Position numbers and translations under genes: made by a program. A stretch of 64,000 nucleotides of DNA from an uncultured Saccharospirillaceae bacterium (GTDB lineage Bacteria > Bacteroidota > Bacteroidia > Flavobacteriales_D > CAJJDF01), in NCBI GenBank assembly GCA_950054195.1, contig CATLPG010000012.1, positions 1-64,000 of the forward strand, in the 5' to 3' direction. A model generated the notes under the pieces. It did no database searches, was not told where the DNA came from, and saw only the letters and a program-made list of their open reading frames with translations. Of the stretch, positions 1 through 64,000 are shown one piece after another. How positions within the stretch are numbered: position 1 is the stretch's first letter; every line of letters begins with the position of its first letter.

Positions 1-220
1 ATTACAATATTGGTTTGAGCCTTTTAGTATCACTTACTCGCTTTTTAAAACTGTTTTTTTTGCTTTTTTTATTGCTGCCATTCCTGCTTTTTATGGTTAT
101 TATGTTCGTCCAAGTGGAGGTGCATTGGAGGTTGGTAGCGCTGGAACACGATCTGTAGTGGTAACAAGTGTTGTTATTTTATTATTAAACCTATTAATCA
201 CTTATTTCTTGCTCTTATGA
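1..220 (+). CDS. mlaE: MlaE-family ABC permease, C-terminal part
   Basis: This is the 3' end of a gene that begins before the window. The frame is open from base 2 to a TGA at 218-220. The visible 72 residues hold a hydrophobic stretch, then YYVRPSGGALEVGSAGTRSV, then a final hydrophobic helix. The G-G-x-x-E-V-G-x-A/G-T-x-x-V pattern is typical of MlaE permeases, which move phospholipids between the two membranes with MlaF and MlaD. The stop overlaps the start of the ATPase gene (ATGA), so the two are translationally coupled. The N-terminal part and any MlaD gene lie outside the window. Confidence 0.85.
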   Translation, partial: LQYWFEPFSITYSLFKTVFFAFFIAAIPAFYGYYVRPSGGALEVGSAGTRSVVVTSVVILLLNLLITYFLLL

Positions 221-969
221 TCGAGATTAAGAACATATCTAAGAGTTTTAACGGGGTTCAAATTCTTAAAGACATTTCCTTTACTTTCCATAAAGGAAAA
301 ACAAACCTGATTATAGGTCAAAGTGGTTCTGGTAAATCAGTGCTTACAAAATGCATTGTTGGTTTACATGAAGTGGATAAGGGGCAGGTAATTTATGGTG
401 ATAGAGTGTTTTCTTCAATGGATAAAAGTGAGCGTAAAAATATCAGACAAGAGATTGGTATGCTTTTTCAAGGTAGTGCTTTGTTTGATTCGTTAAGCGT
501 AGAAGAAAACGTAATGTTTCCTCTCACTGTTTTTTCTGACATGAGTAAGGAAGAAATGCTGGATAGAGCTAATTTTTGCTTAAAAAGAGTAAACCTCAAT
601 AATAAAAATAAATTGTACCCATCTGAAATTAGTGGAGGGATGCAAAAAAGAGTTGCTATTGCTCGAGCAATAGCTATGAAGCCAAAATATTTGTTTTGTG
701 ATGAACCAAACTCTGGGTTAGATCCTAAAACATCCATTGTAATTGATAACTTGATTTATGAAATTACTAAAGAGTATGATATCACAACTGTAGTTATTAC
801 GCATGATATGAACTCGGTGATGGAAATAGGAGAAAATATCATGTATATCCATAAAGGACAAAAATGGTGGGAAGGTGATAATAAAACAATTATTACTACT
901 GATAATAAAGAAATTGATGAGTTTGTTTATGCCTCAAAATTTATGCAAACACTTCGAAATAAATTGTAA
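217..969 (+). CDS. mlaF: MlaF-family ABC transporter ATP-binding protein
   Basis: A 250-residue cytoplasmic ATPase that would drive the adjacent MlaE permease in phospholipid trafficking for outer-membrane asymmetry. Motifs seen: Walker A GQSGSGKS (34-41), Q-loop Gln around 85, signature ISGGMQKR (138-145), Walker B ending CDEP (about 161-164), D-loop SGLDP and a switch His in ITHDM. The ISGGMQKR form (Met-Gln rather than Gln-Gln) is characteristic of the MlaF/Ttg2A group. The ATG overlaps the permease stop. A DUF4956 gene follows after 3 nt, so all three are probably cotranscribed. The family is clear; phospholipid as substrate is inferred from the family. Confidence 0.9.
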   Translation: MIEIKNISKSFNGVQILKDISFTFHKGKTNLIIGQSGSGKSVLTKCIVGLHEVDKGQVIYGDRVFSSMDKSERKNIRQEIGMLFQGSALFDSLSVEENVMFPLTVFSDMSKEEMLDRANFCLKRVNLNNKNKLYPSEISGGMQKRVAIARAIAMKPKYLFCDEPNSGLDPKTSIVIDNLIYEITKEYDITTVVITHDMNSVMEIGENIMYIHKGQKWWEGDNKTIITTDNKEIDEFVYASKFMQTLRNKL

Positions 970-972
970 TTA

Positions 973-1644
973 ATGGTTAAATCCGTATTGTTAAATATTT
1001 TTGAAGGACAAGATCTCCTTGGTATTCCAATTTTTGATCAAGATCTATATAAGTTGGCATTGCTAACAGCTATCAATTTAGTTGTTTCATTTATCTTGAT
1101 TCGTGTTATTTATTATCCTCATAGTGAAAAGAATAGGCAATATCTATTTGCCTTTATTCTAATTAGTACCATGGTGTTCTTTTTAGCGTTTGCGTTAAAA
1201 TCATTCAAGTTTAATGTTGGGATAGCATTAGGTCTGTTTGCTGTTTTTGGTATTGTTCGTTTTCGTACTTCTCCAATGCCTATTAAGGAGATGTCGTATT
1301 TGTTTACTATTATGGGGGTCTCGCTAATTAATGCTTTATCAAACAAGTTAAGTTTGGCAGAGGTGTTTATTATTGATGGGATTATTCTGGTAACATGTTA
1401 CTTAATGGAGGTGTTTGTTTCGCTTTCAAACCCAACAGCACCCAAAAAAATTACAGGTTTAGAGTATAAGGATATTGTGTACGGTTGGTTGGAAAATGTT
1501 AAGCCCCAAAACCGCGAAGCTTTATTAGAAGATTTAAAAGAAAAAACAGGTTTAGATATTAAGCGTGTAGAAACGAAAGATATTGATCTACGAAGAGGAG
1601 AAGCTGTTTTAAGAGTGTTTTACACGGCTGTTGATGGGTATTAG
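973..1644 (+). CDS. DUF4956 family membrane protein
   Basis: A 223-residue protein of unknown function. About five hydrophobic segments are visible (roughly residues 27-47, 59-77, 82-98, 107-121 and 130-150), followed by a soluble C-terminal region of about 65 residues rich in charged residues (LEDLKEKTGLDIKRVETKDI). The conserved stretch FGIVRFRTSPMPIKEMSYLF between segments 3 and 4 is the hallmark of DUF4956 proteins in Bacteroidota. It starts 3 nt after mlaF and is probably in the same transcript, but a role in lipid transport would only be a guess. No enzyme motif is seen. Confidence 0.8.
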   Translation: MVKSVLLNIFEGQDLLGIPIFDQDLYKLALLTAINLVVSFILIRVIYYPHSEKNRQYLFAFILISTMVFFLAFALKSFKFNVGIALGLFAVFGIVRFRTSPMPIKEMSYLFTIMGVSLINALSNKLSLAEVFIIDGIILVTCYLMEVFVSLSNPTAPKKITGLEYKDIVYGWLENVKPQNREALLEDLKEKTGLDIKRVETKDIDLRRGEAVLRVFYTAVDGY

Positions 1645-1724
1645 ATATTAATTCCCCCTTTTGGCTTTGTTGTTTTTTACAAAAAGAGTATTTAGTATAA
1701 AAAAATAGGTGTGTGCCTCAGGTA

Positions 1725-2324
1725 CTAAAACATTTTATTTGTCTCTTTGACAAACCCAAAAATTTCTTCGTTGCCAACTTTATTTTCTGCTGAGGTCTTA
1801 AATATTCTAGGTAAAAACTCCCAGGATTCATATAGTTTAGAAGAATAAGCTTTAACATTTTTTTGTAGCTGACTACTGCTTAACTTATCTATTTTTGTAA
1901 ATGTAATTACAAAAGGAATTTGATTTTCACCTAGCCAAGTCATAAAATCTAAGTCGATTTTTTGCGGTTTATGCCTACAGTCAATTAGTAGAAAAACACA
2001 CATCAAGTTTTCGCGAGAACGTAAATAATTCCTCGTGAAATTTTCCCATTTACGCTTTACGTGTAACGGGGTTTTTGTATACCCATACCCAGGAAGATCA
2101 ACCAAGTACCATTCGTCATCAATCATAAAGTGGTTAATTAACTGTGTTTTCCCTGGTGTACTAGAAGTCTTTGCTAATCGCTTGTTGTTGCATAAGCAAT
2201 TAATCAATGATGATTTGCCAACGTTACTTCTTCCAATAAAGGCATATTCTGGCTTATTCGGCTCAGGTAGATATTTTAGGTCGGTGTTGCTTACAACAAA
2301 TTCGGCCTTTTTGGCGAACATCAT
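1725..2324 (-). CDS. engB: Ribosome biogenesis GTPase EngB (YsxC/YihA)
   Basis: A 199-residue TrmE-Era-EngA-EngB-type GTPase needed for large ribosomal subunit assembly. G1 is GRSNVGKSS (31-39), G2 lies in TSSTPGKTQ, G3 is DLPGYG, G4 is TKID and G5 is in the SAEN stretch. Length is normal for EngB. It follows the alpha/beta hydrolase gene with a one-base overlap (TAATG), so the two are probably translated from one message. Two adjacent ATG codons are possible starts (2324 or 2321); the choice changes one residue. Confidence 0.95.
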   Translation of the reverse strand: MMFAKKAEFVVSNTDLKYLPEPNKPEYAFIGRSNVGKSSLINCLCNNKRLAKTSSTPGKTQLINHFMIDDEWYLVDLPGYGYTKTPLHVKRKWENFTRNYLRSRENLMCVFLLIDCRHKPQKIDLDFMTWLGENQIPFVITFTKIDKLSSSQLQKNVKAYSSKLYESWEFLPRIFKTSAENKVGNEEIFGFVKETNKMF

Positions 2325-3076
2325 TAGTTGTATTTAGAGATCCATTCGTCTAACTTCTCGTTAAATTCTTCTGGATGTTCCATCATGGGGGCATGCCCAC
2401 ATTTGTCAATCCATTTTAACGTAGAATCAGGAATCAATTCATGAAACTTATCAGCCACATCTGGAGGAGTAATATTATCATTTTTTCCCCAAATTAAAAG
2501 TGTAGGCATTTTAAAGCTAGGAAGATCTTCTTCCATGTTATGTTTAATTGCTGATTTAGCAATACGGAGGATGTTAATGAGCGATTGTCTGTTATTTACT
2601 AAAGCATGGCATTGATCTACTAATTCATCAGTAACAAATTTTTGATCGTAGAACGTGACAGAAATGCGCTTTCTTAAAAATTCTTTATCGTCTTTTCTTG
2701 GGTAATCACTTCCAAAAGCTTTTTCGTAAAGACCAGAACTTCCAGTTAAAATTAATGTTTTAACTTTTTCTGGGTTTCTATTGGCGTAAACTAGAGCAAC
2801 ATGTCCTCCTAATGAATTACCTAGTAGATTAATGTCCTCTAACTTGAAGTGATTGATGAAATCCTCAATGTAATTTGCAAAAGCACCAACTCCAACTTTT
2901 AATTTGGTTTTGTATAAAGGCATTATTGGAGTGATCACACGGTATCTATTAGAGAAGTGTGCAATTGTTTGCTCAAAGTTTGATAATTCACCAAATAAAC
3001 CATGTAGAAGCATCAAAACAGGTCCTTCCCCTTTCTCAGCATATTCGAACTTTCCGTCTATAATTATATCGCTCAT
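2324..3076 (-). CDS. Alpha/beta fold hydrolase
   Basis: A 250-residue soluble alpha/beta hydrolase. Visible motifs are the oxyanion-hole region LLHGLFGE (24-31), the nucleophile elbow GNSLGG with Ser88, an acid Asp in WGKNDNITP (about 200) and a His in CGHAPMMEHP (about 228). These form a normal Ser-Asp-His triad. The substrate cannot be told from sequence; esterase or C-C bond hydrolase relatives are both possible. It lies directly upstream of engB and divergently from mraZ, with its own promoter-like box at 3106-3113. The first gene of a probable two-gene transcript. Confidence 0.85.
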   Translation of the reverse strand: MSDIIIDGKFEYAEKGEGPVLMLLHGLFGELSNFEQTIAHFSNRYRVITPIMPLYKTKLKVGVGAFANYIEDFINHFKLEDINLLGNSLGGHVALVYANRNPEKVKTLILTGSSGLYEKAFGSDYPRKDDKEFLRKRISVTFYDQKFVTDELVDQCHALVNNRQSLINILRIAKSAIKHNMEEDLPSFKMPTLLIWGKNDNITPPDVADKFHELIPDSTLKWIDKCGHAPMMEHPEEFNEKLDEWISKYN

Positions 3077-3105
3077 TGCTACTGTGTCGTGTAATTTAAA
3101 GAAAG

Positions 3106-3113
3106 CAAATATA
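3106..3113 (-). promoter_or_regulatory. Bacteroidota -7 promoter box for the hydrolase-engB pair
   Basis: Reading the minus strand gives TATATTTG, a perfect match to the Bacteroidota TAnnTTTG element. It lies 30 bases before the hydrolase ATG (3076), leaving a leader of about 20-25 nt. No clear TTTG at the usual upstream spacing was found. Assigned by motif and position only. Confidence 0.55.
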
Positions 3114-3205
3114 CGAATTTGTTCATACTTCCAAATTATCCGTTTTTCTTCATCAAAGTAATCCCATTTTACCTAAAGTTAACAATGTTATGTTAAGAAA
3201 TATGG

Positions 3206-3222
3206 GACGGTCTCCCACCGTC
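3206..3222. other. Intergenic GC-containing hairpin
   Basis: GACGGT, loop CTCCC, ACCGTC: a perfect 6-bp inverted repeat in an otherwise AT-rich divergent intergenic region, followed on the plus strand by two T-rich runs. It looks like a short terminator, but no plus-strand gene ends before it. It may be a regulatory hairpin, or the end of a plus-strand transcript running through the hydrolase region. Confidence 0.3.
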
Positions 3223-3312
3223 TTTTAGTGCCTTTTTTTATTAGTATTTTTCAGGATTTTCAAGGTTTTTAATAAAAAACAAAACTTTTTGTGTTTACTT
3301 TACGTTATAAAG

Positions 3313-3321
3313 TTATCCACA
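3313..3321 (+). promoter_or_regulatory. DnaA box (TTATCCACA)
   Basis: TTATCCACA matches the DnaA-box consensus TTATNCACA exactly and lies directly before the MraZ repeats, about 50 bases upstream of the mraZ promoter box. Its CCACA is also the reverse complement of the TGTGG core of the neighbouring repeats, so it could instead serve as an inverted MraZ half-site. A single box without a cluster is not an origin. Confidence 0.5.
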
Positions 3322-3322
3322 A

Positions 3323-3352
3323 TGTGGTAAATTGTGGAAGAATGTGGGATTT
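3323..3352 (+). promoter_or_regulatory. MraZ operator: three TGTGG repeats at 10-bp spacing
   Basis: Three direct copies of TGTGG begin at 3323, 3333 and 3343, each followed by five other bases. This is the architecture known for MraZ binding (5-bp G-rich boxes on one helix face, 5-bp spacers). The array ends 6 bases before the -7 box at 3359 and covers the region where the -33 element should sit, so bound MraZ would block RNA polymerase. This predicts autorepression of the whole division cluster. Confidence 0.8.
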
Positions 3353-3358
3353 ATTAAA

Positions 3359-3366
3359 TATCTTTG
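3359..3366 (+). promoter_or_regulatory. mraZ / dcw-cluster promoter box
   Basis: TATCTTTG matches TAnnTTTG exactly. Transcription would start around 3371-3374, only a few bases before the preferred mraZ ATG at 3376, so the message would have an extremely short or no leader. The MraZ repeats lie immediately upstream. Confidence 0.65.
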
Positions 3367-3375
3367 CACATTAAG

Positions 3376-3828
3376 ATGTCTTATTTAGGAGAATACATAT
3401 GCAAATTGGACGCAAAAGGTCGTCTTACTGTCCCAGCTGGCTTAAAAAAGCAGTTGGAGAATGACGGGAAGGAGGGTTTTGTGCTCAATCGAGGATTTGA
3501 AGGGTGTTTGGGATTGTATCCTCTGAAAGATTGGCAAAAAGTTTCGGAGAGGTTGAACAAGCTTAACCTGTTTGTGACTAAAAATCGAGCGTTTGTTAGG
3601 AAGTTCCAGAATGGAGCTACTCAGTTAGATATGGATGGTAACGGAAGAGTTTTGTTGCCGAAAGATCTAATGTCGTTCGCAGGAATAACCAAAGAAGTGG
3701 TTTTGTTTGCTTATGCGGATAGAATTGAAATTTGGGATAAAAAGCGATACGATGAAGTGATGAGTGAGGAGATGGATGATTTTGCTGATTTAGCAGAAGA
3801 CGTGATGGGTAAGGATATCGATGAGTAG
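3376..3828 (+). CDS. mraZ: Transcriptional regulator MraZ
   Basis: A 150-residue AbrB-fold DNA-binding protein made of two MraZ half-domains. The signature DAKGRLTVP appears near the N-terminus and its second copy LDMDGNGRVLLP near residue 80. MraZ forms a ring that binds repeats before its own gene and represses the division cluster. The ATG at 3376 (MSYLGEY) is preferred over the in-frame TTG at 3364, because that TTG lies inside the -7 promoter box and family members begin close to the GEY/GTY motif. The rsmH start overlaps the end of this gene by 8 bases. Confidence 0.93.
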   Translation: MSYLGEYICKLDAKGRLTVPAGLKKQLENDGKEGFVLNRGFEGCLGLYPLKDWQKVSERLNKLNLFVTKNRAFVRKFQNGATQLDMDGNGRVLLPKDLMSFAGITKEVVLFAYADRIEIWDKKRYDEVMSEEMDDFADLAEDVMGKDIDE

Positions 3829-4729
3829 TGAAGTTTATCATATCCCTGTTCTTTTAAATAGTTCAGTTGATGGATTAAATATTAATCCAGATGGATCGTA
3901 TGTGGATGTAACTTTTGGAGGTGGAGGTCATTCCAAAGAAATTTTATCAAGACTTTCAAGTAAGGGAAGGTTGTTTGCTTTTGATCAAGATGCAGACGCT
4001 CAAAAAAACTTAATCGAAGATGATCGGTTTTTTTTCATTTCTCAAAATTTCCAGTTTATTAAAAACTACTTGATGCTCTACGGGGTAACCCAAGTGGATG
4101 GTGTTTTAGCTGATCTTGGAGTTTCTTCTCATCAATTCAATCAGGCAGAAAGAGGATTTTCTATTCGTTTTGAAGGTGATCTAGATATGAGAATGAATCA
4201 AGATCAAGAGTTCTCGGCTAAAACATTAGTAAATCAAGCTGAGTTTGATCGGTTGGCTGATGTGTTGCGCTTGTATGGGGAGTTAAAAAGTCCTGGTAAA
4301 GTGGCGAATGCTATTATCAATGCTCGTAACGAAAGAAGTATCGAAACAACGGGTCGATTAGTGGAAGTGTTGAGTGGGTTGGAAAAACCAAGTAAAAGAA
4401 ATCAGTTTTTAGCTCAGGTTTTTCAAGCAATTCGAATAGAGGTTAACCAAGAGATGAAAGTGTTGCAGGATTTTCTTGAATCAACAGTTGATTTAATTAA
4501 GCCGGGAGGTAGACTTTCTGTAATAAGTTATCATTCGCTAGAGGATCGTTTAGTGAAAACCTTTGTGAAGAAAGGCAAGTTTAAAGGTGAGCTTGAGAAA
4601 GATTTTTACGGAAACCCAATTCGTCCATTCAAAGAAGTTAACAGAAAAGTTATCGTTCCAACTGAACAAGAGATTAAAGAAAATACAAGGGCTCGAAGTG
4701 CTAAACTTCGAGTTGCTGAAAAAATATAG
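3821..4729 (+). CDS. rsmH: 16S rRNA (cytosine-1402-N4)-methyltransferase RsmH
   Basis: A 302-residue SAM-dependent enzyme that methylates the N4 of C1402 in 16S rRNA. The N-terminal YHIPVLL is typical, followed by the SAM-binding DVTFGGGGHS (29-38), then LADLGVSSHQ, the RGFS motif and the C-terminal SYHSLEDR motif. Length matches the family. The ATG lies within the end of mraZ (8-nt overlap). The stop directly abuts the ftsL ATG, consistent with one long operon. Confidence 0.96.
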   Translation: MSSEVYHIPVLLNSSVDGLNINPDGSYVDVTFGGGGHSKEILSRLSSKGRLFAFDQDADAQKNLIEDDRFFFISQNFQFIKNYLMLYGVTQVDGVLADLGVSSHQFNQAERGFSIRFEGDLDMRMNQDQEFSAKTLVNQAEFDRLADVLRLYGELKSPGKVANAIINARNERSIETTGRLVEVLSGLEKPSKRNQFLAQVFQAIRIEVNQEMKVLQDFLESTVDLIKPGGRLSVISYHSLEDRLVKTFVKKGKFKGELEKDFYGNPIRPFKEVNRKVIVPTEQEIKENTRARSAKLRVAEKI

Positions 4730-5068
4730 ATGGAGAAAAGAGAGAAAATAAACTTGTTTAAACCAATTAATGACCTGCTGTCAGGGAATTTTTTTGGTAA
4801 ACAATTTATGATTAAAAACATCTCTTATGTGGGGTATCTAGGGTTACTTGTTTTAGTGTATATCTGGTATGGGTATTATGCTGATGGAGTAATGAAAAGA
4901 GCAAGCTATTTGGAGGATATGGAAGAGTTAAACTCTGAATTGCATGCCTCTATAAAAGAATTAAACCAAGTGAGTTTACAATCTAATATTGTGAACTACA
5001 CAAAAGAACTAGGATTAGAGGAGTTGAAAGAGGCTCCTGTGAAAATTGAAGTAAAAGAAGTTGAGTAA
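4730..5068 (+). CDS. ftsL: FtsL-like cell division protein
   Basis: A 112-residue bitopic protein placed between rsmH and ftsI, the position held by ftsL in Bacteroidota clusters. There is a cytoplasmic N-terminus of about 30 residues, one membrane helix (about 31-50, rich in Leu/Val/Tyr), then a short coiled-coil-like segment with a Leu pattern (YLEDMEELNSELHASIKELN). FtsL links FtsB/FtsQ to the FtsW-FtsI synthase. Assignment rests on topology and position more than on sequence signature. Confidence 0.8.
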   Translation: MEKREKINLFKPINDLLSGNFFGKQFMIKNISYVGYLGLLVLVYIWYGYYADGVMKRASYLEDMEELNSELHASIKELNQVSLQSNIVNYTKELGLEELKEAPVKIEVKEVE

Positions 5069-7133
5069 AAAGACGAAGAACATATCAGGTCGAATTTATT
5101 TAGTGTATTTCGGTATACTGGCTTTTTCTGTGGCTATACTCATCAAAATGTTTAATACACAAATCACAGTTGATGCAAAAAAAGATAATGTGATTAGTGC
5201 AATATCTGAAGTTGAAATTTATGCTTCAAGAGGAAACATTTTTGCTGATGATGTGGAGAAGAGTGCTTTAGCTATTTCTGTCCCAATTTATGATTTACGT
5301 ATGGATGTAACTGTGCCGAAAGATGAGCTTTTTAAAGAAAAGGTAGATTCTTTAGGGATAGTTTTGTCGAAGGTGGTTGGTGAAAAATCGGCTTCAGAAT
5401 ATAAGTCAGCTCTTATACAGGCTAGAAATAACAAAAGGCAGTACTTTTTGTTAGCTAGAAAGCTATCGTATGACCAAATGAAAGCATTGGAAGATGCTCC
5501 AATTCTAAGAAAAGGAAGATTTAAAGGAGGAAGGTTGTTAGAAAAGAGTACGAGAAGACAACATCCTTTTGGTGTGCTAGCCGAGCGTACAGTTGGTTAC
5601 TATAATGCGCAAGATACTGTTGTTGGTTTAGAGGGAGCTTATAAAAAATATTTAAAAGGCACTAACGGTTTGCAGTATAAAAAGAATGTTGGGGGAGGTG
5701 AAAAAATACCAATTAGCGATGATTATTTAGTAGAGCCGAAAAATGGAATGGACATTTATACAACTATTGATGTTAACCTTCAAGATGTGGCTGAACGTTC
5801 GCTAATGAAGCAATTGCAAGAACAAAATGCAGCACATGGGTGTGCAGTTTTAATGGAAGTGAAAACAGGAAAGATCAAGGCAATTGCTAACCTGTCTAAA
5901 GATAAAAACGGAGAGTATAGAGAAACATACAATCATGCGATAGGTAGAGCAACTGAGCCAGGTTCCACATTTAAGCTTCCTTCGTTAATGGTGGCATTAG
6001 AAGATGGAAAGATTAAGCTAGATGAATTGGTGGATACCCGTGATGGAACAATCAAGTACTATGACAGAGTAATGCGTGATGCACATGAAGGAGGTGATGG
6101 GGTTATTCCAGTTTCAAAAGGTTTTGCTATTTCTTCAAATGTATTGACATCTCAAGTTTTGGTTAATGGGTACAAGAAGAATCCGCAACAGTTTGTTGAT
6201 GGCTTAAGAAGAATGGGGTTGGGACAAAAGCTTGGTATAGAAATTAAAGGAGAAGGAGAGCCATACATTAAAGATCGTAACGATTCAACTTGGTCTGGGG
6301 TTACGCTTCCTTGGATGTCTATTGGTTACGAAACAAAATTTACACCTCTTCAGCTTTTAACATTTTACAATGCTGTAGCAAACAATGGCAAAATGGTAAA
6401 ACCTATGCTCGTTAAAGAAATTCGAGATGGGGCAGAAGTTGTAGAATCTTTTGAGCCAGAGGTTATCAAAGAACAAATTTGTTCGCCATCTACCATTAAA
6501 AAGGCACGGTTCTTATTGGAGCTAGTAGTAGAAGAAGGTACTGGTCAAAATTTGAAAAACAGTCAGTTTAAGATTGCGGGCAAAACAGGCACAACACAGT
6601 TGGCTTATGGTTCTACAGGATATGGTTCGGTTTCAGGAGTACGTCACCAAGCATCTTTCTGCGGATATTTCCCGGCAGATAATCCTAAATACTCATGTAT
6701 AGTTGTTGTAGCAGCACCAACGAAAAGTATTTATGGAAACGTGGTTTCTGGAACAGTGTTTAAAGATATTGCTGATCGTGTATATGCACTAGATGAAGAG
6801 ATGGCTCGAGAGAAAAAAGTATTAGCAGATTTGAAAATGCCAGCCTCTAAATCGGGTTATGTGAAAGATTTAGCAGGAATTTTTGAGTTTATGGGGGTTA
6901 AATTAACCTATGGAAATGGCGGAAGTGATTGGGGAGTAACAGAAGCCCATGACAAAGAAGTGGTAGTGAAAAAATATCAAGCGAGTGATATGCCTTTAGT
7001 AAAAGGAATGGGGTTGAGGGATGCTCTAGCAGTTTTAGAGAATAAAGGATATCACGTGAAAGTTGAGGGGAGAGGAGTTGTGAAAGATCAAGCGTTAGTA
7101 AGTAATAAAGTTGTAAAAATCATTTTATCATAA
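5061..7133 (+). CDS. ftsI: Penicillin-binding protein, septal transpeptidase (FtsI/PBP3 type, PASTA)
   Basis: A 690-residue class B PBP that cross-links septal peptidoglycan. One N-terminal membrane helix (about 13-31) is followed by the dimerisation domain, then the transpeptidase with STFK (302-305, nucleophile Ser302), SSN (358-360) and KTGT (508-511). A PASTA-like domain covers the last 55-60 residues (from about MPLVKGMGLRDALAVLENKG). The start is a TTG overlapping the ftsL end by 8 bases; no better upstream or close downstream ATG exists, and the predicted product then begins with the expected short basic tail. It would act with FtsW, encoded downstream. Confidence 0.92.
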   Translation: MSKKTKNISGRIYLVYFGILAFSVAILIKMFNTQITVDAKKDNVISAISEVEIYASRGNIFADDVEKSALAISVPIYDLRMDVTVPKDELFKEKVDSLGIVLSKVVGEKSASEYKSALIQARNNKRQYFLLARKLSYDQMKALEDAPILRKGRFKGGRLLEKSTRRQHPFGVLAERTVGYYNAQDTVVGLEGAYKKYLKGTNGLQYKKNVGGGEKIPISDDYLVEPKNGMDIYTTIDVNLQDVAERSLMKQLQEQNAAHGCAVLMEVKTGKIKAIANLSKDKNGEYRETYNHAIGRATEPGSTFKLPSLMVALEDGKIKLDELVDTRDGTIKYYDRVMRDAHEGGDGVIPVSKGFAISSNVLTSQVLVNGYKKNPQQFVDGLRRMGLGQKLGIEIKGEGEPYIKDRNDSTWSGVTLPWMSIGYETKFTPLQLLTFYNAVANNGKMVKPMLVKEIRDGAEVVESFEPEVIKEQICSPSTIKKARFLLELVVEEGTGQNLKNSQFKIAGKTGTTQLAYGSTGYGSVSGVRHQASFCGYFPADNPKYSCIVVVAAPTKSIYGNVVSGTVFKDIADRVYALDEEMAREKKVLADLKMPASKSGYVKDLAGIFEFMGVKLTYGNGGSDWGVTEAHDKEVVVKKYQASDMPLVKGMGLRDALAVLENKGYHVKVEGRGVVKDQALVSNKVVKIILS

Positions 7134-8597
7134 GTGAAACTGTTAAAAGACATATTATATAAGGTTTCGATTCAAGGAGTGGTTGGTTCAACCAGTTCTT
7201 CTGTTGAAAGCATTGCTTTTGACTCTCGTGAAGTGGGTAGAAGATCACTTTTTGTTGCAATTAAAGGGTTAGCTGTTGATGGACATGAGTATATCAGTAA
7301 GGCTATCGAGTCGGGAGCAACAGCAATTATTTGTGAAGTGCTTCCAGATGATATACAATCGGGAGTAACGTATGTGCAAGTAGATGATTCTGGAAAAGCA
7401 TTAGGCATTGTTTCTTCTAATTTCTATGATAACCCTTCTTCTAAATTAAAACTGGTAGGTGTTACTGGAACAAACGGTAAAACGACTGTAACAACCTTGT
7501 TATATAACTTATTTAAACATTTAGGATATCCGACTGGATTAATCTCAACGGTAGTTAATCGTATTGATGATAAAGAGGTTAAGGCAACCCATACAACTCC
7601 AAATGCGCTAGCATTAAATCAATTATTGAGTAAAATGGTGGAAGAAGGTTGCGAGTACTGCTTTATGGAGGTTAGTTCTCATGCACTGGTGCAAGGAAGA
7701 GTTGAAGGAATTGATTTTGCAGGGGGTGTGTTTACAAACATTTCTCACGACCACTTAGATTATCACAAAACATTTAAAGAATACATTGCAGCCAAAAAGC
7801 TATTGTTTGATGGATTATCTTCTGATGCATTTGCAATTGTAAATGTAGACGATAAAAACGGACCAATTATGGTTCAAAATTGCAAAGCAGAGCAAATTAG
7901 TTATGCATTAAAAACAGGGGCAGATTTCAAAACAAAAGTAATCGAAAACCAATTTTCTGGTTTGCAGTTAAATGTGAATGGTCTTGATTTATGGGTAAAA
8001 CTAATAGGAGATTTTAATGCCTACAATGTTACAGCAGTTTATGCTGTAGCTAGTCAGTTTTTAGATGATCAATTAGAGATTCTTGCTGCCTTAAGCAGCC
8101 TAGAGAGCGTAGAGGGAAGATTTGAGTATATGACCTCTGATAATAATGTAATTGGAATTGTTGATTATGCTCACACGCCAGATGCACTTAAAAACGTCCT
8201 CAAAACAATTGGAAACATCCGTACAGGAAACGAACAAGTAATTACGCTTGTTGGTTGTGGAGGAGATAGAGACAAAACAAAACGTCCGCTAATGGCTGAT
8301 GTTGCTTGTCTATTAAGTGATCGAGTGATTTTAACATCTGACAATCCAAGATCGGAAGATCCTGATCAGATTATCGCTGAAATGAAAAAAGGAGTGTCGC
8401 CAGCAGATTTTAAAAAGGTATTAGCAATTACAAATAGAGAAGAGGCGATAAAAACAGCGGCTGCACTAGCTGAATCGGGCGATATCATTTTAGTTGCAGG
8501 AAAAGGACATGAAAACTATCAAGAAATCAAAGGAGAGCGCTTCCCTTTTGATGATATGGAAATACTTACAAACTCATTTAAACTACTAAATAATTAA
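7134..8597 (+). CDS. murE: UDP-MurNAc-L-Ala-D-Glu:meso-diaminopimelate ligase MurE
   Basis: A 487-residue ATP-dependent ligase that adds the third residue of the peptidoglycan stem peptide. The ATP loop is TGTNGKTT (111-118); ATHTTPNAL and the SSHAL stretch are typical MurE motifs. DNPR at 403-406 is the known signature for meso-diaminopimelate rather than lysine, so the stem peptide is predicted to be DAP type. The start is GTG, immediately after the ftsI stop. The stop overlaps the mraY start (TAATG). Confidence 0.95.
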
Positions 8598-9856
8598 TGT
8601 TATACCACCTATTCACATATCTAAATGAAATGGATTTTCCTGGAGCTGGATTGTTTCAATACATCTCTTTTAGGTCTGCAATGGCGTTCATTGTTTCGCT
8701 ATTGGTTAGCCTAGTTTTTGGGAAAAGGTTAATTGCTTTTTTACATAAAAAACAAGTAGGAGAAACAGTTCGTGATCTTGGTTTAGACGGACAAAAAGAA
8801 AAAGAAGGAACTCCAACAATGGGTGGAATAATAATCCTAGGAGCTATACTTATTCCTGCTTTACTATTTGCTGATTTAACCAATGTGTATATAATTACGA
8901 TGCTTATTACTACTGTGTTTTTAGGTTTAATAGGCTTTTTGGATGATTACATCAAAGTATTTAAGAAAAACAAAAAAGGATTATCAGGGAAATTTAAGAT
9001 CATCGGTCAAGTTGGAGTTGGTTTGCTTGTTGGAGCAATTTTATTCTTTAATCCTAATGTTACCATTAAAGAAAAAGTAGAAAATCAATATGTTGAAGGA
9101 TTTTCTGAAAAGATAGGCGAAGAAATAAAAGAAATTGATCCAGTTGAAGGAGAAAATTATACATGGGTTGAGCATCACTCAACTAAAACGACTATCCCAT
9201 TTATTAAAAACAATGAGTTTAATTACAAGTGGCTAATTAATTTCTTAGGCAAAGATGCTAGCAAATGGGCATGGATCATTTTTATTCCATTTGTAATCAT
9301 TATTGTTACTGCAGTTTCCAATGGAGCAAATATGACGGATGGACTGGATGGGCTGGCTACAGGTACATCAGCCATTATTGGGATTACACTACTCATTTTT
9401 GCTTATGTATCAGGGAATATCATTTTTTCTGACTACCTCAATATCATGTTTATACCCAGCTCAGGAGAGCTAGTAATTTTTATGAGTGCTTTTGTGGGAG
9501 CTTGTATCGGTTTCTTATGGTACAACTCGTATCCTGCTCAGGTTTTTATGGGCGATACAGGAAGTTTGGCAATAGGTGGAATTATAGCAGTTTTTGCTAT
9601 TGCTATTCGTAAAGAGTTATTGATTCCTGTTATCTGTGGAATCTTCTTAGTTGAGAATTTATCAGTAATGATGCAGGTTGCTTACTTCAAGTACACCAAG
9701 AAAAAATATGGAGAGGGTAGAAGAATATTCTTGATGTCACCACTCCATCATCATTATCAAAAGAAAGGAATTCATGAAGCTAAGATCGTAGCAAGATTTT
9801 GGATTGTAGGAATACTCCTAGCAGTAGTTTCAATAGTTACATTAAAGTTGAGATAA
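8597..9856 (+). CDS. mraY: Phospho-MurNAc-pentapeptide-transferase MraY
   Basis: An integral membrane enzyme of 419 residues that links UDP-MurNAc-pentapeptide to undecaprenyl phosphate, giving lipid I. Catalytic-region motifs seen: [48 protein letters not shown] and the C-terminal HHHYQKKG. It is about 60 residues longer than the E. coli enzyme because of a charged insert around residues 152-215, a size usual for Bacteroidota. Translation is coupled to murE by a one-base overlap. Confidence 0.95.
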
Positions 9857-9861
9857 TAAAT

Positions 9862-11202
9862 ATGTCAATGAATAAAAACATAGTAATATTAGGATCTGGC
9901 GAAAGCGGGGTTGGAGCTGCTGTGCTTGCTAAAAAGCAAGGCTTTGATGTTTTTGTTTCTGACAAAGGAAAAATAAAAGATGCTTATAAAAATACACTCA
10001 TTGAAAATGGCATTGAGTGGGAAGAAGGAACGCATACGCTTGATCGAATACTAAAAGCTTCTGAAGTGATCAAGAGTCCAGGTATTCCTGATCAAATAGA
10101 TTTAATTCAATTGCTGCTTGAAAAGCAAATTCCAGTAATCTCTGAAATTGAATTTGCTGGGAGATATACAGATGCTAAAATCATAGGTATTACTGGGAGC
10201 AATGGAAAAACTACTACGACTATGCTTACTTATCACATATTAAGGAAAGCTGGGTTGAATGTAGGTTTGGCAGGTAATGTAGGGGATAGTTTTGCTTTGC
10301 AAGTAGCAAACAAACACTACGATTACTATGTGCTAGAATTAAGTAGCTTCCAATTGGATGGAATCAAAGATTTTAAATCTGATATAGCTATTCTCTTAAA
10401 CATATCCGAAGATCATTTAGATAGGTACGAATACAAAATGGAGAACTACATAAACTCCAAATTTAGAATAACAAACAACCAAACGAAGGAAGACTATTTT
10501 ATCTACTGCTCAGATAATGAGTTGATAACCGATAAGCTCAAAACATTAAATATCGAAGCTCAACAACTACCATTTTCTATAGAGAAGGAAGTGGAGAAAG
10601 GAGCCTTTTTAAAAGACGAAAAAATACACATCAACCTAAATAACCAAACGCTGAATATGTCAATACACGAATTAGCACTTAACGGGAAGCACAACATTTA
10701 CAATTCCATGGCATCAGGAATTGCAGCCCGAATTTTAGACTTACGAAAAGAAGTCGTAAGAGAAAGCCTATCCGATTTCCAAAATGTAGAACATCGCCTA
10801 GAACATGTTGCTTTTATTAATGGAGTAGAGTTTATTAATGATTCTAAAGCAACAAATGTCAATGCAGCTTGGTATGCCTTAGAAAGTATGACAAAGCCAG
10901 TTATTTGGATTGCAGGAGGAGTAGATAAAGGAAACGATTATGAAGAGTTACTTCCGCTTGTAAAAGGCAAAGTAAAAGCAATTGTTTGTTTAGGTACAGA
11001 TAATGAAAAAATTATCAAAGCTTTTGATGGTGTAGTAAATGTATACGAAGCTAGAACAGCTATGGAAGCAGTTAAGCTTAGCTACAAAATAGCGGCTAAA
11101 AACGAAGCGGTTTTGTTATCTCCTGCTTGTGCTAGTTTTGACTTGTTCGAAAACTACGAAGACAGAGGATACCAATTCAAAAATGCTGTTAGAGAACTAT
11201 AA
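9862..11202 (+). CDS. murD: UDP-MurNAc-L-alanine:D-glutamate ligase MurD
   Basis: A 446-residue cytoplasmic ligase adding D-Glu to UDP-MurNAc-L-Ala. A Rossmann-like N-terminus (NIVILGSGESGVG) is followed by the ATP loop GITGSNGKTTT, then ELSSFQLD and NDSKATN(V)NA, which are MurD signatures. An earlier in-frame ATG at 9799 lies inside mraY and would add 21 residues with no homology pattern, so 9862 (MSMNKNIVI) is preferred. The mraY stop is 3 bases upstream. Confidence 0.94.
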   Translation: MSMNKNIVILGSGESGVGAAVLAKKQGFDVFVSDKGKIKDAYKNTLIENGIEWEEGTHTLDRILKASEVIKSPGIPDQIDLIQLLLEKQIPVISEIEFAGRYTDAKIIGITGSNGKTTTTMLTYHILRKAGLNVGLAGNVGDSFALQVANKHYDYYVLELSSFQLDGIKDFKSDIAILLNISEDHLDRYEYKMENYINSKFRITNNQTKEDYFIYCSDNELITDKLKTLNIEAQQLPFSIEKEVEKGAFLKDEKIHINLNNQTLNMSIHELALNGKHNIYNSMASGIAARILDLRKEVVRESLSDFQNVEHRLEHVAFINGVEFINDSKATNVNAAWYALESMTKPVIWIAGGVDKGNDYEELLPLVKGKVKAIVCLGTDNEKIIKAFDGVVNVYEARTAMEAVKLSYKIAAKNEAVLLSPACASFDLFENYEDRGYQFKNAVREL

Positions 11203-11223
11203 AATTTAAATGAAGAACTAGAA

Positions 11224-12393
11224 GTGGAACTTATAAATAAATATCTAAAAGGAGACCGAGTGGTTTGGATAGTAACCTTGTTACTTTCCCTACTGTCTGT
11301 CCTTATTGTTTATAGTTCAACTTCTCAATTGTCCTATAGATTTAAAGGAGGAAATACGGAAGCGTATTTATTTAAACATTTTATCATCTTATTGCTGGGC
11401 TTTTTAGTAATGGTGTATGTTCATCGCCTAAACTATAAGTTCTTTTCCCGATTGTCACAAATTGGTGTTATTATTTCAGCGGTTTTATTATTTGTGACGT
11501 TGTTTATGGGAACAAGCGTTAACTCGGCATCTCGTTGGTTTATGGGGTTTCAACCTTCTGATTTAGCTAAAATAACATTGATTGTTTACTTAGCAAGACA
11601 ACTCACTTTGTACAAGCAAGAGTTTACCATTTTTAAAAATTTTGCTATTAGAATTTTGGTGCCGATTGCGGTTATTTGTGGGTTAATTTTACCTGCCGAT
11701 TTTTCCACTTCAGCAATGCTATTTGTGGATTGCTTAGTACTGGTGTTTATTGCCAATATTCCTCTTAAGTTTATAGGGATAACGTTAGGTACGGCTTTTT
11801 TAGCGCTTATGCTGTTAATATCAATCTCTAAGGTTGCTCCAGGTGTCTTACCTAGGTTGGATACTTGGGTAAGTAGGATTGAGGCTTTCATAGGAATAGG
11901 AGATAAAGAGAAGTCAGCGGATAGAAATTACCAGTCTGATTTGGCAAATGCAGCTATTGCAAATGGAGGTTTGTTCGGCAATGGACCAGGAAAAGGAAAA
12001 ACAAAACATATTTTACCATCGGCTTGGGCAGATTTTATTTTTGTGTCTTTCATTGAAGAATATGGCTCCCTATTTGGAGGACTAACCCTCATTTTATTAT
12101 ATCTGGTGATTCTCTATCGAGTCATAAGAATTTCTGTTTCGTCCGAAAATCAATTTGCGCGCTTAATGGTTTTTGGATTAGGATTTAGTATTGTTTTTCA
12201 AGCATTCCTAAACATGGGGGTTGGCGTTAATATTTTGCCCGTAACTGGTCAGCCCTTACCGCTAGTGAGTATGGGAGGTACATCCATTTTATTTACAGCA
12301 GTGGCCATTGGAATGATTTTAAGCGTGAGTACAGAAGTGTACAAAGAAGAGGAAGAAGTTAAAACAAATAAAGTGAAGCATGCAGCAGTATAG
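11224..12393 (+). CDS. ftsW: FtsW/RodA-family septal peptidoglycan polymerase FtsW
   Basis: A polytopic SEDS glycosyltransferase of 389 residues. Features seen: repeated hydrophobic helices, ASRWF, FQPSDLAKI, DFSTSAMLF (pore/active-site region with the conserved Asp), the loop with YQSDLANAAIANGG and GPGKGKTKHILPSAWADF(I)F, and the C-terminal PLPLVSMGGTS. It polymerises lipid II with the class B PBP. The start is GTG at 11224, 21 bases after murD. Position inside the division cluster points to FtsW rather than RodA; a separate rodA begins near the right end of the window. Confidence 0.93.
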   Translation: MELINKYLKGDRVVWIVTLLLSLLSVLIVYSSTSQLSYRFKGGNTEAYLFKHFIILLLGFLVMVYVHRLNYKFFSRLSQIGVIISAVLLFVTLFMGTSVNSASRWFMGFQPSDLAKITLIVYLARQLTLYKQEFTIFKNFAIRILVPIAVICGLILPADFSTSAMLFVDCLVLVFIANIPLKFIGITLGTAFLALMLLISISKVAPGVLPRLDTWVSRIEAFIGIGDKEKSADRNYQSDLANAAIANGGLFGNGPGKGKTKHILPSAWADFIFVSFIEEYGSLFGGLTLILLYLVILYRVIRISVSSENQFARLMVFGLGFSIVFQAFLNMGVGVNILPVTGQPLPLVSMGGTSILFTAVAIGMILSVSTEVYKEEEEVKTNKVKHAAV

Positions 12394-13483
12394 AGTGATC
12401 ATAAGTGGAGGTGGTACTGGCGGACATATATATCCTGCCATTGCTATTGCGAATGCAATTAAAGAAGCTCAACCCAATGCTGAGATTTTATTTGTAGGAG
12501 CAAACGGTAAAATGGAAATGGAAAAAGTTCCAAAAGCTGGCTATAAAATTGTAGGATTAGATATTGTTGGCTTACAGCGTAAGCTTACGCTAAAGAATTT
12601 AGCTTTTCCTTTTAAACTAATGAAGAGCTTAAGTAAGGCAAAGAAAATTGTAAAGGATTTCAATCCTGATATTGCTATAGGTGTTGGAGGTTACGCGAGT
12701 GGTCCACTTTTAAGAAAAGCTGGAGGATTAAATGTTCCAACCATGTTACAGGAACAAAACTCATATCCTGGATTAACGAATAGACTATTAGCAAAAAAAG
12801 CAATGAAAATTTGTGTTGCATACGACAACATGGATCGCTTTTTTGATGCTGAGAAGATTGTTTTCACTGGAAACCCAGTGAGAAAAACAATTACTGATAT
12901 CAGTGGAAAAAAAGAAGCTGGCAGGAAACATTTTGGTCTTGATGAAGAGACAAAAACACTACTCGTGTTAGGAGGGAGTTTAGGTGCACGAACAGTCAAC
13001 GAGAGTATAAAATCAGCCTTAAAAGGATTCCAAGAAAATGGAATTCAAGTGTTGTGGCAAACAGGTAAAGGATACATCGAAAATGTAAAAGCATTTATCC
13101 AAGAGCATGGATTTACTAATGTAAAGGCATTTGATTTTATATATGAAATGGATTTAGCTTATGCATCTGCGGATGTAGTTGTTTCAAGAGCTGGGGCGTT
13201 ATCTATATCTGAGCTTTGTGTTACAGGAAAAGCATCAGTGTTGGTTCCGTCTCCAAATGTATCGGAAGACCATCAAACAAAAAATGCCATGGCATTAGTT
13301 AATCAGGATGCAGCAATTTTAGTAAAAGATGATGAAGCGATAGAAACTATAGAAGGCACAGTTGTTGATTTATTCAATGATAACGATAGAATAATAAAAT
13401 TGAGTTCAAACATAGCAAGCTTTGGACGACCAAATGCAGCGGAAGCAATAGCGAACGAAGCATTTAAACTAATGAGAAATTAA
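12380..13483 (+). CDS. murG: UDP-GlcNAc:lipid I N-acetylglucosaminyltransferase MurG
   Basis: A 367-residue peripheral membrane GT28 glycosyltransferase producing lipid II. N-terminal GGGTGGHIYPAIAIA is the lipid/phosphate-binding glycine loop. GVGGYASGP, QEQNSYPG and the C-terminal SRAGALSISEL form the donor-binding motifs. Length is standard. It starts inside the ftsW end (14-base overlap), so the two are coupled. Product goes to flippase and then FtsW/PBPs. Confidence 0.95.
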   Translation: MQQYRVIISGGGTGGHIYPAIAIANAIKEAQPNAEILFVGANGKMEMEKVPKAGYKIVGLDIVGLQRKLTLKNLAFPFKLMKSLSKAKKIVKDFNPDIAIGVGGYASGPLLRKAGGLNVPTMLQEQNSYPGLTNRLLAKKAMKICVAYDNMDRFFDAEKIVFTGNPVRKTITDISGKKEAGRKHFGLDEETKTLLVLGGSLGARTVNESIKSALKGFQENGIQVLWQTGKGYIENVKAFIQEHGFTNVKAFDFIYEMDLAYASADVVVSRAGALSISELCVTGKASVLVPSPNVSEDHQTKNAMALVNQDAAILVKDDEAIETIEGTVVDLFNDNDRIIKLSSNIASFGRPNAAEAIANEAFKLMRN

Positions 13484-13487
13484 AAAA

Positions 13488-14867
13488 GTGGATATTAACT
13501 TAAATAAGGTTTATCATGTCTATTTCCTCGGAATCGGAGGGATAGGAATGAGTGCGCTTGCACGATACTTCCTCTCTCAACGAATTACCGTTTCTGGATA
13601 TGATTTAACGCCTTCTTCCATGACCAAAGCATTGGAGCAAGAAGGAGCCGATATCCATTACCGTGAAGCAATTGAATTAATTCCTCCTAAAATCACGCAA
13701 GAAAAGGAATTTTCATTAGTTATTTATACACCAGCAATACCAAAACAGCACAAGGAGTTGGTATGGCTTAAAAATGAAGGGTGTAGAGTGCTTAAACGAT
13801 CTGAAGCACTAGGGTTAATATCCAAGCAGTTTAAAACCATTGCTGTTTCTGGAACACATGGTAAAACAACTACGTCTTCCATGATTGCTCATGTATTAAA
13901 TCAATCTAGCGTAGGAACAAATGCATTTTTAGGTGGTGTTTCAACAAACCTAGGGAGTAACATTTTATTAAATGAAAAATCACCTTACGTTGTAGTAGAA
14001 GCAGATGAGTTTGATCGATCGTTTTTAACCTTATCTCCTTACATTACTGTTACAACATCTACAGATGCAGATCACCTAGATATTTATGGTAATCACAAAG
14101 AGTTATTAGGTGCATTTCAGCAATTTGTTAAGCAAACGGCAGCTGATGGTTTATTTATTAGCCATGAATCAGTTGATTTAACAGGCGACAACCAATTAAA
14201 ATATGGGTTGAAGAATGGAGACATTCACGTAGCCGATATTAAAGTGGAAGACGGTCATTTTGTATTTACCGCTAAAACAACTACCTCTCAAATAGAAAAC
14301 ATCCAGTTTGGGGTAAGTGGTTTGCACAATGTGGAGAATGCATTAGCTACAATAGGAGTTTGTCAGGCTGTAGGTGTGAGTGATAAAGAAATCAAAAAGG
14401 GGTTAGAGTCTTACAAAGGAGTAAAGAGAAGATTTGAGTATCACATCCAAACTCCAGAAAAGATTTTTATCGATGATTATGCACATCATCCACGAGAGAT
14501 AAACGCCTTAATATCTTCTGTTAGAGAGTTGTTCCCAGATAAAAAGATTACGGGTGTTTTTCAACCGCACCTGTACAGTAGAACAAAGGATTTTGCAGAT
14601 GATTTTGCAAAGGAATTAAGCAAGTTAGATCAAACCATTTTACTGGATATTTATCCAGCGAGAGAATTGCCCATTGAAGGAGTAGATAGTGAATGGTTAA
14701 GAAGTAAATTAACGAATAAATCAAAGTTAATCAGTAAAGAAGAATTGGTTAATGATTTAGTGAATGATAAAAACGAAGTGGTTTTAACTATTGGTGCAGG
14801 AGATATTGACCGATTAGTTGAACCGATTAAAGAAGCATTGTTAAAACAACACGCTATAGAAAAATGA
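13488..14867 (+). CDS. murC: UDP-N-acetylmuramate:L-alanine ligase MurC
   Basis: A 459-residue ligase adding L-Ala to UDP-MurNAc. Motifs: GIGGIGMSALA near the N-terminus, ATP loop GTHGKTTT, VVEADEFDRSFL, DDYAHHPREI and FQPHLYSRT, all typical of MurC. The start is GTG at 13488, 4 bases after murG. The stop overlaps the ftsQ start (ATGA). No murF or ddl gene is found in this cluster, which is the usual Bacteroidota situation. Confidence 0.95.
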   Translation: MDINLNKVYHVYFLGIGGIGMSALARYFLSQRITVSGYDLTPSSMTKALEQEGADIHYREAIELIPPKITQEKEFSLVIYTPAIPKQHKELVWLKNEGCRVLKRSEALGLISKQFKTIAVSGTHGKTTTSSMIAHVLNQSSVGTNAFLGGVSTNLGSNILLNEKSPYVVVEADEFDRSFLTLSPYITVTTSTDADHLDIYGNHKELLGAFQQFVKQTAADGLFISHESVDLTGDNQLKYGLKNGDIHVADIKVEDGHFVFTAKTTTSQIENIQFGVSGLHNVENALATIGVCQAVGVSDKEIKKGLESYKGVKRRFEYHIQTPEKIFIDDYAHHPREINALISSVRELFPDKKITGVFQPHLYSRTKDFADDFAKELSKLDQTILLDIYPARELPIEGVDSEWLRSKLTNKSKLISKEELVNDLVNDKNEVVLTIGAGDIDRLVEPIKEALLKQHAIEK

Positions 14868-15646
14868 AAAAGGTTTTAAACATAGGACTTTGGAGTGCTT
14901 TTGTTGTGAGCATTTTTGTGTTGTTCAGCTTTACTGAAACAAACAAAAATCAAGCGGTATGTCATGCTTTTGATGTAGCAGTAGATTGGGACAAAGGAAA
15001 TCAGTTTGTAACTCAAAAAATGATTAAAACCTTAATCAATCGAATGGGATACAAAGAGGAAGAAACGATCATGGATGAAATCGACTCAAAAGCGATCGAA
15101 AGTAAGATTAATGATATGGCTTCGGTTGAGCATGTTTCGGTGTTTAAAGATATGAATGGGACACTAAAAGTAACGATTCAACAACGTAAGCCAATTGCAA
15201 GAGTTATTAATAAAAATGGATCATCCTTTTATATAGATGACAAAGGCAAACCAATGCCTATTGTAGAAAATTACACAGCAAGAGTAGTTGTGATTAATGG
15301 AAATTTAAACGAAAAGAATACGTTCTCAGTAGAAGACATTAAAGCAAATGACTCGTTACAAAAGCTGTATCAATTAGACGATCTCTATGATTTTGTTTCT
15401 TACTACAGAAAAGACGATTTTTTTAAAGCTCAAATTGAACAAATATATAGAGAAGACAATGGGGAGTATATATTAATCCCCAAGGTTGGTAACCAAGAAA
15501 TTGTGTTTGGAAAACTTACCGAAGTTGAAAGAAAATTAGATAATTATAAAAAGTGGTTTTTACATGGTATTAACCCAGAGAATTTAAACTTATACAAAAC
15601 AATAAACCTTAAGTACAAAGGTCAAATAGTGTGCACAAAAAACTAA
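14864..15646 (+). CDS. ftsQ: Cell division protein FtsQ
   Basis: A 260-residue bitopic division protein. It has a very short cytoplasmic tail, one membrane helix (about 5-23) and a periplasmic region that includes a POTRA-like segment (FVTQKMIKTLINRMGY ... DMASVEHVSVFKDMNGTLKV) and the conserved QRKPIARV. FtsQ bridges early and late division proteins. The gene is coupled to murC (ATGA) and lies 4 bases before ftsA, the expected order ftsQ-ftsA-ftsZ. Sequence is diverged from proteobacterial FtsQ, as usual in this phylum. Confidence 0.87.
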   Translation: MKKVLNIGLWSAFVVSIFVLFSFTETNKNQAVCHAFDVAVDWDKGNQFVTQKMIKTLINRMGYKEEETIMDEIDSKAIESKINDMASVEHVSVFKDMNGTLKVTIQQRKPIARVINKNGSSFYIDDKGKPMPIVENYTARVVVINGNLNEKNTFSVEDIKANDSLQKLYQLDDLYDFVSYYRKDDFFKAQIEQIYREDNGEYILIPKVGNQEIVFGKLTEVERKLDNYKKWFLHGINPENLNLYKTINLKYKGQIVCTKN

Positions 15647-15650
15647 GCAA

Positions 15651-16913
15651 ATGGATACATCACAAATTGTAGTCGGACTAGACATTGGAACCACCAAAAT
15701 TGCCTGCCTTGTTGGAAGAAAAAACGAGAATGGAAAAATAGAGATTATTGCTATGGGTAAATCCGAATCAGTAGGAGTTACACGAGGAGTTGTTTCTAAC
15801 ATCGAAAAAACAGTACAATCTATTCGTGCTGCTGTTCAAGAAGCTGAGCAAAAAGCAGGGATTGAAATTAATGTGGTTAATGTAGGTATCGCAGGGCAGC
15901 ATATCAAAAGTTTACAGCATAGAGGAATGATTACTCGTGGTAGACACGAAGATGAAATTTCTCAACAAGACATCGATAATTTAATCGATGATATGTATAA
16001 GTTGGTCATGATGCCAGGAGAGGAAATCATTCATGTATTGCCTCAAGAATATATCGTAGATAGAGAGCAAGGTATTAAAGATCCTATTGGTATGGCAGGG
16101 GTTCAGTTAGAAGCCAATTTCCATATCATTACAGGTCAAATTTCTGCTGCTAAAAACATTTACAGATGTGTAGAAAAAGCAGGTTTAGAAGTTGCCGATA
16201 TTATCCTAGAACCTCTTGCTTCTTCTGATGCAGTGCTTAGTTATGAAGAAAAAGAAGCAGGTGTAGCTTTGGTTGATATAGGTGGTGGAACAACCGATAT
16301 AGCTATTTTTCAAGATGGAATTATCCGTCATACCGCAGTTATCCCTTTTGGAGGTAACGTTATATCCGAGGATATTAAAGAAGGATGTACCATTATTAAA
16401 AGACAAGCAGAGTTATTAAAAACAAAGTTTGGATCTGCTTTGGCTAGCGAAAGTCAAGAAAATGAAATTGTTTGTATTCCAGGTTTAAGAGGTAGAGAAC
16501 CTAAAGAAATATCTGTTAAGAACTTAGCACATATCATCCAAGCACGTATGGAAGAGATTATTGAGCATGTTCATTATGAAATCAGAAACTCGGGATATGA
16601 GAAAAAGATGATCGCTGGTATTGTAGTAACCGGTGGTGGGTCTATGCTCAAGCATTTACCTCAATTGTTCGAATATGTAACAGGGATGAGCACACGTATC
16701 GGTTATCCTAACGAACACTTAGCGATGGGAACAAAAGAAAATATTACTAGTCCGTTGTTTGCAACAGGTATCGGTTTAGTAATGAAAGGCTTTGAAAAAC
16801 AAGCAAAAGAAGTTAGAAAAGAAACCGAAACAATTAGAACAACTAGAAACATTAACCTGAAAGGAAACTTTTTCGATAAAATAAGAAGTTTCTTCGAAGA
16901 GGATGTGCAGTAA
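15651..16913 (+). CDS. ftsA: Cell division protein FtsA
   Basis: A 420-residue actin-like ATPase that tethers FtsZ to the membrane. The phosphate-1 motif GLDIGTTKIACLVG is at about 9-22 and phosphate-2 is in LVDIGGGTTDIAIF. VVTGGGSMLKHLP is the adenosine motif. The C-terminus ends in a basic, partly hydrophobic helix (NFFDKIRSFFEEDVQ) that fits a membrane-targeting amphipathic helix. It is followed by a 136-base gap before ftsZ. Confidence 0.95.
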   Translation: MDTSQIVVGLDIGTTKIACLVGRKNENGKIEIIAMGKSESVGVTRGVVSNIEKTVQSIRAAVQEAEQKAGIEINVVNVGIAGQHIKSLQHRGMITRGRHEDEISQQDIDNLIDDMYKLVMMPGEEIIHVLPQEYIVDREQGIKDPIGMAGVQLEANFHIITGQISAAKNIYRCVEKAGLEVADIILEPLASSDAVLSYEEKEAGVALVDIGGGTTDIAIFQDGIIRHTAVIPFGGNVISEDIKEGCTIIKRQAELLKTKFGSALASESQENEIVCIPGLRGREPKEISVKNLAHIIQARMEEIIEHVHYEIRNSGYEKKMIAGIVVTGGGSMLKHLPQLFEYVTGMSTRIGYPNEHLAMGTKENITSPLFATGIGLVMKGFEKQAKEVRKETETIRTTRNINLKGNFFDKIRSFFEEDVQ

Positions 16914-16938
16914 TTATAGTAGTTAGTACCGAGTTGAT

Positions 16939-17010
16939 AGTCCTTAGTTAAATATTTTGCTAAGAACTAGCTGCTTAAAACTCATAACCAATAACTAATT
17001 ACTAAGGACT
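16939..17010. repeat. Inverted repeat in the ftsA-ftsZ spacer
   Basis: AGTCCTTAGT (16939-16948) and its exact reverse complement ACTAAGGACT (17001-17010) are separated by 52 bases. The spacer is a degenerate run of TAACTA/AACTAA-like words. The stem could fold in the message between ftsA and ftsZ, or the region may be a small non-coding repeat element. It contains no obvious TAnnTTTG box. Confidence 0.6.
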
Positions 17011-17049
17011 AAAAACTAAAAAACAAAACAACTAAAACAACCAACAATT

Positions 17050-18684
17050 ATGGAATTTAACATGCCAAACAAAGACAAAACCAACATCATTAAGGTGATT
17101 GGCGTAGGTGGAGGAGGTAGCAATGCCGTAAATTACATGTATGAGATGGGGATCGAAGATGTAGATTTTATCATCTGTAACACTGATAAACAAGCATTAG
17201 ATACAAGTCCAATACCAATGAAGCTTCAATTAGGAGCTACTTTAACAGGAGGAAGAGGAGCAGGAGCTATTCCTGACGTAGGAAGAAATGCGGCAATCGA
17301 AAACATGGATGAAATCAAAGATTTTTTATCCGATAACACTAATATGGTTTTCATTACTGCTGGAATGGGTGGTGGAACTGGTACAGGAGCTGCACCAGTA
17401 ATCGCTAAAACGGCAAAAGAAATGGGCGTTCTTACCGTAGGTATTGTAACGGTGCCGTTTACTTTTGAAGGTAGAAGAAGAAAAGATCAAGCTGATGAAG
17501 GTATCAAGGCGATGAGAGAAGCTGTAGATACGTTATTAGTTATTAATAATGATAAATTAAGAGAAATCCACGGGAATTTAACATTAAGAAATGCCTTTTC
17601 TCAAGCAGATCAAGTATTAGCTTCTGCTGCTAAAGGTATTGCTGAGGTAATCTCTAAAATCGGATTCATCAACGTTGATTTTAACGATGTAAATACCGTG
17701 ATGAAAGATAGTGGAGTTGCTATTATGGGTACTTCAACTGCTGAAGGTGATAACAGAGCAATTGAAGCTACTGAAAGAGCGTTGTCTTCTCCGTTATTAA
17801 ACGATAATGATATTTATGGAGCAAAGCAAATCTTACTAAACATCACATTTGGTGACGCTGAATTAACGATGGATGAGATGAGTACAATTACTGATTTTAT
17901 TCAAGATGCAGCGGGTGGACATGCTGATATTATCATGGGACAAGGCTATGATGAAACGTTAGGAAATAATATTTGTGTTACAGTTATTGCAACAGGTTTT
18001 AAAACAAATCCTGATACAGGAGTAGCACCAGAAGAAGCTCCTAAAACGTTTCATAACTTAGAAGAGCCAAAAGAAATTTTAGCTCCAGTTACTAGTCCAA
18101 CAGGTTTTGCTAGCAAAAAGCAAGAGCCAGTTGAGGAAAATAAAGAATCGTTTGAGCCTTACTTAAAAGCAGAAGACGCTGAAATTAATGAAGAGCCTCA
18201 TAATGAATTCTCTAAGGAGACAGAATTTATTTTTAACGATTCTCAAGCAAGTTTAGATTTTGAAGTTACCAATTCTGAAGCTCCATTAGAGATACAAAAC
18301 GAAGTGGAAGTTGAGGAAGCTGAAGAAGAAAAAGAAGAGGAAGTTATTCGTTATAACTTAGAAGATGATTACGATACAGAAGAATCTGAAGATGTAAATG
18401 CGAATACTTCTACTGAGCTAACAAAAGAAGAGCAGCAAAAAATGGCTGATGAGCGTTTTGAACGAATCAAAGAGTTAACAGTGAAGTTGAGAACCCCTTT
18501 TGGATTAAGCGACTTAGAAAATGAGCCAGCTTACAAAAGAAGAAAAATTAACCTGGAAGATGTTCCTCATTCAGCAGATAGCAATGTATCAAAGTATACA
18601 CTTTCTGAAGAGAAAAATGCGGATGGTTCAAAATCAACTGGATTAAAAAGCAACAACTCTTTTTTACACGATAACGTTGATTAA
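17050..18684 (+). CDS. ftsZ: Cell division protein FtsZ
   Basis: A 544-residue tubulin-like GTPase that forms the division ring. Nucleotide-binding motifs: GVGGGGSNAVN (18-28), the tubulin signature GGGTGTG (107-113), and TVPFTFEGRRR followed by the synergy loop NVDFNDV. The core ends near residue 325. It is followed by an acidic linker of about 200 residues (runs of Glu such as EEAEEEKEEE) and a short conserved tail ending FLHDNVD, which probably binds FtsA. Total length is larger than in E. coli but normal for Bacteroidota. Confidence 0.96.
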   Translation: MEFNMPNKDKTNIIKVIGVGGGGSNAVNYMYEMGIEDVDFIICNTDKQALDTSPIPMKLQLGATLTGGRGAGAIPDVGRNAAIENMDEIKDFLSDNTNMVFITAGMGGGTGTGAAPVIAKTAKEMGVLTVGIVTVPFTFEGRRRKDQADEGIKAMREAVDTLLVINNDKLREIHGNLTLRNAFSQADQVLASAAKGIAEVISKIGFINVDFNDVNTVMKDSGVAIMGTSTAEGDNRAIEATERALSSPLLNDNDIYGAKQILLNITFGDAELTMDEMSTITDFIQDAAGGHADIIMGQGYDETLGNNICVTVIATGFKTNPDTGVAPEEAPKTFHNLEEPKEILAPVTSPTGFASKKQEPVEENKESFEPYLKAEDAEINEEPHNEFSKETEFIFNDSQASLDFEVTNSEAPLEIQNEVEVEEAEEEKEEEVIRYNLEDDYDTEESEDVNANTSTELTKEEQQKMADERFERIKELTVKLRTPFGLSDLENEPAYKRRKINLEDVPHSADSNVSKYTLSEEKNADGSKSTGLKSNNSFLHDNVD

Positions 18685-18689
18685 TGATT

Positions 18690-18732
18690 ATTTTTGGAGA
18701 AGGGTATTATCTAATATCTATCATCCAAAAAT
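18690..18732. repeat. Inverted repeat in the ftsZ-yqeY spacer
   Basis: ATTTTTGGA (18690-18698) and TCCAAAAAT (18724-18732) are perfect complements with a 25-base loop, starting 5 bases after the ftsZ stop. Directly after the second arm comes a short TCTAAAA direct repeat. It resembles the inverted repeat upstream of ftsZ in style though not in sequence. It lacks the GC stem of a strong terminator. Confidence 0.5.
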
Positions 18733-18748
18733 CTAAAATCTAAATAGA

Positions 18749-19198
18749 ATGAGTTTAACAGCACAAATAACAAACGATATCAAGGCTGCAATGAAAGCCA
18801 AAGATAGAGACAAGTTAGATGCCTTAAGAGCAATTAAATCAGCCTTAATGTTAGAAGCAACCAAAGATGGAAGTGGAGGCGTTAGCGAAGAAGCTGAATT
18901 AAAAATATTACAAAAGCTTTTAAAGCAAAGAAAAGAAGCAGGAGACCTTTACATACAAGAAGGTAGAGAAGACCTAGCGGAAGATGAAATAAAGCAGGCA
19001 AAAGTCATTGAAGCCTATCTGCCAGCTCAAATGAGCGAAGAGGAAGTAACAGAAGTAGTAAAGGCTACTGTAGCTCAATTAGGAGCAAGCGGACCAGCAG
19101 ATATGGGTAAAGTGATGGGACCTGTTATGGGAAAATTATCGGGGAAAGCCGATGGAAAGTTAATTTCCAAAATAGTAAAAGAAACCTTGGCAGGTTAA
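18749..19198 (+). CDS. GatB/YqeY domain-containing protein
   Basis: A 149-residue protein of the YqeY family, resembling the C-terminal tRNA-binding tail of GatB. Typical features: an N-terminal helix with KAAMKAKDRDKLDALRAIKSAL, then LQKLLKQRKEA, and a C-terminal domain with PADMGKVMGPVMGKLSGKADGKLISKIVKE. The function of free-standing YqeY is uncertain; a tRNA- or amidotransferase-related role is the usual inference. It is the last gene of the division cluster and is followed by a strong terminator. Confidence 0.9.
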   Translation: MSLTAQITNDIKAAMKAKDRDKLDALRAIKSALMLEATKDGSGGVSEEAELKILQKLLKQRKEAGDLYIQEGREDLAEDEIKQAKVIEAYLPAQMSEEEVTEVVKATVAQLGASGPADMGKVMGPVMGKLSGKADGKLISKIVKETLAG

Positions 19199-19224
19199 TC
19201 TTTACGTTGAATTGTTTTTAGTTG

Positions 19225-19260
19225 AAAATCCCTACCAGTTTTGGTGGGGATTTTTGTTTT
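19225..19260 (+). terminator. Rho-independent terminator of the dcw cluster
   Basis: AAAATCCCTACCA pairs with TGGTGGGGATTTT around a 4-base loop (GTTT), with one G-U pair, and runs into a T-rich tail. It begins 27 bases after the YqeY-type stop, so it closes the long division/cell-wall transcript. Confidence 0.9.
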
Positions 19261-19485
19261 TATAGTAATTGATATCGAGCTCAGTTTTATTTTATACGAA
19301 CATCACGCGATAATAAAATTAAGGGGGACGATAAATAACTCATGCTCATCGATAGAAAAATTCAAGTATAGTTGATGATACAAAAACACTAATTTCAAGG
19401 TATAGAGAAAGTAAATGTTTGGTCAAAAACATTGAATAAAATAAGTGCAAAGTCTTTAATAGGGGAAGATAACTGTACTTTAGTT
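19261..19485 (+). ncRNA. Possible small RNA ending at an orphan terminator
   Basis: This stretch between two plus-strand terminators has no open frame longer than about 10 codons. Because the first terminator should stop cluster transcripts, the second (19486-19520) needs its own transcript. A one-mismatch promoter box (AATGTTTG, 19414-19421) would give an RNA of roughly 95 nt. No known RNA family was recognised, and the exact 5' end is unknown. Confidence 0.3.
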
Positions 19486-19520
19486 AAAACTCCTAACCAA
19501 AACTGGTTGGGAGTTTTTAT
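19486..19520 (+). terminator. Orphan Rho-independent terminator
   Basis: AAAACTCCTAACCA pairs with TGGTTGGGAGTTTT around an AAAC loop (one G-U or mismatch position), then TATTTT. No coding gene precedes it. Its stem is similar in layout to the terminator at 19225. It may end a small RNA or act as a second backstop for the cluster. Confidence 0.8.
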
Positions 19521-19565
19521 TTTAGCTAATATTTAGTTGAGTTTTTCATATTTTTATCAATCAAT

Positions 19566-20018
19566 ATGGATCAAAACAAAACAAATAAAAACAGAAGGTT
19601 TCAACTGTTCTTAATCTTTCTTCCTTTAGTCATTGCATTAGTTTTACTTGGTCTCAATGGAAACTTATTCAAAATTAATACGGTAATAATTGTACTTTTC
19701 TACACTACCTGTATGCTACCAATTATATATTTAAAAATTTTAGATTGGAGTTTTAGATTGGAGAACGAAAAACTATACCTAAACCATGTTTTTAAAAAAA
19801 CTAAAATAGTAAGTGTAAAAGATGTATTTGTGTCAAAGGTACCATATGTATCCGATATGCTTAAAATTTATAGATTAAGCCTCAAGAATGAGAGAGTATT
19901 GGTCGATTTTTCTGGTTTTTCCTTTAATTCGCTTAAAAAGAAATACGAGTTAGATATGCTTTTTGAAAATACAGATAAGGTATGTTTCGATGATTTTTTT
20001 GAAATTGTAAGTAACTGA
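19566..20018 (+). CDS. Uncharacterised two-helix membrane protein
   Basis: A 150-residue protein not recognised as a named family. It has a basic N-terminus (about 12 residues), two membrane helices (about 13-31 and 37-58, the second ending in PIIYLKIL), then a roughly 85-residue cytoplasmic region with alternating hydrophobic strands (WSFRLENEKLYLNH, VSVKDVFVSKV, YRLSLKNERVLVDF). This layout resembles small membrane proteins with a bacterial PH-like domain, but that is inference. It stands alone, ending 7 bases from the convergent FMN reductase gene. Confidence 0.6.
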   Translation: MDQNKTNKNRRFQLFLIFLPLVIALVLLGLNGNLFKINTVIIVLFYTTCMLPIIYLKILDWSFRLENEKLYLNHVFKKTKIVSVKDVFVSKVPYVSDMLKIYRLSLKNERVLVDFSGFSFNSLKKKYELDMLFENTDKVCFDDFFEIVSN

Positions 20019-20024
20019 TTGTGG

Positions 20025-20567
20025 CTACCCTAACCCATTCAACTTATCAATAATAGTAAGTAGCTCTTCATTCTTTACCTCATCAATTATTTTTCCATCA
20101 TCACGACTAAACGTATCGTTAAAATTTGGTAAAGAGAACGTGCCAACTACTTCAGCGGCATCTCTTGGGAAACGATCCTTGGCTATACTTAAAGAGCTTT
20201 GTGCACCTCTTCCTCCAGGTGAGGTCGATAGAATAAAAACCTTTTTACCATCAAATACTTTGTTACGGTCTTTTATTCTTGAAACCCAATCGTACATGCT
20301 TTTAAAGGCTGCGGTATAATTCCCATTATGCTCTGCCATGGAAACGAGAATTAAATCAGCAGAAGACAATTTTTTAGCAAAAGCTAAGGCGTTTTCGTGT
20401 ATGCCGTTTTCCTTTTCTAAATCAATACCATAGGTAGGCAGCTGATAATCATTTAAATCGAGTAGTTCTGTGTTGTGTTTATCGCCAAATAAGGATAGCG
20501 CATAAGTAACTAATGCTTTGTTAATTGAGTTTTTACTGTTACTGCCTGCAAAGCCAATGATTTTCAT
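20025..20567 (-). CDS. NADPH-dependent FMN reductase family protein
   Basis: A 180-residue flavodoxin-like protein. The N-terminal FAGSNSKNSINKAL loop fits FMN phosphate binding. SMAEHNGNYTAAFKSMYDWVSR matches the P-E-Y/H-N-G-x-x-x-x-x-K-x-x-D-W motif of the family, and STSPGGRGAQ is the second flavin loop. The enzyme would transfer electrons from NAD(P)H to FMN, quinones or similar acceptors. It lies downstream of the CoA-transferase genes on the same strand, with a 52-base gap. Confidence 0.85.
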   Translation of the reverse strand: MKIIGFAGSNSKNSINKALVTYALSLFGDKHNTELLDLNDYQLPTYGIDLEKENGIHENALAFAKKLSSADLILVSMAEHNGNYTAAFKSMYDWVSRIKDRNKVFDGKKVFILSTSPGGRGAQSSLSIAKDRFPRDAAEVVGTFSLPNFNDTFSRDDGKIIDEVKNEELLTIIDKLNGLG

Positions 20568-20619
20568 AAATAAAATTTTATTTCAAATGATTTTAAAAGT
20601 ATTTACTATAAGTTGCAAG

Positions 20620-21285
20620 TCATGCAATGACCATTTCTGGGATTTCGCCTTCAACGATGAGTTTACCTGCTGTAGCTTGTTTAATTTCTTCAACGGTAAC
20701 ACCAGGAGCATGCTCTAATAATACAAAAGCCTGCTTTTCATGATCTACTTCTAAAACGGCTAGGTTTGTTACAATTTTAGTTACACACCCAACACCAGTT
20801 AATGGCAATGTACATGCTTCCAAAAGTTTAGAGTCACCTCTTTTATTGGTGTGCATCATAGCTACAATAATATTCTCAGCAGAAGCTACTAAATCCATTG
20901 CACCTCCCATTCCTTTTACCATTTTTCCTGGGATTTTCCAATTTGCAATATCTCCATTTTGAGCTACCTCCATTGCTCCTAAAACAGTAAGTTGTACATG
21001 CTGTCCTCTAATCATCGAAAAGCTTGTTGCAGAATCGAAAAAAGATGCTCCAGGCAATGCAGTAATGGTTTGCTTACCGGCATTAATTAAATCAGCATCT
21101 TCTGTGCCTGCTTTTGGAAAAGGTCCCATGCCTAAAATGCCATTTTCAGATTGGAATTCAACAGAAATTCCATTGGGAATATAATTCGCAACAAGTGTAG
21201 GTATACCAATTCCAAGGTTCACATACCATCCGTCTTGTAATTCTTGTGCAATTCGTTTTGCAATGCCGTTTTTATCTAAACTCAT
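20620..21285 (-). CDS. scoB: 3-oxoacid CoA-transferase subunit B
   Basis: A 221-residue beta subunit of a family I CoA-transferase, moving CoA between succinyl-CoA (or acetyl-CoA) and acetoacetate. The catalytic glutamate is visible in SENGILG (Glu47), preceded by VNLGIGIPTLVANYIP. PGASFFDSATSFSMIRG and GAMEVAQNGDIANW are family motifs. The partner subunit A is at 21839-22534, unusually separated from this gene by a 553-base insertion carrying a four-helix-bundle gene. Both subunits look intact, so the enzyme should still be active if both are transcribed. Confidence 0.93.
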   Translation of the reverse strand: MSLDKNGIAKRIAQELQDGWYVNLGIGIPTLVANYIPNGISVEFQSENGILGMGPFPKAGTEDADLINAGKQTITALPGASFFDSATSFSMIRGQHVQLTVLGAMEVAQNGDIANWKIPGKMVKGMGGAMDLVASAENIIVAMMHTNKRGDSKLLEACTLPLTGVGCVTKIVTNLAVLEVDHEKQAFVLLEHAPGVTVEEIKQATAGKLIVEGEIPEMVIA

Positions 21286-21287
21286 AG

Positions 21288-21300
21288 TTAATGTAACAAT
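21288..21300. repeat. 13-bp direct repeat, copy 1
   Basis: TTAATGTAACAAT lies just outside the scoB start. An identical copy at 21735-21747 lies on the other side of the four-helix-bundle gene, so the pair brackets it. A near-match in reverse orientation is at 21800-21812 (one mismatch). Confidence 0.75.
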
Positions 21301-21386
21301 TGATCAATTTTAATAATGTATCAATGGTTTAATTAATAAATACTGATGAAATTAAACACATCAACAAGACTAATGTAGTAATTAAA

Positions 21387-21731
21387 TTACATCTTTCTTT
21401 TACTACTACTTAGTATCTTGTATATAATTAAACTAATTTCTTCGGCCATTAATTTAAGATCTTTATCAAAGGCATATGACATACTGTGTTCGCAAAGGGT
21501 AAGCCAGTACTTTGTTTCTTCTATTTCCTTAGCTGAAATTTTCACTTTATGAATAAAATCAGCTTTACTTTCTGCATTTTGAGCTTCATGCATATTTGCT
21601 CCTACTGATGTAGCAGACCTTAAAAGTTGTCTAGCTATTATATGTTTTTTGTCTTGTTCTAGTTGTTCTGTATACCTTATAATTGCTAATGAAAATTGTA
21701 TGGTTTTATTTAATATGATATTGTCTTTCAT
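21387..21731 (-). CDS. Four-helix bundle protein (23S rRNA intervening-sequence/S23 type)
   Basis: A 114-residue all-helical protein. The motifs ARQLLRSATSVGANMHEAQ, then DFIHKVKISAKEIEETKYWL are diagnostic of the family first seen in intervening sequences of 23S rRNA genes; the accessory protein Avd of diversity-generating retroelements has the same fold. The family is basic and may bind nucleic acid, but its cellular role is unknown. It sits between the two CoA-transferase subunit genes, flanked by AT-rich repeats including an exact 13-bp direct repeat. This points to insertion as a small mobile or repeat-associated cassette. Confidence 0.9.
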   Translation of the reverse strand: MKDNIILNKTIQFSLAIIRYTEQLEQDKKHIIARQLLRSATSVGANMHEAQNAESKADFIHKVKISAKEIEETKYWLTLCEHSMSYAFDKDLKLMAEEISLIIYKILSSSKRKM

Positions 21732-21734
21732 ATA

Positions 21735-21747
21735 TTAATGTAACAAT
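21735..21747. repeat. 13-bp direct repeat, copy 2
   Basis: Second exact copy of TTAATGTAACAAT, directly upstream of the four-helix-bundle ATG. The distance between copies is 447 bases, which contains the whole gene. This could be a target-site duplication or two units of a dispersed repeat. Confidence 0.75.
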
Positions 21748-21789
21748 GAATTAATGAGTTAATAAAGCAATTGAGTAGAGCATTAATTA

Positions 21790-21812
21790 GTAGCAAAACA
21801 TTGCTACATTAA
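21790..21812. repeat. Hairpin and inverted partial repeat upstream of the four-helix-bundle gene
   Basis: GTAGCAA (21790-21796) and TTGCTAC (21801-21807) form a perfect 7-bp stem with a 4-base loop. ATTGCTACATTAA (21800-21812) is the reverse complement of the 13-bp direct repeat with one mismatch. Further ATTAATACATT/ACATTGATTAATTAA words follow up to the scoA stop. The whole block looks like repeat-element remains. Confidence 0.6.
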
Positions 21813-21838
21813 TACATTAGAACATTGATTAATTAAAA

Positions 21839-22534
21839 CTACGAAGTAGTTAACTGTTCAATTCTTTTCTCGTAGTTAGTGCCCTTAAATATGCGTTGTA
21901 TAAATATTCCAGGCGTGTGTATTTGTCCTGGGTCAAGCTCTCCTGGTTCAACTAACTCTTCAACTTCTGCAATGGTAATTTTACCTGCCATAGCCATTAA
22001 TGGATTGAAGTTTCTTGCAGTGCCTTTAAAAATCAAGTTTCCTGCTGTGTCTCCTTTCCATGCTTTAACAATTGCAAAGTCTGCATCAAAAGCATGTTCA
22101 AGAATATGTGGTTTTCCATTAAATACACGAACTTCTTTTCCTTCTGCTACTTCGGTTCCATAACCTGCTGGAGTAAAAAAAGCTGGAATTCCAGCACCAG
22201 CAGCTCTACAACGTTCTGCTAAAGTACCTTGTGGTATTAAATCTACTTCAAGTTCGGCATTGAGCATTTGGCGTTCAAACTCTTCGTTTTCGCCAACATA
22301 AGAAGAAATCATTTTTTTGATTTGACGCTTTTGCAATAACAATCCCAACCCAAAATCATCAACACCAGCATTGTTTGAGATACAAGTTAAGTTGATAATG
22401 TTTGTTTCTGTTAAAGCGGTAATGCAGTTTTCTGGAATACCACATAAACCAAAACCACCTAACATGAGTGTCATGCCACTTTCAATTCCTTTTATTGCTT
22501 CTTGTGCGTTTGCTACTACTTTATTTATTGCCAT
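21839..22534 (-). CDS. scoA: 3-oxoacid CoA-transferase subunit A
   Basis: A 231-residue alpha subunit. [16 protein letters not shown] gives the glycine-rich oxyanion loop of family I CoA-transferases; [29 protein letters not shown] and [16 protein letters not shown] are further family motifs. It begins 9 bases after the PBP1A stop and so is likely read from the ricT-gldH-PBP transcript. Normally scoB follows immediately; here an insertion of 553 bases comes first. Confidence 0.93.
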
Positions 22535-22543
22535 ATAATAAAA

Positions 22544-25048
22544 TTAAAATCCATCGTCTAACCCTGATTTTATTAGGTCATTAGCATCAATAGGTTCATT
22601 ATCCTTGACGTTATTACAATTGTCAAGCGTATTTACATAATTATCAGGAGCTTTAAAATCATCCGTTGAAATATCTAACTCTTTGTCTTCATACACTTTG
22701 TTCATGTAATACCCCCAAATAGGTAATGACATATTAGCCCCTTGACCATAGTATGTATCTGAGCCTTTATTATACCCATCAAAGCGTACAGCTTTATCTT
22801 CACAACCTGTCCATACTCCTGTTACTAACTCTGGGGTTAAGCCTAAAAACCATCCGTCTGTATTATCATTGGTAGTACCAGTTTTACCTGCAATAGGAAA
22901 TTTTAAACCACCATAAGGTCTGTAATCTTTACCAGCTCTTAATCGCATGGATGTACCACCAACATATGGTCTACCATTTTTATTTTTCATGGTTGGATGA
23001 CGAACACCATCTACTACACCTTTCATCATTTTAACGGTAGTGTAAGCCGTAAAAGGATCAAACACTTGAGCAGTTTTAGGTTCGTATTCGTAGATTAAAT
23101 TTCCATTTTTATCTTCTACACGAGTAATAAATACAGGTTCAACATAAATTCCATTATTAGCAAATACACTAATACCTCCAACCATATGGTAGAGCGATAT
23201 ATCAAATACACCAAGCGCTAAAGATGGGTAAGGTTCCATAGTTCCTTTTGGAACTCCTGCTTTTTCCACATTATCAATTACATTTTGAGGGCGAATTCTA
23301 TCAATAACATATGCAGTAACATTATTCATAGATGCTGCTAAGGCAAATTTAAAAGACACATCTTCACCGTTCATCTTCATCCCAGCATTTTGAGGACACC
23401 ATTGGTCGGTACGGTTTCCTTTTGGTACGTCTACACAATATTGAATGTTAGGTACTTCATCACAAGGTGCTATTACTCCTTCTTGAATGGCTGTCGCATA
23501 AACAAATGGCTTAAAGGTAGAACCTACTTGTCGTTTTCCTTTTTTTACCATGTCGTATTGGAAATACTTAAAGTTTGGTCCGCCAACCCAAGCTTTGATG
23601 TGTCCTGTTCTTGGATCCATTGACATTAAAGACGACCGCAAAAAGCGTTTATGGTATTTAATCGCATCCATTGGAGAAAGAACAGTGTCTTTTTCATAAT
23701 TCTCACTATCCCAAGAGAAGACTTGCGTAGGCTCGGGTGTATTAAATATTTTGTCTATTTCTTTAGCTGTTCTAACTGGTTCAATATGTTTTGAGTTATA
23801 GTTACAAACATAGCTTTTCGTTCCATCAATCTTTTTCACAGTTGTTCCAGAGCGTTCACAAACGGTACAAATGGATCCTACAAGCTTTTTATAAAGCATG
23901 GTTTGTTTTTTTGCTTGATTTAATATGCTTTCAACTGCTTCTTCTTTAATTCTGTTACTAAAAGGGGGGCGTTTGGTGTATCTACCGTTTTTTGCATCAA
24001 TAAAACGATCCAAATCTTTTTGTAGCTCATTCCCTAGGTGTTCTTCTACAGCCCATTCTGCATATTTTTGCATACGAGAATCCAAGGTGGTATGGATTCT
24101 TAATCCATCGGCATATAAATCATACTTACGATCTTCTTTTTTGTTATAGCAGATATACTCACCATCTTCATTTTTCATTTCTAGGATATCAGCTAATTTA
24201 CTTCTTAGCATTTCTCTAAAGTAGGGTGCAACACCAGATTTATGATCTACTCGTGTATATTTTAACCCTAGCGGTAATTCTCTTATTGAATCGTATTCCT
24301 GCTGATTTATAAAGCCATTTTTTTTCATTTGGCTAAGCACTACCATTCTACGGTGTGTTACTGTATCCTCTCTACGAATAGGATTGAACAAGGAAGGATT
24401 TTTTGCCATCCCAACCAACATAGCTGCCTCGTGTAAATCTAAATCCTTTTGACTTTTATTAAAATAAACCCTAGCAGCTGAATTAATACCGACTGCATTG
24501 TTTAAGAAGTCTAATTGATTAAGGTACATAGCAATTATTTCTTCTTTCGTGTATCTTTTTTCGATACGCGTAGCAATAATCCATTCACCAAGTTTTTGCT
24601 TGATTCTCTCAATAATACTACTACTTCTTCTGTGAAAAAGCATTTTAGCTAACTGTTGAGTAAGTGTACTTCCTCCTCCTCCAGATCCCATTTTAGCTAC
24701 TGCTCTAGCAAGTGCCTCGGCATCAACACCTGCGTGATCGTAAAAACGCTCATCTTCGGTAGCTACTAACGCTTTAACTAAATGTGGAGATAACTCATAA
24801 TATTCAACATTTGTTCTGTTTTCTCTAAAATAGTTTCCAATTACTTCGCCATCAGCAGTAAATATTTGGGTAGCCAAATTACTCTTGGGGTTTTCTAGTT
24901 CTTCAAGGCTTGGTAAAGAAGTAAGGCTGATGATAAATAAAGTTATCCCAAGGGCTACAAATGGGCCAACAAAAAACAGCCAAATGAGTTTAACAAGGCG
25001 TTTTTTTCTTTTTGGTTCTTTGGTATTTTTTTTCTTTGTGTTACTCAC
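22544..25048 (-). CDS. Class A penicillin-binding protein (PBP1A type)
   Basis: An 834-residue bifunctional peptidoglycan synthase. A basic N-terminus precedes a membrane helix (about 21-43). The GT51 domain has ATEDERFYDHAGVD (catalytic Glu98), GGGSTLTQQLAK (124-135) and RYTKEEIIAMYLN. The transpeptidase has STFK (510-513), ASMNN and KTGTTNDNTDGWF. Between the domains, residues 394-421 carry Cys394-x2-Cys397-x17-Cys415-x5-His421, a zinc-ribbon-like pattern that I do not expect in this family. The start overlaps the gldH end by 8 bases. It ends shortly before scoA. Confidence 0.93.
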   Translation of the reverse strand: MSNTKKKNTKEPKRKKRLVKLIWLFFVGPFVALGITLFIISLTSLPSLEELENPKSNLATQIFTADGEVIGNYFRENRTNVEYYELSPHLVKALVATEDERFYDHAGVDAEALARAVAKMGSGGGGSTLTQQLAKMLFHRRSSSIIERIKQKLGEWIIATRIEKRYTKEEIIAMYLNQLDFLNNAVGINSAARVYFNKSQKDLDLHEAAMLVGMAKNPSLFNPIRREDTVTHRRMVVLSQMKKNGFINQQEYDSIRELPLGLKYTRVDHKSGVAPYFREMLRSKLADILEMKNEDGEYICYNKKEDRKYDLYADGLRIHTTLDSRMQKYAEWAVEEHLGNELQKDLDRFIDAKNGRYTKRPPFSNRIKEEAVESILNQAKKQTMLYKKLVGSICTVCERSGTTVKKIDGTKSYVCNYNSKHIEPVRTAKEIDKIFNTPEPTQVFSWDSENYEKDTVLSPMDAIKYHKRFLRSSLMSMDPRTGHIKAWVGGPNFKYFQYDMVKKGKRQVGSTFKPFVYATAIQEGVIAPCDEVPNIQYCVDVPKGNRTDQWCPQNAGMKMNGEDVSFKFALAASMNNVTAYVIDRIRPQNVIDNVEKAGVPKGTMEPYPSLALGVFDISLYHMVGGISVFANNGIYVEPVFITRVEDKNGNLIYEYEPKTAQVFDPFTAYTTVKMMKGVVDGVRHPTMKNKNGRPYVGGTSMRLRAGKDYRPYGGLKFPIAGKTGTTNDNTDGWFLGLTPELVTGVWTGCEDKAVRFDGYNKGSDTYYGQGANMSLPIWGYYMNKVYEDKELDISTDDFKAPDNYVNTLDNCNNVKDNEPIDANDLIKSGLDDGF

Positions 25049-25526
25049 TTGTTTCTAAAATTTTAAATCCAATGTTAGCAATATGATCAAGGTTTTTTTG
25101 TCTCATTCCATGAATGACAGCAAATTCATAGGTTCCTTTTAAAGGAAAACGTTTTTTTCTGCTAAATAGCATGCTGTTATCAATAATACTTCCAGAAATT
25201 GTTTTTCCTAGCCATCTACCGTTTGGTTTAGCGAGTATAAATTCAGCCGTATCAGTTAATGATTTTCCGTTAGGAAATTTTAATTTATAATCGATAAAAA
25301 TATTACTGTAGGAGTAGGTAGAAAGGTTTCTTAAATTAAAATAAAAGTCATAAAGCTGATTGGTATCCTCAATTTCAAAAGAAAATCGAGCAGTGTCGGT
25401 TAGCTCCCATGTATTATTGGCTAATGTTTTGTTTTCTTCAAAAAAAGGAGATTTACCCATGCAGGAAATAAGCATGCTTGTCAATAAAAAAATAGTGGCT
25501 ATGTAACTAAGCTTACTTTTGATCAT
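25041..25526 (-). CDS. gldH: Gliding motility lipoprotein GldH
   Basis: A 161-residue lipoprotein. The signal peptide MIKSKLSYIATIFLLTSMLIS ends at a lipobox Cys (Cys22, LISC). The mature part is predicted beta-rich (ARFSFEIEDTNQLYDFYFNLRN, YEFAVIHGMRQKNLDHIANIGF), matching the GldH pattern. GldH is needed for gliding and stability of the type IX machinery in Flavobacteria. The ATG at 25526 is chosen because it begins the signal peptide; the frame runs open further upstream only as a shadow of the Asn/Lys-rich ricT tail. The start lies within the last codons of ricT (14-base overlap). Confidence 0.85.
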   Translation of the reverse strand: MIKSKLSYIATIFLLTSMLISCMGKSPFFEENKTLANNTWELTDTARFSFEIEDTNQLYDFYFNLRNLSTYSYSNIFIDYKLKFPNGKSLTDTAEFILAKPNGRWLGKTISGSIIDNSMLFSRKKRFPLKGTYEFAVIHGMRQKNLDHIANIGFKILETSE

Positions 25527-26817
25527 TGGTGTTATTCTTTCTGTTTCTATTATTGTTATTACGCCTCTTGTTTTTTGAATTATTTGGCTTGTTACCAGAA
25601 TTGTTAGGCGTACTTTTTGAGTTGTTAGGTTTATTAGATGTGTTTTTAGGACCTTTCTGTTTGTTTTTAGAATTGTGAGGTTTATTTTTTCTCTTTCCTT
25701 TCCCCTTGTTCTTTTTAAACTTATCATCAAAACGACTCAAACTATCTTGCCCAACTACGCTATCAAATGTAGAAGCTTCTTCAACAACCTCTTCGACAAC
25801 AGCAAAATCTTTTAAGCTTTGTGGTTTTTTACCACTTTTATTCATTTTAATGATTTCGTGCACTCGGTCAACTTCTAGACCGATAATATCCATCATATCG
25901 TTTTTGTCCTTCACTCCATACCACATCATGCGTTTAAACACATCCGTTTTAATGTGTCGAGCATAGCCTGTTTCTGTTTGAAGTTGAACATTGGTGTTTG
26001 GGAACGTTTTTATTTGTTCCATGTAGGCATCAAGTTCAAAGTTTAAGCAACATTTAAGTTTTCCACACTGTCCAGCTAGTTTTTGAGGGTTTATGGAAAG
26101 TTGTTGGTAACGAGCTGCATTAGTATTTACACTTCTGAAGTCGGTTAACCAAGTAGAGCAGCATAATTCTCTGCCACAAGAACCAATTCCTCCGAGTTTA
26201 CCTGCTTCTTGACGCATTCCTATTTGACGCATTTCAACACGGATACCAAATTCAGTAGCATATTGCTTGATGAGCTCACGAAAATCTACACGATCATTAG
26301 CGGTATAGTAAAAGGTTGCTTTTGTATTGTCGCCTTGAAATTCGATGTCACTAATTTTCATTTCTAAACCAAGCTTAATGGCAATGGTTCTTGCTCTCGG
26401 CATGATTTCTTTTTCACGCTTACGAGCATAGTGCCATTTTTCGAGGTCTTCTTCTTTGGCTTTTCGATAAATGGTTCTAAGATTTTTGGTGTCTTTTACC
26501 TTTTTACGGGTTAATTGAAGTTTTACTAATTCTCCAATCAAAGAAATTACACCAACATCGTGTCCCGATGTACCTTGAACACAAACTACTTCGCCTTGCT
26601 GAAGTGGTAAGTTTTTATCGTTTTTGAAATATTCCTTTCTATCATTTTTAAAACGAACCTCTACTATATTGTAAATGCGCTGTCCCGATGGTAAATCCAT
26701 GTTTGAAAGCCAATCGAAAACAGAAAGTTTATTGCAACCACCAGTACCGCACGACCCGTTACTTTTACAGCCATTAGGTACTCCTGATTTATTATTTGAA
26801 CAAGTTGAACAACTCAT
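25513..26817 (-). CDS. ricT: PSP1/RicT-family protein
   Basis: A 434-residue cytoplasmic protein. The N-terminal 30 residues are Cys-rich (MSCSTCSNNKSGVP ... CGTGGCN). The PSP1 core carries GIGSCGRELCCSTWL and then QCGKLKCCLNFE, the conserved cysteines that ligate an Fe-S cluster in RicT (YaaT) complexes, which in Bacillus affect RNA processing and signalling. The last 70 or so residues are low-complexity Asn/Lys/Arg/Pro (repeated KPNNSK-type units), probably disordered and possibly RNA-binding. It is upstream of gldH and PBP1A, an arrangement familiar in Flavobacteria. Confidence 0.88.
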   Translation of the reverse strand: MSCSTCSNNKSGVPNGCKSNGSCGTGGCNKLSVFDWLSNMDLPSGQRIYNIVEVRFKNDRKEYFKNDKNLPLQQGEVVCVQGTSGHDVGVISLIGELVKLQLTRKKVKDTKNLRTIYRKAKEEDLEKWHYARKREKEIMPRARTIAIKLGLEMKISDIEFQGDNTKATFYYTANDRVDFRELIKQYATEFGIRVEMRQIGMRQEAGKLGGIGSCGRELCCSTWLTDFRSVNTNAARYQQLSINPQKLAGQCGKLKCCLNFELDAYMEQIKTFPNTNVQLQTETGYARHIKTDVFKRMMWYGVKDKNDMMDIIGLEVDRVHEIIKMNKSGKKPQSLKDFAVVEEVVEEASTFDSVVGQDSLSRFDDKFKKNKGKGKRKNKPHNSKNKQKGPKNTSNKPNNSKSTPNNSGNKPNNSKNKRRNNNNRNRKNNTNDQK

Positions 26818-26867
26818 ATATTATTTAAAGAATTTTAACGTGTGATTTGTTGTAGACACACTAACCT

Positions 26868-26875
26868 TAAAGATA
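26868..26875 (-). promoter_or_regulatory. Probable promoter box upstream of ricT
   Basis: The minus strand reads TATCTTTA, one base from TAnnTTTG, about 50 bases before the ricT ATG. It would drive ricT-gldH-PBP1A-scoA. Motif evidence only. Confidence 0.35.
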
Positions 26876-26915
26876 CTTTTTTTCGGTCAAAGAATGAAGT
26901 TTTAGGTGTATAAAC

Positions 26916-26945
26916 AAAAAAGGCTCCCAAACAGGAGCCTTTTTT
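26916..26945 (-). terminator. Terminator after the OmpH genes
   Basis: AAAAAAGGCTCC pairs perfectly with GGAGCCTTTTTT around a 6-base loop. It lies 20 bases past the end of the second ompH gene (minus strand), so it should end that transcript; the symmetric A/T tails mean it could work in both directions. Confidence 0.88.
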
Positions 26946-26965
26946 GTTTAAATATTTTGGAACTT

Positions 26966-27460
26966 TTACTTAGCTAATTGTTTTTTAACTAGTTCTGAAA
27001 CATCTTTGCCTCCATCAAAGTATAAAATACTACCAGCACTCGTATCAAAAATGTAAGTATATCCGTTTTCTTTACCTACAACTTGGATCGCTTCTTTTAC
27101 TTTATTAATCATTGGATCAAGTAATTCAATTTCTTTCTTTTGAATTTTTTCTTGAGCACTTTGTTGAAATTTTTGGATGTTTTGTTGTAAATCCATCAAA
27201 TCATTCTCTCTTGATTTTCTAATCTCTGGAGTTAATGTAGCAGCATCTCTTTCGTATTTCGCGTATTGCTCTTGAAAATTTTGCTGTAACGTCATTAATT
27301 CTTTCTCCTTTTGTTGACCGTAAGATTCCATTTCTTTTTGAGCTGCAATGTACTCAGGTAATTCTTTTAATACTTCTTGTGCATTTAAGTGTCCATACTT
27401 TTGCGAAAATCCTACTGACGCAAGGAAAGTAACAGCTGCTATTAAAATAATTTTTTTCAT
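26966..27460 (-). CDS. OmpH/Skp family outer-membrane chaperone (second copy)
   Basis: A 164-residue periplasmic chaperone. The signal peptide MKKIILIAAVTFLASVGFSQ is followed by YGHLNAQEVLKELPEY, then a long charged coiled coil (about residues 40-110) and a C-terminal core (IFDTSAGSILYFDGGKDVSELVKK). Skp-type trimers hold unfolded outer-membrane proteins for BamA. The ATG at 27460 is chosen because it begins the signal peptide; an upstream in-frame start would put a hydrophilic tail before it. It follows a paralogue directly upstream (about 30% identical by eye), suggesting tandem duplication. Confidence 0.88.
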   Translation of the reverse strand: MKKIILIAAVTFLASVGFSQKYGHLNAQEVLKELPEYIAAQKEMESYGQQKEKELMTLQQNFQEQYAKYERDAATLTPEIRKSRENDLMDLQQNIQKFQQSAQEKIQKKEIELLDPMINKVKEAIQVVGKENGYTYIFDTSAGSILYFDGGKDVSELVKKQLAK

Positions 27461-27491
27461 GATCTTTTTCGTTTTAGGTTTATTGTTTTGA

Positions 27492-27998
27492 TTAGTAGCC
27501 AAGGTCCTTTAAAATACGTTTACTCTTATCGTATTTACTATCGGCATATAAAATATTTGTTTGATTTGCTTTGTCAAAAATAAAGGCATAGTTCGAAGTT
27601 TTTGCTAGGTCCTTAATTGCTTTATATACTTTGTTTTGTATAGGTTCAATAAGCTCTTTTCTTTTTTTATAAAGTTCGCCTTTAACTCCAAACTTCTCCT
27701 TTTGAAAAGTTTTTAAATCTTCTTGTAATTTTTGTATTTCCTGTTCTCTTTTTTTTCTCATATCAGCAGAAAGTAATACTTGCTCCGCTTGGTAATCTCT
27801 TACTTTATTGTCTAAGTCTCTTTTCTTTTGCTCAGCATCCTTTTGCCACTTCTCTGATAATTGATCCAGCTCTTTTTGTGCTTCTTTAAATTCTGGTATG
27901 TTATCTAAAATATACTTAGTATCCACAAAAGCATACTTTTGCGAAATGGCTAACAATGTAAAAGAACAAAGGATTAGACTTAAAACAATTTTTTTCAT
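27492..27998 (-). CDS. OmpH/Skp family outer-membrane chaperone (first copy)
   Basis: A 168-residue exported protein. Signal peptide MKKIVLSLILCSFTLLAISQ is followed by YAFVDTKYILDNIPEFKEAQKELDQL, a coiled-coil arm of alternating Lys/Glu, and the C-terminal NYAFIFDKANQTNILYADSKYD. This is the Skp layout. It has its own TAnnTTTG box at 28019-28026 and is followed after 31 bases by the second copy. bamA lies just upstream on the same strand, matching the chaperone-client link in the outer-membrane assembly pathway. Confidence 0.9.
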   Translation of the reverse strand: MKKIVLSLILCSFTLLAISQKYAFVDTKYILDNIPEFKEAQKELDQLSEKWQKDAEQKKRDLDNKVRDYQAEQVLLSADMRKKREQEIQKLQEDLKTFQKEKFGVKGELYKKRKELIEPIQNKVYKAIKDLAKTSNYAFIFDKANQTNILYADSKYDKSKRILKDLGY

Positions 27999-28018
27999 TT
28001 AACTGGTTTGTAGATTTG

Positions 28019-28026
28019 CAAATTTA
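28019..28026 (-). promoter_or_regulatory. Promoter box for the ompH pair
   Basis: The minus strand reads TAAATTTG, a full TAnnTTTG match, 21 bases before the first ompH ATG. This gives a leader of about 12-15 nt and lets the chaperones be transcribed apart from bamA. Confidence 0.55.
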
Positions 28027-28106
28027 CTATTTAATACTAAAACTCGAAGAATTTATTGTTTTTGGTTAAAATGATAACAAAAGATTAAGTAAAAAAATGT
28101 TAAAAA

Positions 28107-30716
28107 TTAAAGTTCTCCAATATTCATACCAAGTGTAAAGTTAAATCTACCAACTGGTTTGTAGTTCGAATTATGTATTAGTGGAGTGTACCCTCTGTCT
28201 CCAGGAGATAATGGATCAAACGCCCATCCATAATCTAAACCAATTAAACCAAACATTGGTAAAAATAATTTAAGACCAACTCCGGCACCTCTTTTTACTT
28301 GGAAAGGATTAAACTCCCTGTATGAGTTCCATGAGTTTCCTGCTTCTCCCCATGCCAATGCATAAATTGTAGCGTTAGGATTTAAAGAGATTGGAAACCT
28401 TAATTCTGTTTTATATTTAACGATTAAAGCATCTCCAGCAGTAGATGACACCGCTTGATCTTCATAAGCTCTTAATGCAATATATTCTCTACCTGCTAAT
28501 CTAAATCCTGTTAAACCGCTTCCTCCATAATAAAAACGTTCAAATGGGGAGATTCCCTTCGCTTTACTCCAAGAGTTTAATAAACCTACTCCCATACTAG
28601 CATGGAATACAAATGGGTTTTTGCTTTCATTTAATTTTGTATACCAATCGGTTACAAATTTAATTTTGTTGTATTCTACCCATTTAAATTTTTCCTGACT
28701 TGATAAGCCTGAGTAATCATCTTTACCGTCAAGTAAAGAGTATGGTAACGTTGTTTTAAATGTTAGTGTAATATTTGAACCGTTTGTTGGGTAAATTGGA
28801 CTACCGTCAGTCGAGTTTCTTGATACAACTACTTTTGCACTTAAGTTATTGGCAAAACCGTTAGAAAAGTCTTCTACAATTTCACCGTAATTTCTTAATG
28901 TGTAGTACTCGTACCCTAATTCGCCATAAAGCGTAAAATAATCATCTGGTACTTTTAAACGTTTACCTAAACCAACAGAAGTTCCAAGTACATCAAACAG
29001 TCCTACGTTAGGATCACTACGTTTCCCCGCAGAGGTTTTTTGAAGTGTGTAATAAGCGTTTGCAGTAAAGTTAGTAGGTCGTTTGCCTCCAAACCAAGGC
29101 TCAGAGAACGTGAAACTCAATGATTGAAAGAATAAGTTTGCTGATCCACGAATACTAAGTGTTTGTCCGTCTCCAGCAGGTATTGGAGCCCAAGCATCTC
29201 TTTTGAGCATGTCTTTAGAACTAAAGTTTGTGAATCTCAATCCTAATGATCCAACAAATTGTCCAGCTCCCCAACCTCCTGATAGTTCAATTTGATCAGA
29301 TGGTTTTTCAGCTACAGTATATTCAATGTCTACGGTTCCTTCTGCAGGATTTGGTTTTGGATTCACTCCCATAGCAGCTGGATCAAAATAACCTAATTGT
29401 GATAATTCTCTTTGTGTTCTAATGATATCACTACGGTTAAATAGTTGCCCTGGTTTTGTTCTAATCTCTCTTAGAATAACATGGTCTTTTGTTTTTGTAT
29501 TTCCGTTAACAGTAACTTTATTTATTGTTGCTTGTTTTCCTTCGTAGATAAAAATATCGATATCAATAGAGTCATTTTCAACGGTACGTTCAATTGGGTT
29601 TAATTGGAAAAATAAATACCCTTGATCCATATAGAGAGAAGAAATATCCAACGAAGTTTGACTCATATATAATTTGGACTCAAACTTCTCTCGGTTGTAT
29701 AAATCTCCTTTTTCGATGCCTAAAATAGTATCTAATTGTCCTGTTCTGTATTTGGTATTACCAATCCAGTTGATGTCTCTAAAGTAATACCTGTTTCCTT
29801 CTTCTATTTCAATGTTAATCGTTATTGTACCATCGTCATTTTTAACGATTTCGTCTTTAACAATTCTAGCATCACGCATTGCTTCGGCATTGTATTTAGC
29901 GATAACATTTTGCTTGTCATCTTCGTACTTATCTTTGATGAACTTGGATTTCTTCCATATTCTCCACCATTTTTTTTCCTTGGTGTCTTTTAGTTTTCTT
30001 TTAAACTTCGCATCAGAAACTACTTTCTTTTCTTTACCAAGAATATATTTTAAAACTCCCTTTCTTGGTACTTTAGCATCATTACCAATAACATTAATCT
30101 CCTTTATTTTTACTTTGTTCTTTTTGTCAATAATGATTGTAAGCTTTTCGCTGTTGTTCATTGAGGTGTCAATCTCTCTACGAATATCAACCTCGGTGTT
30201 TAAAAAGCCTTTGTCAACAAAAAAGTCTCTACTAATATATTTTACTCTATCAATAGTCGCATCAGTAATTATTTTTCCCATGTAAAGGTCAAGATTTTCT
30301 CTGATTGACTTAGCTTGAGACTTTGTAGTTCCTAGTATTTTGTATTTAGATAATCTTTTTCTTTCTTTTAAAACTACTTTAAGGAATATCGTGTTCCCTG
30401 TAACTTTTTCTTTGTAAATCTGTACGTCAGAAAATAGGTTTTGATCCCATAGTTTTCTAACAGCTTGTGTAATATCATCGCCAGGAATGGTAATTGTTTT
30501 TCCTCTTCGTAATCCAGATAAAGCTAAGATTCGCTCACTGTCATATGAATAAACACCATCAACCACTATGCCACCTATTTCATAGTCTTTTGGAGTTTCG
30601 TAGCTTACGTTGCTTGAGTTTAAGCTAAATTGACTACCTCCGCCACCAAAGCCTCCTTGGGATAAGGCTACTTGAGAAAATATAATCAATAATAATAGTT
30701 GAACGTGTTTTATCAT
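28107..30716 (-). CDS. bamA: Outer-membrane protein assembly factor BamA
   Basis: An 869-residue outer-membrane insertase. The signal peptide MIKHVQLLLLIIFSQVALSQ and a Gly-rich linker precede about five POTRA domains (roughly residues 45-460; for example IGGIVVDGVYSYDSERIL and INKVTVNGNTKTKDHVILRE). The 16-strand barrel covers about 480-869, with the GLRF.N/GAG strand motifs and GGSGLTGFRLAGRE, the conserved loop 6 region (VRGF/Y equivalent). POTRA 3 contains a Lys/Trp-rich insert (KRKLKDTKEKKWWRIWKK). The C-terminus ends NIGEL rather than the common Phe. It follows uppS, with an internal promoter box at 30755. Confidence 0.95.
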   Translation of the reverse strand: MIKHVQLLLLIIFSQVALSQGGFGGGGSQFSLNSSNVSYETPKDYEIGGIVVDGVYSYDSERILALSGLRRGKTITIPGDDITQAVRKLWDQNLFSDVQIYKEKVTGNTIFLKVVLKERKRLSKYKILGTTKSQAKSIRENLDLYMGKIITDATIDRVKYISRDFFVDKGFLNTEVDIRREIDTSMNNSEKLTIIIDKKNKVKIKEINVIGNDAKVPRKGVLKYILGKEKKVVSDAKFKRKLKDTKEKKWWRIWKKSKFIKDKYEDDKQNVIAKYNAEAMRDARIVKDEIVKNDDGTITINIEIEEGNRYYFRDINWIGNTKYRTGQLDTILGIEKGDLYNREKFESKLYMSQTSLDISSLYMDQGYLFFQLNPIERTVENDSIDIDIFIYEGKQATINKVTVNGNTKTKDHVILREIRTKPGQLFNRSDIIRTQRELSQLGYFDPAAMGVNPKPNPAEGTVDIEYTVAEKPSDQIELSGGWGAGQFVGSLGLRFTNFSSKDMLKRDAWAPIPAGDGQTLSIRGSANLFFQSLSFTFSEPWFGGKRPTNFTANAYYTLQKTSAGKRSDPNVGLFDVLGTSVGLGKRLKVPDDYFTLYGELGYEYYTLRNYGEIVEDFSNGFANNLSAKVVVSRNSTDGSPIYPTNGSNITLTFKTTLPYSLLDGKDDYSGLSSQEKFKWVEYNKIKFVTDWYTKLNESKNPFVFHASMGVGLLNSWSKAKGISPFERFYYGGSGLTGFRLAGREYIALRAYEDQAVSSTAGDALIVKYKTELRFPISLNPNATIYALAWGEAGNSWNSYREFNPFQVKRGAGVGLKLFLPMFGLIGLDYGWAFDPLSPGDRGYTPLIHNSNYKPVGRFNFTLGMNIGEL

Positions 30717-30754
30717 TTATTGTAGGTTTCTTGTAAACTGTTTTGTGAACGTTA

Positions 30755-30762
30755 CAAAATTA
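30755..30762 (-). promoter_or_regulatory. Promoter box for bamA, overlapping the uppS stop
   Basis: The minus strand reads TAATTTTG (TAnnTTTG match), 39 bases before the bamA ATG; its first three bases are the uppS TAA stop. It would allow bamA expression independent of uppS. Confidence 0.45.
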
Positions 30763-31518
30763 GGGTTGTTTCTTTAGGTTAATTTGTTCTCCAGTTTTAC
30801 CAAATCTTCTTTCTCTACTTTGGAAACATTCAATGGCTTCAAAAAAGTTTTCTTCGGTAAAATCTGGCCATAAAATATCCGAAAAATAGAATTCAGCATA
30901 GGCAATTTGCCAAAGTAAAAAGTTGCTTATTCGTTGTTCTCCACTCGTTCTAATAACTAGTTCAGGATCTGGAATTCCACTGGTTGTTAAGTAAGAACTA
31001 AATAAATTTTCGTTTATTTCTTCTTTAACTATTTTCCCATCGTCTATATCGTTTAATAATCCATGAACAGCATGAAGAATTTCCCATCTAGCACTGTAGC
31101 TAAGCGCTAATGTTAACACGATTCCAGTATTATTTTTTGTATAATCTATAGCTTCTAATAAGGCTTTTTGAGCTAAGTTAGGAAGTGCTTCTACATTACC
31201 TATCACATTTATAACAACGTTATTTTTATGTAGTTCTTCTACTTCGTTAGTAATTGTTTGAACAAATAAACTCATTAAACCATCAACTTCATCTTTTGGT
31301 CTGTTCCAGTTTTCAGTTGAGAAAGTATATAGTGTTAGGTAATTAACATGTGCTCTTTGAGCTGCTTTAAGAGCTCTTCGCACAGATTCAACCCCAGAGT
31401 GATGACCGTATAACCTGTCTTCACCTTGACCTTTTGCCCATCTTCCATTACCATCCATGATAATAGCAACATGGTTTGGCGTATTTGAAGTGTCTATTTT
31501 ATCTAAGATTGAACTCAT
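30760..31518 (-). CDS. uppS: Isoprenyl transferase (undecaprenyl diphosphate synthase)
   Basis: A 252-residue cis-prenyltransferase that makes undecaprenyl diphosphate, the lipid carrier used by MraY, MurG and O-antigen enzymes. The N-terminal HVAIIMDGNGRWAKG (catalytic Asp22), then TLYTFSTENWNRP and the C-terminal RTSGEQRISNFLLWQIAYAE and WPDF are diagnostic. Length fits. It lies directly upstream of bamA, a common envelope-gene pairing. Confidence 0.96.
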   Translation of the reverse strand: MSSILDKIDTSNTPNHVAIIMDGNGRWAKGQGEDRLYGHHSGVESVRRALKAAQRAHVNYLTLYTFSTENWNRPKDEVDGLMSLFVQTITNEVEELHKNNVVINVIGNVEALPNLAQKALLEAIDYTKNNTGIVLTLALSYSARWEILHAVHGLLNDIDDGKIVKEEINENLFSSYLTTSGIPDPELVIRTSGEQRISNFLLWQIAYAEFYFSDILWPDFTEENFFEAIECFQSRERRFGKTGEQINLKKQP

Positions 31519-31613
31519 AGCGATGCGAATATCTGATATTTTTTTTTTCTAGTAAAGTATTGAAACTAACAATTGATATCATTTAACAGTTTTTAACCGC
31601 TTTATATCATGTG

Positions 31614-32051
31614 CTATTTTTTATAAAAGTCTTCTAATGATTTGTTTGTTGATACATCAAAGTGTTTGTCTAGTTGGTTACAATCTTCTTCTGAAACACC
31701 AATAATTTGTTTAAGGTATACCAGTGTGTCTTGAAAGTCTACAGCCATTTTAATTGTTTTACTTTTGTTTGATATGTGGTATATCTTTGGAGAGGAGTCA
31801 ACTTTACTTTGACTAAAATTAACATCCCCTTCTTTTACTAGTATAGCTAACGAATCATAACCAAAATTGGTTTTTTCCATTAGGCACTTTATGTGTTTGC
31901 TTTCATTAAGTGGAAACTCAAAAATGGCAGATTTAACTCGGTTTGCTGGTAGCCAACCACTACATGTTCTATTTCCAAAAAAGAAATAAACTAGTAAACA
32001 GCCAAACCCAACACCAACAGCGTAGTATTTTAAACGATTAATAAAGTTCAT
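31614..32051 (-). CDS. Uncharacterised membrane-anchored protein
   Basis: A 145-residue protein I cannot place in a named family with confidence; it resembles a small group of Bacteroidota proteins annotated with DUF4258-type names. There is one N-terminal helix (about 8-25, YYAVGVGFGCLLVYFFFG), followed at once by NRTCSGWLPANRVKSAI, then a soluble domain with few distinctive motifs (YHISNKSKTIKMAVDF, LKQIIGVSEEDCNQLDKHF). The single N-terminal helix predicts anchoring with the domain in the periplasm. Start and stop couple it to the exonuclease gene (one-base overlap). Confidence 0.65.
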   Translation of the reverse strand: MNFINRLKYYAVGVGFGCLLVYFFFGNRTCSGWLPANRVKSAIFEFPLNESKHIKCLMEKTNFGYDSLAILVKEGDVNFSQSKVDSSPKIYHISNKSKTIKMAVDFQDTLVYLKQIIGVSEEDCNQLDKHFDVSTNKSLEDFYKK

Positions 32052-32770
32052 TAGCCGATTATTTCAATTTGATTTTTATCTAAAAGTGGCAGTCCTTTGT
32101 ACTTTCTAATAAGTTGAGCAATAGTAACTACATCGCCTTGGCAGTACGTTTTAATTTTCTCAAGGTTTTTTTCTTCGTAGTAGGTATAAGCAACTTTAGA
32201 GCCATCTAACTCATTTTTAGGAGAAGGAATTTCAAAGACATGCGCTAACAGTTCTAAAGACGTGAAATGTTTATAGTCGCCAAAACGCCAAAGCTCCATT
32301 GTGTCTAAATGTGGAACTTCCCAAGGTTTTTTGCCCGCTAGGCTTAATTGTTTTGGTAGAGGCAATCCATTAATAAGGTTTCTTCTACCGAGAAAAGGGA
32401 AGTCAAATTCCTTTCCATTATGGGCACATAAAATATAATTGTCCTTGAGTGTTTTGTTAAGAAGAGAATTAAAAGCTAATAGTATTTCTTTTTCGTCATC
32501 TCCGTAAAAAGATTTAACCCTAAGTTTAACATCTTTTTTTTCTTGATAGATATAACCAGCAGATATACAAACGATTTTACCAAACTCAGCATAAATTCCT
32601 GCTTTTTGGTAAGCTTCTTCTGCAGATACTTCTTGATAGCGTTGAATATATTTTGATTTTTTATCCCAAAGATTTGCTGTTTCGTTATCTAGCTTACTGT
32701 AGTCATAAACTAAAGGGACGGTTTCAACATCTAAAAAGATGATTTTACTTATATCAATATGCTCTAACAT
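32051..32770 (-). CDS. 3'-5' exonuclease related to the DNA polymerase B exonuclease domain
   Basis: A 239-residue RNase H-fold nuclease. The DEDD residues can be placed in IIFLDVETVPL (Asp14 and Glu16), CAHNGKEFDFPFLGRR (Asp) and YCQGDVVTIAQL (Asp). This is the set of the predicted PolB-like exonuclease family (DUF2179-unrelated). It would remove nucleotides from 3' ends; its substrate is unknown. It lies 2 bases after rfbB and overlaps the next gene by one base. Confidence 0.85.
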   Translation of the reverse strand: MLEHIDISKIIFLDVETVPLVYDYSKLDNETANLWDKKSKYIQRYQEVSAEEAYQKAGIYAEFGKIVCISAGYIYQEKKDVKLRVKSFYGDDEKEILLAFNSLLNKTLKDNYILCAHNGKEFDFPFLGRRNLINGLPLPKQLSLAGKKPWEVPHLDTMELWRFGDYKHFTSLELLAHVFEIPSPKNELDGSKVAYTYYEEKNLEKIKTYCQGDVVTIAQLIRKYKGLPLLDKNQIEIIG

Positions 32771-32772
32771 CT

Positions 32773-33816
32773 CTAATTATATTGTGCTTGGTAGTATTCT
32801 TTGTAAGCTCCAGAAGTTACATTGTTTAACCATTTTTCATTTTCTAGGTACCAATCAACCGTTTTTTCTAAGCCCTCTTCAAATGTTATGCTAGGTTCCC
32901 AGCCAAGTTCATTTTTTATTTTTGTAGCATCAATTGCATATCTCATATCATGTCCAGCACGATCTTTTACAAAAGTTATTAGCTTTTCTGATGTTCCTTT
33001 TTCTCTGTTAAGTTTTTTGTCCATAACAGTACACAATTGGTAAACCAAATCAATGTTTTTCCACTCGTTATGTCCACCGATGTTGTAAGTTTCTCCTATT
33101 ATTCCTTTATGGAAAACATCATCAATAGCTCTAGCATGATCATTAACCCAAAGCCAATCTCTAATGTTGTCGCCTTTTCCATAGATAGGCAGAGGTTTAT
33201 TGTTTTTTATATTATTAATCATAAGAGGAATCAACTTCTCTGGGAATTGATGCGATCCATAATTATTTGAGCAGTTAGAAAGCTTTACTGGTAAGCCATA
33301 AGTGTGGTAGTAAGCCCTTACTAAATGATCTGAGCTAGCTTTTGATGCAGAATATGGACTTCTAGGGTCGTAGTTAGTTGTTTCTAAGAAATAACCAGTG
33401 TCTCCTAATGAACCATAAACCTCATCTGTTGAAACATGATAAAAAATATTGTTATCATAATTATCTCCCCAAATCGATCGAGCTGCATTAAGAAGGTTTA
33501 CTGTTCCTACTATATTTGTCATAATAAACTCCAGCGGATTAGTGATTGAACGATCCACATGAGATTCAGCAGCTAAATGGATTACTGCATCAAATTGCTC
33601 TTTTTTAAATAAACTAGTTATAAAGTCTTCATTCGTAATATCTCCTTTGATAAAATGATAGTTAGAAGATTGTTCTATATCAGTAAGATTTTCTAAATTG
33701 CCCGCATAGGTTAATTTATCTAGATTGTAAATTGTATAATCTGGATACTTGTTTAAAAATAACCTCACAACATGAGAGCCAATAAAACCTGCCCCGCCAG
33801 TTATTAATATTTTCAT
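32773..33816 (-). CDS. rfbB: dTDP-glucose 4,6-dehydratase
   Basis: A 347-residue short-chain dehydrogenase-type enzyme of dTDP-rhamnose biosynthesis. NAD-binding GGAGFIGSHVVRLF lies at the N-terminus; AESHVDRS, STDEVYG (with the catalytic Asp-Glu) and YSASKASSDHLVRAY (Tyr-x3-Lys) are the family motifs. NCSNNYG and FPEKLIPLMI follow as expected. No rfbA, rfbC or rfbD is in the window, so the rest of the pathway is elsewhere. First gene of a run toward the exonuclease. Confidence 0.95.
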   Translation of the reverse strand: MKILITGGAGFIGSHVVRLFLNKYPDYTIYNLDKLTYAGNLENLTDIEQSSNYHFIKGDITNEDFITSLFKKEQFDAVIHLAAESHVDRSITNPLEFIMTNIVGTVNLLNAARSIWGDNYDNNIFYHVSTDEVYGSLGDTGYFLETTNYDPRSPYSASKASSDHLVRAYYHTYGLPVKLSNCSNNYGSHQFPEKLIPLMINNIKNNKPLPIYGKGDNIRDWLWVNDHARAIDDVFHKGIIGETYNIGGHNEWKNIDLVYQLCTVMDKKLNREKGTSEKLITFVKDRAGHDMRYAIDATKIKNELGWEPSITFEEGLEKTVDWYLENEKWLNNVTSGAYKEYYQAQYN

Positions 33817-34010
33817 GCTCTAAAAAAGAATTAATTCACAGCCAAGTTACTAAAATTAAAAATAGGCAGTGTTTCGAATTCTTATGAAATTTAGGTTTAG
33901 ATGTTGCTTTTTGATCAAAATATACAAGTAAATTAAGTTGTCAGACAACCATTTTATCTTCTTGAACGTATGTTGGTTACAATAAATCAGCAATATAGTT
34001 AGCTTTTTAA

Positions 34011-34018
34011 TATATTTG
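34011..34018 (+). promoter_or_regulatory. Promoter box of the adhesin/PorP operon
   Basis: TATATTTG matches TAnnTTTG exactly, 20 bases before the first ATG of the six-gene run. It is the only clear promoter element I see for that run, whose internal gaps are all shorter than 10 bases. Confidence 0.6.
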
Positions 34019-34037
34019 CTGCGATTAACCTATAGAA

Positions 34038-34526
34038 ATGATTAAAAAGACAATACGCGTTTTTTCTTTTTTGATGTTGTTTACATTGCCTTTCTACTCT
34101 CAAGAAAGTACGGATATAAAAAGCTTGCCTCTTACAGATGGCAGTAAGATTATCTGTGAAACATATGATCTTTCTATAGTACCTCCAGCTGGTTTTAGAC
34201 ATTTAGAGGGCTATTGTTCCTTTATAAGTGAAGAAACTGGGGTTTCAATTAGTGCTGTTAAAAGGGACGATATATCTATTGATACTTATTTACAATATCT
34301 AGAAAAAGGTGAATTAACGAATGCGAAATTGATAGAGAAAAAAGAATTAGACAATGGTTGGTTATTTTGCTTTGAATTTTTGTTAGAAGATAAACCAGTG
34401 GAACGCTTAATGTACATCACTGGTAATAAAGAAATGGTGATTTATTCTATGGCTAATTACAGAAAAAGAGATCGTTTCAAGTTTTATTCTATGCTTAAAA
34501 AAGCATTGGTTTCAGTCAAGTATTAA
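34038..34526 (+). CDS. Small exported protein, copy 1 (paired with the adhesin-like gene)
   Basis: A 162-residue protein with a signal peptide (MIKKTIRVFSFLMLFTLPFYSQ). No named family recognised. Its mature part is clearly paralogous to the product of 41708-42196: shared features are a SLP(L/I)T start, a PPAG(F/Y) turn, an S-F-I segment, (P)(V/I)ERxMYI, MANY(R/K) and a final SVK. The PPAGF start, alternating strands and a terminal helix suggest a Mog1/PsbP-like alpha/beta fold (inference). Each copy sits directly upstream of one member of a paralogous adhesin pair, so it probably acts with it, for example as a chaperone or bound surface subunit. Confidence 0.7.
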   Translation: MIKKTIRVFSFLMLFTLPFYSQESTDIKSLPLTDGSKIICETYDLSIVPPAGFRHLEGYCSFISEETGVSISAVKRDDISIDTYLQYLEKGELTNAKLIEKKELDNGWLFCFEFLLEDKPVERLMYITGNKEMVIYSMANYRKRDRFKFYSMLKKALVSVKY

Positions 34527-34535
34527 GTAAAGCGA

Positions 34536-37500
34536 GTGAGGAAGTTTTTTACAGTAATAGCATTTTTTCTTACGTTCAGTAACTTATCAGTTTACAGTCA
34601 GTTTACTACATTAAATGACCCTGTAACATTTTCAACAACTGATCAAAACATGTTTGGGTTAACACCATTTTCATTAAACACAGAAATATCACTGTTTAAC
34701 CAGTCATGGAACAGGGGATTCGGTCCTTCAAACAATATTAATAGTACAATTATTGGTAAGTACGGGTATGATCTTAGTGCAGGAACACAAGGTAATATAG
34801 AGATAAGATATTACTCCAGAAATTGGGACGATGGTAGTATTGATGTTGATTATCCAGTTAATATTCAAACTCAATATCCTTCTGCTAATACCATTGATAG
34901 AGGTTCTACTATTCAAATAAAAACAGATTATACTGTTGATCCAACTGCAAATATGGTAACAACATTTCCACAAGTTGGTAATGTAGGGTTAGAGTTAAGG
35001 TATACCATGAGGTTTTACATAGATGTAATGCTTTGTTTTGTAGGATGTACGGATGATTTTGGATTTGATGAAACAGTAAGTGATGTTGTAACTATTTTTG
35101 ATGCATCAGCAGCTGGTTTAAAATATCCCTGTTTGGATAATCTCCCTGCATCTTTTTATTGTACTGATCCATTTTTGCCTGTTATGCAAGATTTTGGTTA
35201 TGGACTATCTGGAACCTTTGATTTGCCAAATGTTAGTACTACTTCTACCATTGGTCCAGACAAATGCTTGTATGCCGAGGGGGAAGATCAATACGCTACA
35301 TTACAATTGGAGATATTTGACCTGCTTTCAAACATACCCTTTCCAGCATTTAGAGCCTTAGGTTTATTGTCAGGAGGAGGTTGCATAGGGTCAAGTAATA
35401 TATTGCAAGCATGTATTAATTATACTATTTTTTCAGCTTATTTTGAGGCTGGTATGTTCAATAAGCAAGAATTTTCATTTTGTCCAGAAATATACACAAC
35501 TTATAGTTTCTCTATGCCACTGAGATACACAGTAACTGATCCAAACACAGGTTCAATAATTACTGGACCAGTAACTAGTGATACAGTGCGTGTTCGTGTG
35601 GGAGACGATATTAACCTTGATTATCCTTGTAATAGGGATTATATAGATGTTACAACAGAACATCAAATTGAAAATGAATTTAGTAACAGAACCTATGATG
35701 AGATTCGTTTTATATTTGGTATGGAGGCTCTGTCCTTTCAAGTAACTGTTGATGGTTTTGGTATAGGTGAGAACGATGATGATGCTGGAGCAACAAACGA
35801 AGGGAATGTGCTAGATATAGGTCCTTTATATGATCCACCAGATATTCCTTTAGGATCTTTTGAAGGCTTTGAGTGGTTTAATGATTCTTTTGAACTACCA
35901 GGTTTTACTAGAGTTCCTGGTCAAGGATTTAGGTTAGATGCTAGAGAATACAAAGCTGTTGCTCTAGGAGGTAGAGATATAGATTGTTATGGCGATATGG
36001 ATGGAGGAATGGATGTTCAAATCACTAATGGTGTAACTCCTTTTACTTTTAATTGGAGTGATGGGAATACTACAACAGGCTCATCAAGAAGTGTATCATA
36101 TAATAATTTACCAGCAGGCAATGGTTATGTTGTTATAGAGGATGCAAACAATTGTTATTCCTATGCTTCTTACACCGTAAAAGGGCCAAAAGATGCAGTA
36201 AGAATATCATCAGAAACAGTAGAGCCCGTTACTTGTAATGGAGCCAACGATGGAAAAATTACTATTGAAGTTCATGGAGGTACACCTGGCTACACGTATA
36301 GCTGGACAACCGCTTCAGGAGGAAAATCAGTATCTAATGTTGCGGGCGGTAATGAAACTGTAACAGTAACAGATACGAAAGGTTGTCAGGCGTCAAAAAC
36401 AATTGAAATGCCAGAGCCTGCAATTTTGGGTGTTCAATTTGATGTTACTGATGTTACTTGTTTTGGAGATTCTAACGGGGTTGTAATAGTAGTGCCACAG
36501 GGAGGAACAGCTCCTTACACTTATTCATGGTCAAATGGATCAACAGGTCAAACAAGTATAAACTGGAGTGCAGGAACACACTCATTAGATTTAACTGACG
36601 CTAATGGCTGTTTCAATACATTTACATTTACAGTTGGAGGTCCAGCACAACCAGTTGCTATTACAGAAACGATTAATGATATAACTTGCTTTGGATTTGA
36701 TGACGGAAGTGTTTCTGTGAGCGTTACAGGAGGAACAGCTCCTTACACGTATCAGTGGAGTGATAGTAATTTTAATCAACACTTAAGCGTTGGGACTTCA
36801 GCAACTAATCTTTACCCATCACGATGGAATTTATCTGTTACAGATGATAACGGATGTATAACCTTCGCAAATTACGATGTAAATGAACCAGCAGCATTAG
36901 ATTTTACAGACACAGTTATAAACGTGTCTTGTTTTGGAGGTTCATATGGAGGTATTGATATTTCACCGTATGGGGGTGTAGTTCCTTACAATTATAACTG
37001 GAGTAATGGAGTTACTAGTCAAGATAATTTAAATGTTTCAGCAGGAAACTACAGTGTTACATTAACCGATAATAACGGGTGTACACGAAGTAGAAGTTAT
37101 ACTATTACACAACCACTAGAAAGGTTAACTAATGTTAGTCAACAAGAAAATATATCTTGTAAAGATGCAGATGACGGAACTTTATCAGTATCACCAAGAG
37201 GAGGAACAGCTCCTTATAGTTATTTATGGAATACGGGCGATACAACTTATGGAATAGATAGTTTAGCTCCTGGTAACTACAGTGTAACTATAACAGATGC
37301 ACTCGGATGTCAATTAACAGAGTCTTTCTTGATAACAGAACCTGATTCGTTAATAGTAACCAGTATTATGGATAGTGTGAGGTGTCATTCCTTTTCTGAT
37401 GGGAGATTAACAGCTATTGTATCAGGAGGAACAATGCCATATATTGTTGCATTTGGAGATTCCAACTATTCTAGATTTAATACGGATAATAGTTTAGTGT

Positions 37501-38336
37501 TTGATAGTTTGCCAGCTGCACACTATTATATTTCAGCAACTGATGCCAATGGTTGTATCTATTTGCATGCTGTTGAGGTGTTAGAGCCAGATACGCTGCT
37601 ATGGGAGATTGACTCAACCGATGTAAGTTGTTTTGGAGGAAGTGATGGGGCAGCAGATTTATTGGTAACAGGAGGAGTTAAGCCTTATTTTTATCAATGG
37701 AAAGATACACTCGATATGGTTATTTCAACAAATGAAGATTTAACCAATGTCTCTGCAGGGCATTACACTGTTCAAGTTACAGATTTTAATAGTTGTGTTA
37801 TTGATGGTTATGTTACTATTCTTCAGCCAGATTCTATTCAAATTTTTGATACGGCATACAGTACCACCTGTTTAGAAAATAATGATGGTAAAATAGAAAT
37901 AGAAGTGATAGGTGGAGTTGGAGGTTATACGTATCAATGGTCTAATGGAGAGGTGAGTCAAAATATTATGGACTTGGCTTCGGGGACTTATACTGTTGAA
38001 GTTAGAGATTTTAATAATTGCCCTCAATATGATACGGTATTTGTGCCAAAATCACTCGTTGATTGTATTGATCCTCCTAATGCGTTTACACCTGATGGTG
38101 ATGGTTATAACGATACTTGGGTAATTGATAATATCCAAAACTACGAAGGAGCTAGAATTACTATTTTTAATAAATGGGGGAAGATACTATATGAGAGTGA
38201 TCAAAGTTACGAACCATGGGATGGAAGAGTAAATGGAAAAGCACTACCTTCGGCAACTTATTATTATTATATCGATTTAAATCGAGATGGTAGAATTTAT
38301 AAAGGTCCATTAACCATTGTAAAACCTAATAAATGA
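34536..38336 (+). CDS. SprB-repeat adhesin-like protein with type IX (gliding) C-terminal domain, copy 1
   Basis: A 1266-residue secreted protein. A signal peptide (MRKFFTVIAFFLTFSNLSVYSQ) precedes an N-terminal domain of about 460 residues shared with the product of 42202-44586 (motifs DQNMFG, YYSRNWDDGSIDV, DYTVDPTA, STIG, CLYAEGED). Nine SprB-type repeats follow (about 482-1178), each about 75-80 residues with C-x-G-x-x-D-G ... GG-x-x-P-Y-x-Y-x-W-S-N-G ... V-T-D-x-N-G-C. The last 88 residues (PPNAFTPDGDGYNDTW ... KPNK) are the gliding motility-associated C-terminal domain, which targets proteins to type IX secretion. The start is GTG, 9 bases after the small gene. Confidence 0.88.
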   Translation: MRKFFTVIAFFLTFSNLSVYSQFTTLNDPVTFSTTDQNMFGLTPFSLNTEISLFNQSWNRGFGPSNNINSTIIGKYGYDLSAGTQGNIEIRYYSRNWDDGSIDVDYPVNIQTQYPSANTIDRGSTIQIKTDYTVDPTANMVTTFPQVGNVGLELRYTMRFYIDVMLCFVGCTDDFGFDETVSDVVTIFDASAAGLKYPCLDNLPASFYCTDPFLPVMQDFGYGLSGTFDLPNVSTTSTIGPDKCLYAEGEDQYATLQLEIFDLLSNIPFPAFRALGLLSGGGCIGSSNILQACINYTIFSAYFEAGMFNKQEFSFCPEIYTTYSFSMPLRYTVTDPNTGSIITGPVTSDTVRVRVGDDINLDYPCNRDYIDVTTEHQIENEFSNRTYDEIRFIFGMEALSFQVTVDGFGIGENDDDAGATNEGNVLDIGPLYDPPDIPLGSFEGFEWFNDSFELPGFTRVPGQGFRLDAREYKAVALGGRDIDCYGDMDGGMDVQITNGVTPFTFNWSDGNTTTGSSRSVSYNNLPAGNGYVVIEDANNCYSYASYTVKGPKDAVRISSETVEPVTCNGANDGKITIEVHGGTPGYTYSWTTASGGKSVSNVAGGNETVTVTDTKGCQASKTIEMPEPAILGVQFDVTDVTCFGDSNGVVIVVPQGGTAPYTYSWSNGSTGQTSINWSAGTHSLDLTDANGCFNTFTFTVGGPAQPVAITETINDITCFGFDDGSVSVSVTGGTAPYTYQWSDSNFNQHLSVGTSATNLYPSRWNLSVTDDNGCITFANYDVNEPAALDFTDTVINVSCFGGSYGGIDISPYGGVVPYNYNWSNGVTSQDNLNVSAGNYSVTLTDNNGCTRSRSYTITQPLERLTNVSQQENISCKDADDGTLSVSPRGGTAPYSYLWNTGDTTYGIDSLAPGNYSVTITDALGCQLTESFLITEPDSLIVTSIMDSVRCHSFSDGRLTAIVSGGTMPYIVAFGDSNYSRFNTDNSLVFDSLPAAHYYISATDANGCIYLHAVEVLEPDTLLWEIDSTDVSCFGGSDGAADLLVTGGVKPYFYQWKDTLDMVISTNEDLTNVSAGHYTVQVTDFNSCVIDGYVTILQPDSIQIFDTAYSTTCLENNDGKIEIEVIGGVGGYTYQWSNGEVSQNIMDLASGTYTVEVRDFNNCPQYDTVFVPKSLVDCIDPPNAFTPDGDGYNDTWVIDNIQNYEGARITIFNKWGKILYESDQSYEPWDGRVNGKALPSATYYYYIDLNRDGRIYKGPLTIVKPNK
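35980..38070 (+). repeat. SprB-type coding repeats, nine units
   Basis: Nine tandem coding units of roughly 225-240 bases inside the 1266-residue protein. Most are diverged, but the 20-mer GGAGGAACAGCTCCTTACAC occurs exactly at 36501-36520 and 36729-36748 (228 bases apart), and its first 17 bases recur at 37200-37216. This points to recent unit duplication or gene conversion. Confidence 0.85.
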
Positions 38337-40756
38337 GAATAGTAGTATTAATCATATCATTATTGCTTACTGGTTTTAGTAGCTTGTTGGCTTGTCCGGT
38401 TATTTCAATTTCTGGCTCTGATGTAAATTGTTTTTTAGGATCTAATGGTTCTGCAAGCGCTACTATCACTGGTCCTAATGCTCCCTTTTCGGTTACTTGG
38501 TCAACGGGGGCTACAGCATCTGTAGGTAATGGAGGAAGTACATCTATTTCAGGCTTGTCAGCAGGAGTATACACACTATATGTTGTCGATGGTTTGGGGT
38601 GCACATCAACCCATGTAGTTTCAATTGAGGAACCAGATCCTGTTGCAGGAGTAATTAGTAACACGAAAGATGTTAGTTGTTTTGGTGGAAACGATGGAAT
38701 GATCGATTTAACCCCACTAGGAGGTAATGGAAGTTATTCATATAGTTGGACGAATGGTTCAACGAGTCAAGACCCTTCTAGTTTAAGTGCAGGTACGCAT
38801 ACCGTAACAATTACAGATGGTAATGGGTGTACATCAAATGCAATTTCAGCTATTTTAGGAGAACCAGCAGCACCCTTAACTTCAACAATAGCAGGAGAGG
38901 ATGCCAAATGTAATGGGGCTTCTGATGGATCGGTAGATTTATCTCCAACTGGAGGAACTTCTCCGTATACTTTTTTATGGAGTAATGGAGCTTTCACAGA
39001 AGATTTATCGAATGTCCCAGCTGGTACTTACTCTGTAACTATCACAGATAATAATGGGTGTACAGCAACTAATAGCATTACGATTAACCAACCAACAGGT
39101 ATAACATCTACCTTAACTAAAACAGATGTTTCATGTTTCGAGGGTAGTGATGGGACAGTTACTGCTAGTGTATCTGGTGGAACGCCAACCTATACATATA
39201 TATGGGCTAATGCTAGTTCAACGCTGGTTTCAACAAGTATGAACTTACCAAGCGTTGCAGCTAGTACTTATTTTTTAACAGTTACAGATGCTAACGGGTG
39301 TACACATACTGATAATATTATCGTTAATGAGCCATCTAAATTAGAGATTGATACTATTATTGTTACCGATGTTTTATGTCATGGTGAAAGTACTGGAGCT
39401 ATAGATATAGAAATTGTAGGAGGGACACCTAGTTATACGGTTAGTTGGAGTAATTCTGCTATCACGGAAGATATCTCAAGTTTGTCTACTGGATGGTACT
39501 ATGTAAATGTTGTTGACGCAAATGGATGTACAACTAACGATAGTGCATTTGTGGATCAACCATTAGAACCTTTATATTCCTACCATAGCTTTGAAGAACC
39601 ATCGTGTTATAAGTTCACAGATGGACAACTACAACTTGTTGTGGAAGGAGGAACTTTTCCTTATCAGCATACATGGAATAGAGGAGATACCGTTTTAACA
39701 CTGTTTGATTTAGCTGCTGGTCAGTATATTTGTAGAACAACAGATAAAAATGGCTGTATTTTACTAGATACAATTGATGTAGGGGAGCCAGATTCTATTC
39801 AAATATTGGATTCAATTATCGATGTAACTTGTTTTGATTTATCAGATGGTATCATTGATATTACAGTTGTTGGTGGAACAGCTGACTATGAGTTCTATTG
39901 GGATAATTCAACGTATGAGTTGAGCGTTCATGATGAAGATTTAATCGGATATCCATCGGATATGTACAAGGTTAAAGTGATTGATTCTAATTTTTGTGAA
40001 GCCACACGTGCCATATTCCTACCAGAACCGCCACTAATGGTGGGAAAGTTATTGGTTCAAGACATTACATGTTTTGGTTTCGATGACGGAATAATGGAAG
40101 CAGTAGTTACAGGTGGAAATCCAGGAGGATACTTTTACAATTGGAGTAATGGAGAAACGGATTCTATTATTGATTCTTTAGGTCCAGGGGAATATGATGT
40201 TACAGTTACTGATATCAAAGGTTGCTCTGTATATATGTTTGATACTATTTTTGAACCAGACCCAATAGTTATCGATGCAATTATTTATGAATTAACATGC
40301 AAAGATATTGCTGATGCAGCAATTGAGGTTTTTCCTACTGGTGGAAATGGTGGCTTCAGTTACATGTGGTGGTATCAAGGCAGAAATACTCCAAGAATAG
40401 AAAATTTACCGTTTGGAGAGTATTCAATTACAGTTACAGATAGTGTAGGGTGCATGAAAGATAGTTCATATCTAGTGCCAAAATCTGAAGTGCCTTGTAT
40501 TACTCCTCCTTCTGCGTTTACACCCGAAGGGGATGGTTATAATGATACATGGGTGTTAGAAAACATCAATTGGTATCCTGATGCTGTGATACAAGTTTTT
40601 AATAAGTGGGGAAATCGAGTGTTTAATTCAGTTGGTTATCAATCTGAGTTTGATGGAACGTATTTAGGAAATAAATTACCTGCAGGGACTTATTATTACA
40701 GAATAGAATTAATTGATAATGCTGTTTACACAGGACCAGTTACAATAGTTAGATAA
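38333..40756 (+). CDS. SprB-repeat protein with type IX (gliding) C-terminal domain
   Basis: An 807-residue secreted protein. After the signal peptide (MRIVVLIISLLLTGFSSLLAC) it goes straight into nine SprB-type repeats (about 28-720; for example DVSCFGGNDGMIDLTPLGG and DITCFGFDDGIMEAVVTGG), with no N-terminal domain like that of its neighbours. The gliding-type C-terminal domain occupies the last 84 residues (PPSAFTPEGDGYNDTW ... TIVR). Its start overlaps the stop of the upstream adhesin by 4 bases. It is probably a filament or spacer-like cell-surface protein exported by type IX secretion; that role is inferred. Confidence 0.87.
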   Translation: MRIVVLIISLLLTGFSSLLACPVISISGSDVNCFLGSNGSASATITGPNAPFSVTWSTGATASVGNGGSTSISGLSAGVYTLYVVDGLGCTSTHVVSIEEPDPVAGVISNTKDVSCFGGNDGMIDLTPLGGNGSYSYSWTNGSTSQDPSSLSAGTHTVTITDGNGCTSNAISAILGEPAAPLTSTIAGEDAKCNGASDGSVDLSPTGGTSPYTFLWSNGAFTEDLSNVPAGTYSVTITDNNGCTATNSITINQPTGITSTLTKTDVSCFEGSDGTVTASVSGGTPTYTYIWANASSTLVSTSMNLPSVAASTYFLTVTDANGCTHTDNIIVNEPSKLEIDTIIVTDVLCHGESTGAIDIEIVGGTPSYTVSWSNSAITEDISSLSTGWYYVNVVDANGCTTNDSAFVDQPLEPLYSYHSFEEPSCYKFTDGQLQLVVEGGTFPYQHTWNRGDTVLTLFDLAAGQYICRTTDKNGCILLDTIDVGEPDSIQILDSIIDVTCFDLSDGIIDITVVGGTADYEFYWDNSTYELSVHDEDLIGYPSDMYKVKVIDSNFCEATRAIFLPEPPLMVGKLLVQDITCFGFDDGIMEAVVTGGNPGGYFYNWSNGETDSIIDSLGPGEYDVTVTDIKGCSVYMFDTIFEPDPIVIDAIIYELTCKDIADAAIEVFPTGGNGGFSYMWWYQGRNTPRIENLPFGEYSITVTDSVGCMKDSSYLVPKSEVPCITPPSAFTPEGDGYNDTWVLENINWYPDAVIQVFNKWGNRVFNSVGYQSEFDGTYLGNKLPAGTYYYRIELIDNAVYTGPVTIVR
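38410..40500 (+). repeat. SprB-type coding repeats, nine units
   Basis: Nine coding units of about 225-240 bases filling nearly the whole 807-residue protein. They share the Cys near each end of the unit (start C-x-G, end N-G-C) seen in the neighbouring adhesin, which would allow paired or stacked cysteine chemistry, although this is not shown. Confidence 0.8.
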
Positions 40757-40762
40757 AGAAGA

Positions 40763-41698
40763 ATGAAGAGAGTTGTATTTATAGCGTTTACGTTTATGAT
40801 CATTAATCAAAGCTTTGCTCAGCAATTGCCACTGCAAAGTCAATACATGGTCAATAAGTTTTATTTAAATCCTGCTTTTGCAGGAATGCAAGAAGGTCTT
40901 CCTATTCACTTAGGAGTAAGAAGACAATGGTTTGGAATAAAAGAAGCTCCAGTTACACAATATGTTTCTACCAATACAGCCATAGCAGATGGTTTTGGGA
41001 TAGGGATGAATATTTATAATGAGGCAACTGGACCAACTAGAAGAACAGGAGTTAGTCTAGGGGCTGCTTATCAATTACCTCTTGGAGGTTTTGGTGTAGT
41101 GGAAAGAAGGTTGTCATTTGGGTTGAATTTTATGCTAAATCAACATGCGTTAGATAAAACAAAATTAGAAACCTACTTACCTGATGATCCTACGATACAG
41201 GCTGCCTATAGCAATCAGTTATTGCCTGATGCTTCTTTTGGAGTAGTTTACGATCACGAAGAGAAGTTTTTTGGTAGTATATCTATTGTTAACTTGCTAC
41301 AAACTAGAAGTGATATTTTAAATATACCTAATGAGGTAAGAAATAACTTTGTAAGAAATTATTATTTGATGGCTGGAGGAATCATTCCTGCAGGAGATGA
41401 TGTTCAAATAAGACCATCTGTATTAGTTCGAAGCATCGAAACATTAACGACTCAAGTTGATGTTAATGTTAGAGCAATTTATCAAGATACTTATTGGTTT
41501 GGGTTATCCTATCGTTTACAAGATGCAATTGTTGCAATGGCAGGAATTAATTTTGAGAATTTTGGATTTGGGTATTCTTACGACTACACTACATCATTAG
41601 TTGGAACGTTTAGTTCTGGCTCACACGAACTAAGAATTACCTATCGTATGCCTTCAATAATTGATGGTAATAAAGCTTCTAAATCGTTAGGTTTCTAG
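40763..41698 (+). CDS. PorP/SprF family type IX secretion outer-membrane protein
   Basis: A 311-residue beta-barrel protein. The signal peptide MKRVVFIAFTFMIINQSFAQ is followed by QLPLQSQYMVNKFYLNPAFAGMQEGL and GVRRQWFGIKEAP, the classic PorP/SprF N-terminal pattern (Q-Y-M-x-N-x-F-x-x-N-P-A-x-A-G). Barrel strands alternate to the end. SprF-type proteins are needed to secrete or attach their cognate repeat protein by the type IX pathway and are usually encoded next to it. Here three candidate substrates lie in the same operon, 6 bases upstream and 5-9 bases downstream. Confidence 0.92.
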   Translation: MKRVVFIAFTFMIINQSFAQQLPLQSQYMVNKFYLNPAFAGMQEGLPIHLGVRRQWFGIKEAPVTQYVSTNTAIADGFGIGMNIYNEATGPTRRTGVSLGAAYQLPLGGFGVVERRLSFGLNFMLNQHALDKTKLETYLPDDPTIQAAYSNQLLPDASFGVVYDHEEKFFGSISIVNLLQTRSDILNIPNEVRNNFVRNYYLMAGGIIPAGDDVQIRPSVLVRSIETLTTQVDVNVRAIYQDTYWFGLSYRLQDAIVAMAGINFENFGFGYSYDYTTSLVGTFSSGSHELRITYRMPSIIDGNKASKSLGF

Positions 41699-41707
41699 TA
41701 GAAACTT

Positions 41708-42196
41708 ATGAAGAGTTTATTGTTTTCAATCATATTATTATCAAGTGTTTGTGGTGTGGGGCAAGTTACATCCAGCAAATTTGATTCCCTACCTATAACA
41801 ACTGGTTTGCCAGTTGAGGTAAATGGTTTACAAATAACTCCGCCAGCAGGATATGCTTATCTACCAAACATTCATTCGTTTATTAACCATTTGTCACAAA
41901 CATCCATCAGTATACAAAAAGATAGTGCTAGAAGTCTAGATAGTTTCATACCATACCTCGAAAATGAATACAAGAATACTAAAGGCACTACAGAGTTACT
42001 GGGCTATGAAAAACTAGATACAGGATATTTAGTTACCTTTGCTATGGACATACAGGGCATACCTATAGAACGTGTGATGTACATTTTCCAAAATAAAGGA
42101 GTTATGATTTCTGTTATGGCAAATTATAAGCAACAAAGTAAAGACAAGCACCGTAACATTTTGGTAAAGGCCATAACATCTGTAAAACCAATTTAA
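41708..42196 (+). CDS. Small exported protein, copy 2 (paired with the adhesin-like gene)
   Basis: A 162-residue protein of the same length as its paralogue at 34038-34526. Signal peptide MKSLLFSIILLSSVCGVGQ, then LPITTGLPVEVNGLQITPPAGYAYLP. Shared blocks with copy 1 are the PPAG turn, the HSFI/CSFI segment, PIERVMYI and the VMANYK block. No catalytic motif or metal site stands out. It begins 9 bases after the PorP/SprF gene and ends 5 bases before the second adhesin. The repeated pairing of small gene then adhesin gene argues for a functional unit. Confidence 0.7.
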   Translation: MKSLLFSIILLSSVCGVGQVTSSKFDSLPITTGLPVEVNGLQITPPAGYAYLPNIHSFINHLSQTSISIQKDSARSLDSFIPYLENEYKNTKGTTELLGYEKLDTGYLVTFAMDIQGIPIERVMYIFQNKGVMISVMANYKQQSKDKHRNILVKAITSVKPI

Positions 42197-42201
42197 AGTA
42201 T

Positions 42202-44586
42202 TTGATAAAAAAACTACTACATATTGTATTAATCCTCCAGTTGTCAGTTTGTTACACTCAGTTTACTAGGGTAACGGATCATGTGGTGTTTGATTCGTAT
42301 AATCAAAATATGTTTGGAGTTAATGGATTTAATCTCAATACTGAGATTCCAATCTTTAATACCGCTTGGAATGAAGGACCTGTTGCAGATAGCGCTATTA
42401 TAACAACGTACTTTGGAGATTATGGTTATCGATTTTCTGGATTTACCAATGGTTCAATGGGAGCTAGGTTTTATTCTCGTAATTGGGATGACGGTTCAAT
42501 TGATGTTTTTTATCCAGTAGATATAGATGTAGCATACCCAGCTCATGGTACTTATGTGAGAGGGGATACAGTCGATATTTTAACTGATTATACAGTAGAT
42601 CCAACAGCAAGCATAACAACACGATTTCCACAGTCGGGAAATATAGGTTTAGAGTATGACTATGATTTAAATTTTGGATTGAATACCGAAATATGCTTCG
42701 GAGGATGTATTAATCCAGTTTCGTTTAATCAATCGTTTCAAGATACTATCACTATTTTTGATGTAAATGCACAACGCGCAAAGTATATATGTCCTGATAG
42801 TTTAAATACAAGTTGGTATTGTGAGCAACCGTTATTGCCCTATTCTTTTAGTTTTCCTATTGGTATAAGCGGAACGCTAGATTTACCAAACGTTCAAACA
42901 GTATCTACCATTGGTGTAGATAATTGTTTGTATGCAGAAGGAGAAGACGTTTATGCTACAATTAGTCTGGAAGTATTTAAGTTACTATCTAATTTGCCGA
43001 TTCCCTATGCTTCTTGGTTAAACGCTTTGAATTCTGATACTACTTGTGTACGACCAGAGCCCCCAGTTAGGCAGTTTAATCTATGTTTTGCTTATACAGT
43101 AGCAACTGCTGCTTTTAATATGCAAGTAATTAATAAACAGGAAATCTCTTTTTGTCCTCAAATTTATACCACATTTACTTTTCCTAAAGATGTAGATTAT
43201 TTAGTAGTAAATCCTGATTTGGGTAATTCAATTGTTGAAGGACCAAATACGAATGACTCAGTTACTGTAGAAGTTGGAAATACATTACGGATCGTAACAG
43301 GGTGTGATGACACCTTATCCGTAGGAACGTTGCATGACTTAACGAATGTTTTATCTAACAAAACTTATGACTCAATTGCGTTTGATTTTACTTTTCAAGC
43401 TTTATCGGCAACAATTGAGTTAAGAGGTTTTGGTGCAGGAGAAAATCCTGATGATTCTTCTAATGTAGATAGTCGTTTTTGGACGTTTGGACCATTGGTA
43501 AATACGGTATTTCCATTAGGGTCAGTTCCTGGGATTACTTGGTACAATAATTCTTGGGAAATGCCGGGATTTGATTCAGTTCCAGGATCATCTTATGGAT
43601 TAGTTCCTATGGATTTTTATGTTGAAACGGAAGAAGAAACGCCTGTAAGTTGCTATGGAGATTCAAATGCTAAAATGTGGGTAAAAGTGTTTAATGGTAA
43701 CTCACCGTATGAACTAAGTTGGAGTAATGGTAGCCTAGATACCTTGATAGGAGATAGTATGATAAAAGGAGGTTTTAATGCAGGAAACCATACGGTTAAT
43801 GTTACTGATGAATTAGGTTGTACAACCTCTCATAGTTTTGATGTTCAACAACCAGATTCCTTGAGTTTAATTTCAGTTTCTAATATTGTTTCGTGTTATG
43901 GAGGTAATGATGGAGGAGTTAATATAGAAGTCTCAGGAGGGGTTCCACCATATTCATATTTATGGTCGAATGGAGAAGTAACCGAAGATGTAGGGAATTT
44001 AGATTATGGTGTTCATGCTGTTGAAGTAACTGATAGTAGGTTTTGTTCACTGATAGATTCATTTTTTGTTGATCAAACAGATTCAATGATTATTGAGAAG
44101 GAAATAACACCTATTTCTTGTGTGGATAATGAAGATGGAGCAATCTCTATTTATGTTACAGGAGGAAATGGTGGTTACAGTTATTTATGGTCTACAGGTG
44201 AGGTAACTGATATGATCTATGATTTACCAGCTGGACAATATAATCTTGAGGTGACTGACTTTAAAGGTTGTCAAAAATACGACACATTAATCATCAACTC
44301 TTCTATAGCAGATTGTATTCAGCCGCCTAATGCATTTACTCCAGATGGAGACGGTATCAACGATACTTGGGTATTAGAGAATATTGAAAATTACCCAAAA
44401 GCTGAAATCATGATTTTTAATCACTGGGGTAAATTGGTTTACCAATCAAAAGACCAACCATACACAGGTTGGAATGGTACAACGTTCAATGGTAAAGCGT
44501 TACCAGAAGCAACCTACTACTATGTAATAGATTTACATAATGGTAAGCCTAGGTATTCAGGAGCAATTACTATTGTACTTCCGTAA
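42202..44586 (+). CDS. Adhesin-like protein with type IX (gliding) C-terminal domain, copy 2
   Basis: A 794-residue secreted protein, a shorter paralogue of the 1266-residue one. The signal peptide MIKKLLHIVLILQLSVCYTQ precedes the shared N-terminal domain of about 460 residues (NQNMFG, FYSRNWDDGSIDV, DYTVDPTA, CLYAEGED). It has only three SprB-type repeats (about 480-705) instead of nine, then the gliding C-terminal domain (PPNAFTPDGDGINDTW ... TIVLP). The start is TTG, 5 bases after the small gene. The end overlaps the convergent hutI by 17 bases, so no room is left for a terminator after the operon. Confidence 0.87.
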   Translation: MIKKLLHIVLILQLSVCYTQFTRVTDHVVFDSYNQNMFGVNGFNLNTEIPIFNTAWNEGPVADSAIITTYFGDYGYRFSGFTNGSMGARFYSRNWDDGSIDVFYPVDIDVAYPAHGTYVRGDTVDILTDYTVDPTASITTRFPQSGNIGLEYDYDLNFGLNTEICFGGCINPVSFNQSFQDTITIFDVNAQRAKYICPDSLNTSWYCEQPLLPYSFSFPIGISGTLDLPNVQTVSTIGVDNCLYAEGEDVYATISLEVFKLLSNLPIPYASWLNALNSDTTCVRPEPPVRQFNLCFAYTVATAAFNMQVINKQEISFCPQIYTTFTFPKDVDYLVVNPDLGNSIVEGPNTNDSVTVEVGNTLRIVTGCDDTLSVGTLHDLTNVLSNKTYDSIAFDFTFQALSATIELRGFGAGENPDDSSNVDSRFWTFGPLVNTVFPLGSVPGITWYNNSWEMPGFDSVPGSSYGLVPMDFYVETEEETPVSCYGDSNAKMWVKVFNGNSPYELSWSNGSLDTLIGDSMIKGGFNAGNHTVNVTDELGCTTSHSFDVQQPDSLSLISVSNIVSCYGGNDGGVNIEVSGGVPPYSYLWSNGEVTEDVGNLDYGVHAVEVTDSRFCSLIDSFFVDQTDSMIIEKEITPISCVDNEDGAISIYVTGGNGGYSYLWSTGEVTDMIYDLPAGQYNLEVTDFKGCQKYDTLIINSSIADCIQPPNAFTPDGDGINDTWVLENIENYPKAEIMIFNHWGKLVYQSKDQPYTGWNGTTFNGKALPEATYYYVIDLHNGKPRYSGAITIVLP
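43645..44310 (+). repeat. SprB-type coding repeats, three units
   Basis: Three coding units (starting VSCYGDSNAKM, VSCYGGNDGGV and ISCVDNEDGAI) between the N-terminal domain and the C-terminal sorting domain. The contrast with nine units in the paralogue shows copy-number change since duplication. Confidence 0.8.
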
Positions 44587-45817
44587 GTTTTCCTTTTAGG
44601 ATAACTTTTTCTATACAATTCTCTCCAAAAGAATAAGGGATATAATCAACAGAAGAAATAGGTTTTGTAATAATTAAATTGGCTGTTTTACCAACCGTTA
44701 TTGATCCTAATTCATTTTCTAAGTTCATAGCGAAAGCACCATTAATTGTTGTAGCATTGATTGCTTCTGCTGGCAGTAGTCTTTGTTTGATGCAAGCCAA
44801 CGATAATGCAAAAGGAACATTCCCGGAAGGAGTAGAGCCGGGATTAAAATCGGTAGCAATAGCTAAAGCACCATTGTTTTCTATAATCTTTCTTACAGGA
44901 GCGTATGGAATTCCCAAAAAGAAAGAACATGAAGGAAGAATTGTTCCAATGGTATTGCTTTCAGATAAATCGATAATGTCTTGTTCTGTCATTTCCTCCA
45001 AATGATCTACAGATAGTGCTTTATGATTAATAGCAGCTTGTACCCCCCCAATGCTTGTAAATTGATTTACATGAACTTTAGGTGTTAAACCGTAGGAAGC
45101 TCCAACTTCTAGTAAATAAGTCATTTCATCTACCGTGAAATAGTTCGTTTCACAAAAAACATCGATATAGTCGGCTAATTTTTCTTTAGCTACAGTTGGT
45201 ATAATTTCTTTAGCAATCAATTCAATATAACCATCCCTGTTTGATTTGTATTCATTTGGAATAGCATGGGCGGCCAAAAGTGTAGCTTTTATAGTGGTGT
45301 TAGTATGCTTTTTTAATTCTTTAATTACTTCTAGCATTTTAAGTTCACTTTCTACCGATAAACCATAGCCACTTTTTATTTCAAGAGCTCCAGTGCCAGT
45401 CCTATTAACTGTTTCAATTCTTTTAAGGGCAGAGGCAACTAAATCTTCTTTGCTTGTTTCTCTTAGTCTTTTAGCTGAATTAAGAATTCCACCTCCACGG
45501 TTTGCAATTTCTTGATAGGTTAATCCATTAATTCTATCAACAAATTCTTTTTCTCTACTTGTAGCATAAACAATGTGTGTATGAGAATCACACCAAGTTG
45601 GTAAAACGAATCTATCAGAAGCCTCAATTTCATAATCAAAGTCTTGAGAAAATAAATTACCCATTTCACCAAAAGCAGCTATTTTATCATTTTCGATTAT
45701 CAGATAAGCATTTTCTAGTTGGTTTAAAGTTGCTAATTCTTTCCCTCTTAGTGGAGAATGTATTTTTTCTTCAAGTATTCCAGTTAAGCCTTTGATATTT
45801 TTTATAAGTGTTTTCAT
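44570..45817 (-). CDS. hutI: Imidazolonepropionase
   Basis: A 415-residue amidohydrolase of the histidine degradation pathway, converting imidazolone-5-propionate to N-formimino-L-glutamate. Metal ligands are seen in CDSHTHIVY; ALEIKSGYG, LLAAHAIPNEY, HVNQFTSIGG and ATDFNPGS are HutI motifs. The ATG at 45817 (MKTLIKNIKGL) is preferred over one 18 codons upstream, whose extra residues do not fit the family. No hutH, hutU or hutG is in the window. The last 17 bases overlap the convergent adhesin gene. Confidence 0.94.
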   Translation of the reverse strand: MKTLIKNIKGLTGILEEKIHSPLRGKELATLNQLENAYLIIENDKIAAFGEMGNLFSQDFDYEIEASDRFVLPTWCDSHTHIVYATSREKEFVDRINGLTYQEIANRGGGILNSAKRLRETSKEDLVASALKRIETVNRTGTGALEIKSGYGLSVESELKMLEVIKELKKHTNTTIKATLLAAHAIPNEYKSNRDGYIELIAKEIIPTVAKEKLADYIDVFCETNYFTVDEMTYLLEVGASYGLTPKVHVNQFTSIGGVQAAINHKALSVDHLEEMTEQDIIDLSESNTIGTILPSCSFFLGIPYAPVRKIIENNGALAIATDFNPGSTPSGNVPFALSLACIKQRLLPAEAINATTINGAFAMNLENELGSITVGKTANLIITKPISSVDYIPYSFGENCIEKVILKGKLTEVQ

Positions 45818-45942
45818 TGGATGTGAATGCTTTTTTATAGTTGATAGGTTGTTTTGATCAATTGTGTACAATTAAAAACCTGCATTCATTAAAGGTAAAA
45901 ATTTAAAAACGATCAATAAATATTAGTTTTTGGGGATAAGTG

Positions 45943-45950
45943 TATATTTG
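45943..45950 (+). promoter_or_regulatory. Promoter box for ychF
   Basis: TATATTTG, an exact TAnnTTTG match, 18 bases before the ychF ATG, giving a leader of about 10 nt. Confidence 0.6.
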
Positions 45951-45967
45951 CAACAAATAACTCTATT

Positions 45968-47068
45968 ATGGCATTAAAGTGTGGTATTGTAGGATTACCA
46001 AATGTTGGAAAATCTACCTTGTTTAATTGTTTGTCTAACGCCAAGGCTCAGTCGGCTAACTTTCCGTTTTGTACTATCGAACCTAACCTAGGAACTATTA
46101 CTGTTCCAGATAGTCGATTAACAAAATTAGAAGAGCTTGTTCATCCAGAAAAAGTTGTGCCAACAACGATAGAAATTGTTGATATAGCAGGTTTAGTAAA
46201 GGGAGCCAGTAAAGGAGAAGGATTAGGAAATCAATTTTTGGCCAATATTAGAGAAACAGATGCGATCATTCATGTATTAAGATGTTTTGAAAATGATAAC
46301 ATCGTTCATGTAGATGGTTCTGTAAACCCTGTGAGGGATAAAGAAGTTATTGATACCGAATTACAATTAAAAGATCTTGAAACGGTTGAGAATAAATTAA
46401 AATCGTTGGTTAGAGCTGCTAAATCTGGAGATAAGGCGATTGTTCGACAAGTAGATTTATTAAATGAATTAAAAGCAAAACTAGAAGAAGGAAAATCTGC
46501 AAGAGAAGTACAGCCAGAAGGAGAAGAAATTGAAAAATTTTATAAAGGGCTACAACTTTTAACAGCAAAGCCTATCCTTTATGTGTGCAATGTTGATGAA
46601 GCTTCAGCTAAGGAAGGTAATGCATACGTAGAAAAGGTAAGAGAGGCTGTTAAAAATGAAGATGCTGAGATTTTAGTTCTTGCTGTTGCTGTAGAAGCTG
46701 ATATTGCTGAACTGGATTCATACGAAGAAAAACAAATGTTTTTAGAAGATTTAGGTTTAGATGAGCCTGGAGTAAGTAAATTAATCGTTAGCGCATATAA
46801 ATTATTAAATCTTCAAACATACTTTACTGCAGGTGTTAAAGAAGTTAGAGCCTGGACAGTTAAAGTTGGAGCTACAGCTCCTCAAGCAGCAGGTGTAATA
46901 CATACTGATTTCGAAAAAGGATTTATACGAGCTGAAGTTATCAAGTACAATGATTTTGTTTCTTTAGGATCAGAATCAAAAGTAAAAGAAGCGGGTAAAC
47001 TAGGTGTAGAAGGAAAAGAGTATGTCGTAGAGGATGGTGATATCATGCATTTTAGATTTAATGTGTAA
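45968..47068 (+). CDS. ychF: Redox-responsive ribosome-associated ATPase YchF
   Basis: A 366-residue Obg-family P-loop protein (OLA1/YchF) that binds ATP rather than GTP. The Walker A loop is GLPNVGKST (9-17), with DIAGLVKGASKGEGLGN as switch II. The G4 site has NVDE in place of the usual NKxD, as expected for the ATP-specific group. The coiled-coil arm (about 130-200) and C-terminal TGS domain (FTAGVKEVRAWTV to the end) are present. A strong terminator follows. Confidence 0.95.
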   Translation: MALKCGIVGLPNVGKSTLFNCLSNAKAQSANFPFCTIEPNLGTITVPDSRLTKLEELVHPEKVVPTTIEIVDIAGLVKGASKGEGLGNQFLANIRETDAIIHVLRCFENDNIVHVDGSVNPVRDKEVIDTELQLKDLETVENKLKSLVRAAKSGDKAIVRQVDLLNELKAKLEEGKSAREVQPEGEEIEKFYKGLQLLTAKPILYVCNVDEASAKEGNAYVEKVREAVKNEDAEILVLAVAVEADIAELDSYEEKQMFLEDLGLDEPGVSKLIVSAYKLLNLQTYFTAGVKEVRAWTVKVGATAPQAAGVIHTDFEKGFIRAEVIKYNDFVSLGSESKVKEAGKLGVEGKEYVVEDGDIMHFRFNV

Positions 47069-47071
47069 ATG

Positions 47072-47098
47072 AAAAGGCTTGGATGTCCCAAGCCTTTT
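47072..47098. terminator. Shared terminator between ychF and yiaA
   Basis: AAAAGGCTTGG pairs with CCAAGCCTTTT around an ATGTC loop, and is followed by more T residues. It starts 4 bases after ychF and abuts the stop of the convergent yiaA-like gene, so it serves ychF and, with its A-rich left arm, possibly both. Confidence 0.88.
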
Positions 47099-47557
47099 TT
47101 ATTCCTTATCTAGTAGAGCAATATCCCTTGTGTTTTTTTGAACGGCTATAGATGAAAAAATACTCATAAGGTAAGCAATTCCAAAAAAGCCTTTTTCACT
47201 TAATGGTAAATCGTTATTCCATAATCCTATAACTAGTAGTAGAATAGCAGAAATAATAGAGAACCAACTGATACCATAGTAAATATCTGTTACAGGAATC
47301 CCTTCTAATCGGTCACGAACTGATTTTTGAACCGATACAGAGGCAAATAATCCAAACAATAATATCGTTAAGTAAAACCCTTTTTGATAAAGAGGGAAAG
47401 TTTCAGCATTGTATAAGCCTATACAATAGGATACAATTCCTACAAGTAATGCTGTCCACGAAGCTCCAATAAATGCACCCGTTGGTCTTTTTGGATCTTT
47501 TAAGTTTACATCTGTTTTTTTGTTTGTTGATTGATTTTCATTTTTTAAAGTTTCCAT
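47099..47557 (-). CDS. YiaA/YiaB-type inner-membrane protein
   Basis: A 152-residue membrane protein with an internal duplication. After a hydrophilic N-terminus of about 30 residues come two copies of a two-helix unit, each ending in a similar motif: SVSVQKSVRDR (about residue 80) and SIAVQKNTRD (near the C-terminus). This is the YiaA/YiaB domain, of unknown function. It has a TAnnTTTG box (47581-47588) and shares a terminator with ychF. Confidence 0.85.
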   Translation of the reverse strand: METLKNENQSTNKKTDVNLKDPKRPTGAFIGASWTALLVGIVSYCIGLYNAETFPLYQKGFYLTILLFGLFASVSVQKSVRDRLEGIPVTDIYYGISWFSIISAILLLVIGLWNNDLPLSEKGFFGIAYLMSIFSSIAVQKNTRDIALLDKE

Positions 47558-47580
47558 ATGATTTGTTTTAAATGATTATC

Positions 47581-47588
47581 CAAATGTA
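47581..47588 (-). promoter_or_regulatory. Promoter box for the yiaA-like gene
   Basis: The minus strand reads TACATTTG, a full TAnnTTTG match, 24 bases before the ATG. A second box facing the other way lies 35 bases away, forming a divergent promoter pair. Confidence 0.55.
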
Positions 47589-47622
47589 TGGAGGGGAAAA
47601 GCTCTTTGAAACCTAATAATGC

Positions 47623-47630
47623 TATATTTG
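47623..47630 (+). promoter_or_regulatory. Promoter box for the 487-residue helical protein
   Basis: TATATTTG, an exact TAnnTTTG match, 69 bases before the ATG at 47699. A TTTG at 47605-47608 is a possible upstream element, though the 14-base spacing is short. Confidence 0.5.
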
Positions 47631-47698
47631 TGATGGGTTAATATTTTATATTAAATTTTAAACTATTGATTATTAATAATTAAAAATATTATTTAGTT

Positions 47699-49162
47699 AT
47701 GAGTATTTTTATTAATTGTTTGTCTTCTGAAGAGAAAAAAGAGTTTCTTATATACTTGCAAACAAGGAATAAAAGCTTAGTATCTCCTAACATTAAGTAT
47801 GTAAGAGCAATTTACAAGGGGGAAACAGAACATTCAATTAAAGACGAATTATATGCTTCAAATGATGCTGCTTTTCGAGCATTAAAAAAAAGAGTTGCAG
47901 ACGCATTGATCGATTTTATTGCTGAAAACACCTTTAAAAATGAAATCAGCGAAGATTTAGAAACAATAAAATACTTGAGTGTTTCTCAGCGCTTATTTAA
48001 ACAAGGTTTAACAAAGCATGGGTTTAAAATATTAAAGAAAGCCGAATTAAAAGCGTTAGAGATCGATCAGTATACAATTTTATCAGAAGTTTACCACTCA
48101 TACATTACCTATGCCCCCTTAAAAGAGTCGCCCTATACGCTTGACGATTTGCTTGTTTTGATAGAAGAAAATCAAAAAAAACTTTTGGTGGAAGAACGCT
48201 TTAATTTGGTAAGCTCGTACCTCAAAATAAAACTCAAAAATTACAATGAAGGTATTCTAGAAGATTTATTGAGTGATGCCTTTAATAAGTTTGATGTTAG
48301 CGTAGATGATGTATTCTCTTATCGATCATTACATAGTTTAAGCCAAATCATTAACTATGGAGCTTTGGTAACGAATGATTATCATTCAGCAGCATTGTTT
48401 TTAGAGAACTCATTAATTCAAACAATAGCAAGTAAAACATACCATTCCCGATATGATGAACGCTTAGGAGATATTTATTTTGTTTTAGCAAAACTATATT
48501 TCAGATCAAAAGCATTTAAAAAATCAAATCAATTTGTAGAGAAGTCTTTAAAGTATGCTAATAACATAAATCGTGATAGAATTCATAAGTTGCTAGTTTT
48601 AAAAGCACAAAATTTAAATTACTTGAATAAGCCAAACGAAGCAATTGAGTTATTAGAAGAAGTAATAAACAATGCAAAAAAATGGAGTGACGATTTACTG
48701 CATGTCAATTTATCACTAATAGTATTTCATTTCCAGCAAGGGAATTTTAAAGCAGTAGCCAAGTTGTTTGCTCATTTTTATCGAACAGAAAAGTACTATG
48801 AAAATCAAATGGGAGTCAATTGGACAGCCTCTAAAAGTTTAATAGAAATATTATTACATATAGAGTTAGAAAACATTGATTATGTAGCAGCAAGAATAAA
48901 AAGTTTTAAACGTAGGTATAAGAAATACTTGTCAGTAATTGATGATGGAAATCCAGTTGTTTATTTACAGTTTATTGAGCATTATTTAAATAACCCTCAG
49001 GATACAACCACTGATAAATTTAAGCAAAAAGTAGAAGCATCTTTCTCCTGGGAAAATGAGGCTGCTTTTGACGTTTTTCAAATCGCTTTTTATGCGTGGC
49101 TCAAAGCAAAAATGGAAAATATAAGCCTGTATGATATGACGCTTCAGTTGGTTAATAATTAA
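47699..49162 (+). CDS. Uncharacterised large alpha-helical protein (TPR-like)
   Basis: A 487-residue soluble protein not recognised as a named family. No signal peptide or membrane helix is seen. The sequence is made of regularly spaced amphipathic helices; the middle third has TPR-like pairs (for example LGDIYFVLAKLYFRSKAFKKSNQFVEKSLKYANN and LNYLNKPNEAIELLEEVINNAKKW, given here as two separate helix pairs). The N-terminal 80 residues (SSEEKKEFLIYLQTRNKS, AFRALKKRVADALIDFI) look like a separate helical domain. It is probably a scaffold or protein-binding protein; no partner is evident from context. Confidence 0.65.
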   Translation: MSIFINCLSSEEKKEFLIYLQTRNKSLVSPNIKYVRAIYKGETEHSIKDELYASNDAAFRALKKRVADALIDFIAENTFKNEISEDLETIKYLSVSQRLFKQGLTKHGFKILKKAELKALEIDQYTILSEVYHSYITYAPLKESPYTLDDLLVLIEENQKKLLVEERFNLVSSYLKIKLKNYNEGILEDLLSDAFNKFDVSVDDVFSYRSLHSLSQIINYGALVTNDYHSAALFLENSLIQTIASKTYHSRYDERLGDIYFVLAKLYFRSKAFKKSNQFVEKSLKYANNINRDRIHKLLVLKAQNLNYLNKPNEAIELLEEVINNAKKWSDDLLHVNLSLIVFHFQQGNFKAVAKLFAHFYRTEKYYENQMGVNWTASKSLIEILLHIELENIDYVAARIKSFKRRYKKYLSVIDDGNPVVYLQFIEHYLNNPQDTTTDKFKQKVEASFSWENEAAFDVFQIAFYAWLKAKMENISLYDMTLQLVNN

Positions 49163-49221
49163 GCTAAATACATATGTAGGATAGATTTTGTAACTTCAAT
49201 GCTTAACAGAGCTATTAATTA

Positions 49222-49623
49222 ATGATTAAGACTAAGTTATATTTTTTTACAATAGGTGCCTTAGCAATTTTATTGACTTCCTTTCAATACAGTCAAGATG
49301 ATTCTGTGAAACTGCGGACAGTAATGAAAACAATTAAGAGTGAAGCAGATGAAGTAAGGAAAACACTTTTAGAAGGTAAATCAAAAAACTTCGATTATAC
49401 TTATCATAAGCAAATATTAACAGCTAACACGAGAAATAAAAAAGCTTCTAATCCTTATTTTAAAACAAGAGCAGAAAACTACTTGCAAAAATTAGAAAAG
49501 TATAATGAAGCAAAGGATAAGAAGAAAAGCTTTAATCAGCTTATTGATGCATGTATCAGTTGTCATGATTACGCATCAAAAATTTATATTGGTAGGATAA
49601 AAAAATTATACATCAATGAATAA
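49222..49623 (+). CDS. Exported c-type haem protein (cytochrome c'-like)
   Basis: A 133-residue protein. The N-terminal hydrophobic segment (MIKTKLYFFTIGALAILLTSF) acts as a signal or anchor. The mature part is helical and charged, with one haem-attachment motif CISCH (about residues 111-115) near the C-terminus, as in cytochrome c'/c556-like four-helix proteins. The axial ligand would be an N-terminal Met/Lys or absent; I cannot assign it. It overlaps a small membrane-protein gene by 8 bases, which may be its partner. Role in electron transfer or gas sensing is unknown. Confidence 0.72.
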   Translation: MIKTKLYFFTIGALAILLTSFQYSQDDSVKLRTVMKTIKSEADEVRKTLLEGKSKNFDYTYHKQILTANTRNKKASNPYFKTRAENYLQKLEKYNEAKDKKKSFNQLIDACISCHDYASKIYIGRIKKLYINE

Positions 49624-49852
49624 TGATGTAATAGACGACTTTAAAGACTCTAAACGTCCGCCAAAAACAAAGTTTAAACGAGTTATGGATATGAGCTTTT
49701 ACTTAATTATGGCTCTTTTTATGATCGGTTTAATATTCGGACTGTTGGGTTTTCACTCTCTTAATGATAAAATAATACTTGCGTGCATTGGCTTAGGCCT
49801 AACTTGGATGCTGGTAGAAATGTATAGGAGGTTTATCTATACAAAAAAATAA
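49616..49852 (+). CDS. Small two-helix membrane protein
   Basis: A 78-residue protein with a hydrophilic N-terminus (FKDSKRPPKTKFKRVMDM) and two membrane helices (about 30-46 and 52-67), ending in YRRFIYTKK. No named family recognised. Its 8-base overlap with the haem protein gene suggests they are made together; membrane anchoring of a periplasmic haem protein is one possible use. Confidence 0.6.
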   Translation: MNNDVIDDFKDSKRPPKTKFKRVMDMSFYLIMALFMIGLIFGLLGFHSLNDKIILACIGLGLTWMLVEMYRRFIYTKK

Positions 49853-49860
49853 AATTACTT

Positions 49861-49896
49861 AATAATCACACATCGCTTTCATAAACAGTGGTTATT
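49861..49896. terminator. Weak convergent hairpin
   Basis: AATAATCAC and GTGGTTATT pair over 9 positions (one G-T) with an 18-base loop, followed by TTTAT. It lies between two convergent genes and may end both, but the long loop and AT-rich stem make it weak. Confidence 0.3.
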
Positions 49897-49900
49897 TTAT

Positions 49901-50254
49901 TTATGATTTTGAAAAACGTAATAATCTTCTTTCTGTAAAAATAATTATCAGAAAACTTCCTGAAACTATAGAACAAAGAGCTATGAGAATTTGAGTTGTA
50001 TCTGTTAACTCAGTCATAAATGGTAATACACTAAGTATAAGTAAAGCACACCCAAAAATAAAAGTTAACCTACCTGAATATGTTTGGGCAATTTTCCAAT
50101 GTTCAATGCTTTTCTTAGATCTTGGTGTTCTATATCTAAACCAATTATTAATCTCTTTTGGAGGAAATTTACTTAGCCAAATTCCCAAAATAAGAAATAC
50201 GACTCCACAAATACCTTCTATAATGGTAAGTGGATAATTTTTAAGTAGCTCCAT
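49901..50254 (-). CDS. SdpI-family membrane protein
   Basis: A 117-residue protein with three or four hydrophobic helices. The motif FRYRTPRSKKSIEHWKIAQ followed by GRLTFIFGCALL is the SdpI/YhfL pattern (G-x-R-T-x-x-T/S ... W). SdpI in Bacillus is an immunity protein against a toxin, but most homologues are uncharacterised membrane proteins. It is coupled to the DUF962 gene by a one-base overlap. Confidence 0.82.
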   Translation of the reverse strand: MELLKNYPLTIIEGICGVVFLILGIWLSKFPPKEINNWFRYRTPRSKKSIEHWKIAQTYSGRLTFIFGCALLILSVLPFMTELTDTTQILIALCSIVSGSFLIIIFTERRLLRFSKS

Positions 50255-50577
50255 TATTTCTTAGCAGGATCAAAAGGTAATCGACCCAATAACAAATCGA
50301 AATACATTTTGAAATCGCTAATTAATGACCAAAAAGGATATTTGAAAGTAGCAGGCTTATTTTGCTCATAAAAGAAGTGACCTACCCATGCAAAACCATA
50401 ACCGGCAACAGGGATAAACCAACATAACCACCATTTTCCTGTTACTATAGCTAAAATCAAAATAGCAAAAACAAGCGATGTTCCAGCGAAGTGAAGCTTT
50501 CTACAAGTAGCATCGCTATGCTCAGTTAAGTAAAATGGATAAAATTCTGCTAGTGTTTTAAAACGCTCTTCTGCCAT
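50254..50577 (-). CDS. Mpo1-like (DUF962) membrane protein
   Basis: A 107-residue membrane protein. FYPFYLTEHSDATCRKLHFAG at the start and GYGFAWVGHFFYEQNKPATF in the middle match DUF962/Mpo1-like proteins; the conserved His residues are visible (TEH, KLHF, VGHF). Yeast Mpo1 is an Fe(II)-dependent dioxygenase acting in fatty-acid alpha-oxidation; bacterial function is unproven. Ends LLGRLPFDPAKK. Same strand as the SdpI-like gene. Confidence 0.85.
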   Translation of the reverse strand: MAEERFKTLAEFYPFYLTEHSDATCRKLHFAGTSLVFAILILAIVTGKWWLCWFIPVAGYGFAWVGHFFYEQNKPATFKYPFWSLISDFKMYFDLLLGRLPFDPAKK

Positions 50578-50624
50578 GATTAAATATCTTATCTTTATGT
50601 AAAAATAATAAGTTTTTAGATCAA

Positions 50625-50921
50625 TTGGGTAAAAGAGAAGAAAATATCGTCACATTGAAAGATGCAATTAAACAAATGTTAAGCGTTTACAAGATAGATG
50701 GTAAAATGGATGAACTCTCTATTGAAAAAGAATGGAGCGAATTACTCGGGCCAATGATTGCTAAACGAACAAGACGAATTCAATTAAAAAATCGAATCTT
50801 ACATGTGCAAATAGAGTCCTCTGTTTTAAGGCATGAATTGCTATTCGCTAAAAGAAAGATCGTTCAAGATTTAAATGCACGAGTGGGTAAAAAACTTATT
50901 GACGAGCTAAAGCTTTATTAG
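50625..50921 (+). CDS. DUF721 (DciA-like) protein
   Basis: A 98-residue protein of the DUF721 family, related to the KH-like domain of DciA, a helicase operator in many bacteria. Motifs: LKDAIKQMLSVYKIDGKMDEL, EWSELLGPMIAKRTRRI, then LHVQIESSVLRHELLFAK and the final LN.R.G.KLIDEL pattern. The start used is TTG; no ATG gives a full family-length product. The end overlaps the convergent transporter gene by 26 bases. In Bacteroidota this domain is usually encoded near recF, but not here. Confidence 0.8.
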   Translation: MGKREENIVTLKDAIKQMLSVYKIDGKMDELSIEKEWSELLGPMIAKRTRRIQLKNRILHVQIESSVLRHELLFAKRKIVQDLNARVGKKLIDELKLY

Positions 50922-51795
50922 CCCTTCGCTTTAACCACTCGTTTAGTCCAATCAATGCTATAATAATTACTGTTCCAACGTAAAAGAAAGGAGACATTTT
51001 TTCACTTTCTCCAAATATCACAGCTCCTAAAATAATAGCGTAAACAATTTCTAGATTTATCGCAAGGTTAACTGTAAAAGGAGTAAGTTTTTTCATTACT
51101 TCCACACTTAAAACAAAAGGAACTGCTGTACAAACAATTCCTAATACTCCGAGGTAAATGCCATCACTTAATGTAACATCGAATATTCCTTCAGTTTGAT
51201 TGAAAAGAAAGAGAGCAACAGTTACCCAAATGCTTGCAAAAATAAGCTCAAGCCAAGAAATCGTTACTGCATTCGTCCTCCTAATCAGTTTTCCATTCCA
51301 TGTAGAAAAAATAGATGCTGTTAATGCTGCTGAACAACCAAAAAAGATACCCCACCATTCATTTTCAACTTGACCAGATTCTTTCCAAGTAATTAACCCA
51401 ATAGCGATTATAATTAATAACCCTATTAAGCACTCTCTCCAATCCAACTTACGCCTAAAAAACAAAGGTTCAATAATAGCAGTAAACAAAGTTCCACTAG
51501 AAATAGCAATCATAGTAATAGCTATATTGGCAATTTTTATTCCAGCAAAAAATAAAATCCAATGTAGACCAACTATACAGCCAACAATAACTAATTCACC
51601 AAAAATCTGTCTATTTAAACTTAAAGGCTTTTTTCTAAGTAATACAAAAAGTGTTAACGATATACTTACAATTATAAGTCTCCACCAAACCAATGAGATA
51701 GATTCAAAACTAATCAGTTTTCCCAAAATGGCAGTGAACCCAAAAAGGAAAACAATGATGTGTAGTACTATGAGTGCAGTTTTGTGGTTCATCAT
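50896..51795 (-). CDS. DMT-superfamily (EamA) transporter
   Basis: A 299-residue inner-membrane protein with about ten hydrophobic helices in two EamA repeats (about 5-135 and 147-285). Glu/Gly/Pro positions such as the IEPLFFRR after helix 4 and VYAIILGAVIFGE near helix 9 are typical. The family exports metabolites such as amino acids; the substrate cannot be told. The basic C-terminal tail ends WLKRRANKALARQ. It overlaps the convergent DUF721 gene by 26 bases. Confidence 0.88.
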   Translation of the reverse strand: MMNHKTALIVLHIIVFLFGFTAILGKLISFESISLVWWRLIIVSISLTLFVLLRKKPLSLNRQIFGELVIVGCIVGLHWILFFAGIKIANIAITMIAISSGTLFTAIIEPLFFRRKLDWRECLIGLLIIIAIGLITWKESGQVENEWWGIFFGCSAALTASIFSTWNGKLIRRTNAVTISWLELIFASIWVTVALFLFNQTEGIFDVTLSDGIYLGVLGIVCTAVPFVLSVEVMKKLTPFTVNLAINLEIVYAIILGAVIFGESEKMSPFFYVGTVIIIALIGLNEWLKRRANKALARQ

Positions 51796-51825
51796 TCTTA
51801 AAACTGCACAAATCTAGTTATAAAA

Positions 51826-52326
51826 CTATTTCCCCCTTATCAATCGATAAAAATCATTCAATTGATATCCCAATCCAAAATAAACTTCTACACCGGGTGA
51901 TTGCATCACATCAACAATTGGTGATTGGTAATAATCATAATTCAATTTCAGGAAGAAATGGAAATATTTGTTTGCATAATAATTATATCCAACTACTGTG
52001 TTTACCTTTGGCTGCATATCTTTTACAGCTCTTTGCCCAACAGTACCAGCTCCTAAACCAACATAAAAATCATGATTTTTAAAGAAGAAATGCCGGTTAA
52101 GGATCATTCCAGTACTAAAAGCTCTTTGATTGTTATCTGTTGAGGTTAACAAAAGGGTGCTTTGCCCAACAATACCCCAAACTTGTTGCTCATGAAATTC
52201 GATATCAAATAAAGCATGTGCTTGTTTATTTTGTGATACTCCAAAACCTTGCTTGGCAGTTATTAATCGTTGTTGGCTATATAATGGTTGTAAACCAATG
52301 CCTATGATAAGGATGATAAGTCTCAT
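51826..52326 (-). CDS. Exported outer-membrane beta-barrel-like protein
   Basis: A 166-residue protein with a signal peptide (MRLIILIIGIGLQPLYSQ). The rest shows amphipathic strands with Tyr/Phe/Asn at the ends (DFYVGLGAGTVGQR, KYFHFFLKLNYDYY, EVYFGLGYQLNDFYRL), typical of a small eight-strand barrel similar to OmpW/OprF N-domain barrels. No family signature recognised. The C-terminal residues after the last strand (LIRGK) are basic, not a terminal aromatic. Confidence 0.6.
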   Translation of the reverse strand: MRLIILIIGIGLQPLYSQQRLITAKQGFGVSQNKQAHALFDIEFHEQQVWGIVGQSTLLLTSTDNNQRAFSTGMILNRHFFFKNHDFYVGLGAGTVGQRAVKDMQPKVNTVVGYNYYANKYFHFFLKLNYDYYQSPIVDVMQSPGVEVYFGLGYQLNDFYRLIRGK

Positions 52327-52427
52327 AACTTGATGAATTTAAAGTGATTTAAAAAAATGTTACTTCGAGTGGATTTTCGAAGAAAATTTGTGTCGAGAAG
52401 TGTTTGTTTAGTATATCCGGTAAATTA

Positions 52428-53084
52428 TTATGGCTTCTTGACCCAAAAAACATAATTTAAACTGGCGGTAACCAATACATGCCCTTCCAAGGAAAGTCCT
52501 TTAGAAGCTACAGGAGTAGCATGATGATCCTTAGGAGGAGTAAAAGAAATCGTTTCGTTTCCATTGTCCACATACCGAAATGTTTCTAATGAATTACCTA
52601 TATGAAACATGTATTGAGCAGATAATCCAATATTTAGTTTGTCGGTTAAGTTAAACCGATTTCCAAAGCCAATTTGTACAGCCATGCTCTTTCTTTCCTG
52701 AGAAGAATTGTTTTCATCATATAATTGTATCATGGCATAATCAAAACAATGACCAGCAAGTAAAAAAGGAGAATTTTTTTTGTGCATGTCGTTAAGATGA
52801 AACATCACCGACCAACCAATATGATAGGTTCTTCGAAAACCATTACCAGATAAATTGGTTTTAATATAATCAGCAAACCACTCGTTGTTTAAACGATTGT
52901 TGAGTGAAAACCTAAACTGACCACCAGTACCAATGCCAAGCTTAGAGTCATGCTCAAAAAGACTAAGGGTACTTCTCGTACCAAGCTCAAAAGTTACGGA
53001 TGGTTTATTGTCTGTGTTTTCTTGGCTAATAAAGTAAAAGGGAAGGGCAATGCATACCACTAGCAACGAGGTTTTCATATTCAT
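52428..53084 (-). CDS. Exported outer-membrane beta-barrel-like protein
   Basis: A 218-residue protein with a signal peptide (MNMKTSLLVVCIALPFYFISQ). Alternating strands run through the mature part (VTFELGTRSTLSLFEHD, GFGNRFNLTDKLNIGLSAQY, EGHVLVTASLNYVFWVKK), so an outer-membrane barrel is likely. Two possible starts, ATG at 53084 and 53078, both keep the signal peptide. It is divergent from the BatA-like gene. No specific family recognised. Confidence 0.6.
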   Translation of the reverse strand: MNMKTSLLVVCIALPFYFISQENTDNKPSVTFELGTRSTLSLFEHDSKLGIGTGGQFRFSLNNRLNNEWFADYIKTNLSGNGFRRTYHIGWSVMFHLNDMHKKNSPFLLAGHCFDYAMIQLYDENNSSQERKSMAVQIGFGNRFNLTDKLNIGLSAQYMFHIGNSLETFRYVDNGNETISFTPPKDHHATPVASKGLSLEGHVLVTASLNYVFWVKKP

Positions 53085-53170
53085 TCATTTTTTTGTTTGA
53101 ATAGTCCTTAATCATTGCTTTAGGTTAAGATTAGTTAATAGATAACCATCTTTTTTCTGTTTTTATTGTA

Positions 53171-53184
53171 TCATTCATGAATGA
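53171..53184. promoter_or_regulatory. 14-bp perfect palindrome, possible operator
   Basis: TCATTCATGAATGA reads the same on both strands. It lies 15 bases before the promoter-like box of the BatA-like gene, in the divergent region. A further ATTCATTCAT half-site-like run lies at the start of the divergent barrel gene. Could be a regulator-binding site; no regulator is encoded nearby. Confidence 0.35.
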
Positions 53185-53198
53185 ATGTGGAAATTAAA

Positions 53199-53206
53199 TA
53201 TCTTTA
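53199..53206 (+). promoter_or_regulatory. Promoter-like box for the BatA-like gene
   Basis: TATCTTTA, one base away from TAnnTTTG, ending 6 bases before the ATG. As with mraZ, the predicted message has essentially no leader. Confidence 0.4.
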
Positions 53207-53212
53207 TAAACA

Positions 53213-55246
53213 ATGAAATTTTTATATCCACAATTTCTATGGGCGTTATTCGCTATCGCTATACCTATAATTATACACTTGTTTAATTTTAGGAGGTTTA
53301 AACGTGTCTATTTTTCTAATGTAGCCCTTTTGAAACAAGTTGATCTCGAAACGAAGAAAAGCTCAAAAGTTCGACACCTGTTAGTTTTACTTGCTAGAAT
53401 TTTGGCTATTACATGCTTAGTGCTCGCTTTTGCTCAACCTTACTTTCCCGAAAAAGAAGAAATACAAACAGCAGGAAAACAACAAGTATCAATTTATTTG
53501 GATAATTCCTTTAGTATGAATGCCACTACTCCTGATGGAGAAATGATTTACTTAGCTAAAAAACAAGCAGAGGAAATAGTCAATCAATTTAAGCCATCGG
53601 ATGAATTTCAATTGCTAACAAATGATTTTGAAGGAAAACACCAACGATTTGTATCCAGAGAAGAATTTTTAGAGCTTTTGGAAGAAGTTCAATTCTCTCC
53701 TTATCCAAGAGGTATAAAAGATGTTTATCAAAAGCAAAAAGAACTTTTTAAGCGTAATACCAATGGGAATAGTAATTATTTTTGGCTAAGTGATTTTCAA
53801 AAAAGCAACCTAAAGCAATCCAATTGGAAAGTTGATTCTTCTGATCGAGTAAAAGCTATTCAGTTTAAATCCAATAACAACACCAACGTTTATATTGATT
53901 CGGTATGGTTTGAGTCGCCTATCAGACAGATAAACAAAGAGGAAAAAGCACAAATTCGTTTAGTTAATCAGTCAGATGAAAACTTGCAAGTTCGTTTAGA
54001 ATTATTAATAAATGATGAAACAAAAGGATTTAATAATGTAACGATCGAAGCTGGACAGGAAATTGAAACAGCACTATCTTTCATTGAACGATCTACGGGA
54101 GTTAAACATGTGAAAGTTAAAATCTCTGATTACCCAGATCCTGATGTATACTTTGATGACGAATATTATTTTAGTTACCTATTAGCGAAAGAATCTTATG
54201 TACTTCGTATCAAAGGGAACGATGCTAAAAACTATATTCCTCAACTATTCTTTAATGATCCATTTTTTAAGTTAGAGGAGAACGATATCAATCAAGTAAA
54301 TTATGGAGATTTGCAGAAATACAATTTTGTTTTTCTAGATGGAGTTAATGATGTTTCTTCTGGGCTTAGAGCAGAGTTGTTAAAGTTTGTTGAAGCTGGC
54401 GGAAGCATAGCTTTTTTCCCAGGAAACGATGTCAAGAAGGAATCTGTCAATGAGTTTTTACTTCAATTTAATGTAGGTCAGTTGGCAAGTAAAAAAGAAG
54501 AATCCATCAAAGTGGGAAAAATCAACATGTCAAGTACGCATTATCAAAAAGTATTTGAAAAAAATCCCGATAATATTGATTTACCATTGGTATCCACCTA
54601 TTACATTATAAACGAATCTTCAAGTAGTAAATCAGAAGAACTATTAGGGTTAAAAAATGGAGCTCCCTTTTTGTCCAAATTTACTTATGGTAGTGGAACA
54701 GTTTATGTAAGTGCTTCCCCATTGGATGAAACGAGAACCAATTTTCCAAAGCATGCTATTTTTGTGCCAACAATTCTTCGTATGGTTGAATTAAGTGGAG
54801 CAGATTACCCTTTAGCTTATCCATTAAGTAATTCACCAATCACCATTAATGACAATAACTATCAACTAGAAAAACTCTCGGTTAGGGATAAGCAGAATAC
54901 ATTCTCATTCATTCCAGAAGCACAAAGAGGAAGAGGAGATATAAGTTTGTTTATTAATGATCAAGTCAAAAAAGCCGGTAATTTTGAGCTAATTTACCAA
55001 GAAGAACCCATCTTTGCCTTTGGTTTAAACTATAATCGAAAAGAAAGTGATTTATCTGTTTATTCGGATAATGACCTAGAAAATAAATTGGGAGAGATCG
55101 GAGCTTCATTACTAACTGTTTCTTCTGATACAGATATAATCAAAGGAAGTATAGACGTTGGAAATGATAAATGGTGGCGATGGTTGATCTGGTTAACACT
55201 TTTATTTATTCTTATTGAAATATTACTAATACGTTTTCTTAAATGA
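53213..55246 (+). CDS. BatA-domain membrane protein
   Basis: A 677-residue protein. The N-terminus FLYPQFLWALFAIAIPIIIHLFNFRR is the BatA/aerotolerance-type helix, with a second helix at about 54-75 followed by AQPYFP. A vWA-like start follows, QVSIYLDNSFSMNA, with a D-x-S-x-S metal-binding pattern. The middle is periplasmic and soluble. A last helix (about 655-675, WWRWLIWLTLLFILIEILLI) anchors the C-terminus. The function is unknown; relatives are linked to envelope stress or Bat complexes. The RluA-type gene overlaps its end by 4 bases. Confidence 0.82.
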   Translation: MKFLYPQFLWALFAIAIPIIIHLFNFRRFKRVYFSNVALLKQVDLETKKSSKVRHLLVLLARILAITCLVLAFAQPYFPEKEEIQTAGKQQVSIYLDNSFSMNATTPDGEMIYLAKKQAEEIVNQFKPSDEFQLLTNDFEGKHQRFVSREEFLELLEEVQFSPYPRGIKDVYQKQKELFKRNTNGNSNYFWLSDFQKSNLKQSNWKVDSSDRVKAIQFKSNNNTNVYIDSVWFESPIRQINKEEKAQIRLVNQSDENLQVRLELLINDETKGFNNVTIEAGQEIETALSFIERSTGVKHVKVKISDYPDPDVYFDDEYYFSYLLAKESYVLRIKGNDAKNYIPQLFFNDPFFKLEENDINQVNYGDLQKYNFVFLDGVNDVSSGLRAELLKFVEAGGSIAFFPGNDVKKESVNEFLLQFNVGQLASKKEESIKVGKINMSSTHYQKVFEKNPDNIDLPLVSTYYIINESSSSKSEELLGLKNGAPFLSKFTYGSGTVYVSASPLDETRTNFPKHAIFVPTILRMVELSGADYPLAYPLSNSPITINDNNYQLEKLSVRDKQNTFSFIPEAQRGRGDISLFINDQVKKAGNFELIYQEEPIFAFGLNYNRKESDLSVYSDNDLENKLGEIGASLLTVSSDTDIIKGSIDVGNDKWWRWLIWLTLLFILIEILLIRFLK

Positions 55247-55929
55247 TCGAAATACTCTACGAAGATAACCATCTAATAGCCGTAAATAAACGTCCATCTG
55301 ATTTAGTTCAAGGGGATAAAACAGGCGACCAACCGTTGGTTGAAAAGGTGAAAGCCTACATAAAAGAAAAATATAACAAACCGGGAGATGTTTTTACTGG
55401 TGTTATTCATCGCATCGACCGACCAACAAGTGGTGTTGTGGTATTTGCCAAAACGAGTAAGGCACTTGCTCGTATGAATAAGCTCTTTCAAGAAAAAAAA
55501 GTGCAAAAAGTATACTGGGCAGTTGTAGCCCCAGCCCCAAAGCAACCAGAAGGTGAATTAGTAGATTTTTTAGTAAGAAACGCAAAGCTGAACAAATCAT
55601 TCGCTTATCCTAACCCTGGAAGAAATGGAAAACGGTCCGAGCTAACATACAAAGTGATTGGTGCAGGAGATAATTATTCCTATTTAGAGATCGTTCCCAA
55701 AACAGGTCGTCATCATCAAATACGCGTGCAATTAAGTCATATGGGAAACCCCATAAAAGGTGATTTAAAGTATGGCGCTAGAAGAAGCAACAAGGATGGT
55801 TCTATACATTTACATGCCCGATCCATTAATTTTTCACATCCTGTAACAAAGGAATCTATTACAATTGTAGCCCCTCCACCAAAAGAAGTGATTTGGGAGG
55901 ATGTTGTGGCTAAACAATTGACGAAATAA
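55243..55929 (+). CDS. RluA-family pseudouridine synthase
   Basis: A 228-residue RNA pseudouridine synthase without an S4 domain. The catalytic Asp lies in HRIDRPTSGVVVFAK (IHRIDRP; the usual motif is HRLD). TGRHHQIRVQLSHMGNPIKGD and the start LYEDNHLIAVNKRP are family signatures. It modifies uridines in rRNA or tRNA; the target is not predictable here. The ATG overlaps the BatA-like stop (ATGA). Confidence 0.9.
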   Translation: MIEILYEDNHLIAVNKRPSDLVQGDKTGDQPLVEKVKAYIKEKYNKPGDVFTGVIHRIDRPTSGVVVFAKTSKALARMNKLFQEKKVQKVYWAVVAPAPKQPEGELVDFLVRNAKLNKSFAYPNPGRNGKRSELTYKVIGAGDNYSYLEIVPKTGRHHQIRVQLSHMGNPIKGDLKYGARRSNKDGSIHLHARSINFSHPVTKESITIVAPPPKEVIWEDVVAKQLTK

Positions 55930-56000
55930 GATTTTTCTTTATCAACACACCCTTTGTTAAAGAATTCATAAGGATTACCCACCAACACAATCAAATCTTG

Positions 56001-56008
56001 TATTTTTG
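56001..56008 (+). promoter_or_regulatory. Promoter box for the GH3-serine hydrolase gene
   Basis: TATTTTTG matches TAnnTTTG exactly, 28 bases before the ATG at 56036. It would drive this gene and the coupled recR. Confidence 0.5.
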
Positions 56009-56035
56009 AGTTACCTTAAATAGGATACACCCATT

Positions 56036-59014
56036 ATGTTTATACGATTAGCACATATTCTTTTATTTTCTTCCATTGGTTTGGTTTCTGTTAACCCTTC
56101 TACTTACAAGGCTGAAGAGGAAAGGAACGATCAAAAAGAAGAACCAAAAGAGCTACGTCCTCCATTTTTGGAGAGTAATACACACCAGTGGGCAGATTCT
56201 ATCCTAGATTCATTAACACTCGATCAAAAAATTGGTCAGCTGTTTATGGTGGCAGCTTATTCAAATAAAGATCAAGCGCATGTCAATGAAATAAAGAAAC
56301 TAGTTAAAGATTACGAGATTGGCGGACTAATCTTTATGCAAGGAACACCCGAGAAGCAAATTGAACTCAACAATACCTACCAATCATTAGCAAATATTCC
56401 TTTAATGATTGCGATTGATGGAGAATGGGGATTACCTATGCGTTTAAAAAACACACACTTGTTTCCTAAACAAATGACCATGGGAGCAGTTCAATACGAC
56501 TCGCTTATTTACAACATGGGGAAAGAAATGGCACTTCATTGTAAACGAATGGGAATACACGTCAATTTTGCACCAGTAATTGATGTAAATAACAATCCTA
56601 AAAACCCAATTATCAATTATCGATCGTTTGGAGAAGATCGCGATAACGTAGCAAACAAAGGCATTGCCTACATGAAAGGGATGCAACATCAAGGAGTTTT
56701 GGCCTGTGGAAAGCATTTTCCTGGTCATGGAGATACAGATACCGATTCACACAAAGCATTACCAGTAATCAAGCATGATAAAAAGCGTTTAGATTCTATC
56801 GAGCTTTATCCGTTTAAAAAGTTAACTCAAGCAGGTTTAGGCAGTATGATGGTTGCTCACCTTTACATTCCAGCGTATGATTCTACGAAGAATACAGCTA
56901 CAACCTTATCTAAAAATGTAGTAACAACTTTACTCCGAGATTCTCTAAAATTTGAAGGGCTGGCTTTCACAGATGCCTTAAATATGAAAGGGGTGAGTGC
57001 TTATTTTGAGCCAGGAGTTGTAGATGTAAAAGCATTAGTTGCAGGAAACGATGTGTTGTTGTTTTCAGAAGATGTGCCAACCGCCATTAAAGAAATTAAG
57101 AAAGCCCTCGAAACAGGCGAAGTTACCGAAGAGCAAATTACACAAACATGTAAGAGAATTCTATATGCTAAGCAATGGCTAAAGGTTAATAACGATAAGA
57201 TATCAGTAAAAAACATCAAAAACGATCTAAATCCAGCATCTTCTGATCGCGTAAATCGGTTACTTTATGAAAATTCACTAACCCTAGTTAAAAACGAAGA
57301 AAACTTATTGCCGCTTAAAAACTTAGACAAGAATAAAGTACTTTGTGTAACACTAGGGGGAACAAAAAATAATGTACTCCATGAAAGCTTAAGTCGTTAT
57401 GGTAAAGTAGATCTACTTGAATTAAATAAAAAAGGAATCGTAGGTAAAGTACCTGAACTACAAAAAAAGTTTTATAACTACGGAACTATCATTATAAGTG
57501 TTCACCAAACACGAATGAACGGAAGTTATGGAATAACATCCGAAGTAATAAAATTTATAGAGCAAGTGGCTCAAAAAAATAAAGTCATTTTAAATTTCCC
57601 AACAAATCCTTATGCTTTAGCCAAGTTTGATAGCACCAAAAACATTAAGAGTATCATTGTTTCGTATGAGGATAATTCGTTTACACAAGATGCAGTCGCT
57701 CAATTGATCTTCGGAGGAATTTCAGCAAAAGGAAAATTACCCGTAACAGCCTCATCGGAGTTTGCATTAGGAACAGGGTTAAATACTGAAAAAGTACGAT
57801 TATCATATACGGATCCTTCCTTTTTAGAAATGAACCTTGATAGCTTAGCTAAGATTGATGAGCTGGTCGAAAAAAGCATTACCGATAGTATTTTTCCGGG
57901 TTGTCAAATATTAGTGGCACGGAAAGGACAAGTTGTTTACAACAAAGCTTTTGGATACCATACGTACAACAAAAAAAACGAGGTTTCCCTAACAGATTTA
58001 TATGATATTGCTTCCGTAACTAAGGTGGCAGTTACTACGCCAATTATCATGAAAACGCATGAGGAAGGTAGCATTACCTTAAATCATACGCTTCATGATT
58101 TTTTACCAGATGTAGTTGATTCTACAGATTACGAGAAAGTCATTATTAGTGATATGTTGGCACATCAAGCAAGGTTTACCCCTTGGATACCGTTTTACAC
58201 TTCTACAATGACTGATGGAAAGCTAAATCCTCGTTTTTATAAGTCAACTAAAACAAGCTTTTACAATACAGAGGTTGCAAAAGATATTTATATATTTAAA
58301 AACTATAAAAAGGCAATCTTAAAACGTATTGTTGACACTAAACTTCGATCTCAAAAAAAATATAAATACAGCGATATTGGCTACTATTTCTTAAAAGAAA
58401 TCATCGAAAGAGAAACAAAAGCTACGTTAGATAGAGTAATTGATAGCATGTACTTTAAAGAATTGGGAATGGATTATACCTTATACAATCCTAAGCAGTC
58501 ATATAAATTGAGTCAAATTGTTCCAACCGAAGATGATCAAATTTTCAGAAAACAACTAGTGCATGGCTATGTTCACGATCAGGGTGCGGCAATGATGGGA
58601 GGTGTTGGCGGCCATGCAGGATTGTTTTCAAATGCAAATGATTTAGCGAAGCTTTGTCAAATGTATCTCAACGGAGGAACGTATGGAGGAACAAAATTTT
58701 TGAACGATACTACCATAAAAAAGTTTACTACAGCCAATCATAAAAACAACGATAACAGAAGAGGCTATGGTTTTGATAAACCGCTTGAAAATCTAGATGG
58801 AGGACCAACTTCTAAATATGTTTCACTAGCTAGTTATGGTCACTCAGGATTTACAGGGACAAGAATTTGGATTGATCCAAAGGAAGAACTCATCTATATC
58901 TTTCTTTCTAATCGTGTGCATCCCGATGCTGAAAACTGGAAGTTGGTTCGAGAAAATATCCGAACAAGAATTGAAGAAATCATTTATCGATCGTTTAAAG
59001 CAAGGGCTTCATGA
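56036..59014 (+). CDS. Glycoside hydrolase family 3 fused to a serine hydrolase (beta-lactamase fold)
   Basis: A 992-residue exported two-enzyme protein. After a signal-like N-terminus, residues about 55-590 are a GH3 beta-N-acetylhexosaminidase: KHFPGHGDT (226-234) with the His/Asp acid-base dyad of the NagZ group and [10 protein letters not shown] with the nucleophile Asp313, followed by the GH3 C-terminal domain. Residues about 600-992 are a serine beta-lactamase/DD-peptidase fold with SVTK (660-663), YSD and HSGFTGT. It probably cleaves peptidoglycan sugars or peptides in the periplasm. recR overlaps its stop. Confidence 0.9.
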
Positions 59015-59616
59015 ACATTCCTTCAAAAGTTGTAGAGCAAGCAGTCGAAGAATTTGCAACACTTCCCAGTATTGGTAAAAGAAGTGCGTTACGTTTTGTT
59101 TTACATTTGTTAAAGCAGGATCCTAGTGACTTGGAAGATTTAGCTCAAGCTATTCTTAAACTAAAAAACGACATCATCTACTGTAAAAGTTGTTCAAATA
59201 TTTCTGATAAAGAAATTTGTGATATTTGTGCAAACCTCGAAAGAGATCATCAAACCATTTGTGTGGTAGAAGACGTTCGAGATGTAATGGCACTAGAAAA
59301 TACCTATCAATATAAAGGGTTGTATCATGTTTTAGGAGGCATAATCTCTCCAATGGATGGTGTTGGTCCGCAAGATTTAAAGATCGAAGAACTCATTACT
59401 CGAATAAAAACACAAAACATCAAAGAAATAATTTTTGCTTTAAGCGCAACTATGGAAGGGGATACAACCAACTTCTATATCTATAAAAGACTAAAAGACT
59501 TTGATGTAAAAGCAACAGTACTATCTAGAGGAGTAGCAGTTGGCGATGAACTTTCTTATGCAGATGAAGTTACCCTCGGAAATTCAATAAAAAACAGAAC
59601 CGTTTTTGAAATCTAG
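59011..59616 (+). CDS. recR: Recombination mediator RecR
   Basis: A 201-residue protein of the RecFOR pathway, helping load RecA at gaps. A helix-hairpin-helix N-terminus with [12 protein letters not shown] leads to a zinc site Cys58, Cys61, Cys70, Cys73 ([16 protein letters not shown]) and a TOPRIM domain with [14 protein letters not shown]. The start ATG overlaps the stop of the GH3 fusion by 4 bases, so it is translated from the same message. Confidence 0.96.
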
Positions 59617-59747
59617 GGAATTGTCCATAACTTGATACTAGCGAAGTTAGAATTTTTTGGTTCGTTTTTTCATCAAGGAAAAAATGAATGTTAATTTTAG
59701 TTACAGTGCTATCGTACTTTAAAAAAGATTTTTAATCTAAATCAACT

Positions 59748-60695
59748 ATGAACAAAATAACCGAATTATTTAATATACAATACCCCATTATCCAAGCCGG
59801 TATGATTTGGTGCAGTGGTTGGGAATTAGCCAGTGCGGTGAGTAATGCTGGTGGATTAGGAATTATTGGTTCTGGGTCGATGTATCCCGAAGTTTTAAGA
59901 GAACATATTATTAAGTGTAAACAAGCTACTGATAAACCGTTTGCCGTAAATTTACCGATGCTTTACCCGGATATTGACAAGCATATTGAGTCAATCATCG
60001 AATTAGAAGTTCCCATTGTGTTTACTTCTGCAGGTAATCCAAAAACGTGGACAAAACATCTACAAGATCACGGAATTAAAGTGGTGCATGTAGTTTCTAG
60101 TCTAAAATTTGCACTAAAATCACAAGAAGCTGGAGTAGATGCAGTTGTAGCAGAAGGTTTTGAGGCAGGCGGACACAACGGTAGAGACGAAACAACAACC
60201 ATGTGTTTAATTCCAATAGTAAAAGAACACATAAAAATTCCTTTAATAGCAGCAGGAGGTGTTGGTACAGGAAGAACGATGTTAGCTGCCATGGCACTCG
60301 GAGCTGATGGCGTGCAAATTGGTAGTAGATTCGTAGCGAGTGAAGAATCAAGTGCCCACCAAAACTTCAAACAAGCTGTTATTGAAGCAAAAGAAGGAAG
60401 CACACAGCTCACACTAAAGGAACTTACCCCAGTAAGATTAATAAAGAATGACTTTTATAATCAAGTAGAAGAAGCCTATCTAAAACAAGCTTCTGTTGAT
60501 GATTTAAAAAAACTTTTAGGAAGAGGAAGAGCTAAAAAAGGGATGTTCGAAGGTGATTTAGCAGAAGGTGAACTTGAAATTGGTCAAATTTCGGGTCTAA
60601 TACACGAAATAAAACCTGCTGGAGATATTGTAAAAGAAATAGTAGCTGAGTTTAATCAAGCCAAAAAAGCATTGGCTAACCTAAGTGACCTATAA
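59748..60695 (+). CDS. Nitronate monooxygenase-like FMN protein
   Basis: A 315-residue TIM-barrel flavoenzyme (2-nitropropane dioxygenase family). PIIQAGMIWCSGWELASAVSNAGGLGIIG is the N-terminal pattern (given in part as PIIQAGM and GGLGIIG), then EGFEAGGHNG with the family His, AAGGVGTG for FMN phosphate and LGADGVQIGSRF. It may oxidise nitronates; some members act as enoyl reductase FabK, which is an alternative. The TPR gene follows with a one-base overlap. Confidence 0.88.
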   Translation: MNKITELFNIQYPIIQAGMIWCSGWELASAVSNAGGLGIIGSGSMYPEVLREHIIKCKQATDKPFAVNLPMLYPDIDKHIESIIELEVPIVFTSAGNPKTWTKHLQDHGIKVVHVVSSLKFALKSQEAGVDAVVAEGFEAGGHNGRDETTTMCLIPIVKEHIKIPLIAAGGVGTGRTMLAAMALGADGVQIGSRFVASEESSAHQNFKQAVIEAKEGSTQLTLKELTPVRLIKNDFYNQVEEAYLKQASVDDLKKLLGRGRAKKGMFEGDLAEGELEIGQISGLIHEIKPAGDIVKEIVAEFNQAKKALANLSDL

Positions 60696-61282
60696 TGACT
60701 GCAGAACAATTTTATCAAGCTGCTCAAGAAGCCATCGAAAAAGAAAACTATACTCGAGCGGTTGAACTACTAACAAAAGCAATTGAACAGGCACCATCCA
60801 ATGCAAACTATTATAGTCATAGAGGTGTTTGTTATTTTCATTTAAAAGAGATGGATAAATCACTTGCAGATATGGATAAATCAGTAGAGCTTGATCCTGA
60901 ATATGGTTATCGCTATTCGAGTAGAGCTTATATTAAAGCAGCTAAAGGTGATTTACAAGCAGCAGTTGATGACTATCAAAAAGCAGTCGATTTAGATCCT
61001 GAGGATTCCGTTAGTTACAATAACCTCGGATTGGTTCAAGAGAAAATGGGCTATGAAAGTAAGGCTAGGAGTAATTTTGAAAAAGCAGACAAACTAGCGG
61101 AATTACTCGAAGGAACAGGCGTTGATTCGAGCGAAAAAATAGAGCCTAGAAACATTCAGCAAGAAATAAACGAAGAAAAGAAAGAACAAACATTTAGTAA
61201 AATTTTTAAATCCGTTTTTACCGATAAGCAAACATTCAAAGAATTTATACAGTTTATTAAGAGAGGATTTAAAAGTAAATAG
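60695..61282 (+). CDS. Tetratricopeptide repeat protein
   Basis: A 195-residue cytoplasmic protein with three TPR units (about 4-37, 38-71 and 72-105; for example ANYYSHRGVCYFHLKEMDKS and VSYNNLGLVQEKMGYESKA). The C-terminal third is charged and unstructured-looking, then a basic FKEFIQFIKRGFKSK end that could bind membrane or nucleic acid. TPR proteins act as adaptors; the partner is not evident. One-base overlap with the upstream flavoenzyme. Confidence 0.85.
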   Translation: MTAEQFYQAAQEAIEKENYTRAVELLTKAIEQAPSNANYYSHRGVCYFHLKEMDKSLADMDKSVELDPEYGYRYSSRAYIKAAKGDLQAAVDDYQKAVDLDPEDSVSYNNLGLVQEKMGYESKARSNFEKADKLAELLEGTGVDSSEKIEPRNIQQEINEEKKEQTFSKIFKSVFTDKQTFKEFIQFIKRGFKSK

Positions 61283-61335
61283 TTAGCTTTTCAAACATAT
61301 GGAAGCTTTAGGACTAATACATAATGATGTGACCG

Positions 61336-62319
61336 ATGAAAGAGGTTCAATTATATAAATATAACGAAGAAAAATTTGAAGCAAACACAGCGTTTACGCT
61401 TCAAGATTTTGAAAAGGAAAACTTTAAAGAAGAAGGCTATAATGTGTGGTGGATGAATCTTCATGGGTTAAAAGACAAAGCGTTTGTTACCAAAACCTTT
61501 GATTATTTTAATATCCATCGATTAACGCGTGAAGATATTTTAGAACTTTATGAACGTCCTAAAGCAGAAGCTTACGATACATATTTGTTTGTAACTCTAA
61601 AAGCTGTTTATTTAGAAAAAATAGGACTTAAAACAGAGCAAATAAGTTTTATTGTTTCTGATAATGTATTGGTAAGTTACCAAGAAAGAGTAGGGGATCT
61701 TTACCAAGAAATAAGAAATCGTATTGAAAATAACCTTGGCGTAGTGCGTAAAAGGGGAGTAGATTATCTTTTATACCTATTATTTGATGCAACATTAAGA
61801 GGTTATCACACAGCATTAGAAGCCTTACAGGAAGAAATCGATCAAATGGAAGCTACTATGGATGTGAGCGGTAATATCGATTATCTCAAGATGATTAATT
61901 ATAAGCGCGACCAATTAAAAACACTAAAAAAATCGGTTATACCTGTTCGTGACCAAATCAATAAGTTATTAGGAAATATCGATACATTTATTGATGTTAG
62001 CAACCACCCATATTTCAATGATATTAAAGACCAAGTGTTATACCTTATCGATGAAATCGACTCTGAACGTGCAGATTTAGAATCATTAACAAACTTATAT
62101 TTTGCTTCTCAATCTCAAAGGAGCAATGAGATCATGCAGTTTTTAACAATAACCGCTGCTATATTTATACCCATTACCTTTATTGCTGGTGTTTATGGAA
62201 TGAATTTTAAACACATTCCCGAACTAGAAGCAGAAAATGGATACTATATTTTTTGGGCTGTTATTTTAATAACGGTTATCTTGTTAGTTCTTTATTTCAA
62301 AAAGAAGAAGTGGCTGTAG
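61336..62319 (+). CDS. corA: CorA-family magnesium/cobalt transporter
   Basis: A 327-residue protein. The long cytoplasmic N-terminal domain (to about 265) with helical segments precedes two C-terminal membrane helices. The signature YGMNF lies between them (about residue 290), preceded by FIPITFIAGVYG. The protein ends in a basic KKKKW. Function is divalent-cation uptake as a pentamer. The stop region overlaps the convergent gene at 62297 by 23 bases. Confidence 0.94.
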   Translation: MKEVQLYKYNEEKFEANTAFTLQDFEKENFKEEGYNVWWMNLHGLKDKAFVTKTFDYFNIHRLTREDILELYERPKAEAYDTYLFVTLKAVYLEKIGLKTEQISFIVSDNVLVSYQERVGDLYQEIRNRIENNLGVVRKRGVDYLLYLLFDATLRGYHTALEALQEEIDQMEATMDVSGNIDYLKMINYKRDQLKTLKKSVIPVRDQINKLLGNIDTFIDVSNHPYFNDIKDQVLYLIDEIDSERADLESLTNLYFASQSQRSNEIMQFLTITAAIFIPITFIAGVYGMNFKHIPELEAENGYYIFWAVILITVILLVLYFKKKKWL

Positions 62320-62638
62320 GTTGACACTTCTTTTTATAGGATTCCTTTTTACCATCGTAAATGAAAAAATAGGAGCCTACAGAATAATTGGTCATATCTA
62401 CAAATTGATCTCTACCTTCCTCGATTAATTTTCCGTAAGTGTCGAAGAGTTGATAATTACAAACTTTTTTTAGATTATGGAATGTTTTTGATTCTCCAGG
62501 CTTTCCTACTAATTGCTCGAATCTAGGTAGCTGTCTAATGGTGTCTCCCTCTTTGTTAAGTGTATAAGCTTTGTTACTTTGACCAGTTAAAGCAAAAGAA
62601 GCTAAAATTAACCCACAGGTAATGGTTCCTTTAATCAT
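62297..62638 (-). CDS. Small exported protein resembling an isolated type IX sorting domain
   Basis: A 113-residue protein. The signal peptide MIKGTITCGLILASFALTG is followed by a soluble part ending CNYQLFDTYGKLIEEG, then VDMTNYSVGSYFFIYDGKKE and a basic tail. The strand-turn pattern with a Y/F-D-x-x-G-K and G-x-Y-F-F resembles the C-terminal sorting domains (Por type A) that direct proteins to type IX secretion, here without a cargo domain. The ATG at 62638 starts the signal peptide; an earlier one in frame only adds a non-matching tail. Confidence 0.5.
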   Translation of the reverse strand: MIKGTITCGLILASFALTGQSNKAYTLNKEGDTIRQLPRFEQLVGKPGESKTFHNLKKVCNYQLFDTYGKLIEEGRDQFVDMTNYSVGSYFFIYDGKKESYKKKCQPTATSSF

Positions 62639-62768
62639 GCGTTTTTTTTCTTTTTGTTTTGTATTTAACGGATAGTTATAAATAATATTATAGAGAGGGT
62701 TGAATAACATTGATTTTAATAACTCAATAAATATATCTACATTGAAGTATACTAATACCATTTTAATA

Positions 62769-63503
62769 ATGAGTGATTTAGAAAATGAAAGATGGTCTGC
62801 TAGGAAGTTACAGGAAATTACTGGCTACAAAAGCTGGGAATCGGTAGAAGGCTTAATTACAAAAACTGTTCAGTTTTTACTAAAGTTAGAAATACCCTTT
62901 TACGACAATATCAAACATATTGATGGTGAAGAAGATGATTTCCATTTAAGTAAATTTTCGGTTTTTGTTTTTTTACTGCTAGCCGACTCTAAAAAAGCAT
63001 CAGTATCTCAAGCAAGAAAGGATTTTGCTCATAAATATCCATACGTTAGTGAAGTTATTCCTTATTTAAAATCTATCAGAAGGGTAGAACTAAGAGAAGA
63101 ATTATCCTTTTGTAATAAAAAGCTAACGCAAGCTATTGCTTCAGCAGCGGGTAAGGCAAATTACTCTAAAATAATCAATGCTAAATATCGTTCGTTGTAT
63201 CACATGGATCACAGAGAATTAATGAATCAACGATCCATTCCTAAAGAAGATTCAGTATTTGACTATATGGGAGAGTATGAATTAACACTCCATATTCTAC
63301 TTATTCGATTAACATTGTCGATCATAAAAAAAGAAGAGGTGAAAAGCATCAATAAAATTGAAAAAATCATTTTAAAGACCGGAGAAGAATGTAGAGAACT
63401 AACAAAAAACAATTTACATGTTTATCCAGAGCATATTGTTCCTCAAGTAGAACTTAGGCACGCAATTGCTCGCGTAAAAGATTTTTATCATTTAAACTTT
63501 TAA
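62769..63503 (+). CDS. DinD-like (BRO-N type) protein
   Basis: A 244-residue protein. The N-terminal WSARKLQEITGYKSWESVEGLITK, then a central HLSKFSVFVFLLLADSKKASVSQARKDFA resemble the DinD/BRO-N pattern (W-S-A-R-x-L ... GY-x-x-W ... LS-x-x-x-x-x-L). The C-terminal ELTLHILLIRLT, KIEKIILKTGEECREL, then PEHI echoes the DinD C-terminal region (given as separated segments). DinD is a DNA-damage-induced inhibitor of RecA filaments in E. coli. Starts chosen at ATG 62769 (MSDLENERW). No phage or SOS gene lies close by. Confidence 0.6.
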   Translation: MSDLENERWSARKLQEITGYKSWESVEGLITKTVQFLLKLEIPFYDNIKHIDGEEDDFHLSKFSVFVFLLLADSKKASVSQARKDFAHKYPYVSEVIPYLKSIRRVELREELSFCNKKLTQAIASAAGKANYSKIINAKYRSLYHMDHRELMNQRSIPKEDSVFDYMGEYELTLHILLIRLTLSIIKKEEVKSINKIEKIILKTGEECRELTKNNLHVYPEHIVPQVELRHAIARVKDFYHLNF

Positions 63504-64000
63504 TGGAAAATATCTAATCGATCTGCATCTAATTTTAGCGCAATAAAAATCATGATACTAAAGGCAAGCAACGATGAGCCTCCATAGCTGAAAAAGGGCA
63601 ATGGAATACCAATAACAGGAGCAACTCCCATTACCATTCCAACATTAATTGTAAAATGTAAGAAGATTATACAAGCAACCGCGTAAATATATGTTCGGGA
63701 AAAAACAGACCGCTGTCGTTCAGCTAATATGATTAAACGAATGATAAAGAAAGTAAGAAGAGAAAATAAAACAAGTCCTCCCAAGAATCCCCATTCTTCA
63801 GCCAATGTACAAAAGATAAAATCAGTGCTTTGTTCGGGGACATGGTTAAATGTACTATTGGCCAATGTAGCAGATTTATACCCTTTTCCTGCAAATTCAC
63901 CTGATCCTATGGCAGATAATGCTTGCGTAATATTATAGCCATCCTTTTTAGGATCTTCTAATAACCCCAGCGTTATTTTAATTCTTCTTATTTGATAGTT
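63500..64000 (-). CDS. rodA: Rod-shape SEDS polymerase RodA, C-terminal part
   Basis: The 3' part of a gene running in from beyond the right edge. The 166 visible residues carry the periplasmic loop DGYNITQALSAIGSGEFAGKGYKS followed by HVPEQSTDFIFCTLAEEWG (given in part: GSGEFAGKGY and PEQSTDFIF), then three membrane helices and PLPFFSYGGSSLL. These are SEDS signatures; PFFSYGG and separate location from the division cluster favour RodA over FtsW. It polymerises side-wall glycan with PBP2. The reading frame overlaps the convergent DinD-like end by 4 bases. Confidence 0.9.
   Translation of the reverse strand, partial: NYQIRRIKITLGLLEDPKKDGYNITQALSAIGSGEFAGKGYKSATLANSTFNHVPEQSTDFIFCTLAEEWGFLGGLVLFSLLTFFIIRLIILAERQRSVFSRTYIYAVACIIFLHFTINVGMVMGVAPVIGIPLPFFSYGGSSLLAFSIMIFIALKLDADRLDIFH

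Follow-up and report, generated by a model that had tools for sequence, protein, structure and literature searches.

The locus described here raises the question of why the genes for the two subunits of 3-oxoacid CoA-transferase are separated by a third gene. In the window, that is, the whole stretch of 64,000 nucleotides that was analysed, scoA (subunit A; positions 21839–22534; TIGR02429, 8e-79) and scoB (subunit B; 20620–21285; TIGR02428, 5e-97) are 553 nt apart (21286–21838). This gap is occupied by an insert containing a gene for a four-helix-bundle protein of the 23S rRNA-IVP/S23 family (21387–21731; 114 amino acids, pI 9.0; PF05635, 1.3e-20; TIGR02436, 7e-23), and all three genes are on the minus strand. 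These coordinates and family matches confirm the split of the two subunit genes that had been described in an earlier note on this DNA. In comparison with its relatives, the scoA product ends in ..EQLTTS instead of the usual ..EQRTVRQ. The four-helix-bundle protein matches a solved protein by sequence (PDB 2rld, 4.6e-20), the deposition of which consists of five chains, and its gene shows a dN/dS of 0.32/1.18 relative to the orthologue in genome G007. The only sizeable ORF in the insert encodes this protein, and neither a transposase nor a recombinase was detected among the ORFs of the insert using Pfam. Pfam assigned PF05635 alone, with no indication of a tyrosine (Y1) transposase, and recognised no catalytic domain in the protein. 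In our view, the rRNA intervening-sequence (IVS) element occurs here in an operon-borne form, in which the gene and two opposed arrays of 7- or 8-nt units move as one unit, and we assign this explanation a probability of roughly 0.7.

Comparison with related genomes revealed both empty and filled sites. Among the 37 scoA/scoB junctions that were readable, 30 are 39 nt or shorter, and the gene is present in three (G000, G002 and G007). Uninterrupted junctions, the check proposed in the earlier note, are thus found in most relatives, in agreement with its view that a small cassette was inserted in the sense of the operon. Gene-less arrays or remnants are present at several junctions (L161, L182, L188 and L193). 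Because the insert is common to G000, G002 and G007, with 64% identity between G000 and G007, it may be old. The genome containing the window has two further PF05635 genes, both in operon sense. One is located between sdhA and sdhB (L001), and the other between a fadJ-like enoyl-CoA hydratase/3-hydroxyacyl-CoA dehydrogenase gene and a fadA-like acetyl-CoA acyltransferase gene (L002). The sdhA/sdhB junction is filled in G000 but empty in G001 (14 nt) and G002 (6 nt), and therefore this insertion varies within one genus; in G004, the same junction contains an array without the gene. Five more sites, mostly within operons, were found in G001, which belongs to the same genus. The existence of empty sites for other copies of the gene family supports the suggestion that the insert belongs to a mobile type of element. 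No insertion was caught between near-identical strains, which we count against our explanation. In G001, a membrane-protein gene weakly matching the LA_3751/LA_3752 glycosyltransferase family (L012:2386–4226) lies between scoA and scoB, so that two unrelated genes have interrupted this junction within one genus.

On both sides of the window gene are arrays built from a degenerate unit of 8 nt, NNNAATGT, and from its complement. In sense orientation, the 5' and 3' flanks are 107 and 101 nt in length, respectively. The 5' flank contains a forward array of four units of NNNAATGT (ATCAATGT TCTAATGT ATTAATGT AGCAATGT; 21798–21829, minus strand), in which AATGT recurs at exact 8-nt steps (flank positions 13, 21, 29 and 37; lag-8 z 4.1), and an opposing array with CATT at 8-nt steps (21734–21757, minus strand). 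These two arrays are predicted to pair in a stem of 17–18 bp (z -4.4), which is a better description of this region than the 7-bp hairpin reported previously. The opposing array in the 3' flank (ACATTATT .. TTGATCAA TTGTTACATTAA; 21288–21327, minus strand; lag-8 z 2.7) corresponds in type to the reverse complement of the forward array in the 5' flank, and 12 inverted 7-mers are common to both flanks, compared with 3.4 in shuffles (p 0.009). An RNA stem formed by the whole insert is not supported by the predicted fold, which is not unusually stable (z -1.4) and in which the two outer ends are unpaired.

The earlier note had regarded a 13-mer, TTAATGTAACAAT, as the direct repeat at the ends of the element. 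Two exact copies (21288–21300 and 21735–21747) do flank the gene, and an exact 13-mer common to both flanks occurs in 0.45% of shuffles. Near-copies with one and two mismatches are located at 21800–21812 (minus strand) and 21313–21325, respectively. The number of near-matches over the 64 kb is at the chance level (9 versus 8.4 expected), and four of the nine fall within the 553-nt insert, where 0.07 would be expected (P about 1e-6). However, the copy at 21735 is located approximately 90 nt within the insert, just upstream of the start codon, and not at its end. Moreover, neither of the other two copies of the gene in the genome is accompanied by the 13-mer. Both exact copies are in phase with the 8-nt period of longer arrays, being contained in the opposing arrays of the 3' and 5' flanks. 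Therefore, the 13-mers represent pieces of these reverse arrays and not a target-site duplication, which was not found at the insert, and it is highly improbable that the cassette has terminal direct repeats of 13 bp or target-site duplications as its boundaries. The absence of the 13-mer elsewhere, which the earlier note would have taken as a refutation, is misleading, because each copy of the gene has its own array of 7- to 8-nt units, oppositely oriented in the two flanks. The other copies in the genome are accompanied by other units, such as TATTAGA TTATTAGA in one flank and TCTAAAA TCTAAAA in the opposite flank.

Arrays of this kind are a general feature of the gene. Of 100 genomes from the order, 68 contain PF05635 genes, and a clear array with a period of 7 or 8 is present on at least one side in 120 of 178 loci, approximately one-third of the loci being without a clear array at the threshold used. 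The flanks of 105 order-wide loci show an excess of identity at lags of 7, 14 and 21, a smaller excess at 8 and none at 5, 6 and 9 to 13. The excess at lag 7 is 1.34/1.49 (z about 26), and the lag-7 value is 1.47 beside the gene versus 1.08 in intergenic regions away from it. The array units differ from locus to locus. The two ends of the same locus tend to match each other: the number of 7-mers shared by the 5' array and the reverse-complemented 3' array is 7.9 within a locus, compared with 1.3 between loci and 2.4 in shuffles, and the consensus identity of the two ends is 0.71 versus 0.43 when loci are shuffled. Because control genes also share more inverted 7-mers than expected (3.9), claims of matching ends at single loci are weaker than the pooled result. 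The presence of stop codons in all frames was considered as a cause of the heptad consensus WNNTKAR and was rejected, the effect being not significant relative to column permutation.

A scan of 84,980 named species yielded 80 more loci, 73 of which were readable. In this second set, which was selected by similarity to one protein and is biased, one or both flanks contain a clear array at 52 of the 73 readable loci. The loci belong to Bacteroidota, Ignavibacteria, a Wirthbacterium (CPR), Anaerolineae, Gallionellaceae and archaea, and no match to the gene was detected among phage records. The archaeal arrays (L272 and L273, from Methanomicrobiales and ANME-1) have an 8-nt period, with strongly matching ends in L272. 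Copies on cyanobacterial plasmids contain near-perfect arrays of AGTAGGG and CCCTACT. On two such plasmids (L316:1286–1965 and L318:1126–1901), the gene is located between cas6 and cas4 and is accompanied by long heptad arrays. The known co-occurrence of the four-helix-bundle family with cas genes may be caused by insertion of the element.

It could be argued that these arrays are passive simple-sequence repeats, generated by polymerase slippage in tolerated intergenic regions, and that the gene is merely a frequent neighbour. In many prokaryotes, no long simple repeat is more common than the heptanucleotide type (Mrazek 2007, as cited in PMC4679880), and G022 is full of heptad arrays. However, slippage can generate neither reverse-complementary flanks nor a unit that tracks the protein lineage, and in random 20-kb samples, arrays were found solely in gene-carrying genomes (28 versus 0), with 23 of the 28 derived from G022. 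We therefore regard this possibility as quite improbable. In two regions of G022 (L195 and L196; 40 kb), 23 heptad arrays lie between genes with no four-helix-bundle gene alongside, a density that extrapolates to about a thousand or more per genome.

The linkage between protein lineage and array unit is evident among closely related copies. For proteins with at least 75% identity at different sites, the overlap of array 6-mers is 0.367, compared with 0.108 for distant pairs. Six loci (L243, L244, L245, L253, L266 and L281) encode proteins with 85–97% identity and have several different neighbours, and all contain the TACAATA unit. Close proteins with a shared unit were also found at fadJ|fadA (L238/L240) and sdhA|sdhB (L282/L296). 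As several close pairs have a dS above 1, the array units outlast synonymous sites. In G036, three paralogues (76–96% identity) all have ATTTGTC, and the remaining four carry different units or lack a clear array. The sharing of a unit by close relatives, both between sites and inside a single genome, leads us to conclude that the gene and its arrays have spread together. The gene-less array at the scoA/scoB junction of G036 shares 34–35 of 56 7-mers with two members of this trio and 20 with the third, compared with about 7.5 in other genomes. Such resemblance of a gene-less array to the resident elements is clear in G036, weak in G004 and G011, and absent in G057 and G003.

The insertion sites are not evenly distributed. 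Neighbouring genes were called using simple ORF rules, and we take them to be fadJ, fadA, sdh, suf and hmg genes from reading their sequences. In 171 loci, the gene is found at fadJ|fadA in 37, fadA|acyl-CoA dehydrogenase in 11, sdhA|sdhB in 10 and sufB|sufC in 6; the corresponding numbers in the order-wide sample of 105 are 13, 2, 6 and 6. Where the neighbours are co-directional, sense copies outnumber antisense copies by 80 to 18 (p 1.7e-10), and the ratio in the second set is 61:0. This strong recurrence at a few junctions and the sense orientation, together with purifying selection on the protein (median dN/dS 0.06), would also be expected if the gene were a non-mobile host gene. In that case, the protein would serve its operons (beta-oxidation, succinate dehydrogenase, CoA-transferase and Suf, many of them encoding components of a single complex), the arrays would be mRNA processing or regulatory sites, and the scattered presence of the gene would reflect losses. 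However, near-identical proteins occur at unrelated sites, and many copies are found at other locations, among them cas operons and a 23S rRNA gene. Furthermore, the fadJ|fadA label changes at least 23 times for 35 loci on the protein tree (shuffled mean 33), although such trees are weak because the proteins are short. We therefore consider a host gene unlikely. Since the site labels change often and yet less than at random, both reinsertion and descent are at work.

The gene-plus-array element thus has to be compared with known systems. The PF05635 and TIGR02436 matches bear out the kinship with rRNA IVSs proposed in the earlier note: the insert encodes an S23p/IVP four-helix-bundle protein. 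Because it is located between scoA and scoB and not inside an rRNA gene, it is a variant rather than a member of the rRNA IVSs. The 23S rRNA IVSs with an S23p/IVP gene found in Coxiella, Leptospira and Brucella resemble the operon copies in that they encode the same protein family, in sense with the transcript, and in that the gene is enclosed by complementary ends, which in the operon copies would be the opposed arrays. The Coxiella IVS contains three GACAGAT heptamers before the S23p gene, at its 5' end, and has complementary ends and is excised by RNase III (PMC4990558). In Azospirillum (L320), the gene lies inside the 23S rRNA (RF02541, 2540 bits) between opposed heptads, with heptamers at both ends. 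The operon copies differ from these IVSs in lying between protein genes and in having an array unit that varies by locus. In addition, the Coxiella IVS gene is decaying, whereas the gene of the operon copies is under strong purifying selection. According to an old idea, the IVS is a mobile element whose ORF served mobility (PMC4990558). With their strong purifying selection and many sites, the operon copies look like the active form of this element.

In RAYT/REP-REPIN systems, a chromosomal gene encoding a tyrosine transposase (RAYT) is flanked by opposed short repeats, and gene-less copies are present elsewhere. The element described here similarly combines a gene, opposed short repeats and gene-less copies, but has no known catalytic domain, and its repeats are 7- to 8-nt tandem arrays. 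Avd of the diversity-generating retroelements is a homologous pentameric four-helix bundle (PMC10053308), and weak NF033474 matches were obtained in cyanobacterial members. Unlike avd, the window gene has no reverse transcriptase, template repeat or variable repeat in its neighbourhood, and the single RVT_1 gene of the genome is on another contig. The TAACTGA and other heptamer arrays of Beggiatoaceae, Cyanobacteria and Bacteroidetes (MacGregor 2015, PMC4679880) and the cyanobacterial STRRs are likewise scattered intergenic tandem heptamers suspected of being mobile. In the relevant parts of that source, they are described as free repeats, without a link to a four-helix-bundle gene or to mirror-image pairs. 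We found no paper linking the four-helix-bundle gene with mirror-image heptads in the open-licence PubMed Central literature.

These results suggest a widespread, largely undescribed mobile element, the gene-plus-array unit of which is found at intergenic positions in many bacteria and also within one rRNA gene. The unit consists of two opposed degenerate 7- or 8-nt arrays and, between them, a gene encoding a small, basic protein of the four-helix-bundle type. The protein, a pentamer in solved relatives, may recognise the array of its own lineage as DNA or RNA. Because it has no known catalytic domain, it would probably help the element to move with enzymes supplied by the cell. By analogy with rRNA IVSs, the opposed arrays in the transcript may form stems cleavable by RNase III, in which case insertion between co-transcribed genes would do little harm. 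Gene-less arrays may be non-autonomous derivatives or remnants. More tentatively, and with somewhat less than even odds, there may be a transposase-free class of mobile elements across bacteria and archaea, in which a non-catalytic pentameric nucleic-acid-binding protein recognises a lineage-specific mirror-image heptad or octad array, with gene-less satellites, and of which rRNA IVSs and many orphan heptad repeats are forms or debris. If true, this would bring together the rRNA IVSs and the S23 protein, the free-standing 'four helix bundle protein' genes of Bacteroidota and Cyanobacteria, and the dominance of heptamers between bacterial genes. It would also give the protein a testable job, namely reading a lineage-specific 7- to 8-nt array, and explain the frequent interruption of conserved enzyme operons by the four-helix-bundle gene.

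Several copies in the family to which the window's genome belongs (L021, L023, L028, L029 and L010) have internal stop codons or frame breaks and represent decaying elements. Three four-helix-bundle genes are located within a few kilobases in G011 (L072) and two in G007 (L063), as if they were neighbouring insertions.
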